A DNA stretch of 64,000 bases from NCBI GenBank assembly GCA_904373265.1, contig CAJFEE010000001.1, positions 124,001 to 188,000 on the forward strand, given 5' to 3'. Origin of the DNA: Candidatus Harrysmithiimonas galli. Lineage in GTDB: Bacteria > Bacillota > Bacilli > CAJFEE01. The translations under genes were made by a program, and so were the position numbers. The notes below the pieces were generated by a model, which was not told the origin of the DNA, made no database searches, and was given only the letters and a program-made list of their open reading frames with translations. Positions 1 through 64,000 of this stretch are shown one piece after another (within the stretch, counting starts at the first letter, position 1; every line of letters starts with the position of its first letter).

Positions 1-864
1 CAACAACGATACGTGGCATGATTACTAACGAAAAATACACTGGCGACGTCATTTTCCAAAAGACCTACACCGATTCTCAATTTAACCGCCATGTCTTATG
101 GACAAAAAGATCGGTATGCGCTTGCCGATCACCATGAGCCCATCATCAACCGAAAGGACTTTGAAGCTGATGGTGCTCTGATTACACAACGCGGTCTCGA
201 AAAAGGCATCATAAAAGGCAACGGTAAGTACCAAAACCGCTACTGCTTCTCTGGCAAGATTATTGGCAACGAGTGTGGCGATACTTTCAAGCGGCGAATA
301 CACACCTGTAGCAATTACAAATACGTGGCATGATGCTGCAACACCCACATCAATGATAAAAGCCGCTGCTCCATGAAGTACATTCGTGACGATGAGCTGA
401 AAATGGCTTTTGTTACGATGGTCAATAAGCTGGTTTTTGGGCATCGAATTATACTCAAGCCCTATGTGGAAGCCATAAAAGGCGTCAGCAAAGACACTTC
501 CTTACGCAGGATTCAGGAAATCCAAAGTCTGCTGCTTGAAAATGCCGAACAGAGAGAAACCCTGACCAAGCTGATGGCTCAGGACTATATCGACCAGATC
601 TTTTATAACGAAGAAAATAATGCGCTTTTATTACAGACAGATCAATATAGAGCAGAAATGACTGCTTTGAACAAAAGCCTTACCAGAGATACCACATTAG
701 TAACTGCTGCTCTCGATTTGCTGCGATTTATAGATAAAGGCGTAATGCTGGACGCTTTTGATGAAGAATTATTCGAAAAAACAGTAGCCCGTATTCGGAT
801 GCTCTCCCGACAGGAAGTTGCCTTTGAATTAAAATACGGGCTTACGCTCAAAGAAAGGACGTAA
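1..864 (+). pseudogene. Large serine recombinase, C-terminal part, broken
   Basis: This is the recombinase and zinc-ribbon part of a large serine recombinase whose catalytic N-terminus lies left of the window. Translation starts in frame 3 (reading ...RGMITNEKYTGDVIFQK), shifts frame near base 90, continues in frame 1 through the zinc ribbon, and meets TGA at 331-333 where a Trp codon is expected (YVA-stop-CCNTHINDKSRCS). It then continues in the same frame through a long helical C-terminus to 864. The first Cys of the zinc ribbon also seems lost (IIGNECGDTF). One frameshift plus one nonsense codon mean no full-length enzyme. A second recombinase begins 4 bases downstream; tandem serine recombinases are common in clostridial mobile elements. 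Confidence 0.8.
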
Positions 865-868
865 GGAC

Positions 869-1005
869 ATGGGACACACACCATACGGATATCGAATAGA
901 AAACGGGATCGCTGTGGTTGACGAGGATGCAGCCGGAAAGCTGCGAAGACTCTATACGAATTACCTCTCCAGTATGAGCTTGAAGACTGCTGCAGCAGAG
1001 GCCGG
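869..1005 (+). pseudogene. Second serine recombinase, N-terminal fragment cut by the prophage end
   Basis: The start MGHTPYGYRIENGIAVVDED and the run through YTNYLSSMSLKTAAAEAGI are typical of the short recombinase-domain protein that follows a full-length serine recombinase in clostridial mobile elements. The ATG sits 4 bases after the stop of the preceding gene with GTAAGGAC as a weak ribosome site. The family resemblance ends at about 1000-1010. Beyond that the plus-strand frame reads antisense to the phage resolvase-like gene and is not recombinase. The junction is therefore either the prophage insertion point or a deletion scar. The end coordinate is approximate. Confidence 0.65.
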
Positions 1006-1365
1006 AATACGCCCTGCATCTTCCACTTCATCCAGACAGAGGACTTCCACCTGCGCCTTTTCACAGATTTCCATAAATTCCATAAACTGTCCCCAATTCC
1101 TGGCAATCATCGCCGCCCGGACAGAAACCACTACATCAATCTCATCTTGTGAAATATCCTGTTTCAGACGGTTGAACTCCTTTCTGTCCGGATCAGCGCC
1201 AGAGGCTTCTTCAAAATAGATTTTCAGTTCCCATTCCTGCTTTCCATAGGCTCTTTCCAACCGTTTTTTTACATCATCCAAAAACTGCGTATAATCATGA
1301 TCTCTATGATTCATACGACAGTAAAAAGCCACCCGGTTCACTCTTCCTGCTATTACCATTTTCAC
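961..1365 (-). CDS. Resolvase-like protein lacking the catalytic serine
   Basis: It resembles the N-terminal domain of serine resolvases (RVNRVAFYCRM..., then GADPDRKEFNRL and AAMIARNWGQF). The position normally holding the nucleophilic Ser of the R-V-S motif is Asn (YCRMNHRD), so strand cleavage is not expected. The GTG at 1365 is preferred because AAGGAG lies 5 bases ahead; an ATG two codons later is possible. The C-terminus (RIPASAAAVFKLILER) crosses the junction with the truncated recombinase, so the natural end may have been lost. It follows the lysis genes on the same strand, separated by a terminator and a leader element. Role unknown; it might be a regulatory or accessory recombination protein. 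Confidence 0.55.
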   Translation of the reverse strand: MKMVIAGRVNRVAFYCRMNHRDHDYTQFLDDVKKRLERAYGKQEWELKIYFEEASGADPDRKEFNRLKQDISQDEIDVVVSVRAAMIARNWGQFMEFMEICEKAQVEVLCLDEVEDAGRIPASAAAVFKLILER

Positions 1366-1377
1366 AAGTTCTCCTTT

Positions 1378-1402
1378 CTTTTTTGGTAGTCTATCTATCA
1401 CT
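1378..1402 (-). promoter_or_regulatory. Leader element E (short copy)
   Basis: Read on the minus strand this is AGAGTGATAGATAGACTACC followed by A-rich sequence and AAGGAG, 13-35 bases before the resolvase-like gene. It matches the core of four longer copies at 23.5, 24.3, 25.0 and 27.9 kb (AGAG, then A..AT, then CTACC). A TTGACT hexamer lies 16 bases upstream of TGATAG, so the core may include a promoter. No long hairpin is attached in this copy. Confidence 0.4.
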
Positions 1403-1480
1403 CTGAAGCCCCGGAAAGTCAAGCAGTTTCACCATTTCCACCGGTTTTTGCTTCCACTCTCGCCAAACTTATCCTCTGCA

Positions 1481-1522
1481 AAAATTTTGCCGGACAGGGG
1501 ATTGTTTCTCTCCTGCCCGGCA
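1481..1522 (-). terminator. Terminator after amidase
   Basis: On the minus strand GCCGGGCAGG pairs with CCTGTCCGGC across a 12-13 base loop and is followed by AAAATTTTTG. It sits 15 bases past the amidase stop codon and probably ends the phage late transcript. Confidence 0.65.
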
Positions 1523-1536
1523 CTTTTCACTACCAT

Positions 1537-2601
1537 TTACACTCTTTTTGCATAATCCAGACTGATCCATCCGGCTCCGGATTTCAGCTTACCCCATCCG
1601 GCTTTGGAACCCTGTCCCGATCTGGTCTCCACAATCGTGAAGGTTCCTTTTCCCATGTACTTTCCAGTAGTTCCGTAGTTGGTCCCCGGACCTTTCTGGA
1701 TGTTCAGGTCTGTGGCAGATACCTGCACCAGAAAAGATCCGCTGGAGGAGCCACCTCCGGAACCGGAGGACTGCACGGTGCTATAAGATGGATTCTCCAG
1801 ATAGATCCATCCGGCTCCACTTTTTAAACGGCCCCAGCCATTTTTCACTTCCACAATGGTAAAAATTCCTTTTCCTGTCTGGCCCTTTACGCTTCCGCTC
1901 ATGGACGGGGCAGACCGGTAGTTCAAATCCGGAATGAGTACCTTTACCGTAAAGGGAACCGCTGGGAAACCGGAAGTCCCAGAACCACCGCTGCCAGAAG
2001 AAGAACCGCCGCCTTCCGTACTTCCTCCCATGGCCGCTTTCACTGCCTTGCGGAATCCGTCCATGATATATCCCATCCCCAGACCGTTCCAGAGATGCTC
2101 CGGATCGCCATGGTTGGACGCAATCCCACGGCTGTGTCCCTCCCGGTGGCTGACGATCACACCGTCTGCGGTCGGATTCAGATTATACTGCTTGCACAGC
2201 ATGGCGAACAGTTCCACCGCCGCCTCATAGGTGCGTTTTGCCACAGCCCTTGCCGTGGATAGATCGGAACAGGTAAAGTTTGAGCCTGACGTGTACCGGA
2301 TACACGCAGGCTCGCACATCTCCACTCCGATATGGGTATTGTTTCCGCTACCTCTGCTGCCGGAACCGCAGTGCCAGCCCCGGTGGTTCCAGGGAAGGGT
2401 CTGGTACACTGTCCCGTCATTGCCGTCAATAAACCCATGGACACAGGCGCTGTCGTAAGACGGGTTGCTCCAGTTATTGATAAACACAGACGCCTTCGGC
2501 TGCGGACAGCCTACGGAATGGAGCATCAGCCCCTTGACCGTGATCTTTCTTCCTGCCGTATAGCAGGGATTTTTCGTTAAAATACTCTGTACTAACTTCA
2601 T
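1537..2601 (-). CDS. Phage endolysin: N-acetylmuramoyl-L-alanine amidase with two SH3-like repeats
   Basis: This is a cell-wall hydrolase of the Amidase_2 (T7 lysozyme-like) family, which cuts the amide bond between muramic acid and the stem peptide. The zinc-site pattern is visible: His in LMLHSVGC (about residue 28), an HGFIDGNDGTVYQTLPW segment, and later SHREGHSRGIASNHGDPEHLW. A Ser/Gly-rich linker follows residue 200, then two SH3-like wall-binding repeats, each ending in KLKSGAGW or RLKSGAGW. The ATG at 2601 is chosen because GAGAGG lies 7-8 bases upstream, giving about 354 residues. It follows the holin gene, forming the lysis cassette. Confidence 0.9.
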   Translation of the reverse strand: MKLVQSILTKNPCYTAGRKITVKGLMLHSVGCPQPKASVFINNWSNPSYDSACVHGFIDGNDGTVYQTLPWNHRGWHCGSGSRGSGNNTHIGVEMCEPACIRYTSGSNFTCSDLSTARAVAKRTYEAAVELFAMLCKQYNLNPTADGVIVSHREGHSRGIASNHGDPEHLWNGLGMGYIMDGFRKAVKAAMGGSTEGGGSSSGSGGSGTSGFPAVPFTVKVLIPDLNYRSAPSMSGSVKGQTGKGIFTIVEVKNGWGRLKSGAGWIYLENPSYSTVQSSGSGGGSSSGSFLVQVSATDLNIQKGPGTNYGTTGKYMGKGTFTIVETRSGQGSKAGWGKLKSGAGWISLDYAKRV

Positions 2602-2632
2602 TTCACAAACCTCTCTTTCTGATTTCCGGCAA

Positions 2633-2662
2633 AAGAAAAGCACCGGGTGTGTTCCCGATGCT
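2633..2662 (-). terminator. Hairpin with T tract between holin and endolysin
   Basis: On the minus strand AGCATCGGG pairs with CCCGGTGCT over a 6-base loop and is followed by TTTCTTTT. The stem begins in the holin stop codon. It is one of several intrinsic-terminator-like hairpins inside the phage late operon. Confidence 0.6.
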
Positions 2663-3068
2663 ATTCCTCTGTCTTATGGTCTTTTAGCTGCTCCAGCACG
2701 TCTTTGAGCTTCTGCGGTACCGGAAGTCCAAGGACAGATACATTTTCCAGAATGGAAATGCCCTCATTGGACAGGTAAAAGAAGATTACCGCAGTCCGGA
2801 TGACGCTGCCGTTCTGGATCACGTAGGTGTCGATGATATGCCCGATGGCTACCAGGGCAAAGATCACGACCTTCTTAAAGATTCCTTTGAATCCCACCTC
2901 GCTGGACAACTTCCTGTTCACCACCGCCACCATAACTCCGGTAAGATAATCCACCAGAACAAAGGCGATCAGGGCATACAGGAACCCGTCAAAACCTCCC
3001 AGGACAGCTCCCAAGGCTCCGCCCAGGGCGGCAAAGGCAAACTGTGCTGCTTCTACAAAGTTCTTCAT
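2661..3068 (-). CDS. Phage holin (holin_4/TcdE-like family)
   Basis: A 135-residue membrane protein with about three hydrophobic segments: residues 8-24 (FAFAALGGALGAVLGGF), 28-48 (LYALIAFVLVDYLTGVMVAVV) and a region around 65-100 (VVIFALVAIGHIID, then TAVIFFYLSNEGISILENV). The DYLTG motif and the NEG motif before a charged C-terminus are typical of this Gram-positive holin family. It permeabilises the membrane at the end of the lytic cycle so that the downstream amidase reaches the wall. It lies between the fibre gene and the endolysin, the standard lysis position. Confidence 0.85.
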   Translation of the reverse strand: MKNFVEAAQFAFAALGGALGAVLGGFDGFLYALIAFVLVDYLTGVMVAVVNRKLSSEVGFKGIFKKVVIFALVAIGHIIDTYVIQNGSVIRTAVIFFYLSNEGISILENVSVLGLPVPQKLKDVLEQLKDHKTEE

Positions 3069-3128
3069 GTCGCTCCCTCGCTTTCTTTTTCCTATATTAA
3101 AAAAACAGCCTCCCAGCTGATTTTTCCA

Positions 3129-5042
3129 TCAAGCAGTCCGCTTCCACATATAGCAGACGATATATGGTTGTAAGTTGGAATGGGCTCCTCCCCCTCCAGT
3201 CTTTGCATTGGTTCCTTTTGGCGTCAGGGTGTGGGTATGCGCCCCGGCACTGCTGGTAGGGGAGGTTGCCTGCGCCCCGGAGGTTCCTGCACTATGCACC
3301 GTATAGCAGCTGCTTCCGGCACCTCCATCGGTATCCCGCCCAATCTTATGGGAATGGCTTCCGGAACTATTGGTGGTGGTAGAACTTCCGGTAAAGGTAT
3401 GCGTGTGGCTTGGCATCTGGCTGGCAGTCAGCGTCACCGTAGACGCACCGCCGGTTTTCTCCACGGTATTAAAGTTACTGTCACTGGTATTGATCCCCAC
3501 TGGGACCCGTCCGCTGCCCCAGGCCACCCAGGTTCCTCCAAAATACGTGGACGGATTGGTCGGCTTCACGCTCAGGTAAATGCTGCCCACAGGATAGATA
3601 GCTCCCACAAGGCTCTGGATGTAATCTTTTAAAAGCTGACCGTACACCCGGACATCCCACTCTTCCGAGACTTCAAAGGTATTGTCCTTCTCTGCCACCT
3701 TCCCCACAGCGACACCCTTACCGCCCTGCTTGAAATCCATGACCACCGCAGCCGTGGAGATCACATCCGTAATACTGACCGTGCCAAACGCATCGGTTAG
3801 GGAATACTGCACCTCATAAGAATAATCCGCTGAAATCTGTCCGTTTCCAAAGACAACCGCCGTCCCTGATGCAAAGGTCTTTCCGGCATTGGCCCACTGG
3901 CTGTCCCCCACCTTCCGGTATTCCGTCTTGGTAGTAATGGTATTCTTTCCGCTGCAGGAGGAATACACATAACGCAGAAGGGCATGAACATAGGTGCCAT
4001 CCTCATCCAGGGTTCCATTGCTCAAACACCGCTGGGACAGATAGGTGGAGAATGCCAGAGGCGAGTAGGCCACCACACTAATAGTAACCGTCTTTGCATC
4101 GGATACCCGGTCTCTGGAATTCGTTACTTTGGCAGTAAAAGTCAGACTGCCGCTACTCACCAAAGCCCCTGTCGTCAGGGTGCTCTCGGTTCCCGTATAG
4201 CTGCCTCCGCTGATGGAATAGGACTTGATCGTAGAACCATACGCCCCCGCCGCTCCATTGATCGTCAGCTTCACACTGGATTTATTCTGTACATAAATCC
4301 CCCAGGAAGAGGGAACATCCCCGTCAATCCTTGCCGCTGTTATACTGGTCAGGGTTGGTTTCACAGAAGCCGGGACGGTCAGCGTGAAGTTTACCGATTT
4401 ACTGCCTACCGAGGTGTTCCCGTTATAAGTGGTACAGGTCAGCGTCCCCACACCGGATACCGCATTGGGGATCTGGTTTGCCAGGGACAGAGGCGGCGTC
4501 CAGGACACACTGGTAGCTGTTGTCTTAGTCGCAATCGTCCCTTTTGCCGTACCAAAGGTATAGGTCAGTGTGTGCGTAAAAGAGGAGGATGCCCGGCTGA
4601 TGGTGATCGTCCCGGCACTTCCCATGGCTGTCTCCGGCATGGAAACCGAGGATGCTCTTGGTATGGAATCCAAAGTCACCCTGGTACTGCCGCTGATGGA
4701 ATCATAATACGTTCCCGACAAAGTGGCCCGGATCTTGAATGAAAAGCTCATGGAAAGGCTCTTGCTGCCATCGCTCCCATGGTTCACACTTTTCGAGACG
4801 GTGGCCAGCAGATGCGTTCCGGTACTTCCAATGGCCGGGGAGGAAAAGTTCTGGGATGCCCCGTCTATGGTGATCGTGTTATCGGTTCTTCCACTGATCG
4901 ACAGGGACCAGTCATTGACCAGGTAAATCTTACAGGTAATCGTAGAGGTATTCGCTGATACATTCTTTGCCTGCGTCCAGTCCACCCGGACAGTATAATG
5001 CCCGCTTCGGATGGAGCCGGAAAAGCTGCCACTGGATGCCAT
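3129..5042 (-). CDS. Phage minor structural/tail fibre protein (DUF859-like) with tail-collar tip
   Basis: A 637-residue beta-rich protein. The N-terminal half (SGSFSGSIRSGHYTVRVDW through STRVTLDSIPRAS) resembles the DUF859 family of siphovirus minor structural proteins. The middle contains Ig-like segments. The C-terminal 150 residues look like a phage tail-collar/receptor-binding tip: YPVGSIYLSVKPTNPSTYFG, WGSGRVPVGI, then the His-rich TASQMPSHTHTFTG and GAHTHTLTPKG, with final NLQPYIVCYMWKRTA. The motif set suggests a trimeric fibre that binds a host surface polymer. It is the last structural gene before the holin. A weak hairpin with seven Ts (3099-3113) follows it. Confidence 0.8.
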   Translation of the reverse strand: MASSGSFSGSIRSGHYTVRVDWTQAKNVSANTSTITCKIYLVNDWSLSISGRTDNTITIDGASQNFSSPAIGSTGTHLLATVSKSVNHGSDGSKSLSMSFSFKIRATLSGTYYDSISGSTRVTLDSIPRASSVSMPETAMGSAGTITISRASSSFTHTLTYTFGTAKGTIATKTTATSVSWTPPLSLANQIPNAVSGVGTLTCTTYNGNTSVGSKSVNFTLTVPASVKPTLTSITAARIDGDVPSSWGIYVQNKSSVKLTINGAAGAYGSTIKSYSISGGSYTGTESTLTTGALVSSGSLTFTAKVTNSRDRVSDAKTVTISVVAYSPLAFSTYLSQRCLSNGTLDEDGTYVHALLRYVYSSCSGKNTITTKTEYRKVGDSQWANAGKTFASGTAVVFGNGQISADYSYEVQYSLTDAFGTVSITDVISTAAVVMDFKQGGKGVAVGKVAEKDNTFEVSEEWDVRVYGQLLKDYIQSLVGAIYPVGSIYLSVKPTNPSTYFGGTWVAWGSGRVPVGINTSDSNFNTVEKTGGASTVTLTASQMPSHTHTFTGSSTTTNSSGSHSHKIGRDTDGGAGSSCYTVHSAGTSGAQATSPTSSAGAHTHTLTPKGTNAKTGGGGAHSNLQPYIVCYMWKRTA

Positions 5043-5075
5043 CGGTATTCCCTCCCTTCCTTTTTTAACGGTTCT

Positions 5076-5642
5076 TTAAGAAGATGGGCTTCTCCACTTG
5101 ATGGAGAGGTTCCCATTAGTCCTCGGAATAAAGTCAAACCATCCCCGGCTCTCATTTCCCAGGGACAGCTTGTTGCGGATCTCCGCATTGGTGATCACCA
5201 GGATCTGATTGGAGATATAGGCGATCTTCAGGCCATTCTCCTTAAAAGCCAGCTCCTCATTGGACAGTTCCGCAGTAAAGGCATTTCCTACCTTTCCCAG
5301 TTCAATGAGCGCCCCTTTGAACCGGATGTACTCCTCCAGAAGCGTCTGGTTGACGGATACCTTGTCAATGATGTCATTGGTGATCGTGGTAAAGTCCATC
5401 CTGATCTCAGAACTGTTCTGGGTGATACTGGCCTGAAAATCCTGCTGGATGATCTCCATGTCGGTTTTGGATACATACTCCTCCCGCACAGAAGTCTTGA
5501 TCTCCTCCGAGGTCTTGGTGATCTCTGAGGCAAAGTTCCGGATCTCTTCCTTGACCGCATCCACATCGTCTTTCACTTCCTCCAGATCTTCCATGCTCTG
5601 AAAGGAAGCCTGGCAGGAGGTCAGTAATGCCATACCCGCCAC
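5076..5642 (-). CDS. Small phage tail protein with coiled-coil N-terminus, function unknown
   Basis: A 188-residue protein. Residues 15-110 are highly charged and heptad-like (MEDLEEVKDDVDAVKEEIRN, ITKTSEEIKTSVREEY), predicted as a coiled coil. The C-terminus (LSNEELAFKENGLKIAYISNQ, then ESRGWFDFIPRTNGNLSIKWR) resembles endings of clostridial phage tail-associated proteins. It lies 3 bases after the preceding 604-residue protein and just before the fibre gene, so it is probably a tail-tip or fibre-attachment component. I know no specific function. Confidence 0.65.
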   Translation of the reverse strand: MAGMALLTSCQASFQSMEDLEEVKDDVDAVKEEIRNFASEITKTSEEIKTSVREEYVSKTDMEIIQQDFQASITQNSSEIRMDFTTITNDIIDKVSVNQTLLEEYIRFKGALIELGKVGNAFTAELSNEELAFKENGLKIAYISNQILVITNAEIRNKLSLGNESRGWFDFIPRTNGNLSIKWRSPSS

Positions 5643-5645
5643 CTC

Positions 5646-7460
5646 CTACTTCGACACATCGCACTGAAGCGTGACCAGGCTGTCGATATCCTCCGCAGAC
5701 AGATAGATCACCTTTCCTGTTTTCTCATACTCCACGGACTGCCCGTCTTTATCCTGCATATACCAGGTGTAGGTCAGTTCCTGCTTTTCTGTGGCTGCCG
5801 CCCAGGTTTCCCCGTTATATTTCATCAGCGTGACAGTCTTTGCCGTATGGTCCACCTTGTACCAGAAGGCACCGGATGCGGGACTGGACGGGGCGGTTTC
5901 ACTGATACTTCCAAGCAACGGGTCCACTTCCTGGCGGTTGGTCCATATAATCACATAGGGAACTACACCGCCCAGGTTGTTCTTTACAGTAAACCCGCCA
6001 ATGGAAAGCATCTCCGACACATAGGGGTCTGACTTGTCCTCCACCGTGATTACATCCGTATACTGCTGCCTGCCGTAGGTCATAGTGCATCGGTAGGACT
6101 GGATATTGACGATATCAGCTCCGGCCACCGTCAGGGTAGATGCCGTGGCATTACTGATATTCACCCATTTCCCGTCCTCGTACTTCGCCCACTGGTAGGT
6201 GGCCGTGCTGATGGGCGTGGCTCCGCTGTAAGCAGAGGTGGCAAGGGTCAGGGAACCGGACTGGTTCTGTACCACCGTTCCATTGGGGGCATAAATAGAA
6301 AACACCACCGCGTTGACCCCATTGCTTCCTTTGCTGGACTTGGTCCAGGCGAACTTCTTCACTACACTCTTTCCGGATACGGTAAACGTCAGGTCAATGG
6401 TTCCGTTTAAAACCGATGCGCCTCCTAACGTCGCATTGGCCGCAAACACCAGGACCACACTCCCGGATTTCGATGTGGTGGCCGCCGTATTGGATTTCAC
6501 GGTCACACCGGAAGGCAGGGTCCCTACCGTACAGGTACACGCCACCTGTTCAATCCCCAGATAAGCGGTAAAGGGAATGGTCACGGTCAGCTCTGCTGCC
6601 ACATTCCCGTTGGCATTACAGGCCACTGTTTGGGCCTCATTTCCCAGAATGACGGACAATCCTCCCTGTCCATCCCCGCCTGCTGCGCCGGGATCGCCTT
6701 TGGCTCCATCGTAAATCTTCGTAAGGGAAACGGTATCATACACATCCGGATCATCGGTCGCCAGCTTGATCTGGGCCACATTGTTAAAGAACACAGCATG
6801 GGTAGGCTTTACCACCAGGGTTCCACCTGTAATGCTGCTGTTATCCTGGGTGGTCGGATAATCCGCCCAGGCTCCGGAGCTGTCCTTGTACTGCCACTTG
6901 CTGATGGAAACGCCCTGCACCTGGGCCGTCAGTGTGGCCTGTGTGGCCCCCACAAGGGCAGAACTGGTATTATACTTAAAGACATAGGTATCCGCATTTA
7001 CCAAGCACAGCTTGGCGTTTTCTGCGTTGCGGACCAAAGTGAACGTGATGTCCGAGGAAATGTTGACCGTATTCCTCGTCTCCGAATCGTAGTAGCTGAC
7101 ATAGCAGAGATAAGTCAGCATCCCGGAAGAGGATACCGCCAGGTTATCCTTGCTGACTGTCAAAATACCTCCTGCCACACTTTCTCCTGCCGCTAAAGAT
7201 GCTTCTGCTCCGGTGCCGTCCTTCCGTTTCCATGTGATCATCACGCCAGCCGCATCCAGTTCCAGATTGGTCTGATCCAGAAACAGCACCGGAGTCAGCA
7301 CCAGATGAGTCTCTGCCCAGCTTGGCACATAGGTATGGGGCAGAACATTCGGATTCTCAATCTGGGTCTTTGGCAGGTTGGACGTGATATAAGCCGACAG
7401 CTTCCTCTGGTCTGTAATGTCCACAAAGGTCTGCTGGCTGGATGTCAATACTGTAGGCAT
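5646..7460 (-). CDS. Phage tail structural protein with Ig-like repeats, function unknown
   Basis: A 604-residue, Thr/Ser-rich beta-strand protein. It begins MPTVLTSSQQTFVDITDQRK, with an early region on casting or mixing of materials rather than enzymatic motifs. Ig-like or bacterial cell-adhesion-type repeats follow; a short collagen-like piece (GAKGDPGAAGGDGQGG) lies near residue 255. Repeated strings such as TATYQWAKYEDGKWVNI and TYTWYMQDKDGQSVEYEKTG resemble Ig-like domains of phage baseplate-upper or minor tail proteins. Position directly after the tail endopeptidase supports a tail-tip role. No enzymatic motif is seen. Confidence 0.65.
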   Translation of the reverse strand: MPTVLTSSQQTFVDITDQRKLSAYITSNLPKTQIENPNVLPHTYVPSWAETHLVLTPVLFLDQTNLELDAAGVMITWKRKDGTGAEASLAAGESVAGGILTVSKDNLAVSSSGMLTYLCYVSYYDSETRNTVNISSDITFTLVRNAENAKLCLVNADTYVFKYNTSSALVGATQATLTAQVQGVSISKWQYKDSSGAWADYPTTQDNSSITGGTLVVKPTHAVFFNNVAQIKLATDDPDVYDTVSLTKIYDGAKGDPGAAGGDGQGGLSVILGNEAQTVACNANGNVAAELTVTIPFTAYLGIEQVACTCTVGTLPSGVTVKSNTAATTSKSGSVVLVFAANATLGGASVLNGTIDLTFTVSGKSVVKKFAWTKSSKGSNGVNAVVFSIYAPNGTVVQNQSGSLTLATSAYSGATPISTATYQWAKYEDGKWVNISNATASTLTVAGADIVNIQSYRCTMTYGRQQYTDVITVEDKSDPYVSEMLSIGGFTVKNNLGGVVPYVIIWTNRQEVDPLLGSISETAPSSPASGAFWYKVDHTAKTVTLMKYNGETWAAATEKQELTYTWYMQDKDGQSVEYEKTGKVIYLSAEDIDSLVTLQCDVSK

Positions 7461-7479
7461 GTGTGTTTCCTCCTCCTTC

Positions 7480-8955
7480 TTAAATCGTTACTTCACAATA
7501 AAAAGACGCATTGTCCTGTACATCCTCCGTGGTAATGAACACGGACTTCATCCCAGCATGGCGGCTGTCCCACTCGGCATCAGACGCCTCATTTCCGGAG
7601 TTCTTATGCCAGAGAAACTGGGAGGATTCCAACGTGTCCGTGATGTCCTGATCCCAGGAATACACCCGGCAGTGCAGGATGCTCTGCTGTTCCCGGTTCC
7701 GGAAGATACTGACTCCCTCCACCAGAAGCTCCGTCCGGTACATCCGGGCATTACTGATCTCCTCCACTTTATCCGTCACACCGGAGATCTGGCTGTTCTG
7801 GCCTGCCAGATCTTCCTCCAATAGCCCCAGGTTTTTATCCTGGGTAACAGAAATGGATGTCAGGGTGACGCCGCTTGCACCGATAGTGATGGTATTCCCC
7901 GATGGATCCAGATAATCGGTGGTTTTATTCACACACAGATACCGCCCGTCAATCCCATGGGGCGGGGAATAACACTCTACATACTGCCTGGCCCGGATGG
8001 AGCCGATATCGGCCCCGGTGTCCGATTCATCCACAATGTTTAGCTCCATGCTGGTGATGCCTTTTGCCAGTTCTGCGATCCGCACCTTTGCTTTCTGGAG
8101 CAGGTTGCCCGGAACCGTCACATCCTCCCAGACTTCGGTTGCCCAGATCCATCCAATCTCCTCCACAACCTGTTCATCATACACATAGTTCCAGCCGCCA
8201 TTGACACTCTCAATGGTCACACGCTTTTCAACCACGGTTTCACCAGTATCCGCTTGTTCTTCGTCAGAGGATTCTTCCCTTTCAATCTTGGATCCCAGAG
8301 GGATCAGGGCTGTCACCCGCTCCGTGTGATCCTGATGGATCGTCACATCCAGCAGGTTCTTCCCGTATTCCACCCGCTGAAGCGAGGCGGCTGTAAAATC
8401 AGAAAGATAATCCAGAACCTTCCCCTCTTTGGTATACCAAAGCTGCAGATAACCACCGTGTGTCTTAATCAGTTTCTCCCAGATAGCATCCATGGTCACG
8501 GAATACTCGGAATTGCTGTAAGAGATATAATCATTCGGGTCTGTCACCGTCACGGTCCCAATGGTAAACTGCTTCTTTTCCTCTACGCTTTTGTTATGTT
8601 CGGAAATGAAATATTCCAGCAGGCCACGGAGCGGCCCCTTGTAGGAATATGGCTTTTGGACCGTGTCCTTTAAATACGCCAGTGCAGACTCGCAGGTCCA
8701 GGTGTGGGTATTATAGAAATCAGTGCCATCATCCAAGGCGCGCCCCTCAAACACTGTGACATCCCCTTTCCTGCATTCGATCACGGAGGCCATGGGCTGA
8801 ATACTGGAAAGATAGGGATGATTGAAAGGGGCCGAGAGTGTCAGGCTGTCAATGTTCTCCGCATCCTCCTTTACCTGGGCCTGGGTAATGGCAAGCCTTG
8901 AAAGGTTCGGATGGTAGAACAACTCCCCGTCCACATAGACACGAAACAGACTCAT
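7480..8955 (-). CDS. Phage tail protein, prophage endopeptidase tail (Tal-like) family
   Basis: A 491-residue protein starting MSLFRVYVDGELFYHPNLS, typical of the Tal/gp3-like hub protein in Gram-positive siphoviruses. The segment around residues 120-250 (YKGPLRGLLEYFISEHNKS, LIKTHGGYLQLWYTKEGKVLDYLSD) matches the repeated architecture of the family. In these phages it forms the tail-tip hub and often carries a peptidoglycan-cleaving domain. Its start overlaps the end of the distal tail gene by 4 bases (ATGA-type), the expected Dit-Tal coupling. Confidence 0.85.
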   Translation of the reverse strand: MSLFRVYVDGELFYHPNLSRLAITQAQVKEDAENIDSLTLSAPFNHPYLSSIQPMASVIECRKGDVTVFEGRALDDGTDFYNTHTWTCESALAYLKDTVQKPYSYKGPLRGLLEYFISEHNKSVEEKKQFTIGTVTVTDPNDYISYSNSEYSVTMDAIWEKLIKTHGGYLQLWYTKEGKVLDYLSDFTAASLQRVEYGKNLLDVTIHQDHTERVTALIPLGSKIEREESSDEEQADTGETVVEKRVTIESVNGGWNYVYDEQVVEEIGWIWATEVWEDVTVPGNLLQKAKVRIAELAKGITSMELNIVDESDTGADIGSIRARQYVECYSPPHGIDGRYLCVNKTTDYLDPSGNTITIGASGVTLTSISVTQDKNLGLLEEDLAGQNSQISGVTDKVEEISNARMYRTELLVEGVSIFRNREQQSILHCRVYSWDQDITDTLESSQFLWHKNSGNEASDAEWDSRHAGMKSVFITTEDVQDNASFYCEVTI

Positions 8956-9602
8956 AGTCTCCCCTCCCGGTAGCGAAAGGTGGTCATGCCATCAGTGGTC
9001 ACCGTCAACTGGTTTTCTCCGGCCTGCAGCTCCATCTCCGGAAACTCCCAGGTACCGGCGCTGACTGATTTACGGAATTCCTCCTCTCCGACTCTCCAGG
9101 CAAGCGCCGTTTCTCCGGTGGTTTCCACCACAGGGACCACGGGCATGTAATCATTGGAAAGCGTAACGATACCGCTGCCAGACTTTGTGACCACGGTTTC
9201 TTTTACGTGGTAAAGGTAGGAATCTCCATCCTCACAGGACAGGGTAAGCTGCCCTTTCCCAGTCAGCGGATCATAAGCCGGCTCCACTTCGATTGTTCCA
9301 ATGGCATACACCTGTGGGGTGTCGGAACAGATAACCTTGCAGAGCCTTCCGGCAAAGCAGTTCACCACTTCTGCCACTTTTGCATCAAACTGTGTCCTGC
9401 TCCCCAGCATGGATAAGAGGATGGTAAACTCCCTGGGCTGATAGGAAATGCTCCCCAGAGCCTCCGTATAACGGATCGGGGCATTCCGGCCCGGCACTAC
9501 AATCGTATTCGTCTGGGACTGTGGTGTGGGAAAGTCCACACTCTCCCGCAGCCATCCCAGAGTAAATAAGGAAATATCATTGATCTTCACATCTGGTCTC
9601 AT
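8952..9602 (-). CDS. Distal tail protein (Dit)
   Basis: A 216-residue protein that begins MRPDVKINDISLFTLGWLRE and has the pattern of clostridial phage Dit proteins: an N-terminal belt region with VVPGRNAPIRYTEALG near residue 36, and a C-terminal galectin-like part (TLSNDYMPVVPVVETTGE, EMELQAGENQLTV). Dit forms the hexameric ring joining tail tube to tip. It overlaps the tape measure gene by 4 bases upstream and the Tal-like gene by 4 bases downstream. Confidence 0.85.
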   Translation of the reverse strand: MRPDVKINDISLFTLGWLRESVDFPTPQSQTNTIVVPGRNAPIRYTEALGSISYQPREFTILLSMLGSRTQFDAKVAEVVNCFAGRLCKVICSDTPQVYAIGTIEVEPAYDPLTGKGQLTLSCEDGDSYLYHVKETVVTKSGSGIVTLSNDYMPVVPVVETTGETALAWRVGEEEFRKSVSAGTWEFPEMELQAGENQLTVTTDGMTTFRYREGRL

Positions 9603-12589
9603 AAACTCAGCCTCCTGTTCAGCTTCTGTGCCTGCCCCAGCTTACTGTCAATGACCGGGAGCAGATGGCCTACCAGAGCCCCATCCTCCAGATAAATCCC
9701 CTTGCTGCTGTTGACCGCAATGACCGCCAGGTATTTCTCCATGACGCTGGTATTCATCCGGGTGGATAAGATCTGCTCCAACTGATTGTAAAAGCCCCGA
9801 AGCGGCAGGATTGCTTCCTTCCCGGCTTCCCCGCCAGCCATGAGGCTGCTGCCGTTCATGCCAAAGATGGTCGGTTTCGTCATAATGCCGCCTTCCTTGT
9901 ACCAGTCAATAGACAGATGGGGGACGCTGGACGGAGAAAGCGAGAGTTTTCCACTAATCTTAAAATGAGGCAGCTTGATCTTTGGAAGTTCCAGCTTCAT
10001 ACCTGAGAAAAAGCCGCTGATCTTATCCACGATCCCTTTAATAGTGTTCTTTGCCGCCTCAATCGGCTTTGTGATCGCCGTCTTAATGCCATTCCAGACC
10101 GTGGTTGCCGTGCTTTTGATCTCGTTGAATACTGACGAAACTGTACTCTTCACCGCATTAAACACCGTGGAGACTTTGCTCTTAATCCCGTCCACTACTG
10201 TGGAAATGACAGATTTAATCCCATTCCAGACAGAGGATGCCACGGACTTGATCGCATTAAATACCGTGGTGACCGTATTTTTGATGGCGTTTACCACAGA
10301 AGAAACCTTGCTGCTGATGGCATTCCAGATCGAGGACATGACGTTCTGGATCGTCCCCATCACGGAGGAGATCACTCCGGACACTGCCTGGATGGCCGAG
10401 GATACCACGGATTTGATTGCGTTCCAGACCGAGGTCACGATCCCCTTACAGTTCTCCCAGATCATCTGGAACGGCAGGGTGATGATCTGCACAGCCCCCT
10501 GGATGATAGAACCTAAGAGCATCACGGCAGTCTGTACCACGTTGCAGATGCCATTCCACACGTTCTGCAGATGGGTCCACAGGTTAGAAAACCAGGTCTT
10601 TAAGGCTTCCACCATGGAACCAATTCCGGTGCAGATGGTATTCCATAAGTTCCCAAACCACTGGGTGATCGCTCCCCAATTCTGGATAATGGCGATAATC
10701 CCTGCAATGGCTGCCGCCACCGCTGCAATCACACCAATGATCGGGAGCATAGAGATGTTCAAAGCCCCCATCGCAACAGAAATGGCGGCGATCACGGGCG
10801 TCAATGCCGTAAAAGCCGCCAGAAGCGCACCGAGGATGATGACAAAGTTCTGCACTGGTCCTGGCAGACGCTCAAACCATCCACCAATCGTGGTAATCAC
10901 CGCCACCAAAGGTGGCAAGATGGCATTGGCAAGCTCCGCCAATTTCTGTCCTAAAGGAACCAGTGCCTGCTGCAGCTTCTGGATGTTTGCCTCCATCTGC
11001 TGCATAGGTGTGGTCGTTGCATCAAATAGCCCCTGCGCAGAACCCTTTACACTGTCATAGGTGCTGCCTACAGAGGTCAGGGAAGTAATGAATTTCAGGT
11101 TCCCATCCTCGGCCATGGTGCCAAACGCCAACGCTGCCAGGTTCAGGGCTTCCTGCTGATTGGTGCAGTTGCCAATATCCGCCACGATGGAATCAATGAC
11201 CTGTTTCTGGGTGGCCCCACCATTCTGCCAGGAAGCGAACAACTCCTGCGTCCGGGTGGAGAAAGAGCCAATGGACTCCCCGATGGTCCCATCCACCAGA
11301 CGGGTGGTCACCTCGTTGATGGCATCGTTGACCTTGTCCAGGTTGTAAGCACCATTCTTTAAGCCGTTATCCAGAAGCTGAAAATACTCCGAGGCGGAAT
11401 ATCCAGCCTGGGAGAACTTGCCTGCATATTCATTGAGGTTATCTCCCAACTCATTAGTCTTATCCAGGCCATTCTGCGTTCCTACCACAATGTAGTCCAT
11501 AGCCTCCTGGGCAGTCAGGCCATACTGCTGCATGAGGGAATTGACGCCCCGAAGGGTTTCATTCATATCAATCCCGTACAGTTCTTCCAGGGTGATAGCT
11601 TGCTGAGTCAGATTTGTCAGATCCGTCTCACTTAAATCCCCCAGGTTCTTTTTGACCATGAGGACTGCATTGGCAACGGTATCCATGCTCTCGCCAACGC
11701 CCGCGGAATACACTGCTTTGATCACACTGGCCGACTGCTCTGCCGCCTGCCCGGTCTCTCCAAAGTAGGCGTTGACCTTGGTCACCGCATTCTCCGTATC
11801 GGAATAGGCTTCCAGGGCATTGGTGCCGATCTCCTGGATCTTATCTCCCACAGCCGACAACTGATCGGCCGCCTGCATAAGTGCTGTACCCTTGGTGTTC
11901 TCCGCAATCTGCCCCACGTCCTCAGCGGTATTCTGGGCGGCATCCCCGGCCTGGTTCAGTTGCTCGATGAGGTTGCGGATGGCCTCCCCATCATCTACCG
12001 TATCCAGAACATCGGTAAGCTGCCGGATATCTACTTTTCCTCCGGCTGCGGACTTCCCGATCTTCTCAAGAGCTGTCCGCAACTGATCGGAATTGGCAGT
12101 CCCGTTTTTTATAGCCGAGGTCAGCCGGGTACCAAGGACATCCGCATAGTCATCAACTTGCGTCCCGGTGGCAGAAAACAGCTTTTCCAGGCGGGCCGTA
12201 TTCACAGACAACTGGTCCTGCTCCGTTTGGAGAGACGTCAGGTCATTCTTATACTGATTGAGTTTCCCCCTGGTTTCCTCCACTTCCCGCTGGAATGCCT
12301 GGTACTTTTCCGCACCAATATCCCCTCGCTGAAAAGCGGCAGCCACCTGCTCCTGGGCAGACTCCAGGGCCTTTAGCTTATCCTCCGTCTGGCCCACTGC
12401 CTGGGAAAGCAGCTCCTGTTTTTGTGCCACCAGGACCGTATTGGACGGGGCCAGTTTTAACAGCCGGTTCACATCATTTAAGGCCGACTGCGTTTTTGTG
12501 ATCGAAGAATTGATGCTCTTCAACGCTTTGTCAAGCCCTGTGGTATCGCCGCCGATTTCCACGGTGATCCCCTTGATCCGGTTTGCCAC
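9599..12589 (-). CDS. Phage tail tape measure protein
   Basis: It sets tail length and is ejected with the DNA. From the GTG at 12589 (GGAGG 9 bases upstream) it is 996 residues. The N-terminal third is coiled coil (ALKSINSSITKTQSALNDVN). A conserved region around 330-480 carries NLGDLSETDLTNLTQQAITL-type helices. A hydrophobic stretch near 570-640 (VAAAIAGIIAIIQNWGAITQ) is the probable membrane-inserting segment. Residues 690-840 are an 11-residue repeat with Trp or Phe (VWNAIKSVVSS, VFNAIKSVASS, VWNGIKSVIST), typical of tape measures. It lies between tail chaperone and Dit as expected, apart from the inserted efflux gene. Confidence 0.9.
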   Translation of the reverse strand: MANRIKGITVEIGGDTTGLDKALKSINSSITKTQSALNDVNRLLKLAPSNTVLVAQKQELLSQAVGQTEDKLKALESAQEQVAAAFQRGDIGAEKYQAFQREVEETRGKLNQYKNDLTSLQTEQDQLSVNTARLEKLFSATGTQVDDYADVLGTRLTSAIKNGTANSDQLRTALEKIGKSAAGGKVDIRQLTDVLDTVDDGEAIRNLIEQLNQAGDAAQNTAEDVGQIAENTKGTALMQAADQLSAVGDKIQEIGTNALEAYSDTENAVTKVNAYFGETGQAAEQSASVIKAVYSAGVGESMDTVANAVLMVKKNLGDLSETDLTNLTQQAITLEELYGIDMNETLRGVNSLMQQYGLTAQEAMDYIVVGTQNGLDKTNELGDNLNEYAGKFSQAGYSASEYFQLLDNGLKNGAYNLDKVNDAINEVTTRLVDGTIGESIGSFSTRTQELFASWQNGGATQKQVIDSIVADIGNCTNQQEALNLAALAFGTMAEDGNLKFITSLTSVGSTYDSVKGSAQGLFDATTTPMQQMEANIQKLQQALVPLGQKLAELANAILPPLVAVITTIGGWFERLPGPVQNFVIILGALLAAFTALTPVIAAISVAMGALNISMLPIIGVIAAVAAAIAGIIAIIQNWGAITQWFGNLWNTICTGIGSMVEALKTWFSNLWTHLQNVWNGICNVVQTAVMLLGSIIQGAVQIITLPFQMIWENCKGIVTSVWNAIKSVVSSAIQAVSGVISSVMGTIQNVMSSIWNAISSKVSSVVNAIKNTVTTVFNAIKSVASSVWNGIKSVISTVVDGIKSKVSTVFNAVKSTVSSVFNEIKSTATTVWNGIKTAITKPIEAAKNTIKGIVDKISGFFSGMKLELPKIKLPHFKISGKLSLSPSSVPHLSIDWYKEGGIMTKPTIFGMNGSSLMAGGEAGKEAILPLRGFYNQLEQILSTRMNTSVMEKYLAVIAVNSSKGIYLEDGALVGHLLPVIDSKLGQAQKLNRRLSL

Positions 12590-12615
12590 TTCCCCCCACC
12601 TCCTTAAAAAAGGGT

Positions 12616-12676
12616 ACAAAAAAAGCCCGGATCGCTCCGAGCATGAAAAAAGCACCGATTATTTCTAACCGATGCT
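12616..12676 (-). terminator. Two tandem intrinsic terminators with GNRA-type tetraloops
   Basis: On the minus strand the first hairpin is AGCATCGGTTA-gaaa-TAATCGGTGCT (stem 12651-12676, two G-U pairs), followed by six Ts. The second is GCTCGGA-gcga-TCCGGGC (12625-12642), followed by seven Ts. They lie between the SMR efflux gene and the tape measure start. They would stop transcription from the cargo gene and, unless read through, also the late operon. Confidence 0.75.
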
Positions 12677-12717
12677 ATATACTGTCAAAATTTCATTATT
12701 TATCACATGATTCTCTA

Positions 12718-13041
12718 CTAATGTGCTGTACCATACAAATTTAAGATCACACAGCCCGCTACAATCAAAATGATTCCTATAATTCCAAGCGTACTCAATT
12801 TTTGCCCAAATATTATAGAAGAAATAATGGCTGTAGCAACAATCCCACCTGCACACCATGTTGCATACGCTACACCCAAATTTATCTTTAATAACGCTTT
12901 TGAAAAGCAGTAAAAGCATATCACATAAAAAATGATACAGCTAATAGATGGAATCAGTTTTGAAAAGCCTTCTGACGCTTTAAGTAATGTAGTCGCTATG
13001 ATCTCCAATATAACAGCACTTCCTAGTAATATATATTGCAT
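12718..13041 (-). CDS. Small multidrug resistance (SMR/EmrE-type) efflux protein
   Basis: A 107-residue protein with four membrane segments, the usual SMR length. The proton/substrate-binding glutamate is E13 (SAVILEIIATTLLK, equivalent to EmrE E14). Y59 and W62 in the VAYATW motif match EmrE Y60 and W63. IIGIILIVAGCVILNL is the usual fourth helix. SMR dimers exchange protons for quaternary ammonium compounds or, in the Gdx subfamily, guanidinium; EGFSKLIPS and AYATWCAGG favour the Qac/EmrE side. GGAGGAAAG lies just before the ATG. It is more AT-rich than the flanking phage genes and is followed by tandem terminators, the signature of a cargo gene (moron) inserted between tail chaperone and tape measure. 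Confidence 0.9.
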   Translation of the reverse strand: MQYILLGSAVILEIIATTLLKASEGFSKLIPSISCIIFYVICFYCFSKALLKINLGVAYATWCAGGIVATAIISSIIFGQKLSTLGIIGIILIVAGCVILNLYGTAH

Positions 13042-13227
13042 ATCTTTCCTCCAACTATCTTAGATTTTTTAAGGTAGTGAGAGGCAAATCATTCATATTC
13101 GCACCAAATGCCAATCCACATCAAAAATCGTTTATTCCTTCTGCTCATGATCTTCTCCTAAGAAATCAGTCCGTTGCTTTCGCAGCTTTTTCAGTGTACC
13201 AAAAAAAGTCTGTGAAAGCAACGAGCA

Positions 13228-13763
13228 TCAGAACTTATCGAAATCCTCCTGGGTTGCCACCCGCCTATATTTCACGCCATCGTTTGCTCGCTCGGTCCAC
13301 ATATCGATAACCAGACCAACCGTCAGCAAGTCCAGATCGGAGATGGAAATCCCAATCTCAGTACTCCGCAGAAGGAACAGGGGCGTGGTCATCTCCCGCT
13401 CACTTCTGCCAATCCTTTTTTTGCTTGCACATCCGTAGCAATATTATCGCCCCACAGTTCCAGAATCTGCGGCAGTACCTCATAGATAGAGAACATATCG
13501 AACTGATCCAGCCATTCTTCAATGGTAGCCGGGATGCTGTTGTCCGCATGATAGGCCATGATATAGGCCACGTTCTCAAAAATTTCCAAATCCTCAATCT
13601 GGAACTCTGCTCCTTCTGTCTGGTTCCCCGTATAGGATTTCTCCAGCTTGCTTAAATCTTTGAAGATATCCCTCTTAAATTTTGCCCGGTACAACCGGGG
13701 AATGGTCGCAGAGGAACGAAAGGGGATCTTCTTCCCACAGATTTCGATTTCCCGCTTGATCAT
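13228..13763 (-). CDS. Tail assembly chaperone, short form plus -1 frameshift extension (gpG/gpGT type)
   Basis: The unshifted product ends at 13389 (124 residues, MIKREIEICGKKIPFRSSAT to AEVSGR). A slippery run of seven A (minus strand, 13416-13422) is read as gcA-AAA-AAA. Slipping by -1 continues KKRIGRSEREMTTPLFLLRS through DLDLLTVGLVIDMW to RRVATQEDFDKF and stops at 13228. That extension is the conserved second chaperone domain of clostridial siphoviruses, with the FLLR...DLDLLT...YRRVA.QEDFDKF pattern. The ratio of the two products is set by frameshifting and helps assemble the tail around the tape measure. It lies directly after the major tail protein, overlapping by 4 bases. Confidence 0.85.
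13416..13422 (-). promoter_or_regulatory. Programmed -1 ribosomal frameshift site
   Basis: The minus strand has AAAAAAA in the phase A-AAA-AAA, followed by GGATTGGC. The downstream -1 frame is open for 63 codons and encodes a conserved domain; the 0 frame stops nine codons later. This is the standard arrangement in tail chaperone genes of long-tailed phages. Confidence 0.8.
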
Positions 13764-14362
13764 ACCTGCTCCTCCTCATTCTCAGTTTCTCCTGTTTCTG
13801 CCGGAGTATAAACCGATTTATACCAGTTCGCATAGGTTGTCGGATCTGTGGTATCACCAGTGCGGGCTTTTACCAAACCATCCGAGCGGGGATCTGCTGT
13901 CAGAGACAACGTCTCCGTACCCGGCTCAATGGTATCCTCTTTGGTCTCCGACTCGATAGACGGATGGGAGGCAGAGCAGTTATACAGCACATGCCGGATT
14001 GCATTCACATCTCCGTCAAACTCAAACATCAGGGCAAACTTCACGCTCTCTGCCACATCGCTCTTCTCTATCAGTACGCCCTTGTCATCCTTCTTCTCCT
14101 GCAGGATATCCGTGCGGAACCACTCCGGGATCAGAGCAATCTCCAGATCACCACTGTATCCGTTGTTTGTCACAGAACGGAAATACACAATCCCACCTGC
14201 ATAGAACGGGCTGGATTCCCCTTCTGCATCCAGACTGATACTGACTGCACCCGGAATGGCCTGTGGCGTTTCATAAGAAAAGGAGGGCGTTCCCTCCTGA
14301 TCTGTTTCTGTCATTTTCGCCGCATGGACGTTTTTTAGATTGTATTTTACTTTATTTCCCAT
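13760..14362 (-). CDS. Major tail tube protein (phi13-type)
   Basis: A 200-residue protein beginning MGNKVKYNLKNVHAAKMTET, characteristic of the phi13-family major tail protein of Firmicute siphoviruses. The body contains ALIPEWFRTDILQEKKDDKG and a central beta region (KFALMFEFDGDVNAIRHVLY), with a C-terminal tail rich in Glu. It polymerises into the tail tube. The gene lies between the tail completion proteins and the tail chaperone, as expected, and its stop overlaps the next start by 4 bases. Confidence 0.85.
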   Translation of the reverse strand: MGNKVKYNLKNVHAAKMTETDQEGTPSFSYETPQAIPGAVSISLDAEGESSPFYAGGIVYFRSVTNNGYSGDLEIALIPEWFRTDILQEKKDDKGVLIEKSDVAESVKFALMFEFDGDVNAIRHVLYNCSASHPSIESETKEDTIEPGTETLSLTADPRSDGLVKARTGDTTDPTTYANWYKSVYTPAETGETENEEEQV

Positions 14363-14364
14363 GC

Positions 14365-14688
14365 TTAAACCTCCGTTTCATATAGCACCTCATACATCTT
14401 CTCGGATTCCAGAAAGGACTCCGTTTTGGCATAGACAATGCCTGCCTCATCAAATAGCTGCTCCAGCCGCTCTTCCAGTACCGGATCTTTCACATCCGTA
14501 TAGAGTTCCACATCAAGCTGACGGACTTTGAAATACACCTTCCCGTCCGCAGCAAAATTGTGGCTGCCCGGATACAAATACACTAAAAAAGGAGGGTCCG
14601 GTGCTTCCCCCTCCTCAAAGTGATCGTATACATAGGGCAGTCCTGGCTTCTGGAGCAGTTCCACAACCTGTTCATAATCCATGATCAC
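14365..14688 (-). CDS. Tail completion/terminator-like protein
   Basis: A 107-residue protein (MIMDYEQVVELLQKPGLPYV, then YKVRQLDVELYTDVKDPVLE-like core, ending MYEVLYETEV). Size, fold pattern and position directly before the major tail protein match the tail-terminator/neck protein of HK97-like siphoviruses. The start overlaps the preceding gene by 4 bases. The exact family is inferred mainly from position. Confidence 0.65.
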   Translation of the reverse strand: MIMDYEQVVELLQKPGLPYVYDHFEEGEAPDPPFLVYLYPGSHNFAADGKVYFKVRQLDVELYTDVKDPVLEERLEQLFDEAGIVYAKTESFLESEKMYEVLYETEV

Positions 14689-15059
14689 AGTTTCCTTTCC
14701 AGTTCCCTCACCAGGATTTCCTGGGCATATTCTTCTGCCGGAGCAATGTGTACAATAGCTCTGGTCCTGCCTCCGCCACGCTTGGCATGGCCCTTCTCCA
14801 GCAGATGGGTCAGAGACGGCTTATTTTTGTTGTAAACGGTTAATACCAGCTTGCCGCTCTTTTCTTCCGTCTTTTTTACTGCCCATCCTTTCCGGTATTC
14901 TCCGATGTTGAAAGGAAAACCGGACTTTGCTACATCCCTTGCCCCATCGGCCACCTCTGTTACGGTTTCTTTGACCGTCTCTTCGGTTACCTCTTTATAA
15001 TCTTCCAACACCTTCATGACTTCCGCTGCCAGGGAGTTAATCCTCGTCCGCTTCCCCAT
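14685..15059 (-). CDS. HK97 gp10-like neck/tail-component protein
   Basis: A 124-residue basic protein with the family pattern: MKVLEDYKEVTEETVKETVT near the N-terminus, then GFPFNIGEYRKGWAVK, then LLEKGHAKRGGGR and a final helix AEEYAQEILVRELERKL. The HLLEKGHAKRGGG segment is the most recognisable part of HK97-gp10 proteins, which sit at the head-tail junction. It overlaps the tail completion gene by 4 bases. Confidence 0.8.
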   Translation of the reverse strand: MGKRTRINSLAAEVMKVLEDYKEVTEETVKETVTEVADGARDVAKSGFPFNIGEYRKGWAVKKTEEKSGKLVLTVYNKNKPSLTHLLEKGHAKRGGGRTRAIVHIAPAEEYAQEILVRELERKL

Positions 15060-15062
15060 ATG

Positions 15063-15422
15063 CTATGCCGAGGCTGTTGACACAGTAATCGCAGCAGTCG
15101 AAGTATCAGAAAAAGTAACTGTGCCTCCGGTAACTTTTCCTGTCCCATCCACAGTCAGTGCCAGGGCAGTCACTGATTTTCCCGCCGCCCCTGGGTCTCC
15201 TGGATCACCTTTCTCACCTTTTTCTCCCTGTGGCCCCGCATCTCCCGGATCGCCTTTCTCACCCTTTTCTCCCTGTGGCCCCGGAGTCCCGCCTCCAGAT
15301 GCTGTATATTTCTCTGCAATCAGCCGGATCAGTTCGCTAACCTCCTCTTCCGGATAGTCTTCTGCACTCCCTTCTCCCGCAATCTTTACTAACAGCGTCT
15401 TTAACGCTTCTGCCTTTGTCAT
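15063..15422 (-). CDS. Head fibre protein with collagen-like repeat
   Basis: A 119-residue protein. Residues 1-40 are an acidic helix (MTKAEALKTLLVKIAGEG, YPEEEVSELIRLIAEKY). Residues 47-83 are Gly-X-Y repeats (GPQGEKGEKGDPGDAG twice), expected to form a collagen-like triple helix. Residues 84-119 are a small beta domain (TGGTVTFSDTSTAAITVS). This architecture matches phage head fibre proteins, which decorate the capsid as trimeric fibres. It lies between the head-tail adaptor and the gp10-like gene, which also suits a head decoration. Confidence 0.75.
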   Translation of the reverse strand: MTKAEALKTLLVKIAGEGSAEDYPEEEVSELIRLIAEKYTASGGGTPGPQGEKGEKGDPGDAGPQGEKGEKGDPGDPGAAGKSVTALALTVDGTGKVTGGTVTFSDTSTAAITVSTASA

Positions 15423-15754
15423 GTCTCTCCCTCGCTTTTCACGGTAATCTTCAGCACCTCATTCCGGTACTGGACATTGTCAATTGCCTGAATGTTATAG
15501 ATTTGATCCCGGAACTGAATACGGAAATTAACAGTATCGATCTGCCGGGTCCTTCTGTCGCAGCGGATCAGAAAGTATAAACTGGCCTGTGCCTGCACCT
15601 GGGCAGCCGCCCAATACTCGCTTCCAGAAAGATGGTTTGCATACGCCCACCGTTTTTCAAAGTCCTCCCAGGAACTGGTGTGGTTTCCAATACTATCGGT
15701 ATGCACTACCCGCTTCTGGATCAGAATTCGCTCCCGCATGATACCAATCTGCAT
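15419..15754 (-). CDS. Head-tail adaptor (head closure) protein
   Basis: A 111-residue protein of the SPP1 gp16/HK97 head-closure type. It starts MQIGIMRERILIQKRVVHTD, contains the central GSEYWAAAQVQAQASLYFLI, and ends with TVNFRIQFRDQIYNIQAIDN followed by EVLKITVKSEGE. The RERI.IQ start and the DQIYNIQ.ID motif are typical of this family. It follows the connector gene with end-to-start overlap and precedes the head fibre gene. Confidence 0.85.
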   Translation of the reverse strand: MQIGIMRERILIQKRVVHTDSIGNHTSSWEDFEKRWAYANHLSGSEYWAAAQVQAQASLYFLIRCDRRTRQIDTVNFRIQFRDQIYNIQAIDNVQYRNEVLKITVKSEGET

Positions 15755-16023
15755 CAGAACACCTCCCTGCGCTGCCCGGAAAGCAGATAGCTCAACGTCT
15801 GTACCAGTTCTTTATGGTCAGCCTCTTCCCTGTGTTCGTACAGATATCCCAGAGCATACAGCACGGCTATCTTTACAGTTCCATCTGCCTCCTCCGCTTT
15901 TTCCTGTCTCAAAATATTCAGGCACAACTGCTCCGAAGCAGGAAGCAGCACATCCAAAACTGCATCATCCTCTTCTGTATCCAGTTTTAAATAGAGCCTC
16001 GCTTCCTCCCTCGTCACAAGCAT
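15754..16023 (-). CDS. Head-tail connector protein (gp6-like)
   Basis: About 89 residues of helical protein: MLVTREEARLYLKLDTEEDD, VLDVLLPASEQLC, VKIAVLYALGYLYEHREEAD, LSYLLSGQRREVF. The pattern LYLKLD...DD..L..L...A and the YEHRE motif identify the gp6-like DNA-packaging/connector family, which forms a ring below the portal. The ATG at 16023 directly follows AAAGGA; a GTG three codons earlier (16032) is an alternative. It begins right after the capsid gene. Confidence 0.85.
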   Translation of the reverse strand: MLVTREEARLYLKLDTEEDDAVLDVLLPASEQLCLNILRQEKAEEADGTVKIAVLYALGYLYEHREEADHKELVQTLSYLLSGQRREVF

Positions 16024-16032
16024 TCCTTTCAC

Positions 16033-17219
16033 CTACGCTTTCAATTTCATGGTCTTTACAGCTTCCGGCAGGATCAGCTTGCCATCCACTCTCTGGGATG
16101 CCAGAAATCCGACCTGCCCGTTTGCCGCATACAGTTCGTTCAGACGGTTAAAGGAACGTCCCTGTCTGTCAGCAATCCAGTAATAAGAGAAATCACCAAA
16201 AGCCATCACTTTATTTCCCGCTGTGAGATCCGGCACAAAGCTGGACGTAAAATATGGACGGTTCAGGATCATATCCGGCTCTCCGGCCTGTACAGAAGGC
16301 TGCCAGATATAATTTCCGTTCCCGTCCTTTACTTTCCGCAGTGCTTTTACCGTAGTGTCATTTAACAGCCATACCGCATTTTTCCGGTACGGAATCCGCA
16401 GGGAATGGTAAAGATCCATCACATCATCAAAGCTGATATTGGCCCCTGCCGTAGTGACGCTGTTCTCAGCCGACTGGAAAACACCCGTGGGCTTCTTAGT
16501 TCCATCTCCCACCAGGAATGCTTCTTCCTCTTTTGTACCGATGCGCCGGGTAAACTCTGTAGCAATATAACCTTCCAGATCAAACACGCTGTCATTTAAC
16601 AGTTCATCCGATACTTTGATAGCAGTTCCCAGCTTGTAGGCTCCAAGTGTTACCAGGCTGAACTTGTCATCGCTATCCTGGTACAAACCATTCTCATCCA
16701 TCCATGCCGCTTCTCCATGTCCAGACACCACCGGAATGTTGCGGTCACCACTGGAAGTGGTGATCACAGTCGCTAACTGACGGAAGAAGTTCTGCTCCTG
16801 CAGCGCATCAATCAGACGCTGCTCATACTCATCCGGCACCAGATAACCGCCCTCGGTATCCACGCCAATGGAGAGCGTGTTCTTCACATCGTAATAATTG
16901 TGCTTGCGAATACTGTCCCAGAAAGCCTGACGGTACGCATCAGAAGCACGTCCGGTTTTCTTATCCTCCTCATCCCGCTCCCCGGCTGGTTCGTGATAGG
17001 CTTGCTGGTCGGTTTGGCAAGTTCCAGGTCAATAGCAGCCTGGCGCTCCAGACGCTCGATTTCTTTCCCCAGAGCAACTACATCTTCCTCTATCTTTTCA
17101 TAAGTCTGGGCATCCTCAGCAGAAACAAATCCATCCTGATTTCTCTTAGAATCCAGAAAGGCTTTTGCCGCCTCCCACGCTTTTGCCCGTTTCTCTCGCA
17201 GTTCTAAAATCTGATTCAT
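16033..17219 (-). pseudogene. Major capsid protein (HK97 fold), split by a single frameshift
   Basis: The N-terminal 80 residues (MNQILELREKRAKAWEAAKA, scaffold-like delta domain) run in one frame. At a run of four G on the minus strand (plus 16980-16983) the reading frame moves by one base. The correct continuation ERDEEDKKTGRASDAYRQAF-WDSI leads without a stop into the capsid body (SIGVDTEGGYLVPDEYEQRL to LPEAVKTMKLKA). The sum is about 395 residues, normal for an HK97 capsid protein. Adding one G (five instead of four) would restore the frame. It is a real mutation, a read error or, less likely, programmed slippage; no slippery heptamer is evident. The protease gene upstream and connector downstream are intact. 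Confidence 0.8.
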
Positions 17220-17231
17220 GGTAAATCCTCC

Positions 17232-17948
17232 TTAATGCTTTAAGAGGGCAAGCCTCTTTTCTAACTGTTCAATAGGTGTCTTTTTTTCTTCCTTCAGCGG
17301 GATGAGCTTGGAGAGCATGGAATTTGTCACCGCCATACGGGAAAACAAAAATGCCTCTGGCTCCTCGTCTTTTTCCGGTTCCTGGGCATCAAAAAGGATG
17401 CCGTCCGCAAATCCAAGTTCCACCGCTTTGGTGGCATTGAACCAGCTTTCCACATCCATCAAATGAGAGATCCTCGGACGGGACAGACCCGTTTTGATCT
17501 CATAGGCGTTCATAATGCTCTCTTTTACCTCGGCCAACATATCAATGGCCTTTTTCATCTCCCCTGCATCGCCAATAGCGACCGTGGCAGGATTGTGGAT
17601 CATCATCATGGCAACCGGAGACATCAGCACTTCTGTCCCAGCCATGGCAATGACAGAAGCGGCTGATGCTGCGAGACCGTCAATCTTCACGGTCACGTTA
17701 TGGGGATAATCCATCAGCATGTTGTAAATCTGGGCCGCTGCAAACACATCCCCACCCAGTGAGTTGATCCACACCGTAATGTCACCATCGCCAGATTCCA
17801 GTTCCGACTTAAACAACTTCGGTGTTACCTCATATCCGAACCAGGTCTCATCGGAAATTTCCCCATTTAAAAAGAGCGTCCTGCTTTCAGGTACGCCCTT
17901 CTCTTCATCAGCTTCATTTCTGATCCAGTTCCAGAACTTTCGTTTCAT
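17232..17948 (-). CDS. Phage prohead protease, ClpP-like
   Basis: A 238-residue ClpP-family serine protease that matures the capsid by removing the delta domain. ITVWINSLGGDVFAAAQIYN is the oxyanion region, AASAASVIAMAG contains the nucleophilic Ser, and MMMIHNPATVA has the catalytic His. The extension beyond residue 190 is typical of phage ClpP proteins. The ATG at 17948 is preferred because GAGGAG lies 7 bases upstream. It lies between portal and capsid genes, the classic order. Confidence 0.9.
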   Translation of the reverse strand: MKRKFWNWIRNEADEEKGVPESRTLFLNGEISDETWFGYEVTPKLFKSELESGDGDITVWINSLGGDVFAAAQIYNMLMDYPHNVTVKIDGLAASAASVIAMAGTEVLMSPVAMMMIHNPATVAIGDAGEMKKAIDMLAEVKESIMNAYEIKTGLSRPRISHLMDVESWFNATKAVELGFADGILFDAQEPEKDEEPEAFLFSRMAVTNSMLSKLIPLKEEKKTPIEQLEKRLALLKH

Positions 17949-18189
17949 ATCGTTTCTCCTCTTTTTCGTGTGTCTCAGACACACTGGCTGTTCTCGTTAT
18001 CTAAGAATCCTGTCTGTCAGTTGTGTATTTCAGACACACTTGGCAGGAATCCCCAAATGCAGAAAAAGCCCGGATTTCAGCCATTTCCGGCATCTTCGGA
18101 CTTCTTTTTCCACTACCAGCGGTGCAGTTTTTGCACCATCCGTGTAACTAATTAATGTGGCTCTTTTCCACGTATTCCACGTTTTGTTG
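17949..18189 (-). other. Portal-protease spacer with a terminator and two near-palindromes
   Basis: This 240-base gap is unusually long for adjacent head genes. On the minus strand it holds a terminator-like hairpin (GCCGGA, 11-base loop, TCCGGGC, then five Ts; plus 18062-18091). Two copies of GTGTGTCTGA, each followed by a partial inverted copy (ATACACA and GACACAC), lie about 45-60 bases apart near 17970-18040; the nearer ends just before the protease ribosome site. No convincing gene is seen. Possibly regulatory or recombination scar. Confidence 0.4.
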
Positions 18190-19452
18190 CTATTCCTGTG
18201 GAGTATTTTCTATCTGGATACCAGCAAATGCTCCTGCGTCTTTCAGCTTTGTCATGCTGCCATTGACCAGATACAGGTTGCCGCCTTCCTCGTCCGGGAT
18301 TGGGTTCAAATCCTCCATTTCACGGATATCATTGGCAGACATCCATCCATTCTGTCTGGCCGTAGCGTATCCAGTCATCCGGGAAGCATAGTCCCCGCGG
18401 AGCAGACCATCCACATTCAGTTTTATAAAATACTCCTGTTTTTCCCTTGGCAGAAGGAGCGCCCGCTGTAAAGACTGCTCCCAACGGATCACCCAGGGGT
18501 CAAGAGTATATTTCACAAACTCCAAAGACTGCTGTTCAATATTGGAAAAGCTACTCTTGTCCAAATCTCCTACCATATGCGGCGGGATACGGTACAGCCT
18601 TGCAATCTCGTCCAACTGGAACTTCCGGGTTTCCAAAAACTGGCTGTCCTCCGGAGGCAGTCCGATCTGCTGATACTTCATCCCCTCTTCCAGTACCGCT
18701 ACCTTATGGGCATTGCCGCTGCCCCGGTATACTTCGTTCCAGGAATCCCGTACTTTCTTTGGATCTTTCAAAATTCCCGGATGCTCCAGGACACCTCCCG
18801 GTGTGGCACCGTTGGCAAAGAAACTGGCCCCATACTCCTCACAGGCTAGGGTAATCCCCACAGCATTCTTCATCATGGCAATCGGGGAATAGCCTACCAG
18901 TCCATCAAAACCGAGTCCTGGGATATGCAGCACATTATCCCGGCCAAGTGTGATCTGTCCATAGCCGGAAAAGTTAGGGTTTTCATCCGAATCACGGGTA
19001 TAGGTATAAACAAGCTGCCCGTTCCGATTACGGTCCACTGTCATCTTGCTTGCCAACAGAGGATAAAGCGCCACTACACGGCCTGCTCCATCCCGGATAA
19101 TCTGGGCATAGGCATTCCCCCATAAAAGCAGATGAGTCATCATCGTCTCTCGGAAAATGAAGGAAGTCATTTCCGGATTTGGCTCATCATGGAGGATATG
19201 GTAAAGCGGATGATCATACACCCTCTCCTTGCTCTTCCCCGCATAGCGGTACAAATGGAGTGGGAGGGATGCAATGGCCTCAGAGAGTATCCGCACGCAG
19301 GAATACACTGCTGTGGTCTGCATGGCGGTAAACTCTGTCACATTCCTGCCACTGCTGGTCGGTCCAAATATGAAAGAATACTGTGATCCCATCCGGTAAT
19401 CTTTCGGCTTGTCTCTGGCCTTTGCCAGTCCAAAAAACTCTCTGATCCCCAT
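18190..19452 (-). CDS. Phage portal protein (HK97 family)
   Basis: About 420 residues of the HK97 portal family, which forms the dodecameric DNA gateway and binds terminase. Visible family strings include TAVYSCVRILSEAIASLPLH, GLVGYSPIAMMKNAVG, GVLEHPGILKDPKKV, MVGDLDKSSFSNIEQQSLEF and DIREMEDLNPIPDEEGGNLY. The ATG at 19452 has AAGGAG 8 bases upstream; an upstream TTG in the same frame overlaps that ribosome site and is not the start. It lies upstream of the protease, with a toxin-antitoxin pair on the opposite strand between it and the terminase. Confidence 0.93.
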   Translation of the reverse strand: MGIREFFGLAKARDKPKDYRMGSQYSFIFGPTSSGRNVTEFTAMQTTAVYSCVRILSEAIASLPLHLYRYAGKSKERVYDHPLYHILHDEPNPEMTSFIFRETMMTHLLLWGNAYAQIIRDGAGRVVALYPLLASKMTVDRNRNGQLVYTYTRDSDENPNFSGYGQITLGRDNVLHIPGLGFDGLVGYSPIAMMKNAVGITLACEEYGASFFANGATPGGVLEHPGILKDPKKVRDSWNEVYRGSGNAHKVAVLEEGMKYQQIGLPPEDSQFLETRKFQLDEIARLYRIPPHMVGDLDKSSFSNIEQQSLEFVKYTLDPWVIRWEQSLQRALLLPREKQEYFIKLNVDGLLRGDYASRMTGYATARQNGWMSANDIREMEDLNPIPDEEGGNLYLVNGSMTKLKDAGAFAGIQIENTPQE

Positions 19453-19493
19453 CTCTGTCTCTCCTTCCAATTTGGAAAAAATTTTTCAGTGTG

Positions 19494-19522
19494 TCGCTAT
19501 TTTCTCAAAATAACGATATAAT
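19494..19522 (+). promoter_or_regulatory. Promoter of the toxin-antitoxin pair
   Basis: TATAAT at 19517-19522 lies 30 bases before the antitoxin start; the -35 region (TCGCTA, 17 bases upstream) is weak. It is a plus-strand promoter inside a minus-strand phage late operon, as expected for an independently expressed cargo module. Confidence 0.5.
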
Positions 19523-19551
19523 ATTGATAGAACTTTAAGGAGGTGTTTCCT

Positions 19552-19827
19552 ATGCCAATGATTCGTCCAAGCAGTGACCTGCGGAACAAATATAATGAGA
19601 TTTCTGAATTCTGCAATCAGTATCAGGAACCCGTATTCATTACAAAAAACGGAACCGGCGACCTTGTAGTTATGACCAACGCCCAATACGAACAGCTCTG
19701 CGGTAAAGCAGAACTGCGCCATCTTCTGGATGCCGGATTGAAAGAAACCAAAGCCGGACATGGCAGACTAGCATCTGATGTCTTTGCTGATTTAGAAGAA
19801 AGGTTCGGGTTCCCATCTGATGTATAA
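19552..19827 (+). CDS. Antitoxin of the Phd/YefM family
   Basis: A 91-residue antitoxin: MPMIRPSSDLRNKYNEISEF, then QEPVFITKNGTGDLVVM and a toxin-binding C-terminus (KETKAGHGRLASDVFADLEE). The R.SSDLRN.Y.EI...C and PVFITKNG..DLVVM patterns are typical of Phd/YefM. It binds operator DNA as a dimer and neutralises the downstream toxin. The ATG at 19552 has AAGGAGG 8 bases upstream. It overlaps the toxin start by 8 bases, consistent with coupled translation. Confidence 0.88.
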   Translation: MPMIRPSSDLRNKYNEISEFCNQYQEPVFITKNGTGDLVVMTNAQYEQLCGKAELRHLLDAGLKETKAGHGRLASDVFADLEERFGFPSDV

Positions 19828-20128
19828 AGTAATCATTGATTCCCTGGCGGAGCAGGATCTGGTCGATCTCTTTGTCTACATTACAGAGACACTAAAAGCA
19901 CCAGATGCGGCGAAACGCCTATATGGAAAAATCAAAAAAGAAATCTCCAATCTTGCATCCATGCCATACCGTTGTCCGCTGATTGCAGAAGAACCCTATG
20001 CACAGCTTGGTGTGCGGAAATTATTCATTGAGAACTACATTGCATTTTTTCTTGTTGATGAAGCTGCAAATGAAGTCCATGTGTTCCGTATCCTTTATCA
20101 TCGAAGGGAATGGCATGATCTCATTTAA
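19820..20128 (+). CDS. Toxin of the RelE/ParE superfamily
   Basis: A 102-residue protein with the RelE/ParE fold pattern: MYKVIIDSLAEQDLVDLFVY, a helical AAKRLYGKIKKEISNLASMP, then YRCPLIAEEPYAQLGVRKLF and a basic end (VHVFRILYHRREWHDLI). Its antitoxin partner immediately upstream supports the call. RelE-type members cleave mRNA on the ribosome and ParE-type members poison gyrase; the sequence alone does not decide between them. A strong terminator follows 8 bases downstream. Confidence 0.88.
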   Translation: MYKVIIDSLAEQDLVDLFVYITETLKAPDAAKRLYGKIKKEISNLASMPYRCPLIAEEPYAQLGVRKLFIENYIAFFLVDEAANEVHVFRILYHRREWHDLI

Positions 20129-20132
20129 CCCA

Positions 20133-20165
20133 GCAGGCGGACTGTCCAAAACAGTCCGTCTTTTT
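20133..20165 (+). terminator. Terminator after the toxin
   Basis: GGCGGACTGT pairs with ACAGTCCGTC over a 5-base loop and is followed by TTTTTCTG. It ends the plus-strand toxin-antitoxin transcript. Confidence 0.75.
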
Positions 20166-20173
20166 CTGTAAAA

Positions 20174-20202
20174 GAAAAACACCTGCCGGGCTGACAGATG
20201 TT
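20174..20202 (-). terminator. Terminator after the hypothetical gene
   Basis: On the minus strand AACATCTG pairs with CAGGTGTT over a 9-base loop, followed by TTTCTTTT. It lies just past the stop of the gene starting at 20639 and would separate terminase-side transcription from the portal side. Confidence 0.65.
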
Positions 20203-20219
20203 TCTCTGGTTTTTACTTC

Positions 20220-20639
20220 TCAATAAATTTCATCGAAATAGCTGATAAAGATGGAAAGCCTCAGCGCCCTCTCTTGGATACAGAAAGTCACATTCTCTGC
20301 CCGTTTTGCAATCTCTTCCAACAAGGACAGACTCTCCCGGTCGCAGAACTCAAAATGGGGCAGATAAAGGTCTATGGTAGACTGCCACTTCTGATAATCC
20401 ACCACGCCCCGTATCTTCCCTCCAAACTGCCGCACATAAGCGTCACACTCTCCTAAAAGGTATTCATAATCTGCTTTCTGCTTTGGAACGATCCGCTTAG
20501 GGATCTTGTCCATCTCTCTTTTATACTGCTCGAAAAATCCGCATGTTTGCAAGGCATCCAGGAAATCTCTCCCTGGGCGGTTTTCCTGCCTTTGCCGGAA
20601 TTCTTCTGCATAATCCCGTTCAAACACTTCATTTTTCAT
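20220..20639 (-). CDS. Phage protein of unknown function after the large terminase
   Basis: A 139-residue protein (MKNEVFERDYAEEFRQRQEN ... ALRLSIFISYFDEIY), mostly helical and charged, with two Cys in its middle (CGFFEQYKREMD, LLGECDAYVRQFGG). The ATG at 20639 lies 9 bases after AGGAGG; an in-frame ATG three codons upstream sits directly on that site. It stands about 110 bases after the large terminase and before the toxin-antitoxin insertion. I recognise no domain. Confidence 0.6.
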   Translation of the reverse strand: MKNEVFERDYAEEFRQRQENRPGRDFLDALQTCGFFEQYKREMDKIPKRIVPKQKADYEYLLGECDAYVRQFGGKIRGVVDYQKWQSTIDLYLPHFEFCDRESLSLLEEIAKRAENVTFCIQERALRLSIFISYFDEIY

Positions 20640-20749
20640 CGGTTTCATCCTCCTGTAAAACTGGTTTCCTTTACAGGTCGGATATTACCATAGAGTCTTT
20701 ATCTTTTATGATCTGAAAAGATAACTCTTTGCAACGAATTGATAACGAT

Positions 20750-22345
20750 CTAAAACGCCAGGATGCCCCGGCTGTCATATACACTGCCGCTTTCATCCTT
20801 ATGCCGGATGCAGCGGTCAAGGGCCATGATCCAAGCTACGATACCGTCAATCTTCTCTGTGGATTTTTCTTTGTCCGGCTTGATATTACCTGCCGGGTCC
20901 TGGTGCATCACAATGTTTTGTGCCATCCATTTCAGAACTGGATTTCCCCCATGGATAAAATTTCCTTCCATCAGCAGCTTATACAGTTCCTTGCTCGGAG
21001 GGGACATATCCTTATAGCCCTGTCCGAAGGGAACCATCGTAAATCCATCCCCTTCTAAATTCTGGATCATCTGGGTCGCATTCCAGCGGTCCACTGCGAT
21101 CTCACGGATATGATAGGTTTCTCCCAGCTGCTCAATGTATCTTTCAATAAAACCATAGTGGATGACATTCTCCTCAGTCGTCATGATGTAGCCCTGCTTC
21201 TGCCAGACATCATATGGGACATGGTCTCTCCGGCACCGCAAATCCAAAGTTTCTTCCGGCAGCCAGAAAAATGGCAGCACGATATATTTCTCCTCCTCGG
21301 TTCTTGGCGGGAACACCAACACAAAGGCTGTAGTATCCGATGTACTGGAAAGATCCAAGCCACCGTAACAGTCACGGCCACGCAGAGACTCAACTGGAAC
21401 AGGCGTATTTCCCCGGTCATAGATGTGATCAGGTATCCAGCAGACTGTAGCAGAAGTCCAGATGTTCAGGCGAAGCTGTTTAAATACATTTTGTTCGGCC
21501 GGATTATCCATTGCGGAGAGAAAGGCATCCCGCACTCTGTCTATCTGGATCGTGTGTCCCAGTGATGGATTCGCCTGGTACCACTTTTTCTCATCAGTCC
21601 AGTCATCCTCCTCAGACAGTCCATATACTACGGGATAAAAGAATGGGTCAAGCTTCCTTCCTGCCAGGATGTCCTGGGCCTTGGTATGCAGTTCATAGCA
21701 GATACTGTTCTTATCAGTTCCCGCTGTAGTGATGATAAAGAAAAGCGGCTGCTCACGGGCATCACCAGAACCTTTCGTCAATACATCGTATAGTTTCCGG
21801 TTTGGCTGTGCGTGGATCTCGTCAAAGACCAGCCCGCTCACATTAAATCCATGCTTTGTCCCCACTTCTGCAGACAGCACCTGGTAAAATCCCGCATTGG
21901 AGTAATTCACGATACGCCGGGTTGCTCCCATAAGTTTGCACCGCCGTAAAAGTGCAGGGGACATCTCCACCATCTGTTTTGCCACATCAAAGACAATGGA
22001 TGCCTGCTGTCGATCAGCCGCTGCTCCATACACTTCTGCGGACATCTCATTATCCGCAAACAAAAGATAAAGGGCGATTGCCGCCGCAAGTTCACTCTTT
22101 CCATTCTTCTTTGGTATCTCTACATAAGCAGACCTGAACTGGCGGTTTCCATCTTCTTTTACTATCCCAAAAATATCACGGACGATCTGTTCCTGCCATG
22201 GGAGCAGGAGGAATTTCTTTCCCGCCCACTTTCCCTTCGTGTAGCAGAGATTCTGGATAAACAGCACTGCCCGATCCGCTTTCTCTTTATCATAATGGGA
22301 TGTTTGCAGCATGAACCGGCTCGGTATATATTCCCAGGCCATCAT
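20750..22345 (-). CDS. Terminase large subunit (packaging ATPase/nuclease)
   Basis: A 531-residue packaging motor. The ATPase part has a Walker-A-like IPKKNGKSELAAAIALYLLF near residue 74 and a Walker B VFDEIHAQPN near 170. The C-terminal RNase H-like nuclease part includes GGLDLSSTSDTTAFVLVFPP and AVDRWNATQMIQNLEGDGFT. Overall it follows the common Gram-positive HK97-type family that starts with YI.SRFMLQ...YDK. Its start overlaps the end of the small subunit (ATGATGG), so the two are translationally coupled. Confidence 0.93.
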   Translation of the reverse strand: MMAWEYIPSRFMLQTSHYDKEKADRAVLFIQNLCYTKGKWAGKKFLLLPWQEQIVRDIFGIVKEDGNRQFRSAYVEIPKKNGKSELAAAIALYLLFADNEMSAEVYGAAADRQQASIVFDVAKQMVEMSPALLRRCKLMGATRRIVNYSNAGFYQVLSAEVGTKHGFNVSGLVFDEIHAQPNRKLYDVLTKGSGDAREQPLFFIITTAGTDKNSICYELHTKAQDILAGRKLDPFFYPVVYGLSEEDDWTDEKKWYQANPSLGHTIQIDRVRDAFLSAMDNPAEQNVFKQLRLNIWTSATVCWIPDHIYDRGNTPVPVESLRGRDCYGGLDLSSTSDTTAFVLVFPPRTEEEKYIVLPFFWLPEETLDLRCRRDHVPYDVWQKQGYIMTTEENVIHYGFIERYIEQLGETYHIREIAVDRWNATQMIQNLEGDGFTMVPFGQGYKDMSPPSKELYKLLMEGNFIHGGNPVLKWMAQNIVMHQDPAGNIKPDKEKSTEKIDGIVAWIMALDRCIRHKDESGSVYDSRGILAF

Positions 22346-22815
22346 GCCCCACCTCCCAGCAATTCTTCCATCGCATCTCCCTCTTCCTCTCCATCGGAGC
22401 CGGCCACAATCCTGCTCCGGGAGGAAGGCGTCAATCCAAACTGTTCACAGAATTTCAGCATGATCTTCTGGTTGGTCTGGGCGATAGAAACCTGCGGTAC
22501 CTGCTGCAGATACCCATTCGGTGTACGCACCATAGAACCATGCTGGGAGAGAAATTCCTCTGCCTCTTTCCATCGGGCGTATGCCTGACAGTATCCAGCA
22601 AAAGCCGCCATGTCCATTTCTGTCAAAAGCCCCATAGACTCCAGCACTTTGGACATCCGCTTCCACTCCTTCTTCGCCTCATCCTCCAGCCACACGGGAC
22701 AGCGGGGCGCTTTCTTTACCGGCTTTGGCTCCCGCTTATTTAACGGACGCCCGCCAGGATTTCCCTCCAGCTCTTTGATCGCAGTCGGTATCGGTTTTCT
22801 TCCTCTGGATGCCAT
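22342..22815 (-). CDS. Terminase small subunit (P27 family)
   Basis: A 157-residue DNA-recognition subunit of the P27 family: MASRGRKPIPTAIKELEGNP at the N-terminus, WKRMSKVLESMGLLTEMDMA, YCQAYARWKEAEEFL, then VSIAQTNQKIMLKFCEQFGL and SSRSRI. GAGGAGG lies 8 bases before the ATG at 22815, which is preferred to upstream in-frame codons that fall within the terminator hairpin. It binds the packaging start site and recruits the large subunit. Confidence 0.9.
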   Translation of the reverse strand: MASRGRKPIPTAIKELEGNPGGRPLNKREPKPVKKAPRCPVWLEDEAKKEWKRMSKVLESMGLLTEMDMAAFAGYCQAYARWKEAEEFLSQHGSMVRTPNGYLQQVPQVSIAQTNQKIMLKFCEQFGLTPSSRSRIVAGSDGEEEGDAMEELLGGGA

Positions 22816-22845
22816 CGGCCCCACCTCCTCTCTGTAAAATGGCAT

Positions 22846-22872
22846 CAAAAAAAGACCTCCGAAGAAGTCTTT
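22846..22872 (-). terminator. UUCG-tetraloop terminator just before the terminase
   Basis: On the minus strand AAAGACTTC-TTCG-GAGGTCTTT forms a 9-base-pair stem followed by TTTTTTG. It ends 31 bases upstream of the TerS start and separates the accessory operon from the packaging genes. Confidence 0.75.
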
Positions 22873-23020
22873 TTCCGAATGATTTTTATGCGATTTCGTA
22901 TAATACTCCATCCCGGACGTAACAAGAAGTTACTTCCTCATCTATAAAGTCTTCCGGACTGATTTCATGCTCGCTCCCTCTCCATTCATTCTCTTACCGT
23001 CATATCTGCACCTGCTTTCT

Positions 23021-23257
23021 CTAAAACATATCGTTACCGGTATAAGCATTCAACAGAATCTCCATATCCGCTTCCTCTACATCCAGATATTCTGCATTCT
23101 CAATGATATGCAGGGCTCTCTCCTTTTCTATCGGAACCGCTTCTGCTCCCCGATAAGCAAAACCTAGCCGGTATTTTAATACTTTATCTGTAGATTCTAT
23201 GACTTCTTTTGCTTTCTCCCGGTCAAGGGTTCCGTTATAGAATGACATCTTCAACAT
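23021..23257 (-). CDS. Small phage protein, function unknown
   Basis: A 78-residue charged protein (MLKMSFYNGTLDREKAKEVI to EILLNAYTGNDMF). The region REKAKEVIESTDKVLKYRLG with AEYLDVEEADMEILLNAY looks like a small helical domain; I do not recognise it. GAGAGG lies 9 bases before the ATG at 23257. The gene overlaps the end of the upstream 80-residue gene, so both are in one operon. An alternative ATG is at 23248. Confidence 0.55.
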   Translation of the reverse strand: MLKMSFYNGTLDREKAKEVIESTDKVLKYRLGFAYRGAEAVPIEKERALHIIENAEYLDVEEADMEILLNAYTGNDMF

Positions 23258-23477
23258 GCTCGGTATCCTCTCCATTCTCACTGGTATGTTCTTCCGCAGG
23301 CTTCAATAGCATATCCACTTCCTCTTTTGCCTCTTTCATCGCATTTTCCTCGTAAAAATAAGCTTCTGAACTACAGGCTACTCTTTCCTTTTCTGAACTC
23401 CACACAGAATAATCAAACCCCAATGCCTCATCATTCCAAGTCGTATAGAGTTCATATCCTCGGTAAGTTTCATGCAT
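23235..23477 (-). CDS. Small phage protein, function unknown
   Basis: An 80-residue acidic protein (MHETYRGYELYTTWNDEALG, EENAMKEAKEEVDMLLKPAE). The first half has aromatic beta-like character; the second is a charged helix ending in Glu/Asp. I recognise no domain. Leader element A lies directly upstream, and AAAGGAGG precedes the start. It opens a two-gene unit. Confidence 0.55.
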   Translation of the reverse strand: MHETYRGYELYTTWNDEALGFDYSVWSSEKERVACSSEAYFYEENAMKEAKEEVDMLLKPAEEHTSENGEDTEHVEDVIL

Positions 23478-23492
23478 CTTCCAAAATCCTCC

Positions 23493-23600
23493 TTTCCTTT
23501 TGGTAGTAGCATGTTACCTCTGAGCCAGATATTTATCCACCTTATTCCAGAAAATAATCTGGACAAATATCTGGCTCAGAGTTTGTGCACTCTGCTAGGA
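23493..23600 (-). promoter_or_regulatory. Leader element A with long hairpin
   Basis: The minus-strand core is CAGAGGTAACATGCTACTACC followed by AAAAGG and a ribosome site. Immediately upstream is a 21-base-pair inverted repeat (23518-23538 and 23561-23581, one mismatch) around a smaller stem CCAGA..TCTGG. The outer end has TGTGCACAAAC, similar to TGTACACAA in copies B-D. It precedes the gene starting at 23477. The core is probably promoter, operator or leader RNA; which one is not determined. Confidence 0.55.
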
Positions 23601-23651
23601 GAAACAGCCCCTTATTCCGGGTGCTGTCTCATCCTCCCTCGGAAATGATTA

Positions 23652-23903
23652 CTATAATCGCCCTTCTTTTTTCCGAGTTTTCGTTGTATTCCTCTCTGCT
23701 TTTTCCCCGACTTGAATTTTATATCCCATAATGCTCTTGATCTCCCATGCCTCAAAATCTGTCGCATCTTTATCTGTCTTTTCTTTTGCCCTGGAAATCG
23801 CATCTTCCGCATTCTTACCAACTGCAAGCATTTCTCCCCGAATCTTGCCGGAAAAAGAATTATTCCATTCCTTATAGGTCACTTTGAATAACCTGAGTTT
23901 CAT
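23652..23903 (-). CDS. Small phage/mobile-element protein, function unknown
   Basis: An 83-residue protein beginning MKLRLFKVTYKEWNNSFSGK, with beta-strand start, a helical AEDAISRAKEKTDKDATDFE and WEIKSIMGYKIQV, and a basic tail. Similar small proteins recur in clostridial mobile elements, judged from general pattern only. Its start overlaps the stop of the 116-residue gene by 4 bases, so the two are coupled. Confidence 0.55.
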   Translation of the reverse strand: MKLRLFKVTYKEWNNSFSGKIRGEMLAVGKNAEDAISRAKEKTDKDATDFEAWEIKSIMGYKIQVGEKAERNTTKTRKKEGRL

Positions 23904-24250
23904 AGGCTGCCGCCTCCTTTTTCTTTATCCATATACCTATTTGCTTTAAGCCTTACCCTGGCGGCATATCTCGCATAATCATACCCATCACTCTGAACCG
24001 CTATCGCAGTGTGCTTCGTTCCGGCTTTCCTTATCAGGATGCATAAAAACTGTCCATCCTTCACTCCGGTTTTTCTTGTATGCTGACTGATAAATTCGTA
24101 ATCCTCCATCAGATTTTCCTGGAACTTATCGTATTCTTTTTTGGATAACGTAACCTCTGCGACCACCTGAATTTCCTGGGCATCGCCCCAGCCTCTTGCT
24201 CTTTCCAAATCCTCCATGGTTTCCGGCTTTCTTGCAAAATATCCTTTCAT
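23900..24250 (-). CDS. Mobile-element protein (possibly DUF6329-like)
   Basis: A 116-residue protein (MKGYFARKPETMEDLERARG, EVTLSKKEYDKFQENLMEDY, AIAVQSDGYDYARYAARV). The pattern of a VTL...E...F..NL..DY.FI stretch and a late SDGYDYARYAA motif is similar to small proteins (DUF6329) common in Lachnospiraceae mobile elements. I rate that name as tentative. No enzymatic motif. Leader element C lies upstream. Confidence 0.5.
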   Translation of the reverse strand: MKGYFARKPETMEDLERARGWGDAQEIQVVAEVTLSKKEYDKFQENLMEDYEFISQHTRKTGVKDGQFLCILIRKAGTKHTAIAVQSDGYDYARYAARVRLKANRYMDKEKGGGSL

Positions 24251-24279
24251 TTCTGTGTACCTCCGTTTTCTTTATTTTC

Positions 24280-24380
24280 CTTTTGGTAGTACACATATTC
24301 GCTCTAAAAGAGGATAATAGCAAGTCATTATCGAACCATAATGTACACAAATAACCTGCCAGAAACTTGTGTATAATCTC
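24280..24380 (-). promoter_or_regulatory. Leader element C
   Basis: Minus strand: TTTAGAGCGAATATGTGTAC followed by TACCAAAAGG. Identical to copy D over TTTTAGAGCGAATATGTG and matching A and B at AGAG..AA.AT and CTACC. TGTACACAA and TTGTGTATA form an inverted repeat in the outer part. It precedes the gene starting at 24250. TTGCTA lies 17 bases upstream of GAATAT, so the core could be a promoter. Confidence 0.55.
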
Positions 24381-24406
24381 CTTACAAAAAATACTCCATA
24401 GGACTT

Positions 24407-24928
24407 TCACTTTTTACTATCCAGTATTAAATCCATATAGTGTTCATCCAGATAAAAACGGAAACCACAAGTTGGCAGGTAGCAAATTAATTCATACATG
24501 GCTTGAGAATCATTCCAGACTCCTGTAGCCTTAATGTATGGTGTTATCTTTTCTCTTGCAGACTTCTCCATCATTTTCAGGCATACATGTTTTTTCTGGT
24601 AATACATCCGGAACTCTTCTCCCATTTCTACGATCTGCCTATCCACCCCTTCCGCATTACCTTTCTGCGGATCAATCCCCTGACGTTTCGTATCTGGTAT
24701 TGAATAGAAAAGATCATACATTTGGAACCGTAAAAAACAGGCTGGCAATACACTGATGATCCTCAGAATTGTCTTTGGGTCATCCCGCAACTTATTTTTC
24801 CTCAGATACTCATACAGCTCCTTTTCATACTTTTTCATCTCCGCAGATATCTCATTATCCAGTTGCTCATACTCTGCTTTAAATTCCAGAGCCAGATTTC
24901 TTATTTCTTCATCAATTTTCCTTTCCAC
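24407..24928 (-). CDS. Phage protein with internal duplication, function unknown
   Basis: A 173-residue charged helical protein. Two halves look related: DPKTILRIISVLPACFLRFQ-MYDL (about residues 50-74) and DSQAMYELICYLPTCGFRFY-LDEHYMDL (about 140-168), each with I..LP.C..RF followed by an aromatic/acidic end. The start codon is GTG (GGAGG 10 bases upstream). Leader element B precedes it. I recognise no family; the duplicated LP.C.FRF motif is its main landmark. Confidence 0.55.
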   Translation of the reverse strand: MERKIDEEIRNLALEFKAEYEQLDNEISAEMKKYEKELYEYLRKNKLRDDPKTILRIISVLPACFLRFQMYDLFYSIPDTKRQGIDPQKGNAEGVDRQIVEMGEEFRMYYQKKHVCLKMMEKSAREKITPYIKATGVWNDSQAMYELICYLPTCGFRFYLDEHYMDLILDSKK

Positions 24929-24963
24929 CTTTTCAATGCCTCCATTGTTTTCAGATACCTGTT

Positions 24964-25062
24964 CCGGTAGCAGTATGTTACCTCTAAGTCCAGAGATTAT
25001 CCAGGAAATTCTGATTCCTAAAAGACAGAAATCCTGGAATACTTGTGTACATTATTAGTGGA
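24964..25062 (-). promoter_or_regulatory. Leader element B
   Basis: Minus strand core CTTAGAGGTAACATACTGCTACC, close to copy A. Upstream is a hairpin (TTCCAGGA and TCCTGGA around a 27-base loop) and then TGTACACAAG, shared with C and D. It precedes the 173-residue gene. Confidence 0.55.
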
Positions 25063-25131
25063 AGGAATAAAAACAGACAGAGGAAAAAGGCCGGTCTGAT
25101 CCAGCCACTTTCCTTTATCCGCTTTTAGTCT

Positions 25132-25335
25132 TTACACCTTTTCCAGACGGCAGACCATCCCATCTACTTCCACGATCCTCCAAACCAGTTTCCGCCATAA
25201 AATCTCCATAATCCTCACATACGCATAAGCATTGCTCTGGCTCTTGTCATAAAGAATTGTTCCATGCTCAATCAACCATCCTGCAAGGTTCTCTTTCAGC
25301 TTTGCTTCCATTTCAATCTTTTCCATGATATTCAT
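25132..25335 (-). CDS. Small phage protein, function unknown
   Basis: A 67-residue protein (MNIMEKIEMEAKLKENLAGW, then DKSQSNAYAYVRIMEILWRK). Charged N-terminal helix followed by aromatic beta-like part. It overlaps the upstream 60-residue gene by about 20 bases. Leader B lies downstream of it. I recognise no domain. Confidence 0.5.
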   Translation of the reverse strand: MNIMEKIEMEAKLKENLAGWLIEHGTILYDKSQSNAYAYVRIMEILWRKLVWRIVEVDGMVCRLEKV

Positions 25336-25495
25336 GCGATGTTCTCCCTTTCCTCTGTGTATTCGGATCAGTATTTTCCCTGTCTGTCTCCACCTGTCTT
25401 AAATCCTTACAGAATTCTTCATATCTGGGATACCCCATCTTTTCTATGGTTTCACTGGCTGCTACCAATTCTTCCTCGGTCCAATCCCTACTCAT
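25313..25495 (-). CDS. Very small phage protein, function unknown
   Basis: A 60-residue hydrophilic protein (MSRDWTEEELVAASETIEKM, then YPRYEEFCKDLRQVETDREN). The start overlaps the end of the upstream zinc-binding protein by 8 bases and its own end overlaps the next gene, the close packing of a phage operon. The WTEEELVAASE opening resembles small helix-turn-helix-like proteins, but I cannot confirm this. Confidence 0.5.
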   Translation of the reverse strand: MSRDWTEEELVAASETIEKMGYPRYEEFCKDLRQVETDRENTDPNTQRKGRTSHEYHGKD

Positions 25496-25787
25496 AGCTG
25501 TCCTCCCCTAAAGGATCTTGCACTTCCAAATAAACATCTTTGCAGTCACATCCAATCAGCTGTCCGTGACAGGCTGGACAGCGTTCTGCATCACATCCCC
25601 AATGGTGGTAATGTCCTACGGTTGCTCCGCAATCGTGGCATCTCTCCCCGTCCTCCATGTTAGGGACAAAGTCATATTCATCCCCACATTTTATCCTCTC
25701 GTATTCTTTCCCGTTAATATGGACTTTGGAAATCCCACATCCATCCGCAGTCAGCATTTCCCGTCCACAAATTTCACATTTTGCCAT
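25488..25787 (-). CDS. Cys-rich zinc-binding phage protein
   Basis: A 99-residue protein with several Cys pairs: MAKCEICGREM, GERCHDCGATVGHYHHWGCD, AERCPACHGQLIGCDC. The arrangement CxxC, CxxC...H..HxxxC, CxxC predicts two zinc sites. Similar small proteins occur in clostridial phages and conjugative elements. It probably binds nucleic acid or protein; no catalytic motif is seen. In operon with its neighbours. Confidence 0.6.
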   Translation of the reverse strand: MAKCEICGREMLTADGCGISKVHINGKEYERIKCGDEYDFVPNMEDGERCHDCGATVGHYHHWGCDAERCPACHGQLIGCDCKDVYLEVQDPLGEDSYE

Positions 25788-25805
25788 ACGTTTCTTCCTT
25801 TCCTC

Positions 25806-26141
25806 TTAAGACCAGTCCACAGCGCTCACATACATCTTTTTCTCATTGTCCAGAATATAGCTAATGGTAAAGTCTGCATATGCCATACCGAACAGATTCT
25901 CTCCAAATGTGCAGTCCACAGAATAGTCTACGTCCGTCAGCCCCATATCAATTTCCGCATTGATTCCATCGCAATCTGAAATGCTCAAATCTGGGAATCC
26001 CTCATCTAGTGCTCTGTGAAACCAATGCTCCATGTCTTCATAAGATTTGAAGTGGCAGCCGACCATCTTGCGAAACAGCATCTCCACTCTGCGTTTACTG
26101 GATCGTTTTTCCTTTATGGTTTTTATTGATTTCTGCATCAT
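25806..26141 (-). CDS. Phage protein, function unknown
   Basis: A 111-residue protein with basic N-terminus (SIKTIKEKRSSKRRVEMLFR) and acidic beta-rich C-terminus (DLSISDCDGINAEIDMGLTD, YADFTISYILDNEKKMYVSA). The start overlaps the stop of the zinc-ribbon gene upstream (TGATG), so it is coupled. I recognise no domain. Confidence 0.5.
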   Translation of the reverse strand: MMQKSIKTIKEKRSSKRRVEMLFRKMVGCHFKSYEDMEHWFHRALDEGFPDLSISDCDGINAEIDMGLTDVDYSVDCTFGENLFGMAYADFTISYILDNEKKMYVSAVDWS

Positions 26142-26350
26142 TCGTACCTCTGTTGATGCTGATGGATAATCTCGATGATCGCATCCTGCTCCTCTGCGCT
26201 GATTTCCAGTTCTGCAAGGGCTTCCCTGGTCCCACAGTCCGGGCAGATCAAAGAGGTATTATCCGCTCTGGAAGTCGCAGGCACCCCGTGGTAGGGCTTC
26301 CCACACTTTTGGCAAATCTTAATCGTCTCAATCTTGCATCCCATTTTCAT
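26138..26350 (-). CDS. Small zinc-ribbon protein
   Basis: A 70-residue protein with two Cys pairs: KICQKCGKPYHGVPATSRAD and LICPDCGTREALAELEISAE. The C..C(15-20)LCPDCGTREAL pattern is common in small phage proteins of Firmicutes. Probably nucleic-acid or protein-binding. It overlaps both neighbours by 4 bases (ATGA-type), sitting between the gamma-glutamylcyclotransferase-like gene and the 111-residue gene. Confidence 0.65.
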   Translation of the reverse strand: MKMGCKIETIKICQKCGKPYHGVPATSRADNTSLICPDCGTREALAELEISAEEQDAIIEIIHQHQQRYE

Positions 26351-26808
26351 ACCTCCCTTTGGCTGTCAGCATATGCCTGCCGCAGTTTTTCCTGATCAAA
26401 TCCAAAGAATCGGTATCCCTGGGTGCATGTTGCCAAGTACCGCATTGATGGGAGTCCTAGAGGACGTTCCTCATGCATGATATAAACAAATGTTTTTCGT
26501 ACCCGTACCTTTCCGGTCCGGATACCCGTAATGGGGATCTGAAGCTCCTTTTTATAATAGAAACTCGGATATCCTTCATACCTGTCCAATGCCAGTTCAT
26601 CCGTCTCACTAACCGACCAGACAGCGACCGGAACACTGCTTCCCTCTTTTGGCTCAATCGTAAGATAGGAGCCTGTCTTGCTACCTTTAAAAAGTAACTG
26701 GTAGTCTTCGATGACCGAGGTTCCAGCCACCCTGGCATCCGGGCAGCGCATCAGCATTTGACGGATATTTAAGTTACTCCCGTATGCAATATAGTATCGT
26801 TTCTTCAT
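26347..26808 (-). CDS. Gamma-glutamylcyclotransferase (GGCT/AIG2-like) protein
   Basis: A 153-residue GGCT-fold protein. YYIAYGSNLNIRQM carries the YGSNL phosphate/substrate loop, and LALDRYEGYPSFYYK contains the catalytic Glu (YEGYP). Members open or close gamma-glutamyl linkages, releasing 5-oxoproline. The neighbour 86 bases upstream encodes an amidoligase. Amidoligase-GGCT neighbours were described in phage and bacterial genomes by comparative genomics (the amidoligase family analysis of Iyer and colleagues). The pair may make and cleave peptide-like amide bonds, but the substrate is unknown. Confidence 0.85.
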   Translation of the reverse strand: MKKRYYIAYGSNLNIRQMLMRCPDARVAGTSVIEDYQLLFKGSKTGSYLTIEPKEGSSVPVAVWSVSETDELALDRYEGYPSFYYKKELQIPITGIRTGKVRVRKTFVYIMHEERPLGLPSMRYLATCTQGYRFFGFDQEKLRQAYADSQREV

Positions 26809-26894
26809 CCTGAATCCATCCTTTCTGAAGGGCTTTCCCTCCTACCACCTTAAGACCGCCGAAGCGGTCGGAAGTGGGCCTGTGGCTATCTCCT

Positions 26895-27845
26895 TCAAGC
26901 GGCTGCCCTGCCATTCCTAAAGGAAACGTCACCGGAAAGTCTCCTGGTCAGGATATCCCTTGCTGTTTTAAATTCGTCCCCGATAAATCCAAGCCAGAGG
27001 AGCCAGGTTCTCATGGCATATTTCGGATTTTCATTCTGTTGTGGCTTGGGGCTTGCCGAGCGTACCGTCTTCGCCATCTGGCTCAGTGCAAGGCAAAGCT
27101 GGATGTAGCTTTTAAGCTGCCCAGCGTGGAGTCCGCCTCTGCGCTCCGCAGTCGGGGCATCAAACTGGAAAAGCCTGAATTCAACCGTTCCCTTTGTAAA
27201 AGTCGCATGGTAGTTCAGCATGTGGTAGCGGCTCCTGTTATAATGATGGCTTCTTCCATAGTCCTCCCCATGTGAGGTATACCAAATGTCTGCCAAGGCT
27301 GACATGGTTTTTGATTTTTTCCGGTTCAGTTCCTTCAAAAACCGTAGGTCTACTGTCCGGCAGTATTGGCGCATCCGGCCTCTGTCCAGATTTAACGCAT
27401 CTGCGATCAGGCTCTCATGGCTTGCCATAATGTTTGCAAGGTTGCGAAGCGTCTGCGGCGTATGACCTTTGGCTCCGATGTGAATGTGGACTCCGCATCC
27501 TCTTGAGGCATCACTTTTTGCCCCTGCGTGCCGAAGCTGCCGGATGAGTTCCTGCAGGGTTTCCATATCTGCGTAGGTAAGAACCGGAGTGACCAATTCA
27601 CATTTTTCGCTGTCCGGTCCTTCAATGCTGACGTCCTTCTGGAATTTCCATTCCCGTCCGTCTGCATCCCATGCTGACCAAGTGCTGTATCCGTTCCTCC
27701 TTGCCGTGTTCTGATATCTCCTCGTTCCAAAGTAGCGGGCAGCGATTTTTGCAGCATTCTCTCTTGAGATGCCATTCATCTCCACCTCAACTCCGATGGT
27801 CTGCTTTTTCATTTCCTCAACCTGTCTCATAATCTTTTCGTTCAT
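26895..27845 (-). CDS. Amidoligase family enzyme (PF12224-like)
   Basis: A 316-residue protein of the glutamine-synthetase-like amidoligase superfamily. The N-terminal IGVEVEMNG strand carries the metal-binding acidic pair (E.E). EGPDSEKCELVTPVLTYADM holds an ExVTP motif, RGCGVHIHIGAKGHTPQTL the conserved CGVHIH motif, and TVEFRLFQFD the VEFRLF motif. The family forms amide bonds between a carboxylate and an amine with ATP. The C-terminus has Ser/Lys-rich linker sequence after residue 262. It opens the accessory operon downstream of leader element D and lies next to a GGCT-like gene. Confidence 0.88.
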   Translation of the reverse strand: MNEKIMRQVEEMKKQTIGVEVEMNGISRENAAKIAARYFGTRRYQNTARRNGYSTWSAWDADGREWKFQKDVSIEGPDSEKCELVTPVLTYADMETLQELIRQLRHAGAKSDASRGCGVHIHIGAKGHTPQTLRNLANIMASHESLIADALNLDRGRMRQYCRTVDLRFLKELNRKKSKTMSALADIWYTSHGEDYGRSHHYNRSRYHMLNYHATFTKGTVEFRLFQFDAPTAERRGGLHAGQLKSYIQLCLALSQMAKTVRSASPKPQQNENPKYAMRTWLLWLGFIGDEFKTARDILTRRLSGDVSFRNGRAAA

Positions 27846-27875
27846 AATATGTGCTTCCTTTCTGGCGTTTGTTTT

Positions 27876-27976
27876 CCCTTTCGGTAGTCACATATTCGCT
27901 CTAAAAGCACATATTATCCAGGAAATTATGAGGCATAATATACATAATCTTTTCGCCATAAAATTGTGTACATTAC
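27876..27976 (-). promoter_or_regulatory. Leader element D
   Basis: Minus strand core TTTTAGAGCGAATATGTG followed by ACTACCGAAAGG, near-identical to copy C. TGTACACAAT lies at its upstream end, with an intervening CCTGGATAAT shared with copy B. It precedes the amidoligase gene by about 30 bases. Its function is not determined. Confidence 0.55.
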
Positions 27977-28088
27977 ACGGCTATACCCCCTCTCTGTCCA
28001 AAGAGCGGAGCGTCTCTTCGTGTGTGCGGAACAGACGCTGAGGTGATGCCCTATGCAGGCTTCCCGTATTGCTCCGCAACAGGAAATA

Positions 28089-28214
28089 TCACCCGTCATA
28101 GCCTATTATCGTATACTCAGCAGTGCATCCCTTGCTTTTATTGGTGAGCATCCGGCAGTGATCCCCGACAGACCTTCCTTCCGGTAGAAATATCCCTTTT
28201 ACTGTCTCAGACAT
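28089..28214 (-). CDS. Small protein of 41 residues
   Basis: An open frame on the minus strand (MSETVKGIFLPEGRSVGDHC to YTIIGYDG) with AGGAGG 7 bases before the ATG. It contains two Cys. It follows the TAG-interrupted gene by 15 bases on the same strand. It ends about 110 bases before leader D. Function unknown; the strong ribosome site supports translation. Confidence 0.5.
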   Translation of the reverse strand: MSETVKGIFLPEGRSVGDHCRMLTNKSKGCTAEYTIIGYDG

Positions 28215-28228
28215 TTCCGTTCCTCCTA

Positions 28229-28405
28229 TCATTCAAAACTGCTGTTGACCTGATGGATCAAAATAGCATCTGCAACCGCCTCTGTGCAGGTACGCTCCTG
28301 CTCCTGTTCGTGGCGGTTCTCCTGCTACTGAACATGGGACAGTCCAGCGTTTATAATCCGCATCCTTTTTTCTGGCGGCAATTCTTCAAATTTATCTGCG
28401 TCCAA
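28229..28405 (-). pseudogene. Small gene with an in-frame TAG
   Basis: A frame beginning TTG (AGGAGG 8 bases upstream) encodes MDADKFEELPPEKRMRIINA-GLSHVQ, meets TAG at 28325-28327, then continues QENRHEQEQERTCTEAVADA and ILIHQVNSSFE to TGA at 28229. The sequence across the TAG reads like one continuous helical protein, so a nonsense mutation or readthrough is likely. It sits directly after a promoter with repeated TTGACTA sites. Confidence 0.45.
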
Positions 28406-28419
28406 TTCAAAATCCTCCT

Positions 28420-28463
28420 TTGACTATTTTAGTCAATTCTAATGCATTGACTATTTTTTTCAA
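28420..28463 (-). promoter_or_regulatory. Promoter with TTGACTA operator repeats
   Basis: On the minus strand TTGAAA (28458-28463) and TAGAAT (28436-28441) are spaced by 16 bases. A palindrome TTGACTAAAATAGTCAA covers 28420-28436 and ends 1-2 bases before the ribosome site AAGGAGG, and another TAGTCAA half-site (28447-28453) lies between -35 and -10. Three half-sites suggest repressor control of the accessory operon. No repressor gene is visible nearby. Confidence 0.55.
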
Positions 28464-29011
28464 GACCCTAAATCAAAAAAGTTTTCTGTTTCAACATGCC
28501 AAAAAACTAAATGTGAATTATATAATACAATCAGGGATGCTATATTGAATATACTCGGAAAATGAACAGCAGCAGGTAAAACTCTGTGCGCAAAGGATAT
28601 CTCTCCTTATTCACCCAGAAATCAGCCCTATACTAAAGCACATTACACTGGATGAATGTTCATAATCCTTTTGCCAGATTATTCCATACATTCTGGCAAA
28701 AGGAAACATTTTCGCATAAACCCTCTATCCTTCCATTTTTTCTTACCCCTCTTCACTCTGCGGAAACTGATATACATTCTGTAAAATAAAGAAACACACC
28801 ACATTTACAAAATATCCATTTTGAAAATCTCTAAGCATACCTTTATTCCGACCAAAATATCCGCCTTTAGAACAGCAAAAATGGGATGCTTATCCACACC
28901 CCATCTTCTCTGTTTTCCCTTATTTCCGGGCATTTTGCCCTTACTATTGCCAAAAGATATGTTTCCGCGTACAACTATATCTAGTGGTATTTATCTCACT
29001 TTCCATTGAAT
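28464..29011 (+). other. Gap between prophage-like DNA and chromosome
   Basis: Over 500 bases with no convincing gene. The base composition changes here from GC-richer to AT-rich. A perfect 12-base-pair inverted repeat CCTTTTGCCAGA/TCTGGCAAAAGG occupies 28667-28703 with a 13-base loop; it has no long T tract. I found no obvious direct repeat of the left junction (about 1000-1010), so attachment sites are not assigned. Confidence 0.5.
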
Positions 29012-30388
29012 TTATACAATATTTCGTTTGAGCAGAGCGACTGTCTCCACATGTCCAGTCTGAGCAAACATATCAACAGGCTGTACTTCTTTTACTTTAT
29101 AATCACTGGTTGCAGTCAAAATTTGTAGATCACGGGCAAGAGTGGCTGGATTGCAACTAACATAAACCATTCGGCTAGGTGAAGCAGTAAGCATCGTTTG
29201 CAACAGGTGCTTATCACAACCCTTGCGCGGTGGATCAACAACAATCACATCTGGCTGAATACCAGAACAAATCCATTGAGGAATCACCGTTTCTGCTTTA
29301 CCCACTTCAAAGCGCACATTATCCATTCCATTTAACTTTGCATTTTGCTTGGCATTTTCAACTGCTGCTTCCACAATTTCCACACCATATACCGCCTTGG
29401 CTTTCTGCGCCAAAAACAAAGAAATTGTTCCGACACCGGAATAAACATCAAACACAACCTCATTTCCAGTTAGTCCAGCGTAATGCAAGACTTGCTCATA
29501 CAAAACCTTCGTTTGTATCGGATTAATTTGATAAAATGAAAGAGCAGAGATCGCAAATTTCACAGAACCAATGTAATCATAAATATATTTTCGTCCATGC
29601 AACAGCTTTGTTTGTTCACCCAAAATTACATTGGTTTTTTGAGGATTGATATTTTGAACAATGCTTTGTACCATTGGATAACGTTTGGTAATCTTTTTGA
29701 CTAAAGCCTGCCCTTCTGGAAAAACTTTCGTACGTGTAACCAAAACAACCATTACCTCACCAGTTGCTTTAGCCTCACGCAACATAATATGTCGCAAAAC
29801 ACCAGTATGCTTTTGTTCATCATATGGTTCGACTCCAAGTTGACTCGAAATTTGCTTAATCCATTGCAAAATCTGATCATTCGTTTCTGATTGAATAAGA
29901 CATGTATCCATTGGGATCATCTGATGTGTTCGTTGACGATAAAAACCAATCTCCAACTGCCCGTCTACACTTGCAACAGGAACCTGTGATTTATTACGAT
30001 AATTCCAAGGATTTCCCATCCCTTGTGTTGGACAAACCGTTATATTTTCTAAATATCCAATTCGTTTCAATACCTCTGCGACTCGTTTTTGTTTATATGC
30101 CAACTGTGCTGGATAAGAAAGATGTTGAAGCGTACAACCTCCACATAACTTAAAAAAGCGACATGGTGCCTCAACTCGATCTGGACTTTTTGTATACCGG
30201 AAAACCATACGTCCATAAGCAAAAGATTTTTTCACTTTTGTTAAAGCAATCAATGCCCGCTCTCCAACAAGAGCATCAGCAACAAATACCGGAAAACCGT
30301 TAATTTTTGCCACACCAAACCCCTCATGTGTTAAATCTTCAAACACCACTTCAAACTGCTCGTTTTTATGAAAAGTCGTTTCCTTCAT
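29012..30388 (-). CDS. rlmCD: 23S rRNA (uracil-C5)-methyltransferase, RlmCD type
   Basis: A 458-residue TrmA/RumA-family enzyme that methylates C5 of uridines in 23S rRNA. An N-terminal TRAM domain (HKNEQFEVVFEDLTHEGFGV) is followed by the iron-sulfur cysteines CRFFKLCGGCTLQHLSYPAQ. The SAM-binding VFDVYSGVGTISLFLAQKAK follows, then DVIVVDPPRKGCDKHLLQ and the catalytic YVSCNPATLARDL. In Bacillus the single enzyme (yefA) sits next to dgkB, as here apart from the intervening island. No other partner is in its transcript. Confidence 0.92.
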   Translation of the reverse strand: MKETTFHKNEQFEVVFEDLTHEGFGVAKINGFPVFVADALVGERALIALTKVKKSFAYGRMVFRYTKSPDRVEAPCRFFKLCGGCTLQHLSYPAQLAYKQKRVAEVLKRIGYLENITVCPTQGMGNPWNYRNKSQVPVASVDGQLEIGFYRQRTHQMIPMDTCLIQSETNDQILQWIKQISSQLGVEPYDEQKHTGVLRHIMLREAKATGEVMVVLVTRTKVFPEGQALVKKITKRYPMVQSIVQNINPQKTNVILGEQTKLLHGRKYIYDYIGSVKFAISALSFYQINPIQTKVLYEQVLHYAGLTGNEVVFDVYSGVGTISLFLAQKAKAVYGVEIVEAAVENAKQNAKLNGMDNVRFEVGKAETVIPQWICSGIQPDVIVVDPPRKGCDKHLLQTMLTASPSRMVYVSCNPATLARDLQILTATSDYKVKEVQPVDMFAQTGHVETVALLKRNIV

Positions 30389-30495
30389 TCAATATGCTCC
30401 ATTCAATCATTTTCTTGAACTTTATTGTAACAAAAACAACTATAAATTGTAATCCTTGTCTATTTCGTTTACAATTTCCATAAGGAGGCGTTCTC

Positions 30496-31221
30496 ATGTC
30501 GAAAAACCGAATTTATGTATACACTTTTATTTTCTTTTTTATGCTTTGTATCGGTATCATTACTGGTTCCTATATTGTAAATATGAATAAAAAAGCTATG
30601 ATGGAGATACAGACAGCTATGAATCCGCATACACAAAATTCTGAAATCGAGCCAGATCTAGAAATAGAACAAAAATCAAAAGTCGATGGTTTGGTTTTGC
30701 AAATGTTGTTTGATTTATATACCACCATAAATGCATCAGTGGACACAGAATACGCCTATTACAATGTAATTTCCCAAATTCAAAATCATCTGAATGAATC
30801 AACTACAAAAAAAGCAATCATTATCCAAGAAGCTTCAACCTTGCTGCAAAGAAGCTTAACAAAATATCATACACGGCTGAGTTCAGTAAAAGAAAATGTC
30901 AATCAATCCTTGCAAACCTTTATTTTTGCTAATGCCATCAGTTCTTCCGACCAAAAAGAAATCCAAGCTGCGTTAGAATATTTGGATGCAAACATAAGTA
31001 CATTCGCCGAAATCGGACATTTTATTTTACGTGACAAAGATCCCTTCACAACAAAAACCATAAATCAATCTATTGAAGCAATGGTAGAAATGACCGAAAA
31101 ACGTCAAGAAGCTCAATCCAAACTGGAAAAGAAAATTGGCCAAAAACTAGAAGAAAATAAAAGAAAACAAAACTTAACCGAAGAACCTTCTATTCGTTCC
31201 GAAGATGGTTCTGTTTTCTAA
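30496..31221 (+). CDS. Membrane-anchored protein, function unknown
   Basis: A 241-residue protein with one N-terminal membrane segment (YTFIFFFMLCIGIITGSYIV, residues 8-27) and then a predominantly helical, exported part rich in Gln, Glu and Lys. The last 50 residues (AMVEMTEKRQEAQSKLEKKI) look like a coiled coil. AAGGAGG lies 6 bases before the ATG. It is divergent from rlmCD, sharing a 107-base spacer. I recognise no family. Confidence 0.65.
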   Translation: MSKNRIYVYTFIFFFMLCIGIITGSYIVNMNKKAMMEIQTAMNPHTQNSEIEPDLEIEQKSKVDGLVLQMLFDLYTTINASVDTEYAYYNVISQIQNHLNESTTKKAIIIQEASTLLQRSLTKYHTRLSSVKENVNQSLQTFIFANAISSSDQKEIQAALEYLDANISTFAEIGHFILRDKDPFTTKTINQSIEAMVEMTEKRQEAQSKLEKKIGQKLEENKRKQNLTEEPSIRSEDGSVF

Positions 31222-31359
31222 ATTATTTTTAATAAATAAAAGAGATTCAGAACAATAGATTTTCAATTCCTTCTTCATAAAAAGCCAACTGATGAATCTA
31301 TTTCCTTTTCAATTTATCAGCAACGAAAAATTTGTACCAAAACGGACGAACAAAATTAA

Positions 31360-31776
31360 GAAGCCTTTAAGAAATCGTAGAGTGTCCATGTATAACTGCT
31401 CTTGAACTAGCTTGCTATAGTCAGGTCTACTGTTATATACTTTTCTTTTAAATCTAGGATATGAGGTAACATCTCCTCTGACCATTTAAACGTAAATAGC
31501 CCTCTTTTATATGAAAGCCTTACAAAGGCATTCCAATTCCCATTCATCTTCACTGATAAACTTGCCAAATTGAACAGATAATAACTTTTTAGAATCACTT
31601 TTTGCCTAAGCTGTTTGATATTTTTCTAGTTCAAACTTCTTTTCAAAATCCGCTTTATGAAATTCTATCTTGCCATTTTTCTGTGTCGCAAAAACAGCAT
31701 AGGCTAGTAGTTGCATTTGATTTAATGTCAGACCATGACTCAACCTTGCTAGACTCAACTCATTTGATTTTTTCAT
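31360..31776 (-). pseudogene. Rep_3-type plasmid replication initiator, broken
   Basis: The minus strand starts MKKSNELSLARLSHGLTLNQ-MQLLAYAVFATQKNG, the classic opening of Rep_3 (RepB-like) initiators of Firmicute plasmids. It meets TAG (after EKYQTA), continues AKSDSKKLLSVQFGKF, shifts frame near the middle, and resumes as WNAFVRLSYKRGLFTFKWSE-EMLPHILDLKEKY. After another TAG it runs SSYTWTLYDFLK. At least two nonsense codons and one frameshift make it non-functional. The remnant ends abruptly near 31360 before the C-terminal domain. It is evidence of past plasmid integration. Confidence 0.8.
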
Positions 31777-32107
31777 CGTACTAGCTTCATCTCTAACAAT
31801 TGGTTTATTATTTTTCTATCCACAATATCCTATTAATATAATAAATTTTTATAATTCTATCACTTAATATATCAGATATACTACGATTTGAAAATACTAA
31901 CACACAATAGAAAGGATACATTTCACGCAATACTGTCTATTTTTTTGTTTATGACTGTGTTTTTATGTAGTACTGCATATTTTTCATAACGGCTGCCACC
32001 GCAGCTTTTGAATATAAAATTCAATATATAAGAAAAAATACCTATTTACTTTTTGTTTTAATCCATGTTAAATATAGTTAATAATTTGGAAAAGGAGGAA
32101 GTTTTGT
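31777..32107 (+). other. Gap upstream of the secreted-protein gene
   Basis: AT-rich, with no gene seen. GCTGC-cacc-GCAGC-TTTT (31992-32009) is a small hairpin followed by Ts, possibly a terminator. A possible weak promoter (TTTACT, 17 bases, TAAATA) lies 40-70 bases before the next start, and GGAAAAGGAGG is its ribosome site. Confidence 0.4.
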
Positions 32108-32716
32108 ATGAAAAAGTTATTTTTATTTGTTTTAAGTGTTATTTTGATTTTTAGTGGCTTGAGCATTACAACACCTAAATCTGCATCTGCCAATACTGAT
32201 TTATCAGGAACACATTATATTTCTGCCAAGCATTCTGATAAAGTACTAGGTGTAGATAATAGTAATACGGGAACCGTTGTTACACAGCAATATAATCAAA
32301 ATTTATTTAATTCAACAAATAACTCTGTTACATTTTCATTAGAAGATTTATTCAAGCAAGAGCAAACTTTTACTTCTCCTAGTGGTGAACAAATTACTGT
32401 TGGTATTGAACCTGTTAATAAAATAGAATCAAAGATGGTTAGACCACTAGATTCTAGTGCTACATATAAAATTTATTATTATACACTTGCATGGAATGTA
32501 TATTATTATATTGACGTAAAAAATTATAGAATTACAAGAGCATATGATGCAGGATATATAGGACTTGCCCCAGTAAACAGCGATAAACTTACCTATGATA
32601 GTCTATCTGCGGTATATTCAATAGATATCGGTATTTCATTTGCAAGTGCTAAGGTAAAATTGAAGGCTACAATAAATCCTTCTCAAAAAACATTAACAAC
32701 AGACTATACATTGTAG
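32108..32716 (+). CDS. Secreted protein (possibly DUF5626-like)
   Basis: A 202-residue exported protein. The N-terminus has a signal peptide with Lys-Lys and hydrophobic core (KKLFLFVLSVILIFSGLSIT) and likely cleavage after SASA near residue 29. The mature part (TFSLEDLFKQEQTFTSPSGE, VGIEPVNKIES, then YKIYYYTLAWNVYYYIDVKN and AYDAGYIGL) resembles the DUF5626 family of Gram-positive secreted proteins, as far as I can judge. A small membrane protein starts 10 bases downstream. Function unknown; a bacteriocin-like or envelope role is possible but unproven. Confidence 0.65.
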   Translation: MKKLFLFVLSVILIFSGLSITTPKSASANTDLSGTHYISAKHSDKVLGVDNSNTGTVVTQQYNQNLFNSTNNSVTFSLEDLFKQEQTFTSPSGEQITVGIEPVNKIESKMVRPLDSSATYKIYYYTLAWNVYYYIDVKNYRITRAYDAGYIGLAPVNSDKLTYDSLSAVYSIDIGISFASAKVKLKATINPSQKTLTTDYTL

Positions 32717-32726
32717 GGTATTTATA

Positions 32727-32981
32727 ATGATAGAAGCTACAATAGTAACATTTATTATTATTATTTTAACAACCATACTCCCTGCAGTTTTGACTTGTTT
32801 TATCACGTTCAAGATAACGAAAAAGAATAAAAATATCGGATTAGTAATAGTTATTTTTTCTATATTATTTGCTCTAAGTTCAATTATTTTTGATTATAAC
32901 CAGCAGTTCATTCAACTTGTTTATGCACTAATACCATTTAATTTAGGTGCATTTATTATGGCAAAGAAATATCATAAATAA
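32727..32981 (+). CDS. Small membrane protein next to the secreted protein
   Basis: An 84-residue protein with three predicted membrane segments: VTFIIIILTTILPAVLTCFI, a LVIVIFSILFALSSIIFD segment and LVYALIPFNLGAFIMA, separated by short basic loops (KITKKNKN). It begins 10 bases after the secreted-protein stop and precedes a terminator, so the two genes form one unit. An immunity or export role for the partner is a guess based on arrangement. I recognise no family. Confidence 0.6.
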   Translation: MIEATIVTFIIIILTTILPAVLTCFITFKITKKNKNIGLVIVIFSILFALSSIIFDYNQQFIQLVYALIPFNLGAFIMAKKYHK

Positions 32982-33102
32982 ATGCTTTAAAGATGAAGTG
33001 TAACTTTTGAATTTGGATAGGTTTGGCTTGGTTGACAGCTTCATATAAGTACAAAATAAGGTAGATGTTTTTTCTGTTTTTAATCATATGAACGGCTTAA
33101 TT

Positions 33103-33155
33103 AAAAACGAACGATTCCAAGACGCTAATGTGTCCTTTTGAATCATTCGTTTTTT
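33103..33155 (+). terminator. Terminator downstream of the two-gene unit
   Basis: AAAACGAACGATTC (33104-33117) pairs with GAATCATTCGTTTT (33140-33153) with one mismatch, followed by TT. It lies about 120 bases after the membrane-protein gene. Because the stem begins with A-rich sequence it could also work on the minus strand. Confidence 0.6.
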
Positions 33156-33302
33156 ATATGGCTGCCATCGAGCCTTAAAATCTTAAACTTATTTTCTTTA
33201 TATCTGGATCAACTGGTAAACCTTTCTGTATTTGAGTGATGAAAAAACATGTGTAAAACCATTTTACTGGTCTACACACGATTGCTGATAAGTCACCTGC
33301 TC

Positions 33303-33473
33303 TTACCACTCCATGTCCATAACATCGAGGGGATTGAGAAATTCCATAATTGTTGGATTGTCTTTTGCTTTTGGATTCATTTCTAAGTAGTATTCTAAAG
33401 CTTTTAGAATGTCTTTTACTTCGTGGCTATTCTCAAACTTAATTGTATCAAGATTTTTTCCATTAGTTCTCAC
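33303..33473 (-). CDS. Possible 56-residue protein
   Basis: A minus-strand frame with coding-like composition (MRTNGKNLDTIKFENSHEVK, ALEYYLEMNPKAKDNPTIME, ending MDMEW) starts at GTG, but AAGAAGG directly abuts that codon. It may be a remnant of a plasmid or phage gene. Weakly supported. Confidence 0.3.
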   Translation of the reverse strand: MRTNGKNLDTIKFENSHEVKDILKALEYYLEMNPKAKDNPTIMEFLNPLDVMDMEW

Positions 33474-35828
33474 CCTTCTTAATTACAATTATACTAAAGT
33501 TAATAAAAGACTCTTAAAGACTATTTCAAGGTTTTAATACTTCCCCTATTTTTTTAATCATTCTTTTTTGAAAAATACAGTTTTCTCCTAATATTTTGCC
33601 AAAAATATAACGTACTAATCTCCCTAAACCGTATTTAATATAAATTTTACTAACCCCATTTATACTAAAATTACAACCTCACTAAAATTAGTTGGCGTCA
33701 TTTTACAAATAGCAAAAAACGCTGTTTATTTGCATTTTTTCTCTAAGTAATGGTGAACTTCTATCAGACCGTTAAAATTAAAATTTTTGTGATGAGCATA
33801 AAGGAAATCTGTCCACACATTCACCTCCGATGTGCGTAGAAATTGGCAGTGCCAACCGATTTCAATATGCTCATCCTGCGGACAAAATTTCACTCAAAAA
33901 TGCTGATTGATTCAACAGATTTTTGTATAATTTAAGGACTTAAACTTTACAAAAATCGTTAGTCTAAAAAATCAAAAAACACCAATCTAAATGACCAGCA
34001 AGCATAGCCTTTGTGTCCCCACTAATATGGATTCACTTTGGCGTTTGTTAGTGAGCCCCCGCCCACTAGGACCCTCAAAACCACACATCGACTACACACC
34101 AAAAACACCTTTTTCCCCCTTGAGCAAAAAAACAGCACTAAAAGCAAAATTTTAGTGCCTGAAACAAAAATTTTTCTGCTCCACTCCTTCCCTGCCGAAA
34201 ACAAATATAAAAAAAATAAAAAATATGCGTGGGTCGTATTTTTAAAATTAGAAGAATAGGAGTATAAAAAGAACGGGAGAGGCTAGTGATGAGCCTTTCC
34301 CGTTCTTTTTATTTTTCATCAAACCAATGTCTACTAAATGAGTCTTATCCACATAAATTTTTTACACTTCAAAATTCATACAGTTAAAACGACTGAGCAG
34401 ATGTAAAGCCCTATAATAAGATTTTACATCTGGTTGTGTTTCTCTAAATCCAATTTTTTTGTACCAGCCTCTACACAGAATTGAATCTTTTCTTAAAGAT
34501 GCTGATTGGAAAAAACTAAAACAAAAATGTTTTTCCTGACGTTTATTATAGCTTACAAGGGACTACACAGGAGAATAATCTGATGGGTAAATATTGCTTA
34601 TGTCTAGTGCTATTGCGAATGAGTTTCCCAACCGTCACAGCTTTTTTGTCCAATTATTTCGTACAACAAAAATATGATTTCTCCTTATAAACTGTAAATA
34701 CACATAAAGAAATTTCCACAAAGAAAAATTTGCCCAAAATATCTTGGAGCCCAACAAGGATAAATAAGATATCAAGAAATTATTTTAATCTTTGTATTTC
34801 TACACACTATCCGATTTGGATACTTTGAAGAAAACCAATTATTGTACTTCATAGATACAGTTTTTCATCCTCTAGCGTTTCATAACCAGATGACCACTTC
34901 ATAGGATTTTCGGTAATACATCTGAAATTCCCATAGCTATGTCTTTTTCATATCAGTCAATTCTGTATACTGATTATTAACACTTTTTGCTGCCCACAGC
35001 ACACCTGGGCAAACCACCTCACAGATTGGATATACTATTAAATATCTCTTTTCAGTATAAGCTAAAAACTATAACAGATTTGCTTTGCTAAACAAGAGCT
35101 TACCGGAAGGAAGCTCAAAGAGAAAATTTGAAGTCCAGAACAAAACTCTAGACTTTCTTTGGATGATCCGCATAGATTGTATTTATCCACAGTGTACTTG
35201 ATTATAACTGATTAGAAACAAGTTTTTCAAAACAAGCGATAAAGAAAAACACTCACTCCAATTGAGAACTGACAAAACCATTGAAATACATGACCTTGAA
35301 AATCTCTAGTTACCCATGTTAAACTACCTTTCCCATTCGCTTTCTATTTTCTACCTCCTATATCCCCTTATATAAAACAGTCAAAACAATATTTGATCGA
35401 ATCAGATTTTGGAACAAAGAATCTTCCACGTATCATACAGCTTTTCAAATCCCTGCTCTAATGAATCTTCACCTCTCAATAATTCCATTCAATGCCAAAA
35501 CACCCATCAGATTCATCTACAACAAACCAAAAAAGAAAGAAACTGTGGACTAGGATAGCGTTCCTTACGTTTGGCATAAGGCAGTTTCCTTCTCATAATT
35601 GCAGTACTTCCAAAAGATCAATTTATTTGCTTATTTCCTCTAGACTGAAGTTATATGGTTTTCAAGGAGCAGAGCATAAACCATCTGAAGTCTATACTTT
35701 TATAACTATAACCATTTGTACCATGTATCCAAAAGGTAGAGAATCTGACTGAAAAAGAAAATATTCCCATGCTCTCAAAATTATAGTAAAATGGAAGAAA
35801 ACAGAACGATATATCAGAAAGAGGAAAG
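33474..35828 (+). other. Long AT-rich stretch without a convincing gene
   Basis: A strong terminator-like hairpin AGAACGGGAGAGGCT/AGCCTTTCCCGTTCT with TTTTTATTTTT occupies 34265-34316. ACTAAAATTA occurs twice 17 bases apart near 33668-33696, iteron-like. A minus-strand 47-codon frame (33710-33900, reading IEIGWHCQFLRTSEVNVWTD) may be a gene remnant. Near 35405-35480 the minus strand reads DSLEQGFEKLYDTWKIL, another possible remnant. Open frames of 60-86 codons on the plus strand lack ribosome sites and look spurious. The stretch appears to be decayed DNA. Confidence 0.45.
34265..34316 (+). terminator. Strong hairpin with T tract in the decayed region
   Basis: A 17-19 base-pair stem (AAAGAACGGGAGAGGCT and AGCCTTTCCCGTTCTTT, one G-T pair) with a 7-base loop is followed by a run of Ts on the plus strand and preceded by As, so it may be bidirectional. 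No intact gene ends next to it. Confidence 0.6.
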
Positions 35829-36263
35829 ATGATTAAAAAAGCCAATATAAATGATGTAGAAACGATAGCAAGCTTAGCGATTTTAATGTGGAAACAACAT
35901 ACTATTCAAGATTTGATAGACGAATTTTCAAATATAATTTCAACAGGAAAGGCACAATTTTTTCTGAAATACTATAAAGACATCCCTATTGGATTTGCAC
36001 AATGTCAATTAAGATACGATTATGTAGAAGGGACTAAAAGTCAACCTGTCGGATATTTGGAAGGGATATTCATCAAAAAAGAATATCGCAATAAAGGCTA
36101 TGCAAAAGAATTACTATCAGAATGTGAAAAATGGGCACAAAAACAGGGGTGCAGTGAATTTGCAAGTGACTGCGAACTATCCAATCTTACTGGTTTCAAC
36201 TTTCATATAAACATGGGATTTATAGAGACAAATCGAATCATATGTTTCACTAAGCAACTGTAA
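35829..36263 (+). CDS. GNAT acetyltransferase resembling aminoglycoside 6'-N-acetyltransferase
   Basis: A 144-residue GNAT protein. The pattern GFAQCQLRYDYVEGTKSQPV-GYLEGIFIKKEYRNKGYAKE, then CEKWAQKQGCSEFASDCELS and GFNFHINMGFIETNRIICFT, matches the AAC(6')-I clade known from chromosomes of Acinetobacter and other bacteria. The typical features are YV.GT..SPVG(F/Y)LEGI, the acetyl-CoA loop (R/Q)xxGxA, and EFASD. Such enzymes acetylate the 6'-amino group of aminoglycosides. GAGGAAAG precedes the ATG. Flanking DNA is decayed; the gene is complete. Whether it confers resistance is not visible. Confidence 0.8.
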   Translation: MIKKANINDVETIASLAILMWKQHTIQDLIDEFSNIISTGKAQFFLKYYKDIPIGFAQCQLRYDYVEGTKSQPVGYLEGIFIKKEYRNKGYAKELLSECEKWAQKQGCSEFASDCELSNLTGFNFHINMGFIETNRIICFTKQL

Positions 36264-37584
36264 AATTCCTATTTATTTGAAGAGAATAAAGGAAGCTGAG
36301 CTACCTATTTGAATTGATAAAGGAAGAAAAACAATGGTTAACCTGAATTGATAAAAATCTGGACTTACAAAAAACTATATTCCATACAAAAAAGGTAAAA
36401 TACTTTAGAAAAGTTTACATGAAAGGTTTCATAAAACTGACAATAGATTTTAGAAATCTCAACTATTGAAAAAAGCAAAGTTTTGAAACGCACTAAAAAT
36501 GACTGAAACAATTTTTATGCATCCACAACAGCAGTTAATCAACTTAATCTATTTTTTGTTTTGTTCGTATCACTTCATTATTATTTGGACAGAGGTGATA
36601 TAAATAAGCTGCTCGCCTCAATTTTTTGAACATATACCATATGTTGAACCCACTAAGCCTACCTGAACCATATAATCTTGCTTTCACCCTATAAACAAGA
36701 TCCCCCCTTAATTTATTTATCTGAATATAAAAAATAGCCTGTTATAATAAAAAACTGATATTTTATTCAAAAAGAGAAATACGTTCTATATAAATGCCTA
36801 TGCTATGAATATCCCACATGCCTTATTTCACCTAAAGCCACCATAGCTTTTATTTGCCCATTTGTTAATGGAAAAAATAATGTTTTTATAAAAATTCTGA
36901 ACCAAATAATGAAAATAGAGGGCCAATCTTGTAGCAAGTACAGGAAAACTTTAAAAATTTTGGAGTAAGAAATAAACAAATTGATGTTGAAAGTCATGGT
37001 TGGTAAGGGGTGATTACATAACATAACATAACATAACAAAAGAAAAAAATATTTGAACTTCATTGTAAAAAAAGAAACCAAATGGATTGAGTATATATTG
37101 AAATATGGAAGATCAAAGAATTTGATTGACAGCATGGGAAAATAATTTACAGTCATATTACCCCTGAATTGATAAATGTACTTTTGCAATTATCAAAACC
37201 AGATATTATAGAGATTTACAATAAAAGATCTTTTTTTTCATATTCTTTGATCACATTTTTTACAGTAAACATTATAAAACAAAAATTATCTTTTCTAATC
37301 AAAAAGACAGATGATTCAGTCAACAGCGACATTGTAAGCGCTGTTGACTGAATCATCCAAAGAAAGAAATACAAGGAAACCCTTTTTGACTTTTGGCTTT
37401 GTTTCTTTCAATTTCTCTTAATATTCATATATGAATTTTTCTTTTTCTCACTCTTTTAAATTAGTATTTGTATATTTTGAAAGAAAACCCAACCATTGCT
37501 TTAATTCTTTCATAAATAAAAAAAGCATCTGAGCTGCAATGATACAAATTCAGCAGCAAGATACTTTTTAAATCCACCTACCCC
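36264..37584 (+). other. AT-rich gap with a long inverted repeat
   Basis: No convincing gene is visible. ACATA is repeated about four times in tandem near 37016-37036. A perfect 18-base-pair inverted repeat lies at 37311-37356 (separate entry). The minus-strand open frame of 128 codons at 36803-37189 is hydrophobic, lacks a ribosome site and matches nothing I know, so I do not call it. Confidence 0.45.
37305..37356 (-). terminator. Perfect 18-bp inverted repeat, probable terminator
   Basis: ATGATTCAGTCAACAGCG at 37311-37328 is perfectly repeated in inverse at 37339-37356 across a 10-base loop. On the minus strand the stem is followed by CTGTCTTTTT. It lies about 230 bases past the hydrogenase gene, so it could be its terminator. 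The unusual length and perfection also fit a transposon or integration remnant. Confidence 0.5.
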
Positions 37585-38439
37585 TCATTTCGCTTCTGCT
37601 TTTCGTTTTTTGACAACAGGTGTTTTATATTTATCCCAAAAATTTTTCTCTGAGCAACCAAGACAGGCATTACCAGAAAAAATTGGTGAGCTTATTCCTC
37701 CATTCCATTTAATGGTTTCACAGCCATTAAAAGCAGTTGGACCTTTACATCCCAACTTTAATAAACAGTATCCATTTGGATCATCAAAATGCTCTGCAAA
37801 CAGTTTTTGATCAAAAAAATGTTTGCGGTGACAAGTTTCATGTACAGTTTTATCATAAAAAAAAGTCGGTGTCCCTTTTCTGGTTAACGGTGGTGTTTTG
37901 CCTTCAAGCCACAAATATAGTAATGTTCCATAAATGGCCTCTGGCAGTGGAGGACAACCTGGAACCCTGATAATTTCTCGATCTGGCAAAATCTCTTGTA
38001 AATCCACAGCTTCAGTAGGATTTGGCTTCGCTGCAGGAATTCCACCCCAACAGGAACAGCTTCCAACTGCAATAATATACTTTGCATGCTCTGCCAGCTC
38101 CTTAACTTCATCTGCAACACACTTTCCTCCGACAAAACAGTAATCAAAATGTGGTCCAAGGGAACCTTCAACAATCAAAACATACTCTCCTTGATTTTTT
38201 TTGCCTAAATCATTGGGGCGTGTGTAAGATAAAATATCCATATACGTAAGTGAAATCACATCAAAAATAAAATGTGCAATATCAAAATTCATTCCTCTAA
38301 CAAAGGTTTCTGAACAACCAGTGCAATCTTGAGCATTAATCCAAATAACTGGCAATCGATTAAACTCATGTGTTTGATCAAATTTTTCCAGATCAAACTT
38401 AAATAGCTCAACTAAATTCCTTACCGTTTGTTTATTCAT
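37585..38439 (-). CDS. [NiFe]-hydrogenase small subunit
   Basis: A 284-residue iron-sulfur subunit. The proximal cluster motif CTGCSETFVRG is near residue 35. EGSLG, AVGSCSCWGGIPAAKPNPTE and the RVPGCPPLPEAIYG motif follow. The medial and distal cluster ligands are in HETCHRKHFFDQKLFAEHFD, CLLKLGCKGPTAFNGCETIK and SGNACLGCSEKNFWDKY. There is no twin-arginine signal, so it appears cytoplasmic. In all known [NiFe] hydrogenases it pairs with a large subunit bearing the nickel site, normally adjacent; none is present here. AAGGAG lies 7 bases before the ATG at 38439. It may be orphaned or partner a gene elsewhere. Confidence 0.9.
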   Translation of the reverse strand: MNKQTVRNLVELFKFDLEKFDQTHEFNRLPVIWINAQDCTGCSETFVRGMNFDIAHFIFDVISLTYMDILSYTRPNDLGKKNQGEYVLIVEGSLGPHFDYCFVGGKCVADEVKELAEHAKYIIAVGSCSCWGGIPAAKPNPTEAVDLQEILPDREIIRVPGCPPLPEAIYGTLLYLWLEGKTPPLTRKGTPTFFYDKTVHETCHRKHFFDQKLFAEHFDDPNGYCLLKLGCKGPTAFNGCETIKWNGGISSPIFSGNACLGCSEKNFWDKYKTPVVKKRKAEAK

Positions 38440-38665
38440 TGTACATCTCCTTATATGCAACCGAAAAAACAAGCCTATGCATTGATTTATTGTTCCTTTC
38501 AACCAAAATCATAATAAAATACAAATGATCAATTCATATAATTTTTGAAAGTTGACTCATTTATTATAATAGAATGTGAAATTTTACACAAGATTGGTAT
38601 TTTACTTTTTTGTGATCAAATAATAGATTTTCTTTGCACATTCTATTATACAACATTATGCTGCT

Positions 38666-39583
38666 TTAATTCATTAATTCTTGCAACAAACGATCAACTG
38701 ATTTTGGTGCGTATACACATAGGTGACTTTCAAGAATTTGAAAATCAGCTGGAAGGTTGCCTCCGAATTCTCCATCCAAATTTAACTGCATTGAATCTGT
38801 GCACGCCACTTCTAATTTTTTCACACGGCGGTAAATCACATGCGGATCGTTTAAATGATCCCCTCGCAACGTCTTGAATAAAATCATAGCAAAATTTAAA
38901 AGGGTTGTTTTCTTTAAAATCAACAAATCAAAATATCCATCGTTTACATAAGCATCCGGTGCTAACTTTTCAAATCCCCCAACAGAGTTAGAATTTGAAA
39001 GCAAAAACATCATTATTTCGCCTTCAAATATTTCTTCATCCATCTTTAAGCGTACATAGGTCGCTTTTACAGAAGGAATCATTTCAACCCCTTTAATATA
39101 GTAGGCGAGCTGTCCAAGAACCGTTTTCAACTTAGACGGTACTTCATAGGTTAATTCAGTTAAACTGCCACCAGCAGCAATATTTACAAAATATTTATCA
39201 TGTACCTTTCCGATATCTAACGGAATGGTTTCACCACTAAGAATAATATCAACTGCTTCTTCAATCGTAAAGGGGATGTTTAACGCACGAGCAAAATCAT
39301 TGGTTGTACCAACTGGGATTAAACCAAGCTTGGGACGAAATGTTTCTTCAGCTAATCCACTGACAACTTCATTTAAAGTGCCATCTCCGCCAGCGGCAAC
39401 AACCAAATCATATAGACTTTCACAAGCCGCTTTTGCTGCGATAACCGCATCACCAACTCCACTTGTTGCATGTGTAGATGTTTCATATCCGGCTTTTTCA
39501 AATTTCTCCAGCACATCTGGCAACTTTCTTTTAAAAATTTCACGTCCAGATGTTGGATTATAGATAATTCGTGCACGCTTCAT
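38666..39583 (-). CDS. dgkB: Diacylglycerol kinase (DgkB type)
   Basis: A 305-residue soluble lipid kinase that returns diacylglycerol to phosphatidic acid. KRARIIYNPTSGREIFKRKL is the nucleotide-binding start, DLVVAAGGDGTLNEVVSGLA the GGDGT motif, and LGLIPVGTTNDFARALNIPF the second conserved motif. The C-terminus (CTDSMQLNLDGEFGGNLPAD) is also diagnostic. The ATG at 39583 has AGAGG 6 bases upstream. It follows gatB on the same strand, as in Bacillus, where it is followed by rlmCD. Confidence 0.92.
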   Translation of the reverse strand: MKRARIIYNPTSGREIFKRKLPDVLEKFEKAGYETSTHATSGVGDAVIAAKAACESLYDLVVAAGGDGTLNEVVSGLAEETFRPKLGLIPVGTTNDFARALNIPFTIEEAVDIILSGETIPLDIGKVHDKYFVNIAAGGSLTELTYEVPSKLKTVLGQLAYYIKGVEMIPSVKATYVRLKMDEEIFEGEIMMFLLSNSNSVGGFEKLAPDAYVNDGYFDLLILKKTTLLNFAMILFKTLRGDHLNDPHVIYRRVKKLEVACTDSMQLNLDGEFGGNLPADFQILESHLCVYAPKSVDRLLQELMN

Positions 39584-39616
39584 AAACAACCTCTTCCCTT
39601 TTATATCCAGCTATTT

Positions 39617-41047
39617 TTAACGTTTTTGAATTTCCTGTTTCAGCAACTGATTGACAAGTTGTGGATTGGCTTGTCCTTTTGTAGCTTTCATAATTTGACC
39701 AACAAAAAAGCCCAATGCTTTTTCGTTTCCACCCTTATATCCATCCACAATTTTTTGGTTAGCATCCAATAATTCATGAATCAAGTCAAGCAACATACCT
39801 TCATCAGAAATTTGTACCAAACCTTTTTCTTTCACGATATCAGCTGGATTTTTTCCACTTTCAATCATATCTTTAAAAACTTCTTTTGCAATTTTACTGG
39901 AAATTGAGCCACCAACAACCATTTGAATCAGCTCTGCCAAAGCTTTTGGTGTCATGGCAATCTCAGTAATTTCTTTTTGACTGGCATTAAGATAAGCGGA
40001 AACATCGCTCATCAACCAATTGGATGCCAACTTAGCATCTGCCCCTTGAGCAACAACAGCTTCAAAAAAATCAGCCATTTCTCTAGTTGATGTCAAAACT
40101 TTTGCATCATAAACCGGCAATCCAAATTCAACCGTATAACGCTTTTGACGTGCATCTGGTAATTCTGGAATATGAGAACGAATTTCTTCTTTCATCTCAT
40201 CTGAAACGTAAAAATCAACCAAATCTGGCTCAGGAAAATAACGATAATCATCCGATCCTTCTTTCACACGCATAACAATTGTCTTCTTTTGCGCATCATC
40301 ATAGCGGAGTGTTTCCTGCTTAATTTTTTGTCCAGATTCAACAAGCTTTATCTGCCGTGCCTGTTCATATTCTAAACCTTTTTGTACAAAGGTAAAAGAA
40401 TTTAAATTTTTCAGTTCGGTTTTTGTCCCGAATTCTTTCTGCCCAAGCGGACGAATGGAGATATTGGCATCACAACGCAACGAACCTTCCTCCATCTTGA
40501 CATCAGAAATACCCGTATACTGAATGATGGCACGCAACTTCTCCAAATACGCATATGCTTCCTCTGGCGAGCGTAAATCCGGCTCAGAAACAATTTCAAT
40601 CAATGCCGTTCCTTGACGATTGTAATCACAGCCTGAATAACCGTCAGAAAAATGGTTCAGCTTACCTGCATCTTCCTCTAAATGCACACGTGTAATGCCG
40701 ATGCGTTTCGTTTCTCCATTGACTTCAATATCAATATATCCATGCTCACCAATCGGCTGGTCAAACTGTGAAATTTGATACGCTTTTGGATTATCCGGAT
40801 AAAAATAATTTTTGCGATCAAATTTTGTATATGTGGCAATTTCACAATTTAAAGCCATTGCGCCCCGAATTCCGTATTCTAACGCCTTTTTATTCAATAC
40901 GGGCAACACCCCTGGATATCCTAGATCAATTACACTTGTTTGGGTATTGGGTGGTGCTCCAAATGCAATTGGACTTGAGGAGAAGATTTTTGAATGGGTT
41001 TTCAACTCCACATGCACCTCTAAGCCGATGACTGTTTCATATTTCAT
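39617..41047 (-). CDS. gatB: Aspartyl/glutamyl-tRNA amidotransferase subunit B
   Basis: A 476-residue kinase/transamidase subunit that activates mischarged Glu-tRNA(Gln) or Asp-tRNA(Asn). [20 protein letters not shown] is the diagnostic start; [20 protein letters not shown] and [20 protein letters not shown] mark the ATP/metal cradle. The C-terminal tRNA-binding YqeY-like region ends with [20 protein letters not shown]. It follows gatA with a 14-base gap in a gatCAB operon. Length is normal. Confidence 0.96.
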
Positions 41048-41061
41048 TTCTTCTCACCCTC

Positions 41062-42519
41062 CTATAGTTTCGGCTGTGCTTTATGGTAATCAGTAGCCTG
41101 CTCAAACGCATAGGCAACCCGATAAACCATTGCTTCGTCAAAATGCTTTCCGATAATTTGCAGACCAAGTGGCAAATGATTCATAAATCCGCAAGGAATA
41201 CTGATTGCTGGTACACCTGCTAGACTGACTGGAATCGTTAAAATATCATTGGCATACATTGTCATTGGATCACTTGTATTTTCACCAATTTGAAATGCCG
41301 GTGTTGGTGCAGTTGGTCCGATAATAACATCAAATTGTTCAAATACTTTTTCAAAATCCTGTTTAATTAGCGTTCGAACTTTCTGTGCTTTTTTGTAATA
41401 TGCATCATAATACCCGGAACTTAATGCAAATGTCCCTAACATAATACGACGTTTCACTTCATCTCCAAAGCCTTCCGCACGTGTATTCTTATACATTTCC
41501 ATTAAATTATCAGAATCTTTACTGCGGTAACCATAACGAACCCCGTCAAATCGAGAAAGATTTGCTGATGCTTCAGAGGACGATAATAAATAATATGTAG
41601 AAAGTGCATATTTTGAATGAGGTAAAGAAACTTCTTCCCATATTGCACCCATTTTTTCATAAATTTTCAAAGCTTCCAAAATCGATTCACGAACCTCCGG
41701 AAGAACTCCTTCACCTAAATATTCTTTCGGTACAGCAATGCGAAGTCCTTTTACCCCCTTATTCAGCGACTCAAAATATTTTGGAACTGGGAGATTTGCA
41801 CTTGTACAATCCATCGGGTCAACCCCAGCTAAAACTTCCAGTAAATAGGCATTGTCTTCAACTGTTTTTGTAATGGGTCCGATTTGATCCAATGAAGAGG
41901 CAAAAGCAACCAGCCCAAAACGAGAAATTCGACCATATGTAGGTTTTAAACCGACGACACCACAGTATGATGCTGGCTGCCGAATGGAGCCTCCAGTATC
42001 TGAGCCAAGTGCATACAATACTTCACCAGCAGCAACTGCAGCAGCTGATCCACCAGAAGATCCACCAGGTACATAATCTAAATTCCAAGGATTATGCACT
42101 GGTTTAAATGCGGAATTTTCATTGGAAGAACCCATCGCAAACTCATCCATATTAATTTTTCCAACTGTAATCATTCCTGCTGTGTTCAACTTTTCCATAA
42201 CCGTCGCATTATAAATCGGATCAAAATTATATAAAATTTTACTTGCACAAGTTGTACGTAAATTTTTGGTTATAATATTGTCTTTAATCCCGATCGGAAG
42301 TCCAGCTAACAAACCTAGATTTTCCTTTGATGCATATTTTTGATCCCACTTAGCTGCCTCTTGATAAGCTTTCTCCTCATTCAAAGTTAAAAAAGCCTGA
42401 ATTCGATCATCCACCTCATGAATTCGGTCAAAAGTTGCTTTTACAATATCAGTTGAAGTCATTTCCCGCTTTATGAGCTTTTTGTGTAATGATTGAATAC
42501 TCTCATGTAAAATACCCAT
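41062..42519 (-). CDS. gatA: Aspartyl/glutamyl-tRNA amidotransferase subunit A
   Basis: A 485-residue amidase that liberates ammonia from glutamine for transfer to the tRNA-bound residue. The Ser-Ser-Lys amidase triad is seen in [19 protein letters not shown] (Lys) and [16 protein letters not shown] with [21 protein letters not shown]-terminal [14 protein letters not shown] is typical. It lies between gatC and gatB on the same strand. Length is normal. Confidence 0.96.
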
Positions 42520-42545
42520 TATACTCCTCCTACCGCTTTCTCTTT

Positions 42546-42836
42546 TTACTCAATAATTGCCGGAACACGAATTTGTCCGTCCTCATGATCTGGGGCGTTT
42601 TTCAGAACTTCTTTTATCGGCAACCCTTTACCAGCAACATCTTCCCTCCATACATTTTTCATATCCAAAACATGCGTAGTTGGCTCGACATTTTCTGTAT
42701 CCAACTCATTTAGCTGCTGAGCATACGTAATAATTGCATCCAATTGCTTTTGAAACTGAAGTGCTTCTTGCTCAGTGACAGCCAGCCGAGACAGATTGGC
42801 TACATGCTTGACTTGTTCAATTGAAATTCTTGACAT
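42546..42836 (-). CDS. gatC: Aspartyl/glutamyl-tRNA amidotransferase subunit C
   Basis: A 96-residue subunit that holds GatA and GatB together. It begins [20 protein letters not shown] and contains [23 protein letters not shown], ending [18 protein letters not shown], all diagnostic of GatC. It is the first gene of the gatCAB unit, 138 bases after camS. Confidence 0.95.
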
Positions 42837-42974
42837 CTGCTTTCCTCCAAAAATTCTTACTTATTTCATTAAAATATACATACCGCTACCATCATACCAA
42901 AAACAAACAAAATCACCAAATACAAAAATATTAAAACATCACCCGATCGTATTTTTATTCACAAAATCAGATAA

Positions 42975-44144
42975 TTATTGATAAATGTATATATTGGGCT
43001 CATCTGCATCACGATTTTTTGTAATCACTGCCTCTGCACCTGCAGCCGACGAAATTTCAATATTGACCTGTAAATTTTTCGGATAATATTTTAACACAAG
43101 ACTTGTAACATATTGCGTAAAACCAGTAATTTCTGTTTGCGAATAAAATTGAACTGGAACTGTAATAGTCATTTCTCGCAATATACCTTCTGTATAATGC
43201 CCTGTTCCAATCATTCCCGTGTAATTTGGAAAGTAATCTTCAACATTTGATTTAAAATTATTAAATGTGTTGCTGTCCTCTCGATAAGTTGTTGAAGCTT
43301 CTTCGGATGGAAAAGTCACATAATTTTCATCAATTTGTGACCAACTTTTAATACTAGACTCTCCTTTATTCACCAAAGAAGTTGCTAAAAAAACTCCTGG
43401 TTGAATTGATGAAGCAGCCTCTTGTTTAAAAATACAAATAAAAATCGGTACATTCTCCAGACCTTCCATTGTTCGCATACGTGAAACAATTTCTTGTGCT
43501 ATTGATTTTCCCTGTTTTAAAATTTCAGCTTCTGAAATTGTTGTTTCCCGCGGATACCCTTGTTCCTGCTCAAAATAATGAACAGAATTCATAGCCAAAC
43601 CAATTGAAATGCCAGAAAGCTGAAGTTCATCTTTATTATTTTTTTCCAAATAATTTTGTTCAAGGATACTTGCTAAATAAATTGGACTGTCTTCATTTGC
43701 CGTTTCTAAATCCTTTCCTTTTGTATCAATTGAAGGATTTAAACCTAAATTTTGAAAAGTACTGTCCTCTTTTTTGGCAGCTGTCAAAGCACTCCCCTCA
43801 AGCTTACGTGCCAACCAGCTACGAATGATTTCCTTATTCAAATACTGTCCCTCTTGAAAATAATATTTATTTGGAGAAAAATGAGATTTAGACAAATTCA
43901 TCATGCCAAGTTCAAAACGATTCATATCCAAACGATTATTTAAAGTTGCTGCAACCATACCTCTTGCTTCGCTTTGTTTAAAAGGTAAAACCAATCGATA
44001 ACTCATATTGTCCATCTGATAATTTTGAACAAAGACTTGCTCTTCGCTATCTTCACCCGTTTCTGCTTCTCTTTCCACAATATTATGGTTACATCCTACC
44101 AACAAAAAGAAAACCCCTAGGCATATCCCCAGTGCTTTTTTCAT
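42975..44144 (-). CDS. camS: Lipoprotein of the CamS family
   Basis: A secreted lipoprotein of about 389 residues. KKALGICLGVFFLLVGCNHN is a lipobox signal peptide with LVGC. The mature part (YQMDNMSYRLVLPFKQSEAR, RFELGMMNLSKSHFSPNKYY, NYVTFPSEEASTTYREDSNT) matches CamS, which in other Firmicutes is the precursor of a sex pheromone peptide from its signal sequence (YerH in B. subtilis). The ATG at 44144 has GGAG 8 bases upstream; a GTG/ATG at 44153/44150 overlaps the ligA stop. It follows ligA as in Bacillus. Function beyond this is poorly known. Confidence 0.88.
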   Translation of the reverse strand: MKKALGICLGVFFLLVGCNHNIVEREAETGEDSEEQVFVQNYQMDNMSYRLVLPFKQSEARGMVAATLNNRLDMNRFELGMMNLSKSHFSPNKYYFQEGQYLNKEIIRSWLARKLEGSALTAAKKEDSTFQNLGLNPSIDTKGKDLETANEDSPIYLASILEQNYLEKNNKDELQLSGISIGLAMNSVHYFEQEQGYPRETTISEAEILKQGKSIAQEIVSRMRTMEGLENVPIFICIFKQEAASSIQPGVFLATSLVNKGESSIKSWSQIDENYVTFPSEEASTTYREDSNTFNNFKSNVEDYFPNYTGMIGTGHYTEGILREMTITVPVQFYSQTEITGFTQYVTSLVLKYYPKNLQVNIEISSAAGAEAVITKNRDADEPNIYIYQ

Positions 44145-44149
44145 TTCCA

Positions 44150-48435
<4,286 letters not shown>

Positions 48436-48468
48436 AGCAATGTCATCTCCCACTCAAAACATTTTTAT

Positions 48469-49173
48469 TTATATACCAACGGTTTGCAATGCACGTTCAA
48501 AATCTTGGTAAATCACGTTCCCAACTACAACGGTTTGCACATATCGTCCCATCTCTTCTGCTTGTTCTCGTGAAACAATTCCACCGCCATAAAAAATATG
48601 TACATTTGGATGCCGAATTGCAATTTGTTTTACAAGTGTCAAATCCCCATATACACCGCTGTACTCGATATAAAGCAAAGGAATATGAAAAATTTCTGTT
48701 GATAACTGTGTATAAGCCAAAACCTCTCCTATTGTTAAATCTGTTTTTGCACATGTCAGCTCAGCAGCTTTACAGTTGGGATTCAAAATAAGATAAGGTA
48801 AAGTTTCATAGGGCAGCCAAGTGAGTCTACTATCGTAGATTTGCAAAGCTTGTACATGTCTTTGTCCAATCCAATCAAGATTTGTTGTATTTAAAACAAT
48901 CGGAATAAAATAAAAATCAAATCCAAATACAAATGCATCAGCTTGGGTCATCTCATAACATAATGGCAAAGAAGTATGCTGAATTCTCCGATATAACGCT
49001 TCAACCTTTTGTTCTGAAACCCCATCGCTTCCACCAACAACAAAACCATCCGTCCCTGAATGGATCAACTGTTCCAACTGACTGTCAGAAATCGGCTTAT
49101 TCGGATCCAACTTAAACATATGACGAATGGTACGATTTGGGAACAAACAGCCATTCTGGTTTGTATATGCCAT
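48469..49173 (-). CDS. pcrB: Heptaprenylglyceryl phosphate synthase (PcrB)
   Basis: A 234-residue TIM-barrel enzyme that joins heptaprenyl diphosphate to glycerol-1-phosphate. HMFKLDPNKPISDSQLEQLI and HSGTDGFVVGGSDGVSEQKV are the family start, PLCYEMTQADAFVFGFDFYF the middle, and HIFYGGGIVSREQAEEMGRY with VVVGNVIYQDFERAL the phosphate-binding end. GGGGAG lies 6 bases before the ATG. It is encoded directly upstream of pcrA, as in Bacillus. Confidence 0.94.
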   Translation of the reverse strand: MAYTNQNGCLFPNRTIRHMFKLDPNKPISDSQLEQLIHSGTDGFVVGGSDGVSEQKVEALYRRIQHTSLPLCYEMTQADAFVFGFDFYFIPIVLNTTNLDWIGQRHVQALQIYDSRLTWLPYETLPYLILNPNCKAAELTCAKTDLTIGEVLAYTQLSTEIFHIPLLYIEYSGVYGDLTLVKQIAIRHPNVHIFYGGGIVSREQAEEMGRYVQTVVVGNVIYQDFERALQTVGI

Positions 49174-49174
49174 A

Positions 49175-49471
49175 CTATTCTCCCCTGTTTTTTAGTACTT
49201 CTTTTAATCCGCCATGTCCACTACTTAAAACACGTTTTACACGGGAAATGGTTGCTGTAGAAGCTCCAGTCAACTTCTCAATGGTTTGATATGTTGCTCC
49301 AGACTGAAGTAAACGCGCAACTTCCAATCGTTGTGCAAACGAATGAATTTCATTTTTTGTAAAAATATCTTCAAAAAATTTTTCACACTGCTCTTTTGTT
49401 TCAAGAGAAAGAACTGCAACATAAAATCGATTTACCGCTTCCTCCCGATTTATATGATTGAACAAAGCCAT
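49175..49471 (-). CDS. yerC: TrpR-like transcriptional regulator (YerC/YecD family)
   Basis: A 98-residue helical DNA-binding protein with the TrpR-like helix-turn-helix: FAQRLEVARLLQSGATYQTI followed by EKLTGASTATISRVKRVLSS. The family is widespread in Firmicutes and named YerC/YecD. It lies directly before pcrB, as in Bacillus. Its targets are not visible here. Confidence 0.93.
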   Translation of the reverse strand: MALFNHINREEAVNRFYVAVLSLETKEQCEKFFEDIFTKNEIHSFAQRLEVARLLQSGATYQTIEKLTGASTATISRVKRVLSSGHGGLKEVLKNRGE

Positions 49472-49667
49472 CCGCTCCTTTTAACCTTCTCTATTCCAAA
49501 ACCCTTTTTATATTTTAACACACGAAAGTATGCCTTACTATTAAATTTACTGTACAACATTAAAACAAAACCCACCACCTATGGTTAAATCCTTCCAGCT
49601 ATATTTCAAAAAAAAGCGGGTAATTTATGACTGTAATACCGATTAAATTAAAGAAAGGACTTTATTT

Positions 49668-49892
49668 ATGAAAAGAAACCTCGATTTCGTTCAAGCTATG
49701 ATACGCATTATGTGTGGATTCATATTTATCGGAACATCAATCGCTTCACTTGCTCGAAAGCCATACTGTCTACTATCCATGTCTGCTTTAATATTTGGTG
49801 CAATGGAAGTTGCCTCTGGCATCACACGATTTTGCCCGTTTTTATTTATTATGAAAAAAAAGCATAAAGATAAATGGAGTCATTTCATTTAA
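49668..49892 (+). CDS. Small membrane protein, DUF2892-like
   Basis: A 74-residue protein beginning MKRNLDFVQAMIRIMCGFIF, with two hydrophobic stretches (IMCGFIFIGTSIASLA, MSALIFGAMEVASGI) and a late RFCPF motif, the DUF2892/YgaP-like small inner membrane pattern. AAAGGA lies about 10 bases before the ATG. Function unknown. The gene stands alone between yerC and groEL, facing the latter. Confidence 0.65.
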   Translation: MKRNLDFVQAMIRIMCGFIFIGTSIASLARKPYCLLSMSALIFGAMEVASGITRFCPFLFIMKKKHKDKWSHFI

Positions 49893-50810
49893 ATCGATAT
49901 GACAAGATGTTGTTTTTTTATAATAAAAATGTAAGACAAAAAAATCAGCACATTCCTCAAAGCGTAAAGAAAATGTTTAATTGATGCAACTTGGAAAACA
50001 GACAAATAAAAATGAGACAGAAACAAAGAGATTTTACTACAAAAATGGAATCATTTTTCATCCTTTGTTTCTATCTCATTTAATTTCCTGATTTTACATT
50101 TTACTGACACCCTTTCTCTTTTTATCATCGCATGATACAACAGATCTTAAGCTCTATTTTGTTTCCGTCAATATAAACTCAATATGCAATCTTACATATC
50201 AAAAAACACAAACCAATAACCAATCAATATGTACATCATAGTGTCTTAAACTTCCACAAAATCTCCACTTAATCATTTATTTTCTTATACATACTAATAA
50301 AGCGTGGAAATATTTCTTTGTACATATATAAATAAAGCAAAAAAACTTTTGTGCAGTTTCTTTGTTATAAAAAGGCTTGCCGTACACAACAAAAAAGTAA
50401 TTTCATATTTTTCCGAAATTGGCAATGCTATTATGGTACACCTTCACCATTGTTTCTCTCCAACATTCCAATTGATTGCTCTGCTTTCCACATCTTTATG
50501 GTATTTAATTTTGAATTTTAAAATTATTTTATTTTATGAAGCAGTTGAGAGGTAGATAATCTGCCATAGTTAATTGAGACAAATGTATAATCGAGGGAGA
50601 GACAAAAAAGACTGGGATTCCGATATTAACACGGCAATAGAGGCGCGCACATGACAAAGAATATGAAAAAAAAAAGGCTTCCACCAAGTTTGGAAAATTG
50701 ATGAATAGCCTTTCTGAAAAAATAAAATCGTAAAAAACATGAACAAAAACATGAACAAAATGTTTTTATATCACCTTAAAACATTGGTGTTATGCGAAAG
50801 TTGGAGTGGA
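49893..50810 (+). other. Gap between the small membrane protein and groEL
   Basis: No convincing gene. A long inverted repeat AATGAGACAGAAACAAAG / CTTTGTTTCTATCTCATT (50009-50081, loop about 35 bases) is terminator-like for the small membrane gene. The groEL terminator lies at 50666-50715. Open frames of 62-83 codons here have no supporting ribosome sites. Confidence 0.5.
50666..50715 (-). terminator. groEL terminator
   Basis: On the minus strand AAAGGCT pairs with AGCCTTT across a 28-base loop and is followed by eleven Ts. It lies about 100 bases past the groEL stop codon. Confidence 0.65.
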
Positions 50811-52466
<1,656 letters not shown>

Positions 52467-52501
52467 CTACTTTCATTTTTACATTATGTGATCCGGTTTT
52501 T

Positions 52502-52792
52502 TTAAAGTACTCCTAAAATATCGCTTTCACGTAAAACTAGGTACTCTTTACCATCCAACTTCAATTCAGTACCGGAGAATTTAGAAAAAATAACTTGGTC
52601 ATTTACTTGTACGTCAACAGTTACACGTGTTCCGTTATCTAATACACGTCCTGGTCCGACTGCAACAACCTTTCCTTGCTGTGGTTTCTCTTTTGCCGTT
52701 CCTGGTAATACGATTCCTGATGCGGTTTTTTCTTCTGCTTCCATGAGTTCAATTACAACACGATCTCCTAACGGTTTAATCAATCCAAACAA
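52502..52792 (-). CDS. groES: Co-chaperonin GroES
   Basis: A 96-residue lid protein of Gro[46 protein letters not shown], then [14 protein letters not shown]. It is the first gene of the groES-groEL unit, with a CIRCE operator between promoter and start. Length is normal. Confidence 0.97.
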
Positions 52793-52818
52793 CCTCCTTA
52801 AAATTTTCCATGATTTCT

Positions 52819-52845
52819 TAGCACTCTCTTTTAATGAGTGCTAAC
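52819..52845 (-). promoter_or_regulatory. CIRCE operator (HrcA binding site)
   Basis: A perfect CIRCE: TTAGCACTC (52819-52827), nine bases, GAGTGCTAA (52837-52845). In Firmicutes the HrcA repressor binds it and is released on heat stress. It is located 27-53 bases before the groES start. hrcA is not in this window. Confidence 0.95.
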
Positions 52846-52853
52846 AGTAATTA

Positions 52854-52881
52854 TCATACTGAACTTTCTTACAAAAATCAA
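52854..52881 (-). promoter_or_regulatory. groES-groEL promoter
   Basis: Minus-strand TTGATT (52876-52881) and TATGAT (52854-52859) with 16-base spacing, immediately upstream of the CIRCE operator. A housekeeping sigma-A-type promoter. Confidence 0.65.
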
Positions 52882-53025
52882 GTCATTTCACTCACTTATT
52901 TTGGGTATTTTTTCCACAACTTATCTTTTTCCCGAAATGCTTTATTTTATACAGTTTCATTGTATTTTCTTTTATTTTTTCATATACTTTACATACATAA
53001 TTGAACTTTCAAGGAGGATTTTTTC

Positions 53026-53796
53026 GTGCAACCATATAATTTGACAAAAAACAAATTCATCCACAATAAAATTTTTCGTTACGGGCTTGTGATTTTCATT
53101 TATATCGGTATGCAGTTTTCTGCGTTTTTGCTTCAAATTTTCAATCCATTTACAGTATTTGGATGGCTGCCTGATAACCTCAGTGCCAAAGAAGCTGCTG
53201 AATATATGAGCGGTCAATGGGGATTCTTTTCTTTTCTCATTGCAACAATTTTAATTATTTGGCTTACCTACACGGATTTTTTCCGAAAAAAACAGGATGA
53301 TATTTCGACCAAACGGGTTTTCTTTTGGACAATTGTTGGTATTTTCTTAGCATATGCTGCACAAATTGTTTCTGGACTGATTTTAAGCCTTTTACTAGGT
53401 GTACAGGAACCTAGTGAAAATACAACAAGTCTAATTGGTATAGCACAAACTGCCCCGCTTTTTATCTTTGTCATTTGTATTTTTGCGCCAATTTTAGAGG
53501 AGATTATTTTTCGTGGCATCATTTTTAAATCTGTTGCTGAGAAAACCAATTTTTTTGTTGGCGTTTTGGTTAGCGCAATTATATTTGCTTTTGTTCATCA
53601 AGATTTTACCTTTTTTATCAGCTATTTTTTCATGGGCTTTGTATTTGCTTATTTATACCATAAGACCAACCGCTTAATTGTTCCAATCATTGTACATGCT
53701 ACTTTAAATACCATTGTAACAATGATTCAACTCATATTCAGTGATTTGATAAACGATCTTCAAGAACAGATTCAATGTATTTTTATGTTTTTATAG
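53026..53796 (+). CDS. CPBP-family intramembrane protease-like protein
   Basis: A 256-residue membrane protein of the CPBP (CAAX protease/bacteriocin-processing) family. The catalytic motifs are visible: APILEEIIFRGIIFKS (EE.xxR), FVHQDFTFFI (His) and IIVHATLNTI (second His and Asn). Several membrane segments are in ILVSAIIFAFVHQ-type helices. The GTG start is chosen because AAGGAGG lies 8 bases upstream. It is divergent from groES, as is ydiL in Bacillus. Substrate unknown. Confidence 0.88.
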   Translation: MQPYNLTKNKFIHNKIFRYGLVIFIYIGMQFSAFLLQIFNPFTVFGWLPDNLSAKEAAEYMSGQWGFFSFLIATILIIWLTYTDFFRKKQDDISTKRVFFWTIVGIFLAYAAQIVSGLILSLLLGVQEPSENTTSLIGIAQTAPLFIFVICIFAPILEEIIFRGIIFKSVAEKTNFFVGVLVSAIIFAFVHQDFTFFISYFFMGFVFAYLYHKTNRLIVPIIVHATLNTIVTMIQLIFSDLINDLQEQIQCIFMFL

Positions 53797-53904
53797 CAAA
53801 GGCAAAACATAAATATATACCTGTCAGCAAAAATTCTTAATTGAATCAGATATTTTTTCTCAAAAATATGCTAAATCATAATCTTATCACTTATACGCTA
53901 CAAA

Positions 53905-53975
53905 AAAACAAGCGTCTTTCACAAAAGCAGCTTATCATTTCGCCATTTCTTTTGTAAAAGACGCCTGTTTTTTTC
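53905..53975. terminator. Bidirectional terminator
   Basis: GCGTCTTTCACAAAAG and CTTTTGTAAAAGACGC form a near-perfect stem (one mismatch) with flanking A and T tracts on both sides: CTGTTTTTTT on the plus side and TTGTTTTTTTG on the minus side. It stands between the convergent CPBP gene and the DUF5366-like gene. Confidence 0.75.
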
Positions 53976-54540
53976 ATATAATATCTAAAAACTTTTTCAG
54001 ACCATAGTTGATCATTTGTATAACTGTTATATAAAGCGAGCTACCAATCGCCACCCATACAAATACTTGAAAAAAAATAATACCAATAATCCCTGAAATG
54101 GAGACCGAATCTTCTAACTTATATAAAATGTATACAAAAAAGCAAAGTGTGGACAAAACAAATAAAACCAAAATCGGCGCCAACCAAGCAGATAAAAAAA
54201 TGGAAAAAACACCGCCAAATAAATAAAATATTGCACCAGTCTGACTATGTATAAAAAACAAACCTGTACTGTCTTTAGAAAAAAACAATAAACTGAGCCG
54301 AAGTAAGAATTCAGCAAACAGTTTTAACAGTGCCAACACCATCATAACAACAATTAAAATGCAGACAAACAATGCCACATTTAAATGGGTTGCCGAAATA
54401 TAGGCACTCAAACCTTCATACAGTCCCAAATATATAATTTTTTCCTTCACAAAATGATAAAAATATAATGAAAATGCCATTGCAAACAACAAAACTGAAA
54501 TAAAAGGAATATACCCTAGCAAATAAACATTTCTTTTCAT
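53974..54540 (-). CDS. Membrane protein, DUF5366/YufK-like
   Basis: A 188-residue protein with five or so membrane segments, beginning MKRNVYLLGYIPFISVLLFA. The pattern LGLYEG, LRLSLLFFSKDSTGLF, then FFVYILYKLEDSVSISG and IGIIFFQVFVWVAIGS resembles the YufK/DUF5366 family of Bacillus membrane proteins, from general memory of that family. No enzymatic motif. It ends in the shared bidirectional terminator. Confidence 0.65.
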   Translation of the reverse strand: MKRNVYLLGYIPFISVLLFAMAFSLYFYHFVKEKIIYLGLYEGLSAYISATHLNVALFVCILIVVMMVLALLKLFAEFLLRLSLLFFSKDSTGLFFIHSQTGAIFYLFGGVFSIFLSAWLAPILVLFVLSTLCFFVYILYKLEDSVSISGIIGIIFFQVFVWVAIGSSLYITVIQMINYGLKKFLDII

Positions 54541-54783
54541 GAACTCTTTCTCCTTCCATTCTTTCTATTATACTATGTTTTTCATTTTTTTACGTGCTTT
54601 ATAAAAAATTATATGCTTACATCTTCAAAAATGAGCCAATTAATTTTTAATCTCATCTTTAATTTTCTTTTTTTATCTATTAAATTAGGGACATTTGCCT
54701 TCTACGTAACCAAAAAATCCAATTCTTTTTTTCTCATCTTTCCATATTCATAATACAACCGAAAAAAAAATTAAAATTAATAC

Positions 54784-54812
54784 GTGACAAAAATATGAAT
54801 CTGTTATATAAT
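54784..54812 (+). promoter_or_regulatory. Promoter upstream of the aceA leader
   Basis: GTGACA (54784-54789), 17 bases, TATAAT (54807-54812): a good sigma-A-type promoter on the plus strand. The transcript would run about 240 bases before aceA, through a possible small leader frame. ACTATGTTCTATAAC at about 54829 could be an operator but is not identified. Confidence 0.65.
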
Positions 54813-54868
54813 AATAAACAAGAAATGAACTATGTTCTATAACAAGGAGGGGAGCAGGAAGAATTATA

Positions 54869-55003
54869 TTGTTTGTCAACCACTTTATCTACTTGAATAT
54901 GAGTCGCTACCTATATCCACACCATTTGGCGATTCATCATTCGAAACATATCATCCAAGAACCGCTACATTCAATCCATCTTAGTACCAGCACAATTTTT
55001 TAG
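54869..55003 (+). CDS. Possible His-rich leader peptide before aceA
   Basis: A 44-codon frame with TTG start (AGGAAG 7 bases upstream) encodes FVNHFIYLNMSRYLYPHHLA then IHHSKHIIQEPLHSIHL, with eight histidines. It ends 58 bases before the aceA start on the same transcript. Such small frames can act as regulatory leaders, but a TTG start and no known analogue make it uncertain; it may be chance. Confidence 0.25.
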   Translation: MFVNHFIYLNMSRYLYPHHLAIHHSKHIIQEPLHSIHLSTSTIF

Positions 55004-55061
55004 GAAAATACCATAGATTTATATGGTGTAAAGAATTATGAATACAAAGGAGAGAGAAATT

Positions 55062-56333
55062 ATGAGAGGACAAAGAATTCAAGCGTTAGAAAAAAGTTGG
55101 CAAGAAGCTTCCAGATGGGAAGGAATCAAACGTCCGTATACTGCGGAAGATGTAATCAAACTAAGGGGGTCCATCGACATTCGTTACACCTTGGCAAGAA
55201 AAGGAGCAGAAAAACTTTGGAAATTGCTACATGAGGAAGACTACGTACATGCTTTAGGTGCTTTGACTGGAAATCAAGCTATGCAACAAGTCAAAGCTGG
55301 ACTAAAAGCCATTTACTTAAGTGGATGGCAAGTTGCAGCAGATGCAAACCTATCAGGACATATGTATCCAGATCAAAGTTTATACCCTGCGAACAGTGTA
55401 CCTGCCGTTGTAAAACGAATCAACCAAGCCCTTCAAAGAGCAGATCAAATTTATTATAGTGAAGGAAACGAGGAAATCGATTGGTTCGCTCCAATTGTTG
55501 CCGATGCAGAAGCCGGTTTTGGTGGTGTTTTAAATGTTTTCGAACTGATGAAAGCAATGATTGAAGCCGGAGCAGCAGGTGTTCACTTTGAAGACCAGCT
55601 TTCCTCTGAGAAAAAATGTGGTCATCTGGGTGGAAAAGTGTTGCTTCCAACACAAACAGCCATTAAAAACTTAATTGCTGCTCGTCTTGCTGCCGATGTA
55701 ATGGGCGTACCGACAATTATTGTTGCACGTACTGATGCGGATGCAGCTGCACTTATAACAAGTGATATTGATGATAATGATAAACCGTTCATTACTGGTG
55801 AGCGTACACCAGAAGGATTTTTCCGTACAAAAGCTGGTATTGAACAAGCCATTTCTCGCGGATTGGCTTATGCACCTTATGCTGATTTGGTTTGGTGTGA
55901 AACAAGTGAACCAAATTTAGAAGCAGCCAAAAAATTTGCTGAGGCCATTCATGAAAAATATCCAAACAAACTTCTTGCTTATAACTGTTCTCCTTCTTTC
56001 AACTGGAGAGCAAAACTAAGTCAAGAAGAAATTGAAACATTCCAAAAAGAACTTGGAAAAATGGGATATAAGTTCCAATTTGTAACCTTAGCAGGCTTCC
56101 ATGCATTAAACCATGGCATGTTTGAGCTAGCACGCCAATATAGAGATCGTGGCATGGGTGCATATTCCGAATTACAACAGGCAGAATTTGCTAGTGAAAA
56201 AGAAGGATATACAGCTACAAAACATCAGCGGGAGGTTGGTACCGGATACTTTGATGAAGTAACCAATATTATTACTGGCGGAACGGCCTCTACAACAGCT
56301 TTGAAAGGATCAACTGAAGCCGCACAATTTTAG
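55062..56333 (+). CDS. aceA: Isocitrate lyase
   Basis: A 423-residue enzyme that splits isocitrate into glyoxylate and succinate. The diagnostic catalytic loop [10 protein letters not shown] is present, together with [47 protein letters not shown] and the C-terminal [16 protein letters not shown]. The ATG at 55062 is preferred because GGAGAG lies 7-8 bases upstream; an ATG at 55038 has no good ribosome site. The gene stands alone with its own promoter and terminator. No malate synthase is in this window. Confidence 0.97.
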
Positions 56334-56367
56334 ATTTATTGAACCCCTTTTAAAATAAGGTTCAAAT

Positions 56368-56412
56368 ACAAAAGGAAAAGTGTTCTCCCCTGTGGCACTT
56401 TTCCCTTTTTCA
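56368..56412 (+). terminator. aceA terminator
   Basis: GGAAAAGTG and CACTTTTCC pair around a 13-base loop, preceded by As and followed by CTTTTT. It lies about 40 bases after aceA. Confidence 0.75.
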
Positions 56413-56872
56413 TGAAAATCACTTGAGATAAAACAAACCATTCATTTGATTTTTTTTATAAATTTAAGACACAAAATTTTGTAAACATCTACCACTCCAC
56501 AAAAATTGTTTTCAAGTTTGATCTCTTTGTTTCGCTTCTTTTATTACTAGTAATAAAAGAAGCGAAACAAAATTTTATATTATGTATGAAGCTGCATGTA
56601 TACATTTTCTACCCATATTTCATACGCTAAGCAAGACTTTTTCATACATCCATAAATAATAAGTCAAATGAAAAGAGAGCAAAATTCAGCCATATAACCA
56701 CATATTCAAATCTGATCGACTTTTTCAAATACCTCAAAACAAAAAACGAAAAAATACCACTTAAAACAAACATTCATTTTTTATGGGAACATTTTCCTGT
56801 ATTTCTCTGTCTAATAATTGAACCCATTTCCCCATCCCAAAACAAAAATCAACTTTAAAGGAGGATTACCCT
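56413..56872 (+). other. Gap after aceA with a long perfect palindrome
   Basis: Perfect palindrome at 56526-56571 (separate entry); no gene is seen. The start of the next gene has AAAGGAGG 11 bases upstream. The remaining sequence is AT-rich and without evident function. Confidence 0.5.
56526..56571. repeat. 46-bp perfect palindrome
   Basis: The arms TTTGTTTCGCTTCTTTTAT-TACT and its exact inverse meet at ACTAGT without a loop, 23 base pairs each, no mismatch. A loopless palindrome of this size is unusual in bacteria. It may be a terminator-like RNA hairpin, a binding site or the ends of an element. Confidence 0.85.
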
Positions 56873-57379
56873 ATGAAAAAAAAATCATGGATATTAAGCG
56901 GAATACTCACTTGTACTTTATGCACAACTGCTATTCTTCCTTTTACAACGGTCCATGCAGAAATCAGTCAAGCTGCATCGGTAAAAGCAACAACCAACCT
57001 TTCTGCGAGTCAATTATTAAAACAAATTACAACTGGAATTGAGCTTCCAAGTCAGCGACCAATGAATATTGAAATGTTTAAAGATACGTATAAAGTAAAC
57101 CGGGCATATTTAAAAAGTTATCAAGTCAATGCACCAATTATGAATGTACATTCCAATGAAATCGCTGTTTTTCAATTAAAGAATAAAAAGTATATGAATA
57201 AAGTTTTACCTCAAATCGAACAAAGATTGGAGAACATCCAAAACAATGCCTTTTATCCTGAGCAAGTTACGATTGCTAGAAAAGGGAAAGTAGTTACAAA
57301 AGGAAACTATATTTTACTTGTTGTTGATCAAAATGTGACAAAAATTATCAATAACTTTAAAAAATCCATTGATTCATAA
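56873..57379 (+). CDS. Secreted protein, DUF4358-like
   Basis: A 168-residue exported protein. The signal peptide KKKSWILSGILTCTLCTTAI ends in VHAE (cleavage near residue 29). The mature part has LLKQITTGIELPSQRPM, YKVNRAYLKSYQVNAPIMNV-HSNEIAVFQLKNKKYM and QIEQRLENIQ, the pattern of the DUF4358 domain of Firmicutes. Function unknown. AAAGGAGG precedes the ATG, and a strong terminator follows. Confidence 0.75.
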   Translation: MKKKSWILSGILTCTLCTTAILPFTTVHAEISQAASVKATTNLSASQLLKQITTGIELPSQRPMNIEMFKDTYKVNRAYLKSYQVNAPIMNVHSNEIAVFQLKNKKYMNKVLPQIEQRLENIQNNAFYPEQVTIARKGKVVTKGNYILLVVDQNVTKIINNFKKSIDS

Positions 57380-57445
57380 ACCATGATTATCAAGTGCAGC
57401 ATAAGATTTACACATCAATAACAACATATCCATTTTTTTAAATCC

Positions 57446-57485
57446 AGCGCCTCTCATTTTCGACTGAATGAGAGGCGCTATTTTA
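57446..57485 (+). terminator. Terminator after the DUF4358-like gene
   Basis: AGCGCCTCTCATT and AATGAGAGGCGCT form a perfect 13-base-pair stem with an 8-base loop, followed by ATTTT. Confidence 0.75.
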
Positions 57486-58324
57486 CCACAAAATCAAATA
57501 TTTTTGTTTACTTTTTTTACTTTTATCCCTTTGAAATCAAAATCTTTCTTTTCTAATAAATCCCCTATATGGTCTTTATCTTTTTCAAATTCTACCTAAC
57601 CGTTCACATTTGTTTTGGTTTTTCCCCATGATTTCCCAAACTTCAAATTTCAACATACCAACTTTTGATACGGCTTTTTCATCACATGAATCACTTTTTT
57701 TCTTTCTCATACTGAGTCATGAATACTTCAGCCCCGAAATTTTTTCTGCTTTCAGAAACCATTTAGAAGGATGTCGTTTTTGCTTACATTTTCTGACTTA
57801 CACATTCTTTCTTCACATTGTATCAATCGATGAACACCATTCATTTGAAAAGCCACAGGAGGATTTCATCAAAACAATTCTATCTTCGTTAGCGTTATCT
57901 AATTCGTAAAAATATAATAGAAATGGCAATTGATTATACTGCACACCGATAATTCACTGATACAATATACAAAAAGGCAGCACTGCATACATTACAATAT
58001 TTCATAATGTCAGAAATTTTTTGTGTATCTGTAATGGCACACTCTTTTCTTCTTGTGATCATTTATGTAACTGAGAACTTTTTGTAAAACATAAAAAGCC
58101 GAAGTGCCCATTTCTAATCGGATCACTTCGACTCAAATTCAACCATTGGATCATATTTTTATGTAACAAACCGCACAATTCTTGATCTCTTTTCCATAAA
58201 CTTACTAGAATTTGCTAAAAATTATTGTCAAAGGTCTGTATTCTTTTTATAGTGAATACAAAATTGCGATAAAATATTGATATCATGTGTAAAATCATTA
58301 TTTCTGATCAATACTTTAGTTATT
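57486..58324 (-). other. Gap between DUF4358-like gene and gntR
   Basis: A terminator for gntR (58094-58136) lies here. A plus-strand open frame of 99 codons (57610-57909) has no ribosome site and repeats mostly Phe/Ser/His, so it is not called. Otherwise AT-rich and without visible function. Confidence 0.4.
58094..58136 (-). terminator. Terminator downstream of gntR
   Basis: On the minus strand GTCGAAGTG pairs with CACTTCGGC around a 17-base loop, followed by TTTTTATG. It is about 190 bases beyond the gntR stop. Confidence 0.65.
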
Positions 58325-59017
58325 TCAGTTATCTTCAATTGAAAAAGATTGATTTGCGTTCTTCAGTATGTTTTTATATGCATTTAATACATGTTCTTCC
58401 ATCGCAATTTGTGCTGCATTCGGATCATGGTTCTTCATTGCTTCAAAAATTTTTTTATGCTCAGACAATGTAGCCTGCATACGGCCTGTACACATTACAG
58501 AACTTTCACGGTAGCGTTCCGTATATTGGTGATAATCTTTCAAAATGTGCTTGAGCGTTCGACTTCTTGAAATATGATAAATCAATTGATGAAACTGTTC
58601 ATCTTGAATAATGAAATGCTCAACATCTTTTTTTTGAAAATAAAACTCCATCAGCTCTAAAATATGCTGCATTTCTTTCAGTTCTTCATCTGTCATTTTC
58701 TGCGTCGCACGCTTTGTAACCAAACCTTCGATTTTTAAACGAATTTCATAAATATCACGCAGTTCTTCCTCAAAAATTCCGTTGACAAATGTTCCGCGAT
58801 TTGGCACCGTATGCAAAAGCCCTTCATATTCCAACTGAAGAATCGCTTCGCGTACTGGTGTACGGCTAACGCCCAGTTCTTTTGCGATAGCCGTTTCGTT
58901 GATAAATTCACCATCGGCATATCTCCCATGTAAAATATCATGTCTTAATGAATGATATACCTTCCAGCGCAGGGAATGTTTATCGTAGTGTCCATGATCC
59001 TTTTCTGGCGAATGCAT
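58325..59017 (-). CDS. GntR-family regulator (FadR/FCD subfamily)
   Basis: A 230-residue regulator. The winged helix-turn-helix is at residues 20-80 (GEFINETAIAKELGVSRTPV-REAILQLEYEGLLHTVPNRG). The ligand-binding FCD helical domain follows (GIFEEELRDIYEIRLKIEGL, IIQDEQFHQLIYHISRSRTL). The ATG at 59017 lies 11 bases after AAGGAGG. It begins 17 bases after the isocitrate dehydrogenase stop, in the same transcript, so it probably regulates that metabolic region; the effector is not visible. Confidence 0.88.
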   Translation of the reverse strand: MHSPEKDHGHYDKHSLRWKVYHSLRHDILHGRYADGEFINETAIAKELGVSRTPVREAILQLEYEGLLHTVPNRGTFVNGIFEEELRDIYEIRLKIEGLVTKRATQKMTDEELKEMQHILELMEFYFQKKDVEHFIIQDEQFHQLIYHISRSRTLKHILKDYHQYTERYRESSVMCTGRMQATLSEHKKIFEAMKNHDPNAAQIAMEEHVLNAYKNILKNANQSFSIEDN

Positions 59018-59033
59018 CCCTTTTTCATCCTCC

Positions 59034-60029
59034 TTATAGATGATCGATAACAGCCTGTGTAAACTCAGTTGTGGATGCTGTCCCACCAATGTCCCGAGTT
59101 AAAATTTGACCTTCTTTATATACAGCAAAAATTGCATTTTCAATCTGATCAGCAATTTCGTATTCTTCTAAATGACGAAGCATCATAATTGAACTTTGCA
59201 ATAATGCCGTTGGATTCGCCAAATTTTGTCCGGCAATATCTGGTGCACTGCCATGAACCGCTTCAAATAGCGCATAATCATCACCTAAATTTCCACTTGG
59301 GATTAAACCCAGACCACCAACAAAGCCTGCACATAAATCAGAAACAATATCTCCATACAAATTTGGCAATAAAATAACATCAAAAGCTTCTGGCTTCATA
59401 ACCAAGTTCATACATAATGCATCAATAATTTGTTCTTCATACTGAATATTTTCATATTGACTACAAATTTTCTTTGTCGAGCTGATAAATAATCCATCAG
59501 CCAGTTTCATAATATTTGCTTTATGTCCGCTTGTAATTTTTTTTCGTTTTTGTTTGGTTGCAATCTCACAAGCAAACTTAGCAATTTTCTCACTGCCGAC
59601 TCTGGTAATTCGTTTTGTACTCTCTGCTGTATTTTTGTCTACCATAGATTCAATACCCATATATAGATCTTCTGTATTTTCACGTACAATAATCAGATCA
59701 ATGTTTTCATATCTTGTTTTAATTCCTGGTATACTTTTTACTGGTCGCAGATTTGCATAAAGTTTTAAAGCTTGTCGCAATGTTACATTCACACTTTTAA
59801 AACCTTTTCCGATTGGTGTTGTAATCGGACCCTTTAAGGCCACCTTATTTTTCTTAATGGCTTCAATAACAGAAGTGTGAATTGGTGCGCCATAAGTCTC
59901 AATCATATGAGAACCAGCCTCAACCTTTTCAAATTCAATCGGTGCATTTGCTGCATGAAAAATTTTTACAACTGCTTCGCTGACTTCCGGACCAATTCCG
60001 TCCCCTGGAATAAGTGTTACTTTTTTCAT
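59034..60029 (-). CDS. icd: Isocitrate dehydrogenase (NAD-type, beta-decarboxylating)
   Basis: A 331-residue enzyme of the isocitrate/isopropylmalate dehydrogenase family, giving 2-oxoglutarate. KKVTLIPGDGIGPEVSEAVV is the nucleotide-binding start, DLIIVRENTEDLYMGIESMV the substrate motif, CSQYENIQYEEQIIDALCMN the clasp, and PNLYGDIVSDLCAGFVGGLG and HGSAPDIAGQNLANPTALLQ the coenzyme region. The short length and ENTEDLYMGIE favour the NAD-dependent mitochondrial-type isocitrate dehydrogenase over isopropylmalate dehydrogenase. It follows its own promoter and precedes gntR. Cofactor is inferred. Confidence 0.88.
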   Translation of the reverse strand: MKKVTLIPGDGIGPEVSEAVVKIFHAANAPIEFEKVEAGSHMIETYGAPIHTSVIEAIKKNKVALKGPITTPIGKGFKSVNVTLRQALKLYANLRPVKSIPGIKTRYENIDLIIVRENTEDLYMGIESMVDKNTAESTKRITRVGSEKIAKFACEIATKQKRKKITSGHKANIMKLADGLFISSTKKICSQYENIQYEEQIIDALCMNLVMKPEAFDVILLPNLYGDIVSDLCAGFVGGLGLIPSGNLGDDYALFEAVHGSAPDIAGQNLANPTALLQSSIMMLRHLEEYEIADQIENAIFAVYKEGQILTRDIGGTASTTEFTQAVIDHL

Positions 60030-60115
60030 ATTCTTTACCCCTTCTCCTTTATATGATTTATGAAAAGATTTGAATGTTAATCTATGCTGCCCATTTTCAT
60101 ATACACATCTAAATC

Positions 60116-60144
60116 ATTATATTTTATCAAAAAATAAATGACAA
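60116..60144 (-). promoter_or_regulatory. Promoter of icd-gntR
   Basis: Minus-strand TTGTCA (60139-60144), 17 bases, TATAAT (60116-60121). It lies about 87 bases before the icd start, in the region between icd and the upstream aconitase. Confidence 0.75.
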
Positions 60145-60367
60145 GGATGGGCGTAAACATATACAAACTTGTAACAAAGCAAGTAACATCTCATACTTCT
60201 TATTTTGTTATGTATACCCCTCTTTTGTAGACAGTTCTTGAGCAGGCTAACTTCTATACTTTTTCAATTGATAAACCTAAACCCTGATTCAAAAAAAATT
60301 GCAATTCGACATATCCATTCATCAGTCAGATAAATTGAATAATTCAAATTCATCCTTTTAATAAAAA

Positions 60368-60409
60368 TCCTTTTGAAAATCGAATCTGCTTAAACGAGTT
60401 TCAAAAGGA
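60368..60409 (-). terminator. Terminator after aconitase
   Basis: On the minus strand TCCTTTTGAAA pairs with TTTCAAAAGGA around a 20-base loop and is followed by TTTTTATT. It separates acnA from the icd-gntR unit. Confidence 0.7.
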
Positions 60410-60456
60410 CTTCATACCTAAACAGCGACAGAATCTGGCACCAATATAACCATCAA

Positions 60457-62391
60457 CTAAGCATGCGCTGCCACACGACTACTTAAAATCGCACCACCAT
60501 GAATCAACATATTTCTTTCACGGTCAGAAACATCCAACTGACATACAAAGGTCATACCCTTTGTTTCATTGGTTACTTCCAACTCTGTTTTGCCACTTTC
60601 AATTTGTGTTCGAATATTTTTGATCACAAGTATATCTCCTTGTGCTACAGTATCATAATCTGCTTCATTTTTAAAAGTTAACGGTACAATACCAGAGTTA
60701 ATAAGATTTGCCTTATGGATTCGTGCAAATGATTTTGTAATTACAGCACGAACCCCTAAATAAAGCGGAGCCAATGCCGCATGCTCCCGAGACGAGCCTT
60801 GCCCATAGTTTGAACCACCAACAATAATACCACCTTTTTTCTCAATTGCACGATCAGAGAAACTTTCATCAACCGTTTGGAAACAATAATTGGCTAAGTA
60901 CGGAATATTAGAACGATATGGTAACAATGCAGCATTACTTGGCATAATATGGTCAGTTGTAATATTATCCTCAGTTTTCAACAATACTTCGCCACTTAAA
61001 TCAGTTGTTAAAGCCTTGTTTAATGGAAATGGTTTAATATTCGGACCGCGAACTACCTCAACTTCTGTACCAGGTACCGCCGGTTCCAAGATCATATTAT
61101 CATGTACAACAAATTTCTCTGGCATTTCAACATGAATATCATCATTCAGTGTACGAGGATCTGTTAAAACACCAGTAATTGCAGAGGCTGCCGCAACTTC
61201 CGGACTGACAAGATACACGCTCGCAGAAACCGTACCACAACGCCCATAGAAATTCCGGTTAAAGGTACGCAACGAAACAGCATTAGAAGCCGGTGCTTGC
61301 CCCATTCCAATACAAGGACCACAACCAGATTCCAAAATACGTGCGCCACTGTCAACAATATCCTTTAACGCACCATTTTCTGCAATCATAGACAATACCT
61401 GTTTTGAGCCTGGTGCCAACACCAAACTGACATCCGGATGAATCGTTTTACCTTTTAAAATTTTTGCCACCTTCATCAAATCTGTATAAGAACTGTTTGT
61501 ACAACTTCCAATTCCAATTTGATCTACCTTAATCGGACCCACATTTGTAACCTTGTCTACATTATCCGGACTATGCGGTTTCGCTACAAGTGGCTCTAAC
61601 GTATCTAAATGAATATGAATTTCTTCATCATAAACTGCATCTTCATCTGGTTGAAGTGGAGAATAATCTGACGCACGATTTTGTGCCGTTAAAAATTTCA
61701 ATGTTTGCTCATCACTTGGGAAAATAGAAGTCGTTGCACCAAGCTCAGCTCCCATATTCGTAATGGTGGAACGCTCTGGAACTGTCAAATGCTTTACACC
61801 TTCACCAACGTATTCCAAAATTTTTCCAACGCCACCCTTTACACTAAGTTGGCGCAATACTTCCAAAATAATATCCTTTGCTGATACATATGGCTTTAAT
61901 TTTCCAGTTAAATTCACTTTTAATACTTTGGGCATCATTGTATAGTATGGACGACCTGCCATTGCCAAGGCAACATCTAAACCACCAGCACCAATGGCCA
62001 ACATGCCGATTCCCCCATTGGTTGGCGTATGGCTATCTGAGCCAACCATCGTTTGCCCTGGAACGCCGAAACGCTCTAAATGAACTTGATGACAAATTCC
62101 ATTCCCTGGTTTGGAAAAGTAAATGCCATGCTTGGATGCAACAGTTTGGATATATTTATGGTCATCGGCATTTTCAAAGCTTTGCTGCAACATATTATGA
62201 TCAATATATGCTACACTTTTTTTCGTTTTTACACGGTCAACACCAATGGCTTCCAACTGCAAATATGCCATCGTTCCTGTTGAATCTTGTGTCAAGGTTT
62301 GATCGATGCGAATACCGATTTCTTGTCCAGCGACCATTTCTCCTTCTACAAGATGTTCCTTAATAATTTTTTGGCACATTGTTAAACCCAT
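60457..62391 (-). CDS. acnA: Aconitase (short clostridial/mitochondrial-like type)
   Basis: A 644-residue iron-sulfur hydratase that interconverts citrate and isocitrate. The cluster ligands appear in IGIGSCTNSSYTDLM and ESGCGPCIGMGQAPAS. The PGQTMVGSDSHTPTNGGIGM-LAIGAGG segment and the swivel domain GGSNYGQGSSREHAALAPLY are diagnostic. The length is shorter than E. coli AcnA/AcnB, as in other anaerobes. AGGAG lies 10 bases before the ATG. It is encoded between Re-citrate synthase and icd on the same strand, so the gene order follows the pathway. Confidence 0.95.
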   Translation of the reverse strand: MGLTMCQKIIKEHLVEGEMVAGQEIGIRIDQTLTQDSTGTMAYLQLEAIGVDRVKTKKSVAYIDHNMLQQSFENADDHKYIQTVASKHGIYFSKPGNGICHQVHLERFGVPGQTMVGSDSHTPTNGGIGMLAIGAGGLDVALAMAGRPYYTMMPKVLKVNLTGKLKPYVSAKDIILEVLRQLSVKGGVGKILEYVGEGVKHLTVPERSTITNMGAELGATTSIFPSDEQTLKFLTAQNRASDYSPLQPDEDAVYDEEIHIHLDTLEPLVAKPHSPDNVDKVTNVGPIKVDQIGIGSCTNSSYTDLMKVAKILKGKTIHPDVSLVLAPGSKQVLSMIAENGALKDIVDSGARILESGCGPCIGMGQAPASNAVSLRTFNRNFYGRCGTVSASVYLVSPEVAAASAITGVLTDPRTLNDDIHVEMPEKFVVHDNMILEPAVPGTEVEVVRGPNIKPFPLNKALTTDLSGEVLLKTEDNITTDHIMPSNAALLPYRSNIPYLANYCFQTVDESFSDRAIEKKGGIIVGGSNYGQGSSREHAALAPLYLGVRAVITKSFARIHKANLINSGIVPLTFKNEADYDTVAQGDILVIKNIRTQIESGKTELEVTNETKGMTFVCQLDVSDRERNMLIHGGAILSSRVAAHA

Positions 62392-62566
62392 CTATCTTCA
62401 TCTCCTATAACCTAATTTTTTATCCATGGATAAAGGGGCAGCCAATCTAACATACCCCTTTTCACAAACTGTTCTTTTGCTTTAAACCCTATGGGATTTC
62501 TACTTATTTCATATATCATTAATATTGTCTTTAATAGATAGAGAACCATAGTGAAAACGTTCAGCT

Positions 62567-63943
62567 TTATTTTGCAGATGCAGTAGAAAACGCTTGAACC
62601 ATCGCCTCCAGTTCTTCATCTGCCATTGCTCCAGAACGCCCTTCTGCAAACATTTCATCAATTTTTTCCTTCATTTTTACAATCATCGGATGATTCTTAT
62701 CAATCGGTTGATCTGGATGATAAAAACCATTGTACCAATGTGCAATTCCTGCTAAGCCAGAAACATTGGTAATGGCAACTTCTGGTGGACGACCCAAAAT
62801 TTTTCCAGTATCAAAGATATTATAAATTTCTTCGTCCTTTAATAAACCATCTGCATGAATTCCTGCACGTGTTACATTGAAATTTCGTCCAACAAATGGT
62901 GTTTGCGGTGGGATTTTATATCCCAACTCTTTTTCATAATAACGTGCAATTTCAGTAATTGCAGTCGGATCCATTCCATCTAAGGTTCCGCGAAGCTGTG
63001 CATACTCAAATACCATTGCCTCAAGCGGACAATTTCCGGTTCTTTCTCCAATTCCAAGCAATGAACAATTTACAGAAGCGGCACCGTACAACCATGCATT
63101 TGTAGAATTGTTTACCACACGATAGAAATCATTATGACCATGCCACTCAATAGCTTCGGACGGTACATGTGCATGATGTCGCAAGCCATAAATAATTCCT
63201 TGTACGCTACGTGGCAATGCCGCACCTGGATAAGTTACACCAAATCCCATTGTATCGCATGCTCGAATTTTAATTTGAATTCCAGTCTCCTTACTTAATT
63301 TCATCAATTCTGCTGCAAACGGAACAACAAATCCATAAAAATCTGCTCTTGTAATATCTTCAAAATGACATCGTGGAATAATTCCGAATTCAAGCGCCTG
63401 CTTCACCACATCCAAATAGTGCTCCAACGCCTGCTTACGTGTCATTTTCAATTTATTAAAAATATGATAATCTGAACAACTGACCAACATGCCAGTTTCT
63501 TTAATTTCCATGTCTTTTACAAGTTCAAAATCTTTGCGGCTAGCACGAATCCAGCTTGTAATCTCTGGGAATTCGTAACCTAAACTTTGACACTCGTAAA
63601 CTGCTTTTTTATCTTTCTCACTATATAAGAAAAACTCACTAGCACGAATTAATCCTTTCGGACCACCTAACTTATGAAGCAGCTTGAATAAATGTACAAT
63701 TTGCTCCACTGTATATGGTGCACGGGATTGCTGACCATCACGAAAAGTTGTATCTGTAATCCAAATATGATCTGGCATATGAAGCGGTACTTTACGATGG
63801 TTAAAACTGACCTTGGGTACTTCATCATATGGGAACAATTCTCTATATAAATTTGGCTCTGGTATATCCTGCAAGCTGAATTCAAATGCCGTTTGTTCCA
63901 ATAATCTTGATCTCTCACTAAATTCAATTGTTTTCGCGTTCAT
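62567..63943 (-). CDS. Re-type citrate synthase (DRE-TIM metallolyase family)
   Basis: A 458-residue protein of the isopropylmalate/homocitrate synthase superfamily. The N-terminal motif DHIWITDTTFRDGQQSRAPY carries the metal-binding DxTxRDGxQ. PRCHFEDITRADFYGFVVPF, WHGHNDFYRVVNNSTNAWLY and NCSLLGIGERTGNCPLEAMV are typical of the Re-citrate synthases described in Clostridium kluyveri and other anaerobes. The later FNVTRAGIHADGLLKDEEIY segment is also conserved. It joins acetyl-CoA and oxaloacetate. The gene precedes aconitase and icd, supporting a citrate rather than homocitrate product. AAGGAGG lies 7 bases before the ATG. No conventional Si-citrate synthase is in the window. Confidence 0.88.
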   Translation of the reverse strand: MNAKTIEFSERSRLLEQTAFEFSLQDIPEPNLYRELFPYDEVPKVSFNHRKVPLHMPDHIWITDTTFRDGQQSRAPYTVEQIVHLFKLLHKLGGPKGLIRASEFFLYSEKDKKAVYECQSLGYEFPEITSWIRASRKDFELVKDMEIKETGMLVSCSDYHIFNKLKMTRKQALEHYLDVVKQALEFGIIPRCHFEDITRADFYGFVVPFAAELMKLSKETGIQIKIRACDTMGFGVTYPGAALPRSVQGIIYGLRHHAHVPSEAIEWHGHNDFYRVVNNSTNAWLYGAASVNCSLLGIGERTGNCPLEAMVFEYAQLRGTLDGMDPTAITEIARYYEKELGYKIPPQTPFVGRNFNVTRAGIHADGLLKDEEIYNIFDTGKILGRPPEVAITNVSGLAGIAHWYNGFYHPDQPIDKNHPMIVKMKEKIDEMFAEGRSGAMADEELEAMVQAFSTASAK

Positions 63944-64000
63944 TGACTTTCCTCCTTAAATTGTAATTTATCCACTTGAAAAAGTTTATTACAAACTCTA

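Follow-up and report, generated by a model that had tools for sequence, protein, structure and literature searches.

A Qac-like SMR transporter gene is carried as cargo at a recurrent tail-gene junction of a siphophage-type prophage

A prophage of Candidatus Harrysmithiimonas galli carries an SMR transporter gene between its tail chaperone and tape measure genes, which raises the questions of whether an efflux gene at this position is a regular part of the phage or cargo, where it came from, and how it might be expressed amid genes for the virion. The window, the whole stretch of 64,000 nucleotides that was analysed, holds the gene together with its phage neighbours. We consider it highly probable, from the sequence comparisons described below, that the gene is a moron in a recurrent slot of a Heliusvirales-like siphophage, with signals supplied by the slot, a Qac-type pump as its product, and probably some attenuation by a leader.

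The gene, its signals, and the bordering phage genes all lie on the minus strand. Upstream of the slot are the major tail protein gene (13760..14362; TIGR01603, PHROG 88), a tail-chaperone ORF of 124 residues (13389..13763; PHROG 709), and a second tail-chaperone ORF of 54 residues (13228..13392; PHROG 3033), which forms the 5' border of the slot. The two chaperone ORFs share 73–93% and 83–87% identity, respectively, with their counterparts in NatCom phages. The 3' border is the tape measure gene (9599..12589; PHROG 58, E=1e-144; Pfam PF10145). Its start is most likely the GTG at 12589, which is preceded by the Shine-Dalgarno (SD) sequence GGAGG and yields a product of 996 residues, because the resulting length of 2991 nt matches the annotated tape measure genes of the NatCom relatives L083, L085, and L086. 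The ORF start listed by the program, at 12655, would overlap the terminators.

Junctions of related phages were gathered by means of both chaperone ORFs, giving 89 complete, non-redundant cases. Their sizes are clearly bimodal. Forty-three junctions are empty, ranging from a 1-bp overlap up to 96 bp, and 46 are loaded with 345–3675 bp, with none between 96 and 345 bp. The cargo is unrelated between phages and includes an ArsR/ArsP/thioredoxin/LMWPc operon, a flavin reductase, a GNAT acetyltransferase with an isochorismatase, a metallo-beta-lactamase fold, TIR, MerR, RelB, Phd/ParE, YafQ, an Mrr nuclease, an AAA ATPase, and an integrase. An SMR gene is found at this junction in the window only (1 of 89). 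With 43 junctions empty and the rest holding unrelated cargo, the SMR gene does not belong to the constant gene set of these phages. Its presence as a fixed gene is what a sequence-only reading of this DNA had named as contrary to its proposal of a cargo gene at a conserved junction; the proposal itself agrees with the census. Two loaded junctions may be described individually. In Blautia phage NatCom_24097 (L086:3967-6155), the junction is filled by an operon of ArsR, an ArsP permease, thioredoxin, and an LMWPc/ArsC-like protein. In another phage (L179:1509-2381), a tyrosine integrase is the sole cargo, which may be relevant to the way in which the slot acquires its contents.

The SMR gene has a G+C content of 0.346 and a GC3 of 0.296, compared with 0.46–0.53 and 0.53–0.67 in the chaperone, major tail, capsid, portal, terminase, and tape measure genes. 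The sequence-only reading had remarked on this AT-richness, which is real but not special to the SMR gene: in 27 of 28 loaded junctions, the cargo has a lower G+C content than the phage genes upstream of it (p=5e-8). A moron is defined as an extra gene between two adjacent phage genes, with its own promoter and terminator and an unlike base composition (PMC4378225). The SMR gene sits as an extra gene between adjacent genes, has a predicted promoter and terminator, and deviates in base composition; by these sequence features it is a moron, or cargo gene. It resembles the morons of lambdoid and Mu-like phages (PMC4378225) in being an extra gene with its own signals and an unlike composition. Unlike in those morons, the promoter palindrome and the terminators of the window are homologous between phages with unrelated cargo and behave like fixtures of the slot. 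As far as a limited literature search could find, such constant signals at both ends of a slot whose cargo changes are new, as is a unit of leader and SMR gene.

The SMR gene (12718..13041) encodes a Qac-like protein of 107 residues. Its match to PF00893 spans model positions 1–93 of 93 (E=6.6e-25; 87.9 bits, above the gathering cut-off of 23.7), and among the PHROGs it matches best with 1395, a moron-category family annotated as 'quaternary ammonium compound-resistance protein QacE' (E=4e-28). The complete gene with E13, Y59, and W62 that had been read from the letters is present as described, and these three residues, like G96, are invariant across all 82 aligned relatives. In a PDB search, EmrE structures were matched with E=1e-22 and the next SMR group (6wk5 and kin), which we take to be Gdx-type structures, with 9e-12. 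NCBIfam models score 97.2 (QacCGHJ), 93.3 (QacC), and 88.7 bits (EmrE family) against 49.6 bits for SugE, with all curated cut-offs (103–226 bits) missed. Position 16 is Ala, which is Qac-like; this position is W in Gdx and G or A in Qac proteins (PMC7695847). The protein is a probable quaternary-cation exporter. No second SMR gene adjoins it and its loop lysines are nearly balanced by eye; a dual-topology homodimer is therefore likely. With dN/dS values of 0.09–0.17 against three relatives (L003, L005, and L022), the gene is intact and, as judged by its substitutions, under purifying selection.

Phage-borne SMR proteins of the Qac type also occur as EmrE/QacE in lambdoid phages (4A7 and others) and as emrE of prophage DLP12. 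The 4A7 gene lies after ren in the early region, not among tail genes. The phage-borne match has about 45% identity, with 77% of the query covered. We know of no leader ahead of the EmrE/QacE genes of lambdoid phages.

A moron at the same junction is gp15 of HK97 (AF069529), a single small gene that follows the frameshifted tail chaperone and precedes the tape measure gene, with a putative terminator 12 bp before the latter; predicted terminators likewise follow the SMR gene of the window. HK97 has one annotated terminator, whereas the window has two, and gp15 is not an SMR protein; a passage of PMC10884400 that cites Cumby 2012 gives it as a superinfection exclusion protein. On the strength of that annotated moron with its terminator, the small membrane protein of the window could be supposed to act in superinfection exclusion rather than efflux, and defence-like cargo (TIR, Mrr) at other junctions would suit such a role. 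We regard this as very improbable. The protein has full SMR length and keeps E13, Y59, W62, and G96, although residues for transport would not be needed for exclusion, and it shares strong purifying selection with chromosomal relatives, its nearest kin being a chromosomal Lachnospiraceae clade.

In the protein tree, the SMR protein of the window nests among sequences from Lachnospiraceae and further Clostridia, in a clade with support 100/97, beside two Mediterraneibacter sequences (L003 and L005). The nearest relative, L003, has its SMR gene in an ordinary chromosomal setting with an adjoining HtpG-like gene. The host possesses a second, Qac-like SMR gene (contig C27:27786-28106; L249), which directly follows a TetR-type regulator and whose product has 47% identity to the phage copy. 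This protein is placed among Bacillaceae in the tree, and the host's own SMR gene is ruled out as the source by the different groupings. The Bacillaceae placement also points to Bacilli as the class of the host, whose assembly yielded no 16S gene. By its position in the tree, the SMR gene of the window therefore comes from a Clostridia-type donor and not from this host. A plasmid origin was also considered and rejected, as no similar plasmid DNA was found. A search of viral contigs for close relatives of the SMR gene returned none. The prophage as a whole is foreign in composition, with about 50% G+C within a chromosome of 36%; the phages that it resembles are those of Blautia, Faecalimonas, and Dorea.

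Two predicted terminators close the slot. Terminator 1 (12651..12676) has a GAAA loop and terminator 2 (12625..12642) a GCGA loop, each with a T run; the stem of the second ends about 36 bases ahead of the tape measure GTG. The terminator scanner reported four terminator-like sites in 0.9 kb, against 0.8 expected. Of the 46 loaded junctions, 42 have a terminator in their final 110 nt, compared with 2.5% of shuffles and none of 46 coding controls; 15 of the 18 empty junctions of 25–200 nt have one as well. One of the four loaded junctions that have no recognisable terminator before the tape measure gene (L156:4588-5291) carries a RelB toxin-antitoxin cargo on the opposite strand. Tandem hairpins homologous in sequence to those of the window stand behind unrelated cargo in several phages (L083–L086, L143, L158–L161, L171, L206, L216, and L218), and homologous hairpins are also found in L157, a 96-bp junction that holds no cargo. 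Terminator 1 has homologues with compensatory changes in unrelated cargo contexts, terminator 2 has homologues in other phages, and 6 of 18 consensus pairs of the terminators show changes on both sides.

Since homologous hairpins follow unrelated cargo and occur in the nearly empty L157, the tandem terminators, as predicted from sequence, belong to the slot and not to the SMR gene. They are not specific to a cargo and so provide no evidence for capture of an SMR cassette as such. The sequence-only reading, in which two GNRA-loop terminators close the SMR gene, was correct about the hairpins but not about what they belong to. It also overlooked two elements described below, namely the promoter in a palindrome at the 5' end of the slot, which is conserved in eight phages, and the leader ORF with its SD-sequestering hairpin in the SMR unit. 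A terminator at this place may, in addition, lower expression of the tape measure gene relative to the major tail protein.

The slot entry contains a putative promoter, TTGCTT-17-TACACT (13193..13221), with an extended -10 element (TGG) and a -35 element that begins 7 nt past the chaperone stop. It is embedded in a long inverted repeat (13172..13223) whose 20-nt arms are 85% complementary. The left arm consists of the -35 element and the spacer, and the right arm of the initially transcribed region, with the -10 element in the loop between them. A promoter of the form TTGnnn-17-TAnnnT with an extended -10 element is found 7–8 nt past the chaperone stop in the window, L083, L084, L142, L165, L261, and L262, and one of the same type 15 nt after the stop in L309. 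Such promoters are present in 12 of 58 junctions, compared with 1.4% of shuffles. The promoter of the window is the weakest of the set, matching 7 of 12 consensus positions, and was missed by a general scanner with a threshold of 9 of 12. A palindrome is found without such a promoter in a minority of the other loaded junctions (L085, L160, and L215), and most of the more distant loaded junctions have neither.

The arms covary across the eight phages. They are too divergent for a usable MAFFT alignment, and duplex energies of arm against arm were used instead. Arms paired with their own partners have a mean energy of -24.3 kcal/mol, compared with -12.1 kcal/mol for pairs across phages, and only 1 of 20,000 random assignments was as good. 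The coincidence of promoter and palindrome in eight phages could also mean that the palindrome is an operator at which a repressor regulates the cargo at the DNA level. This is doubtful in our view. The arm sequences differ between phages while their self-complementarity is kept, and the arm occurs nowhere else in the window; in the host genome, exact matches are limited to the two arms themselves, with three further places at one mismatch. Divergent arms that have no other exact copies are more in keeping with a structure than with a binding site common to the phages. A dyad recognised by regulators that differ from phage to phage would be a further alternative to such a structure.

Between the promoter and the SMR gene lies a 19-codon leader ORF, MSRRNKRFLMWIGIWCEYE (13089..13148), with the SD sequence AGGAG. 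A hairpin between the leader stop and the SMR start (13048..13084) is predicted to pair the SD sequence of the SMR gene, GGAGG. The chromosomal contig L022, from an uncultured Eubacteriales bacterium, has a related leader, MSRRNKKFIMWIGIWSEYE, ahead of an SMR gene with 68% protein identity. The two leaders are identical at 50 of 60 nt (83%), a higher value than the 72% of the SMR genes, and their differences are distributed over the codon positions as 3/1/6. The 60 nt upstream of the leaders match at 16 positions, which is chance level. As the homology begins at the leader ATG, the cargo is, on these alignments, a leader-SMR unit whose two parts travelled together, under a promoter that belongs to the phage. 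A tRNA-like gene, recognised by eye, lies just upstream of the unit in L022 (L022:4380-4460), and the unit there may itself sit on an island.

The organization resembles that of the ErmCL-ermC attenuators and of BmrB-BmrCD, in which a short leader ORF precedes a hairpin that hides the SD sequence of a resistance gene (PMC5118997; PMC5417439). Unlike in these systems, the target in the window is an SMR pump, and the leader sequence is unrelated to theirs by eye. In addition, BmrB acts on transcription, in contrast to the translational control proposed for the SMR gene. Leader and hairpin, known from two sequences, suggest translational attenuation of the ErmC kind.

The alternative is that leader and hairpin form no attenuator, the ORF encoding a separate small protein or occurring by chance and the SMR gene being translated constitutively; we put this somewhat short of an even chance. 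In the window, the SMR SD is paired with a probability of 0.992, but 51 of 1000 shuffled spacers attain as much; for L022, the corresponding figures are 0.997 and 20 of 1000. The shuffled mean is already 0.69–0.76. The fold of the whole leader region is not unusual (z=-0.39). An Rfam search upstream of the SMR gene yielded no element at the gathering score and only chance hits below it; a guanidine riboswitch was excluded on the same grounds. The leader ORF is absent from 23 other close SMR loci. A search for the leader motif in viral contigs and in 400 genomes of the class brought up nothing beyond chance ORFs, the true second copy being that of L022, and two genomes of the host's order gave no other match to the leader-SMR unit. 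An attenuator is favoured by the homology that starts at the leader ATG, the higher identity of the leaders than of the genes behind them, the changes mainly at third positions, and the pairing of the SD in both sequences by unlike stems. If it functions, this would be, to our knowledge, the first SMR gene under translational control by a leader peptide.

The state of the prophage bears on whether the gene has a role there. The prophage parts scanned yielded no early, replication, or repressor genes. Pieces of a serine recombinase lie on both strands at window positions 1-1422 and in L247:19307-20000, the main one apparently broken by frameshifts. Further left, on the opposite strand, are phage-like genes for a holin, an amidase, a ParB-like protein, and a methylase, so a second, decayed element adjoins the prophage. 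Because replication and repressor genes were not seen and the recombinase pieces look broken, the prophage may have lost the ability to produce virions and be defective, in which case its lytic cycle would be hypothetical. A gene resembling a 23S rRNA uracil methyltransferase (29012-30388; TRAM, tRNA_U5-meth_tr), situated where the high-G+C block has its right edge, is a likely attachment target. An amidoligase and gamma-glutamyl cyclotransferase pair (26347-27845) at the early end of the late operon is likely a second accessory module.

A prophage that seems incomplete at its left end, with no early genes in the parts seen, might have trapped the SMR gene by accident, the gene having no role there. 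We find this improbable: the reading frame, the leader, the SD sequence, the promoter spacing, and both terminators are intact, and the same architecture with other cargo is found in complete phage genomes. The SMR gene is probably expressed from the prophage.

In the model that we favour, the slot would supply a sigma-A-type promoter, embedded in a palindrome just past the chaperone stop, and, ahead of the tape measure gene, a tandem pair of GNRA-loop terminators. In the lysogen, the slot promoter would be on and the late genes silent; the transcript would run through the leader ORF and the SMR gene and end at the terminators, leaving the tape measure gene off. During lytic growth, late transcription would enter from upstream and pass the terminators at least in part. 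Read-through in late expression, and resistance of the lysogen to quaternary ammonium or other cations, were both put forward in the sequence-only reading and are plausible. One possible reading of the palindrome is that the late read-through RNA would carry both arms and fold, whereas the promoter-made lysogenic RNA would lack the left arm and carry only one. The leader and SD hairpin would travel with the SMR gene, and a ribosome slowed on the leader would probably open the SMR start site. The product would act as a dual-topology Qac-type pump that moves hydrophobic or quaternary cations out against protons. A more ambitious version is possible, though on the unlikely side: the junction may serve as a modular expression socket, in which the palindrome promoter and GNRA-loop terminators are kept while the cargo is swapped, the palindrome tells the origin of a transcript, and a leader-attenuated SMR gene has been plugged in.

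Temperate phages of gut-type Firmicutes may thus maintain, within the late operon, a standing site for expressing genes that benefit the host while leaving the virion genes undisturbed, its cargo including efflux, arsenic-resistance-like operon, toxin-antitoxin, TIR, and nuclease genes. As the slot is bounded by two recognisable signals, it could be used for systematic mining of cargo. If the leader works as proposed, the SMR pump would be tuned by translation, which would link a cation exporter to ribosome-acting compounds or to amino-acid supply.
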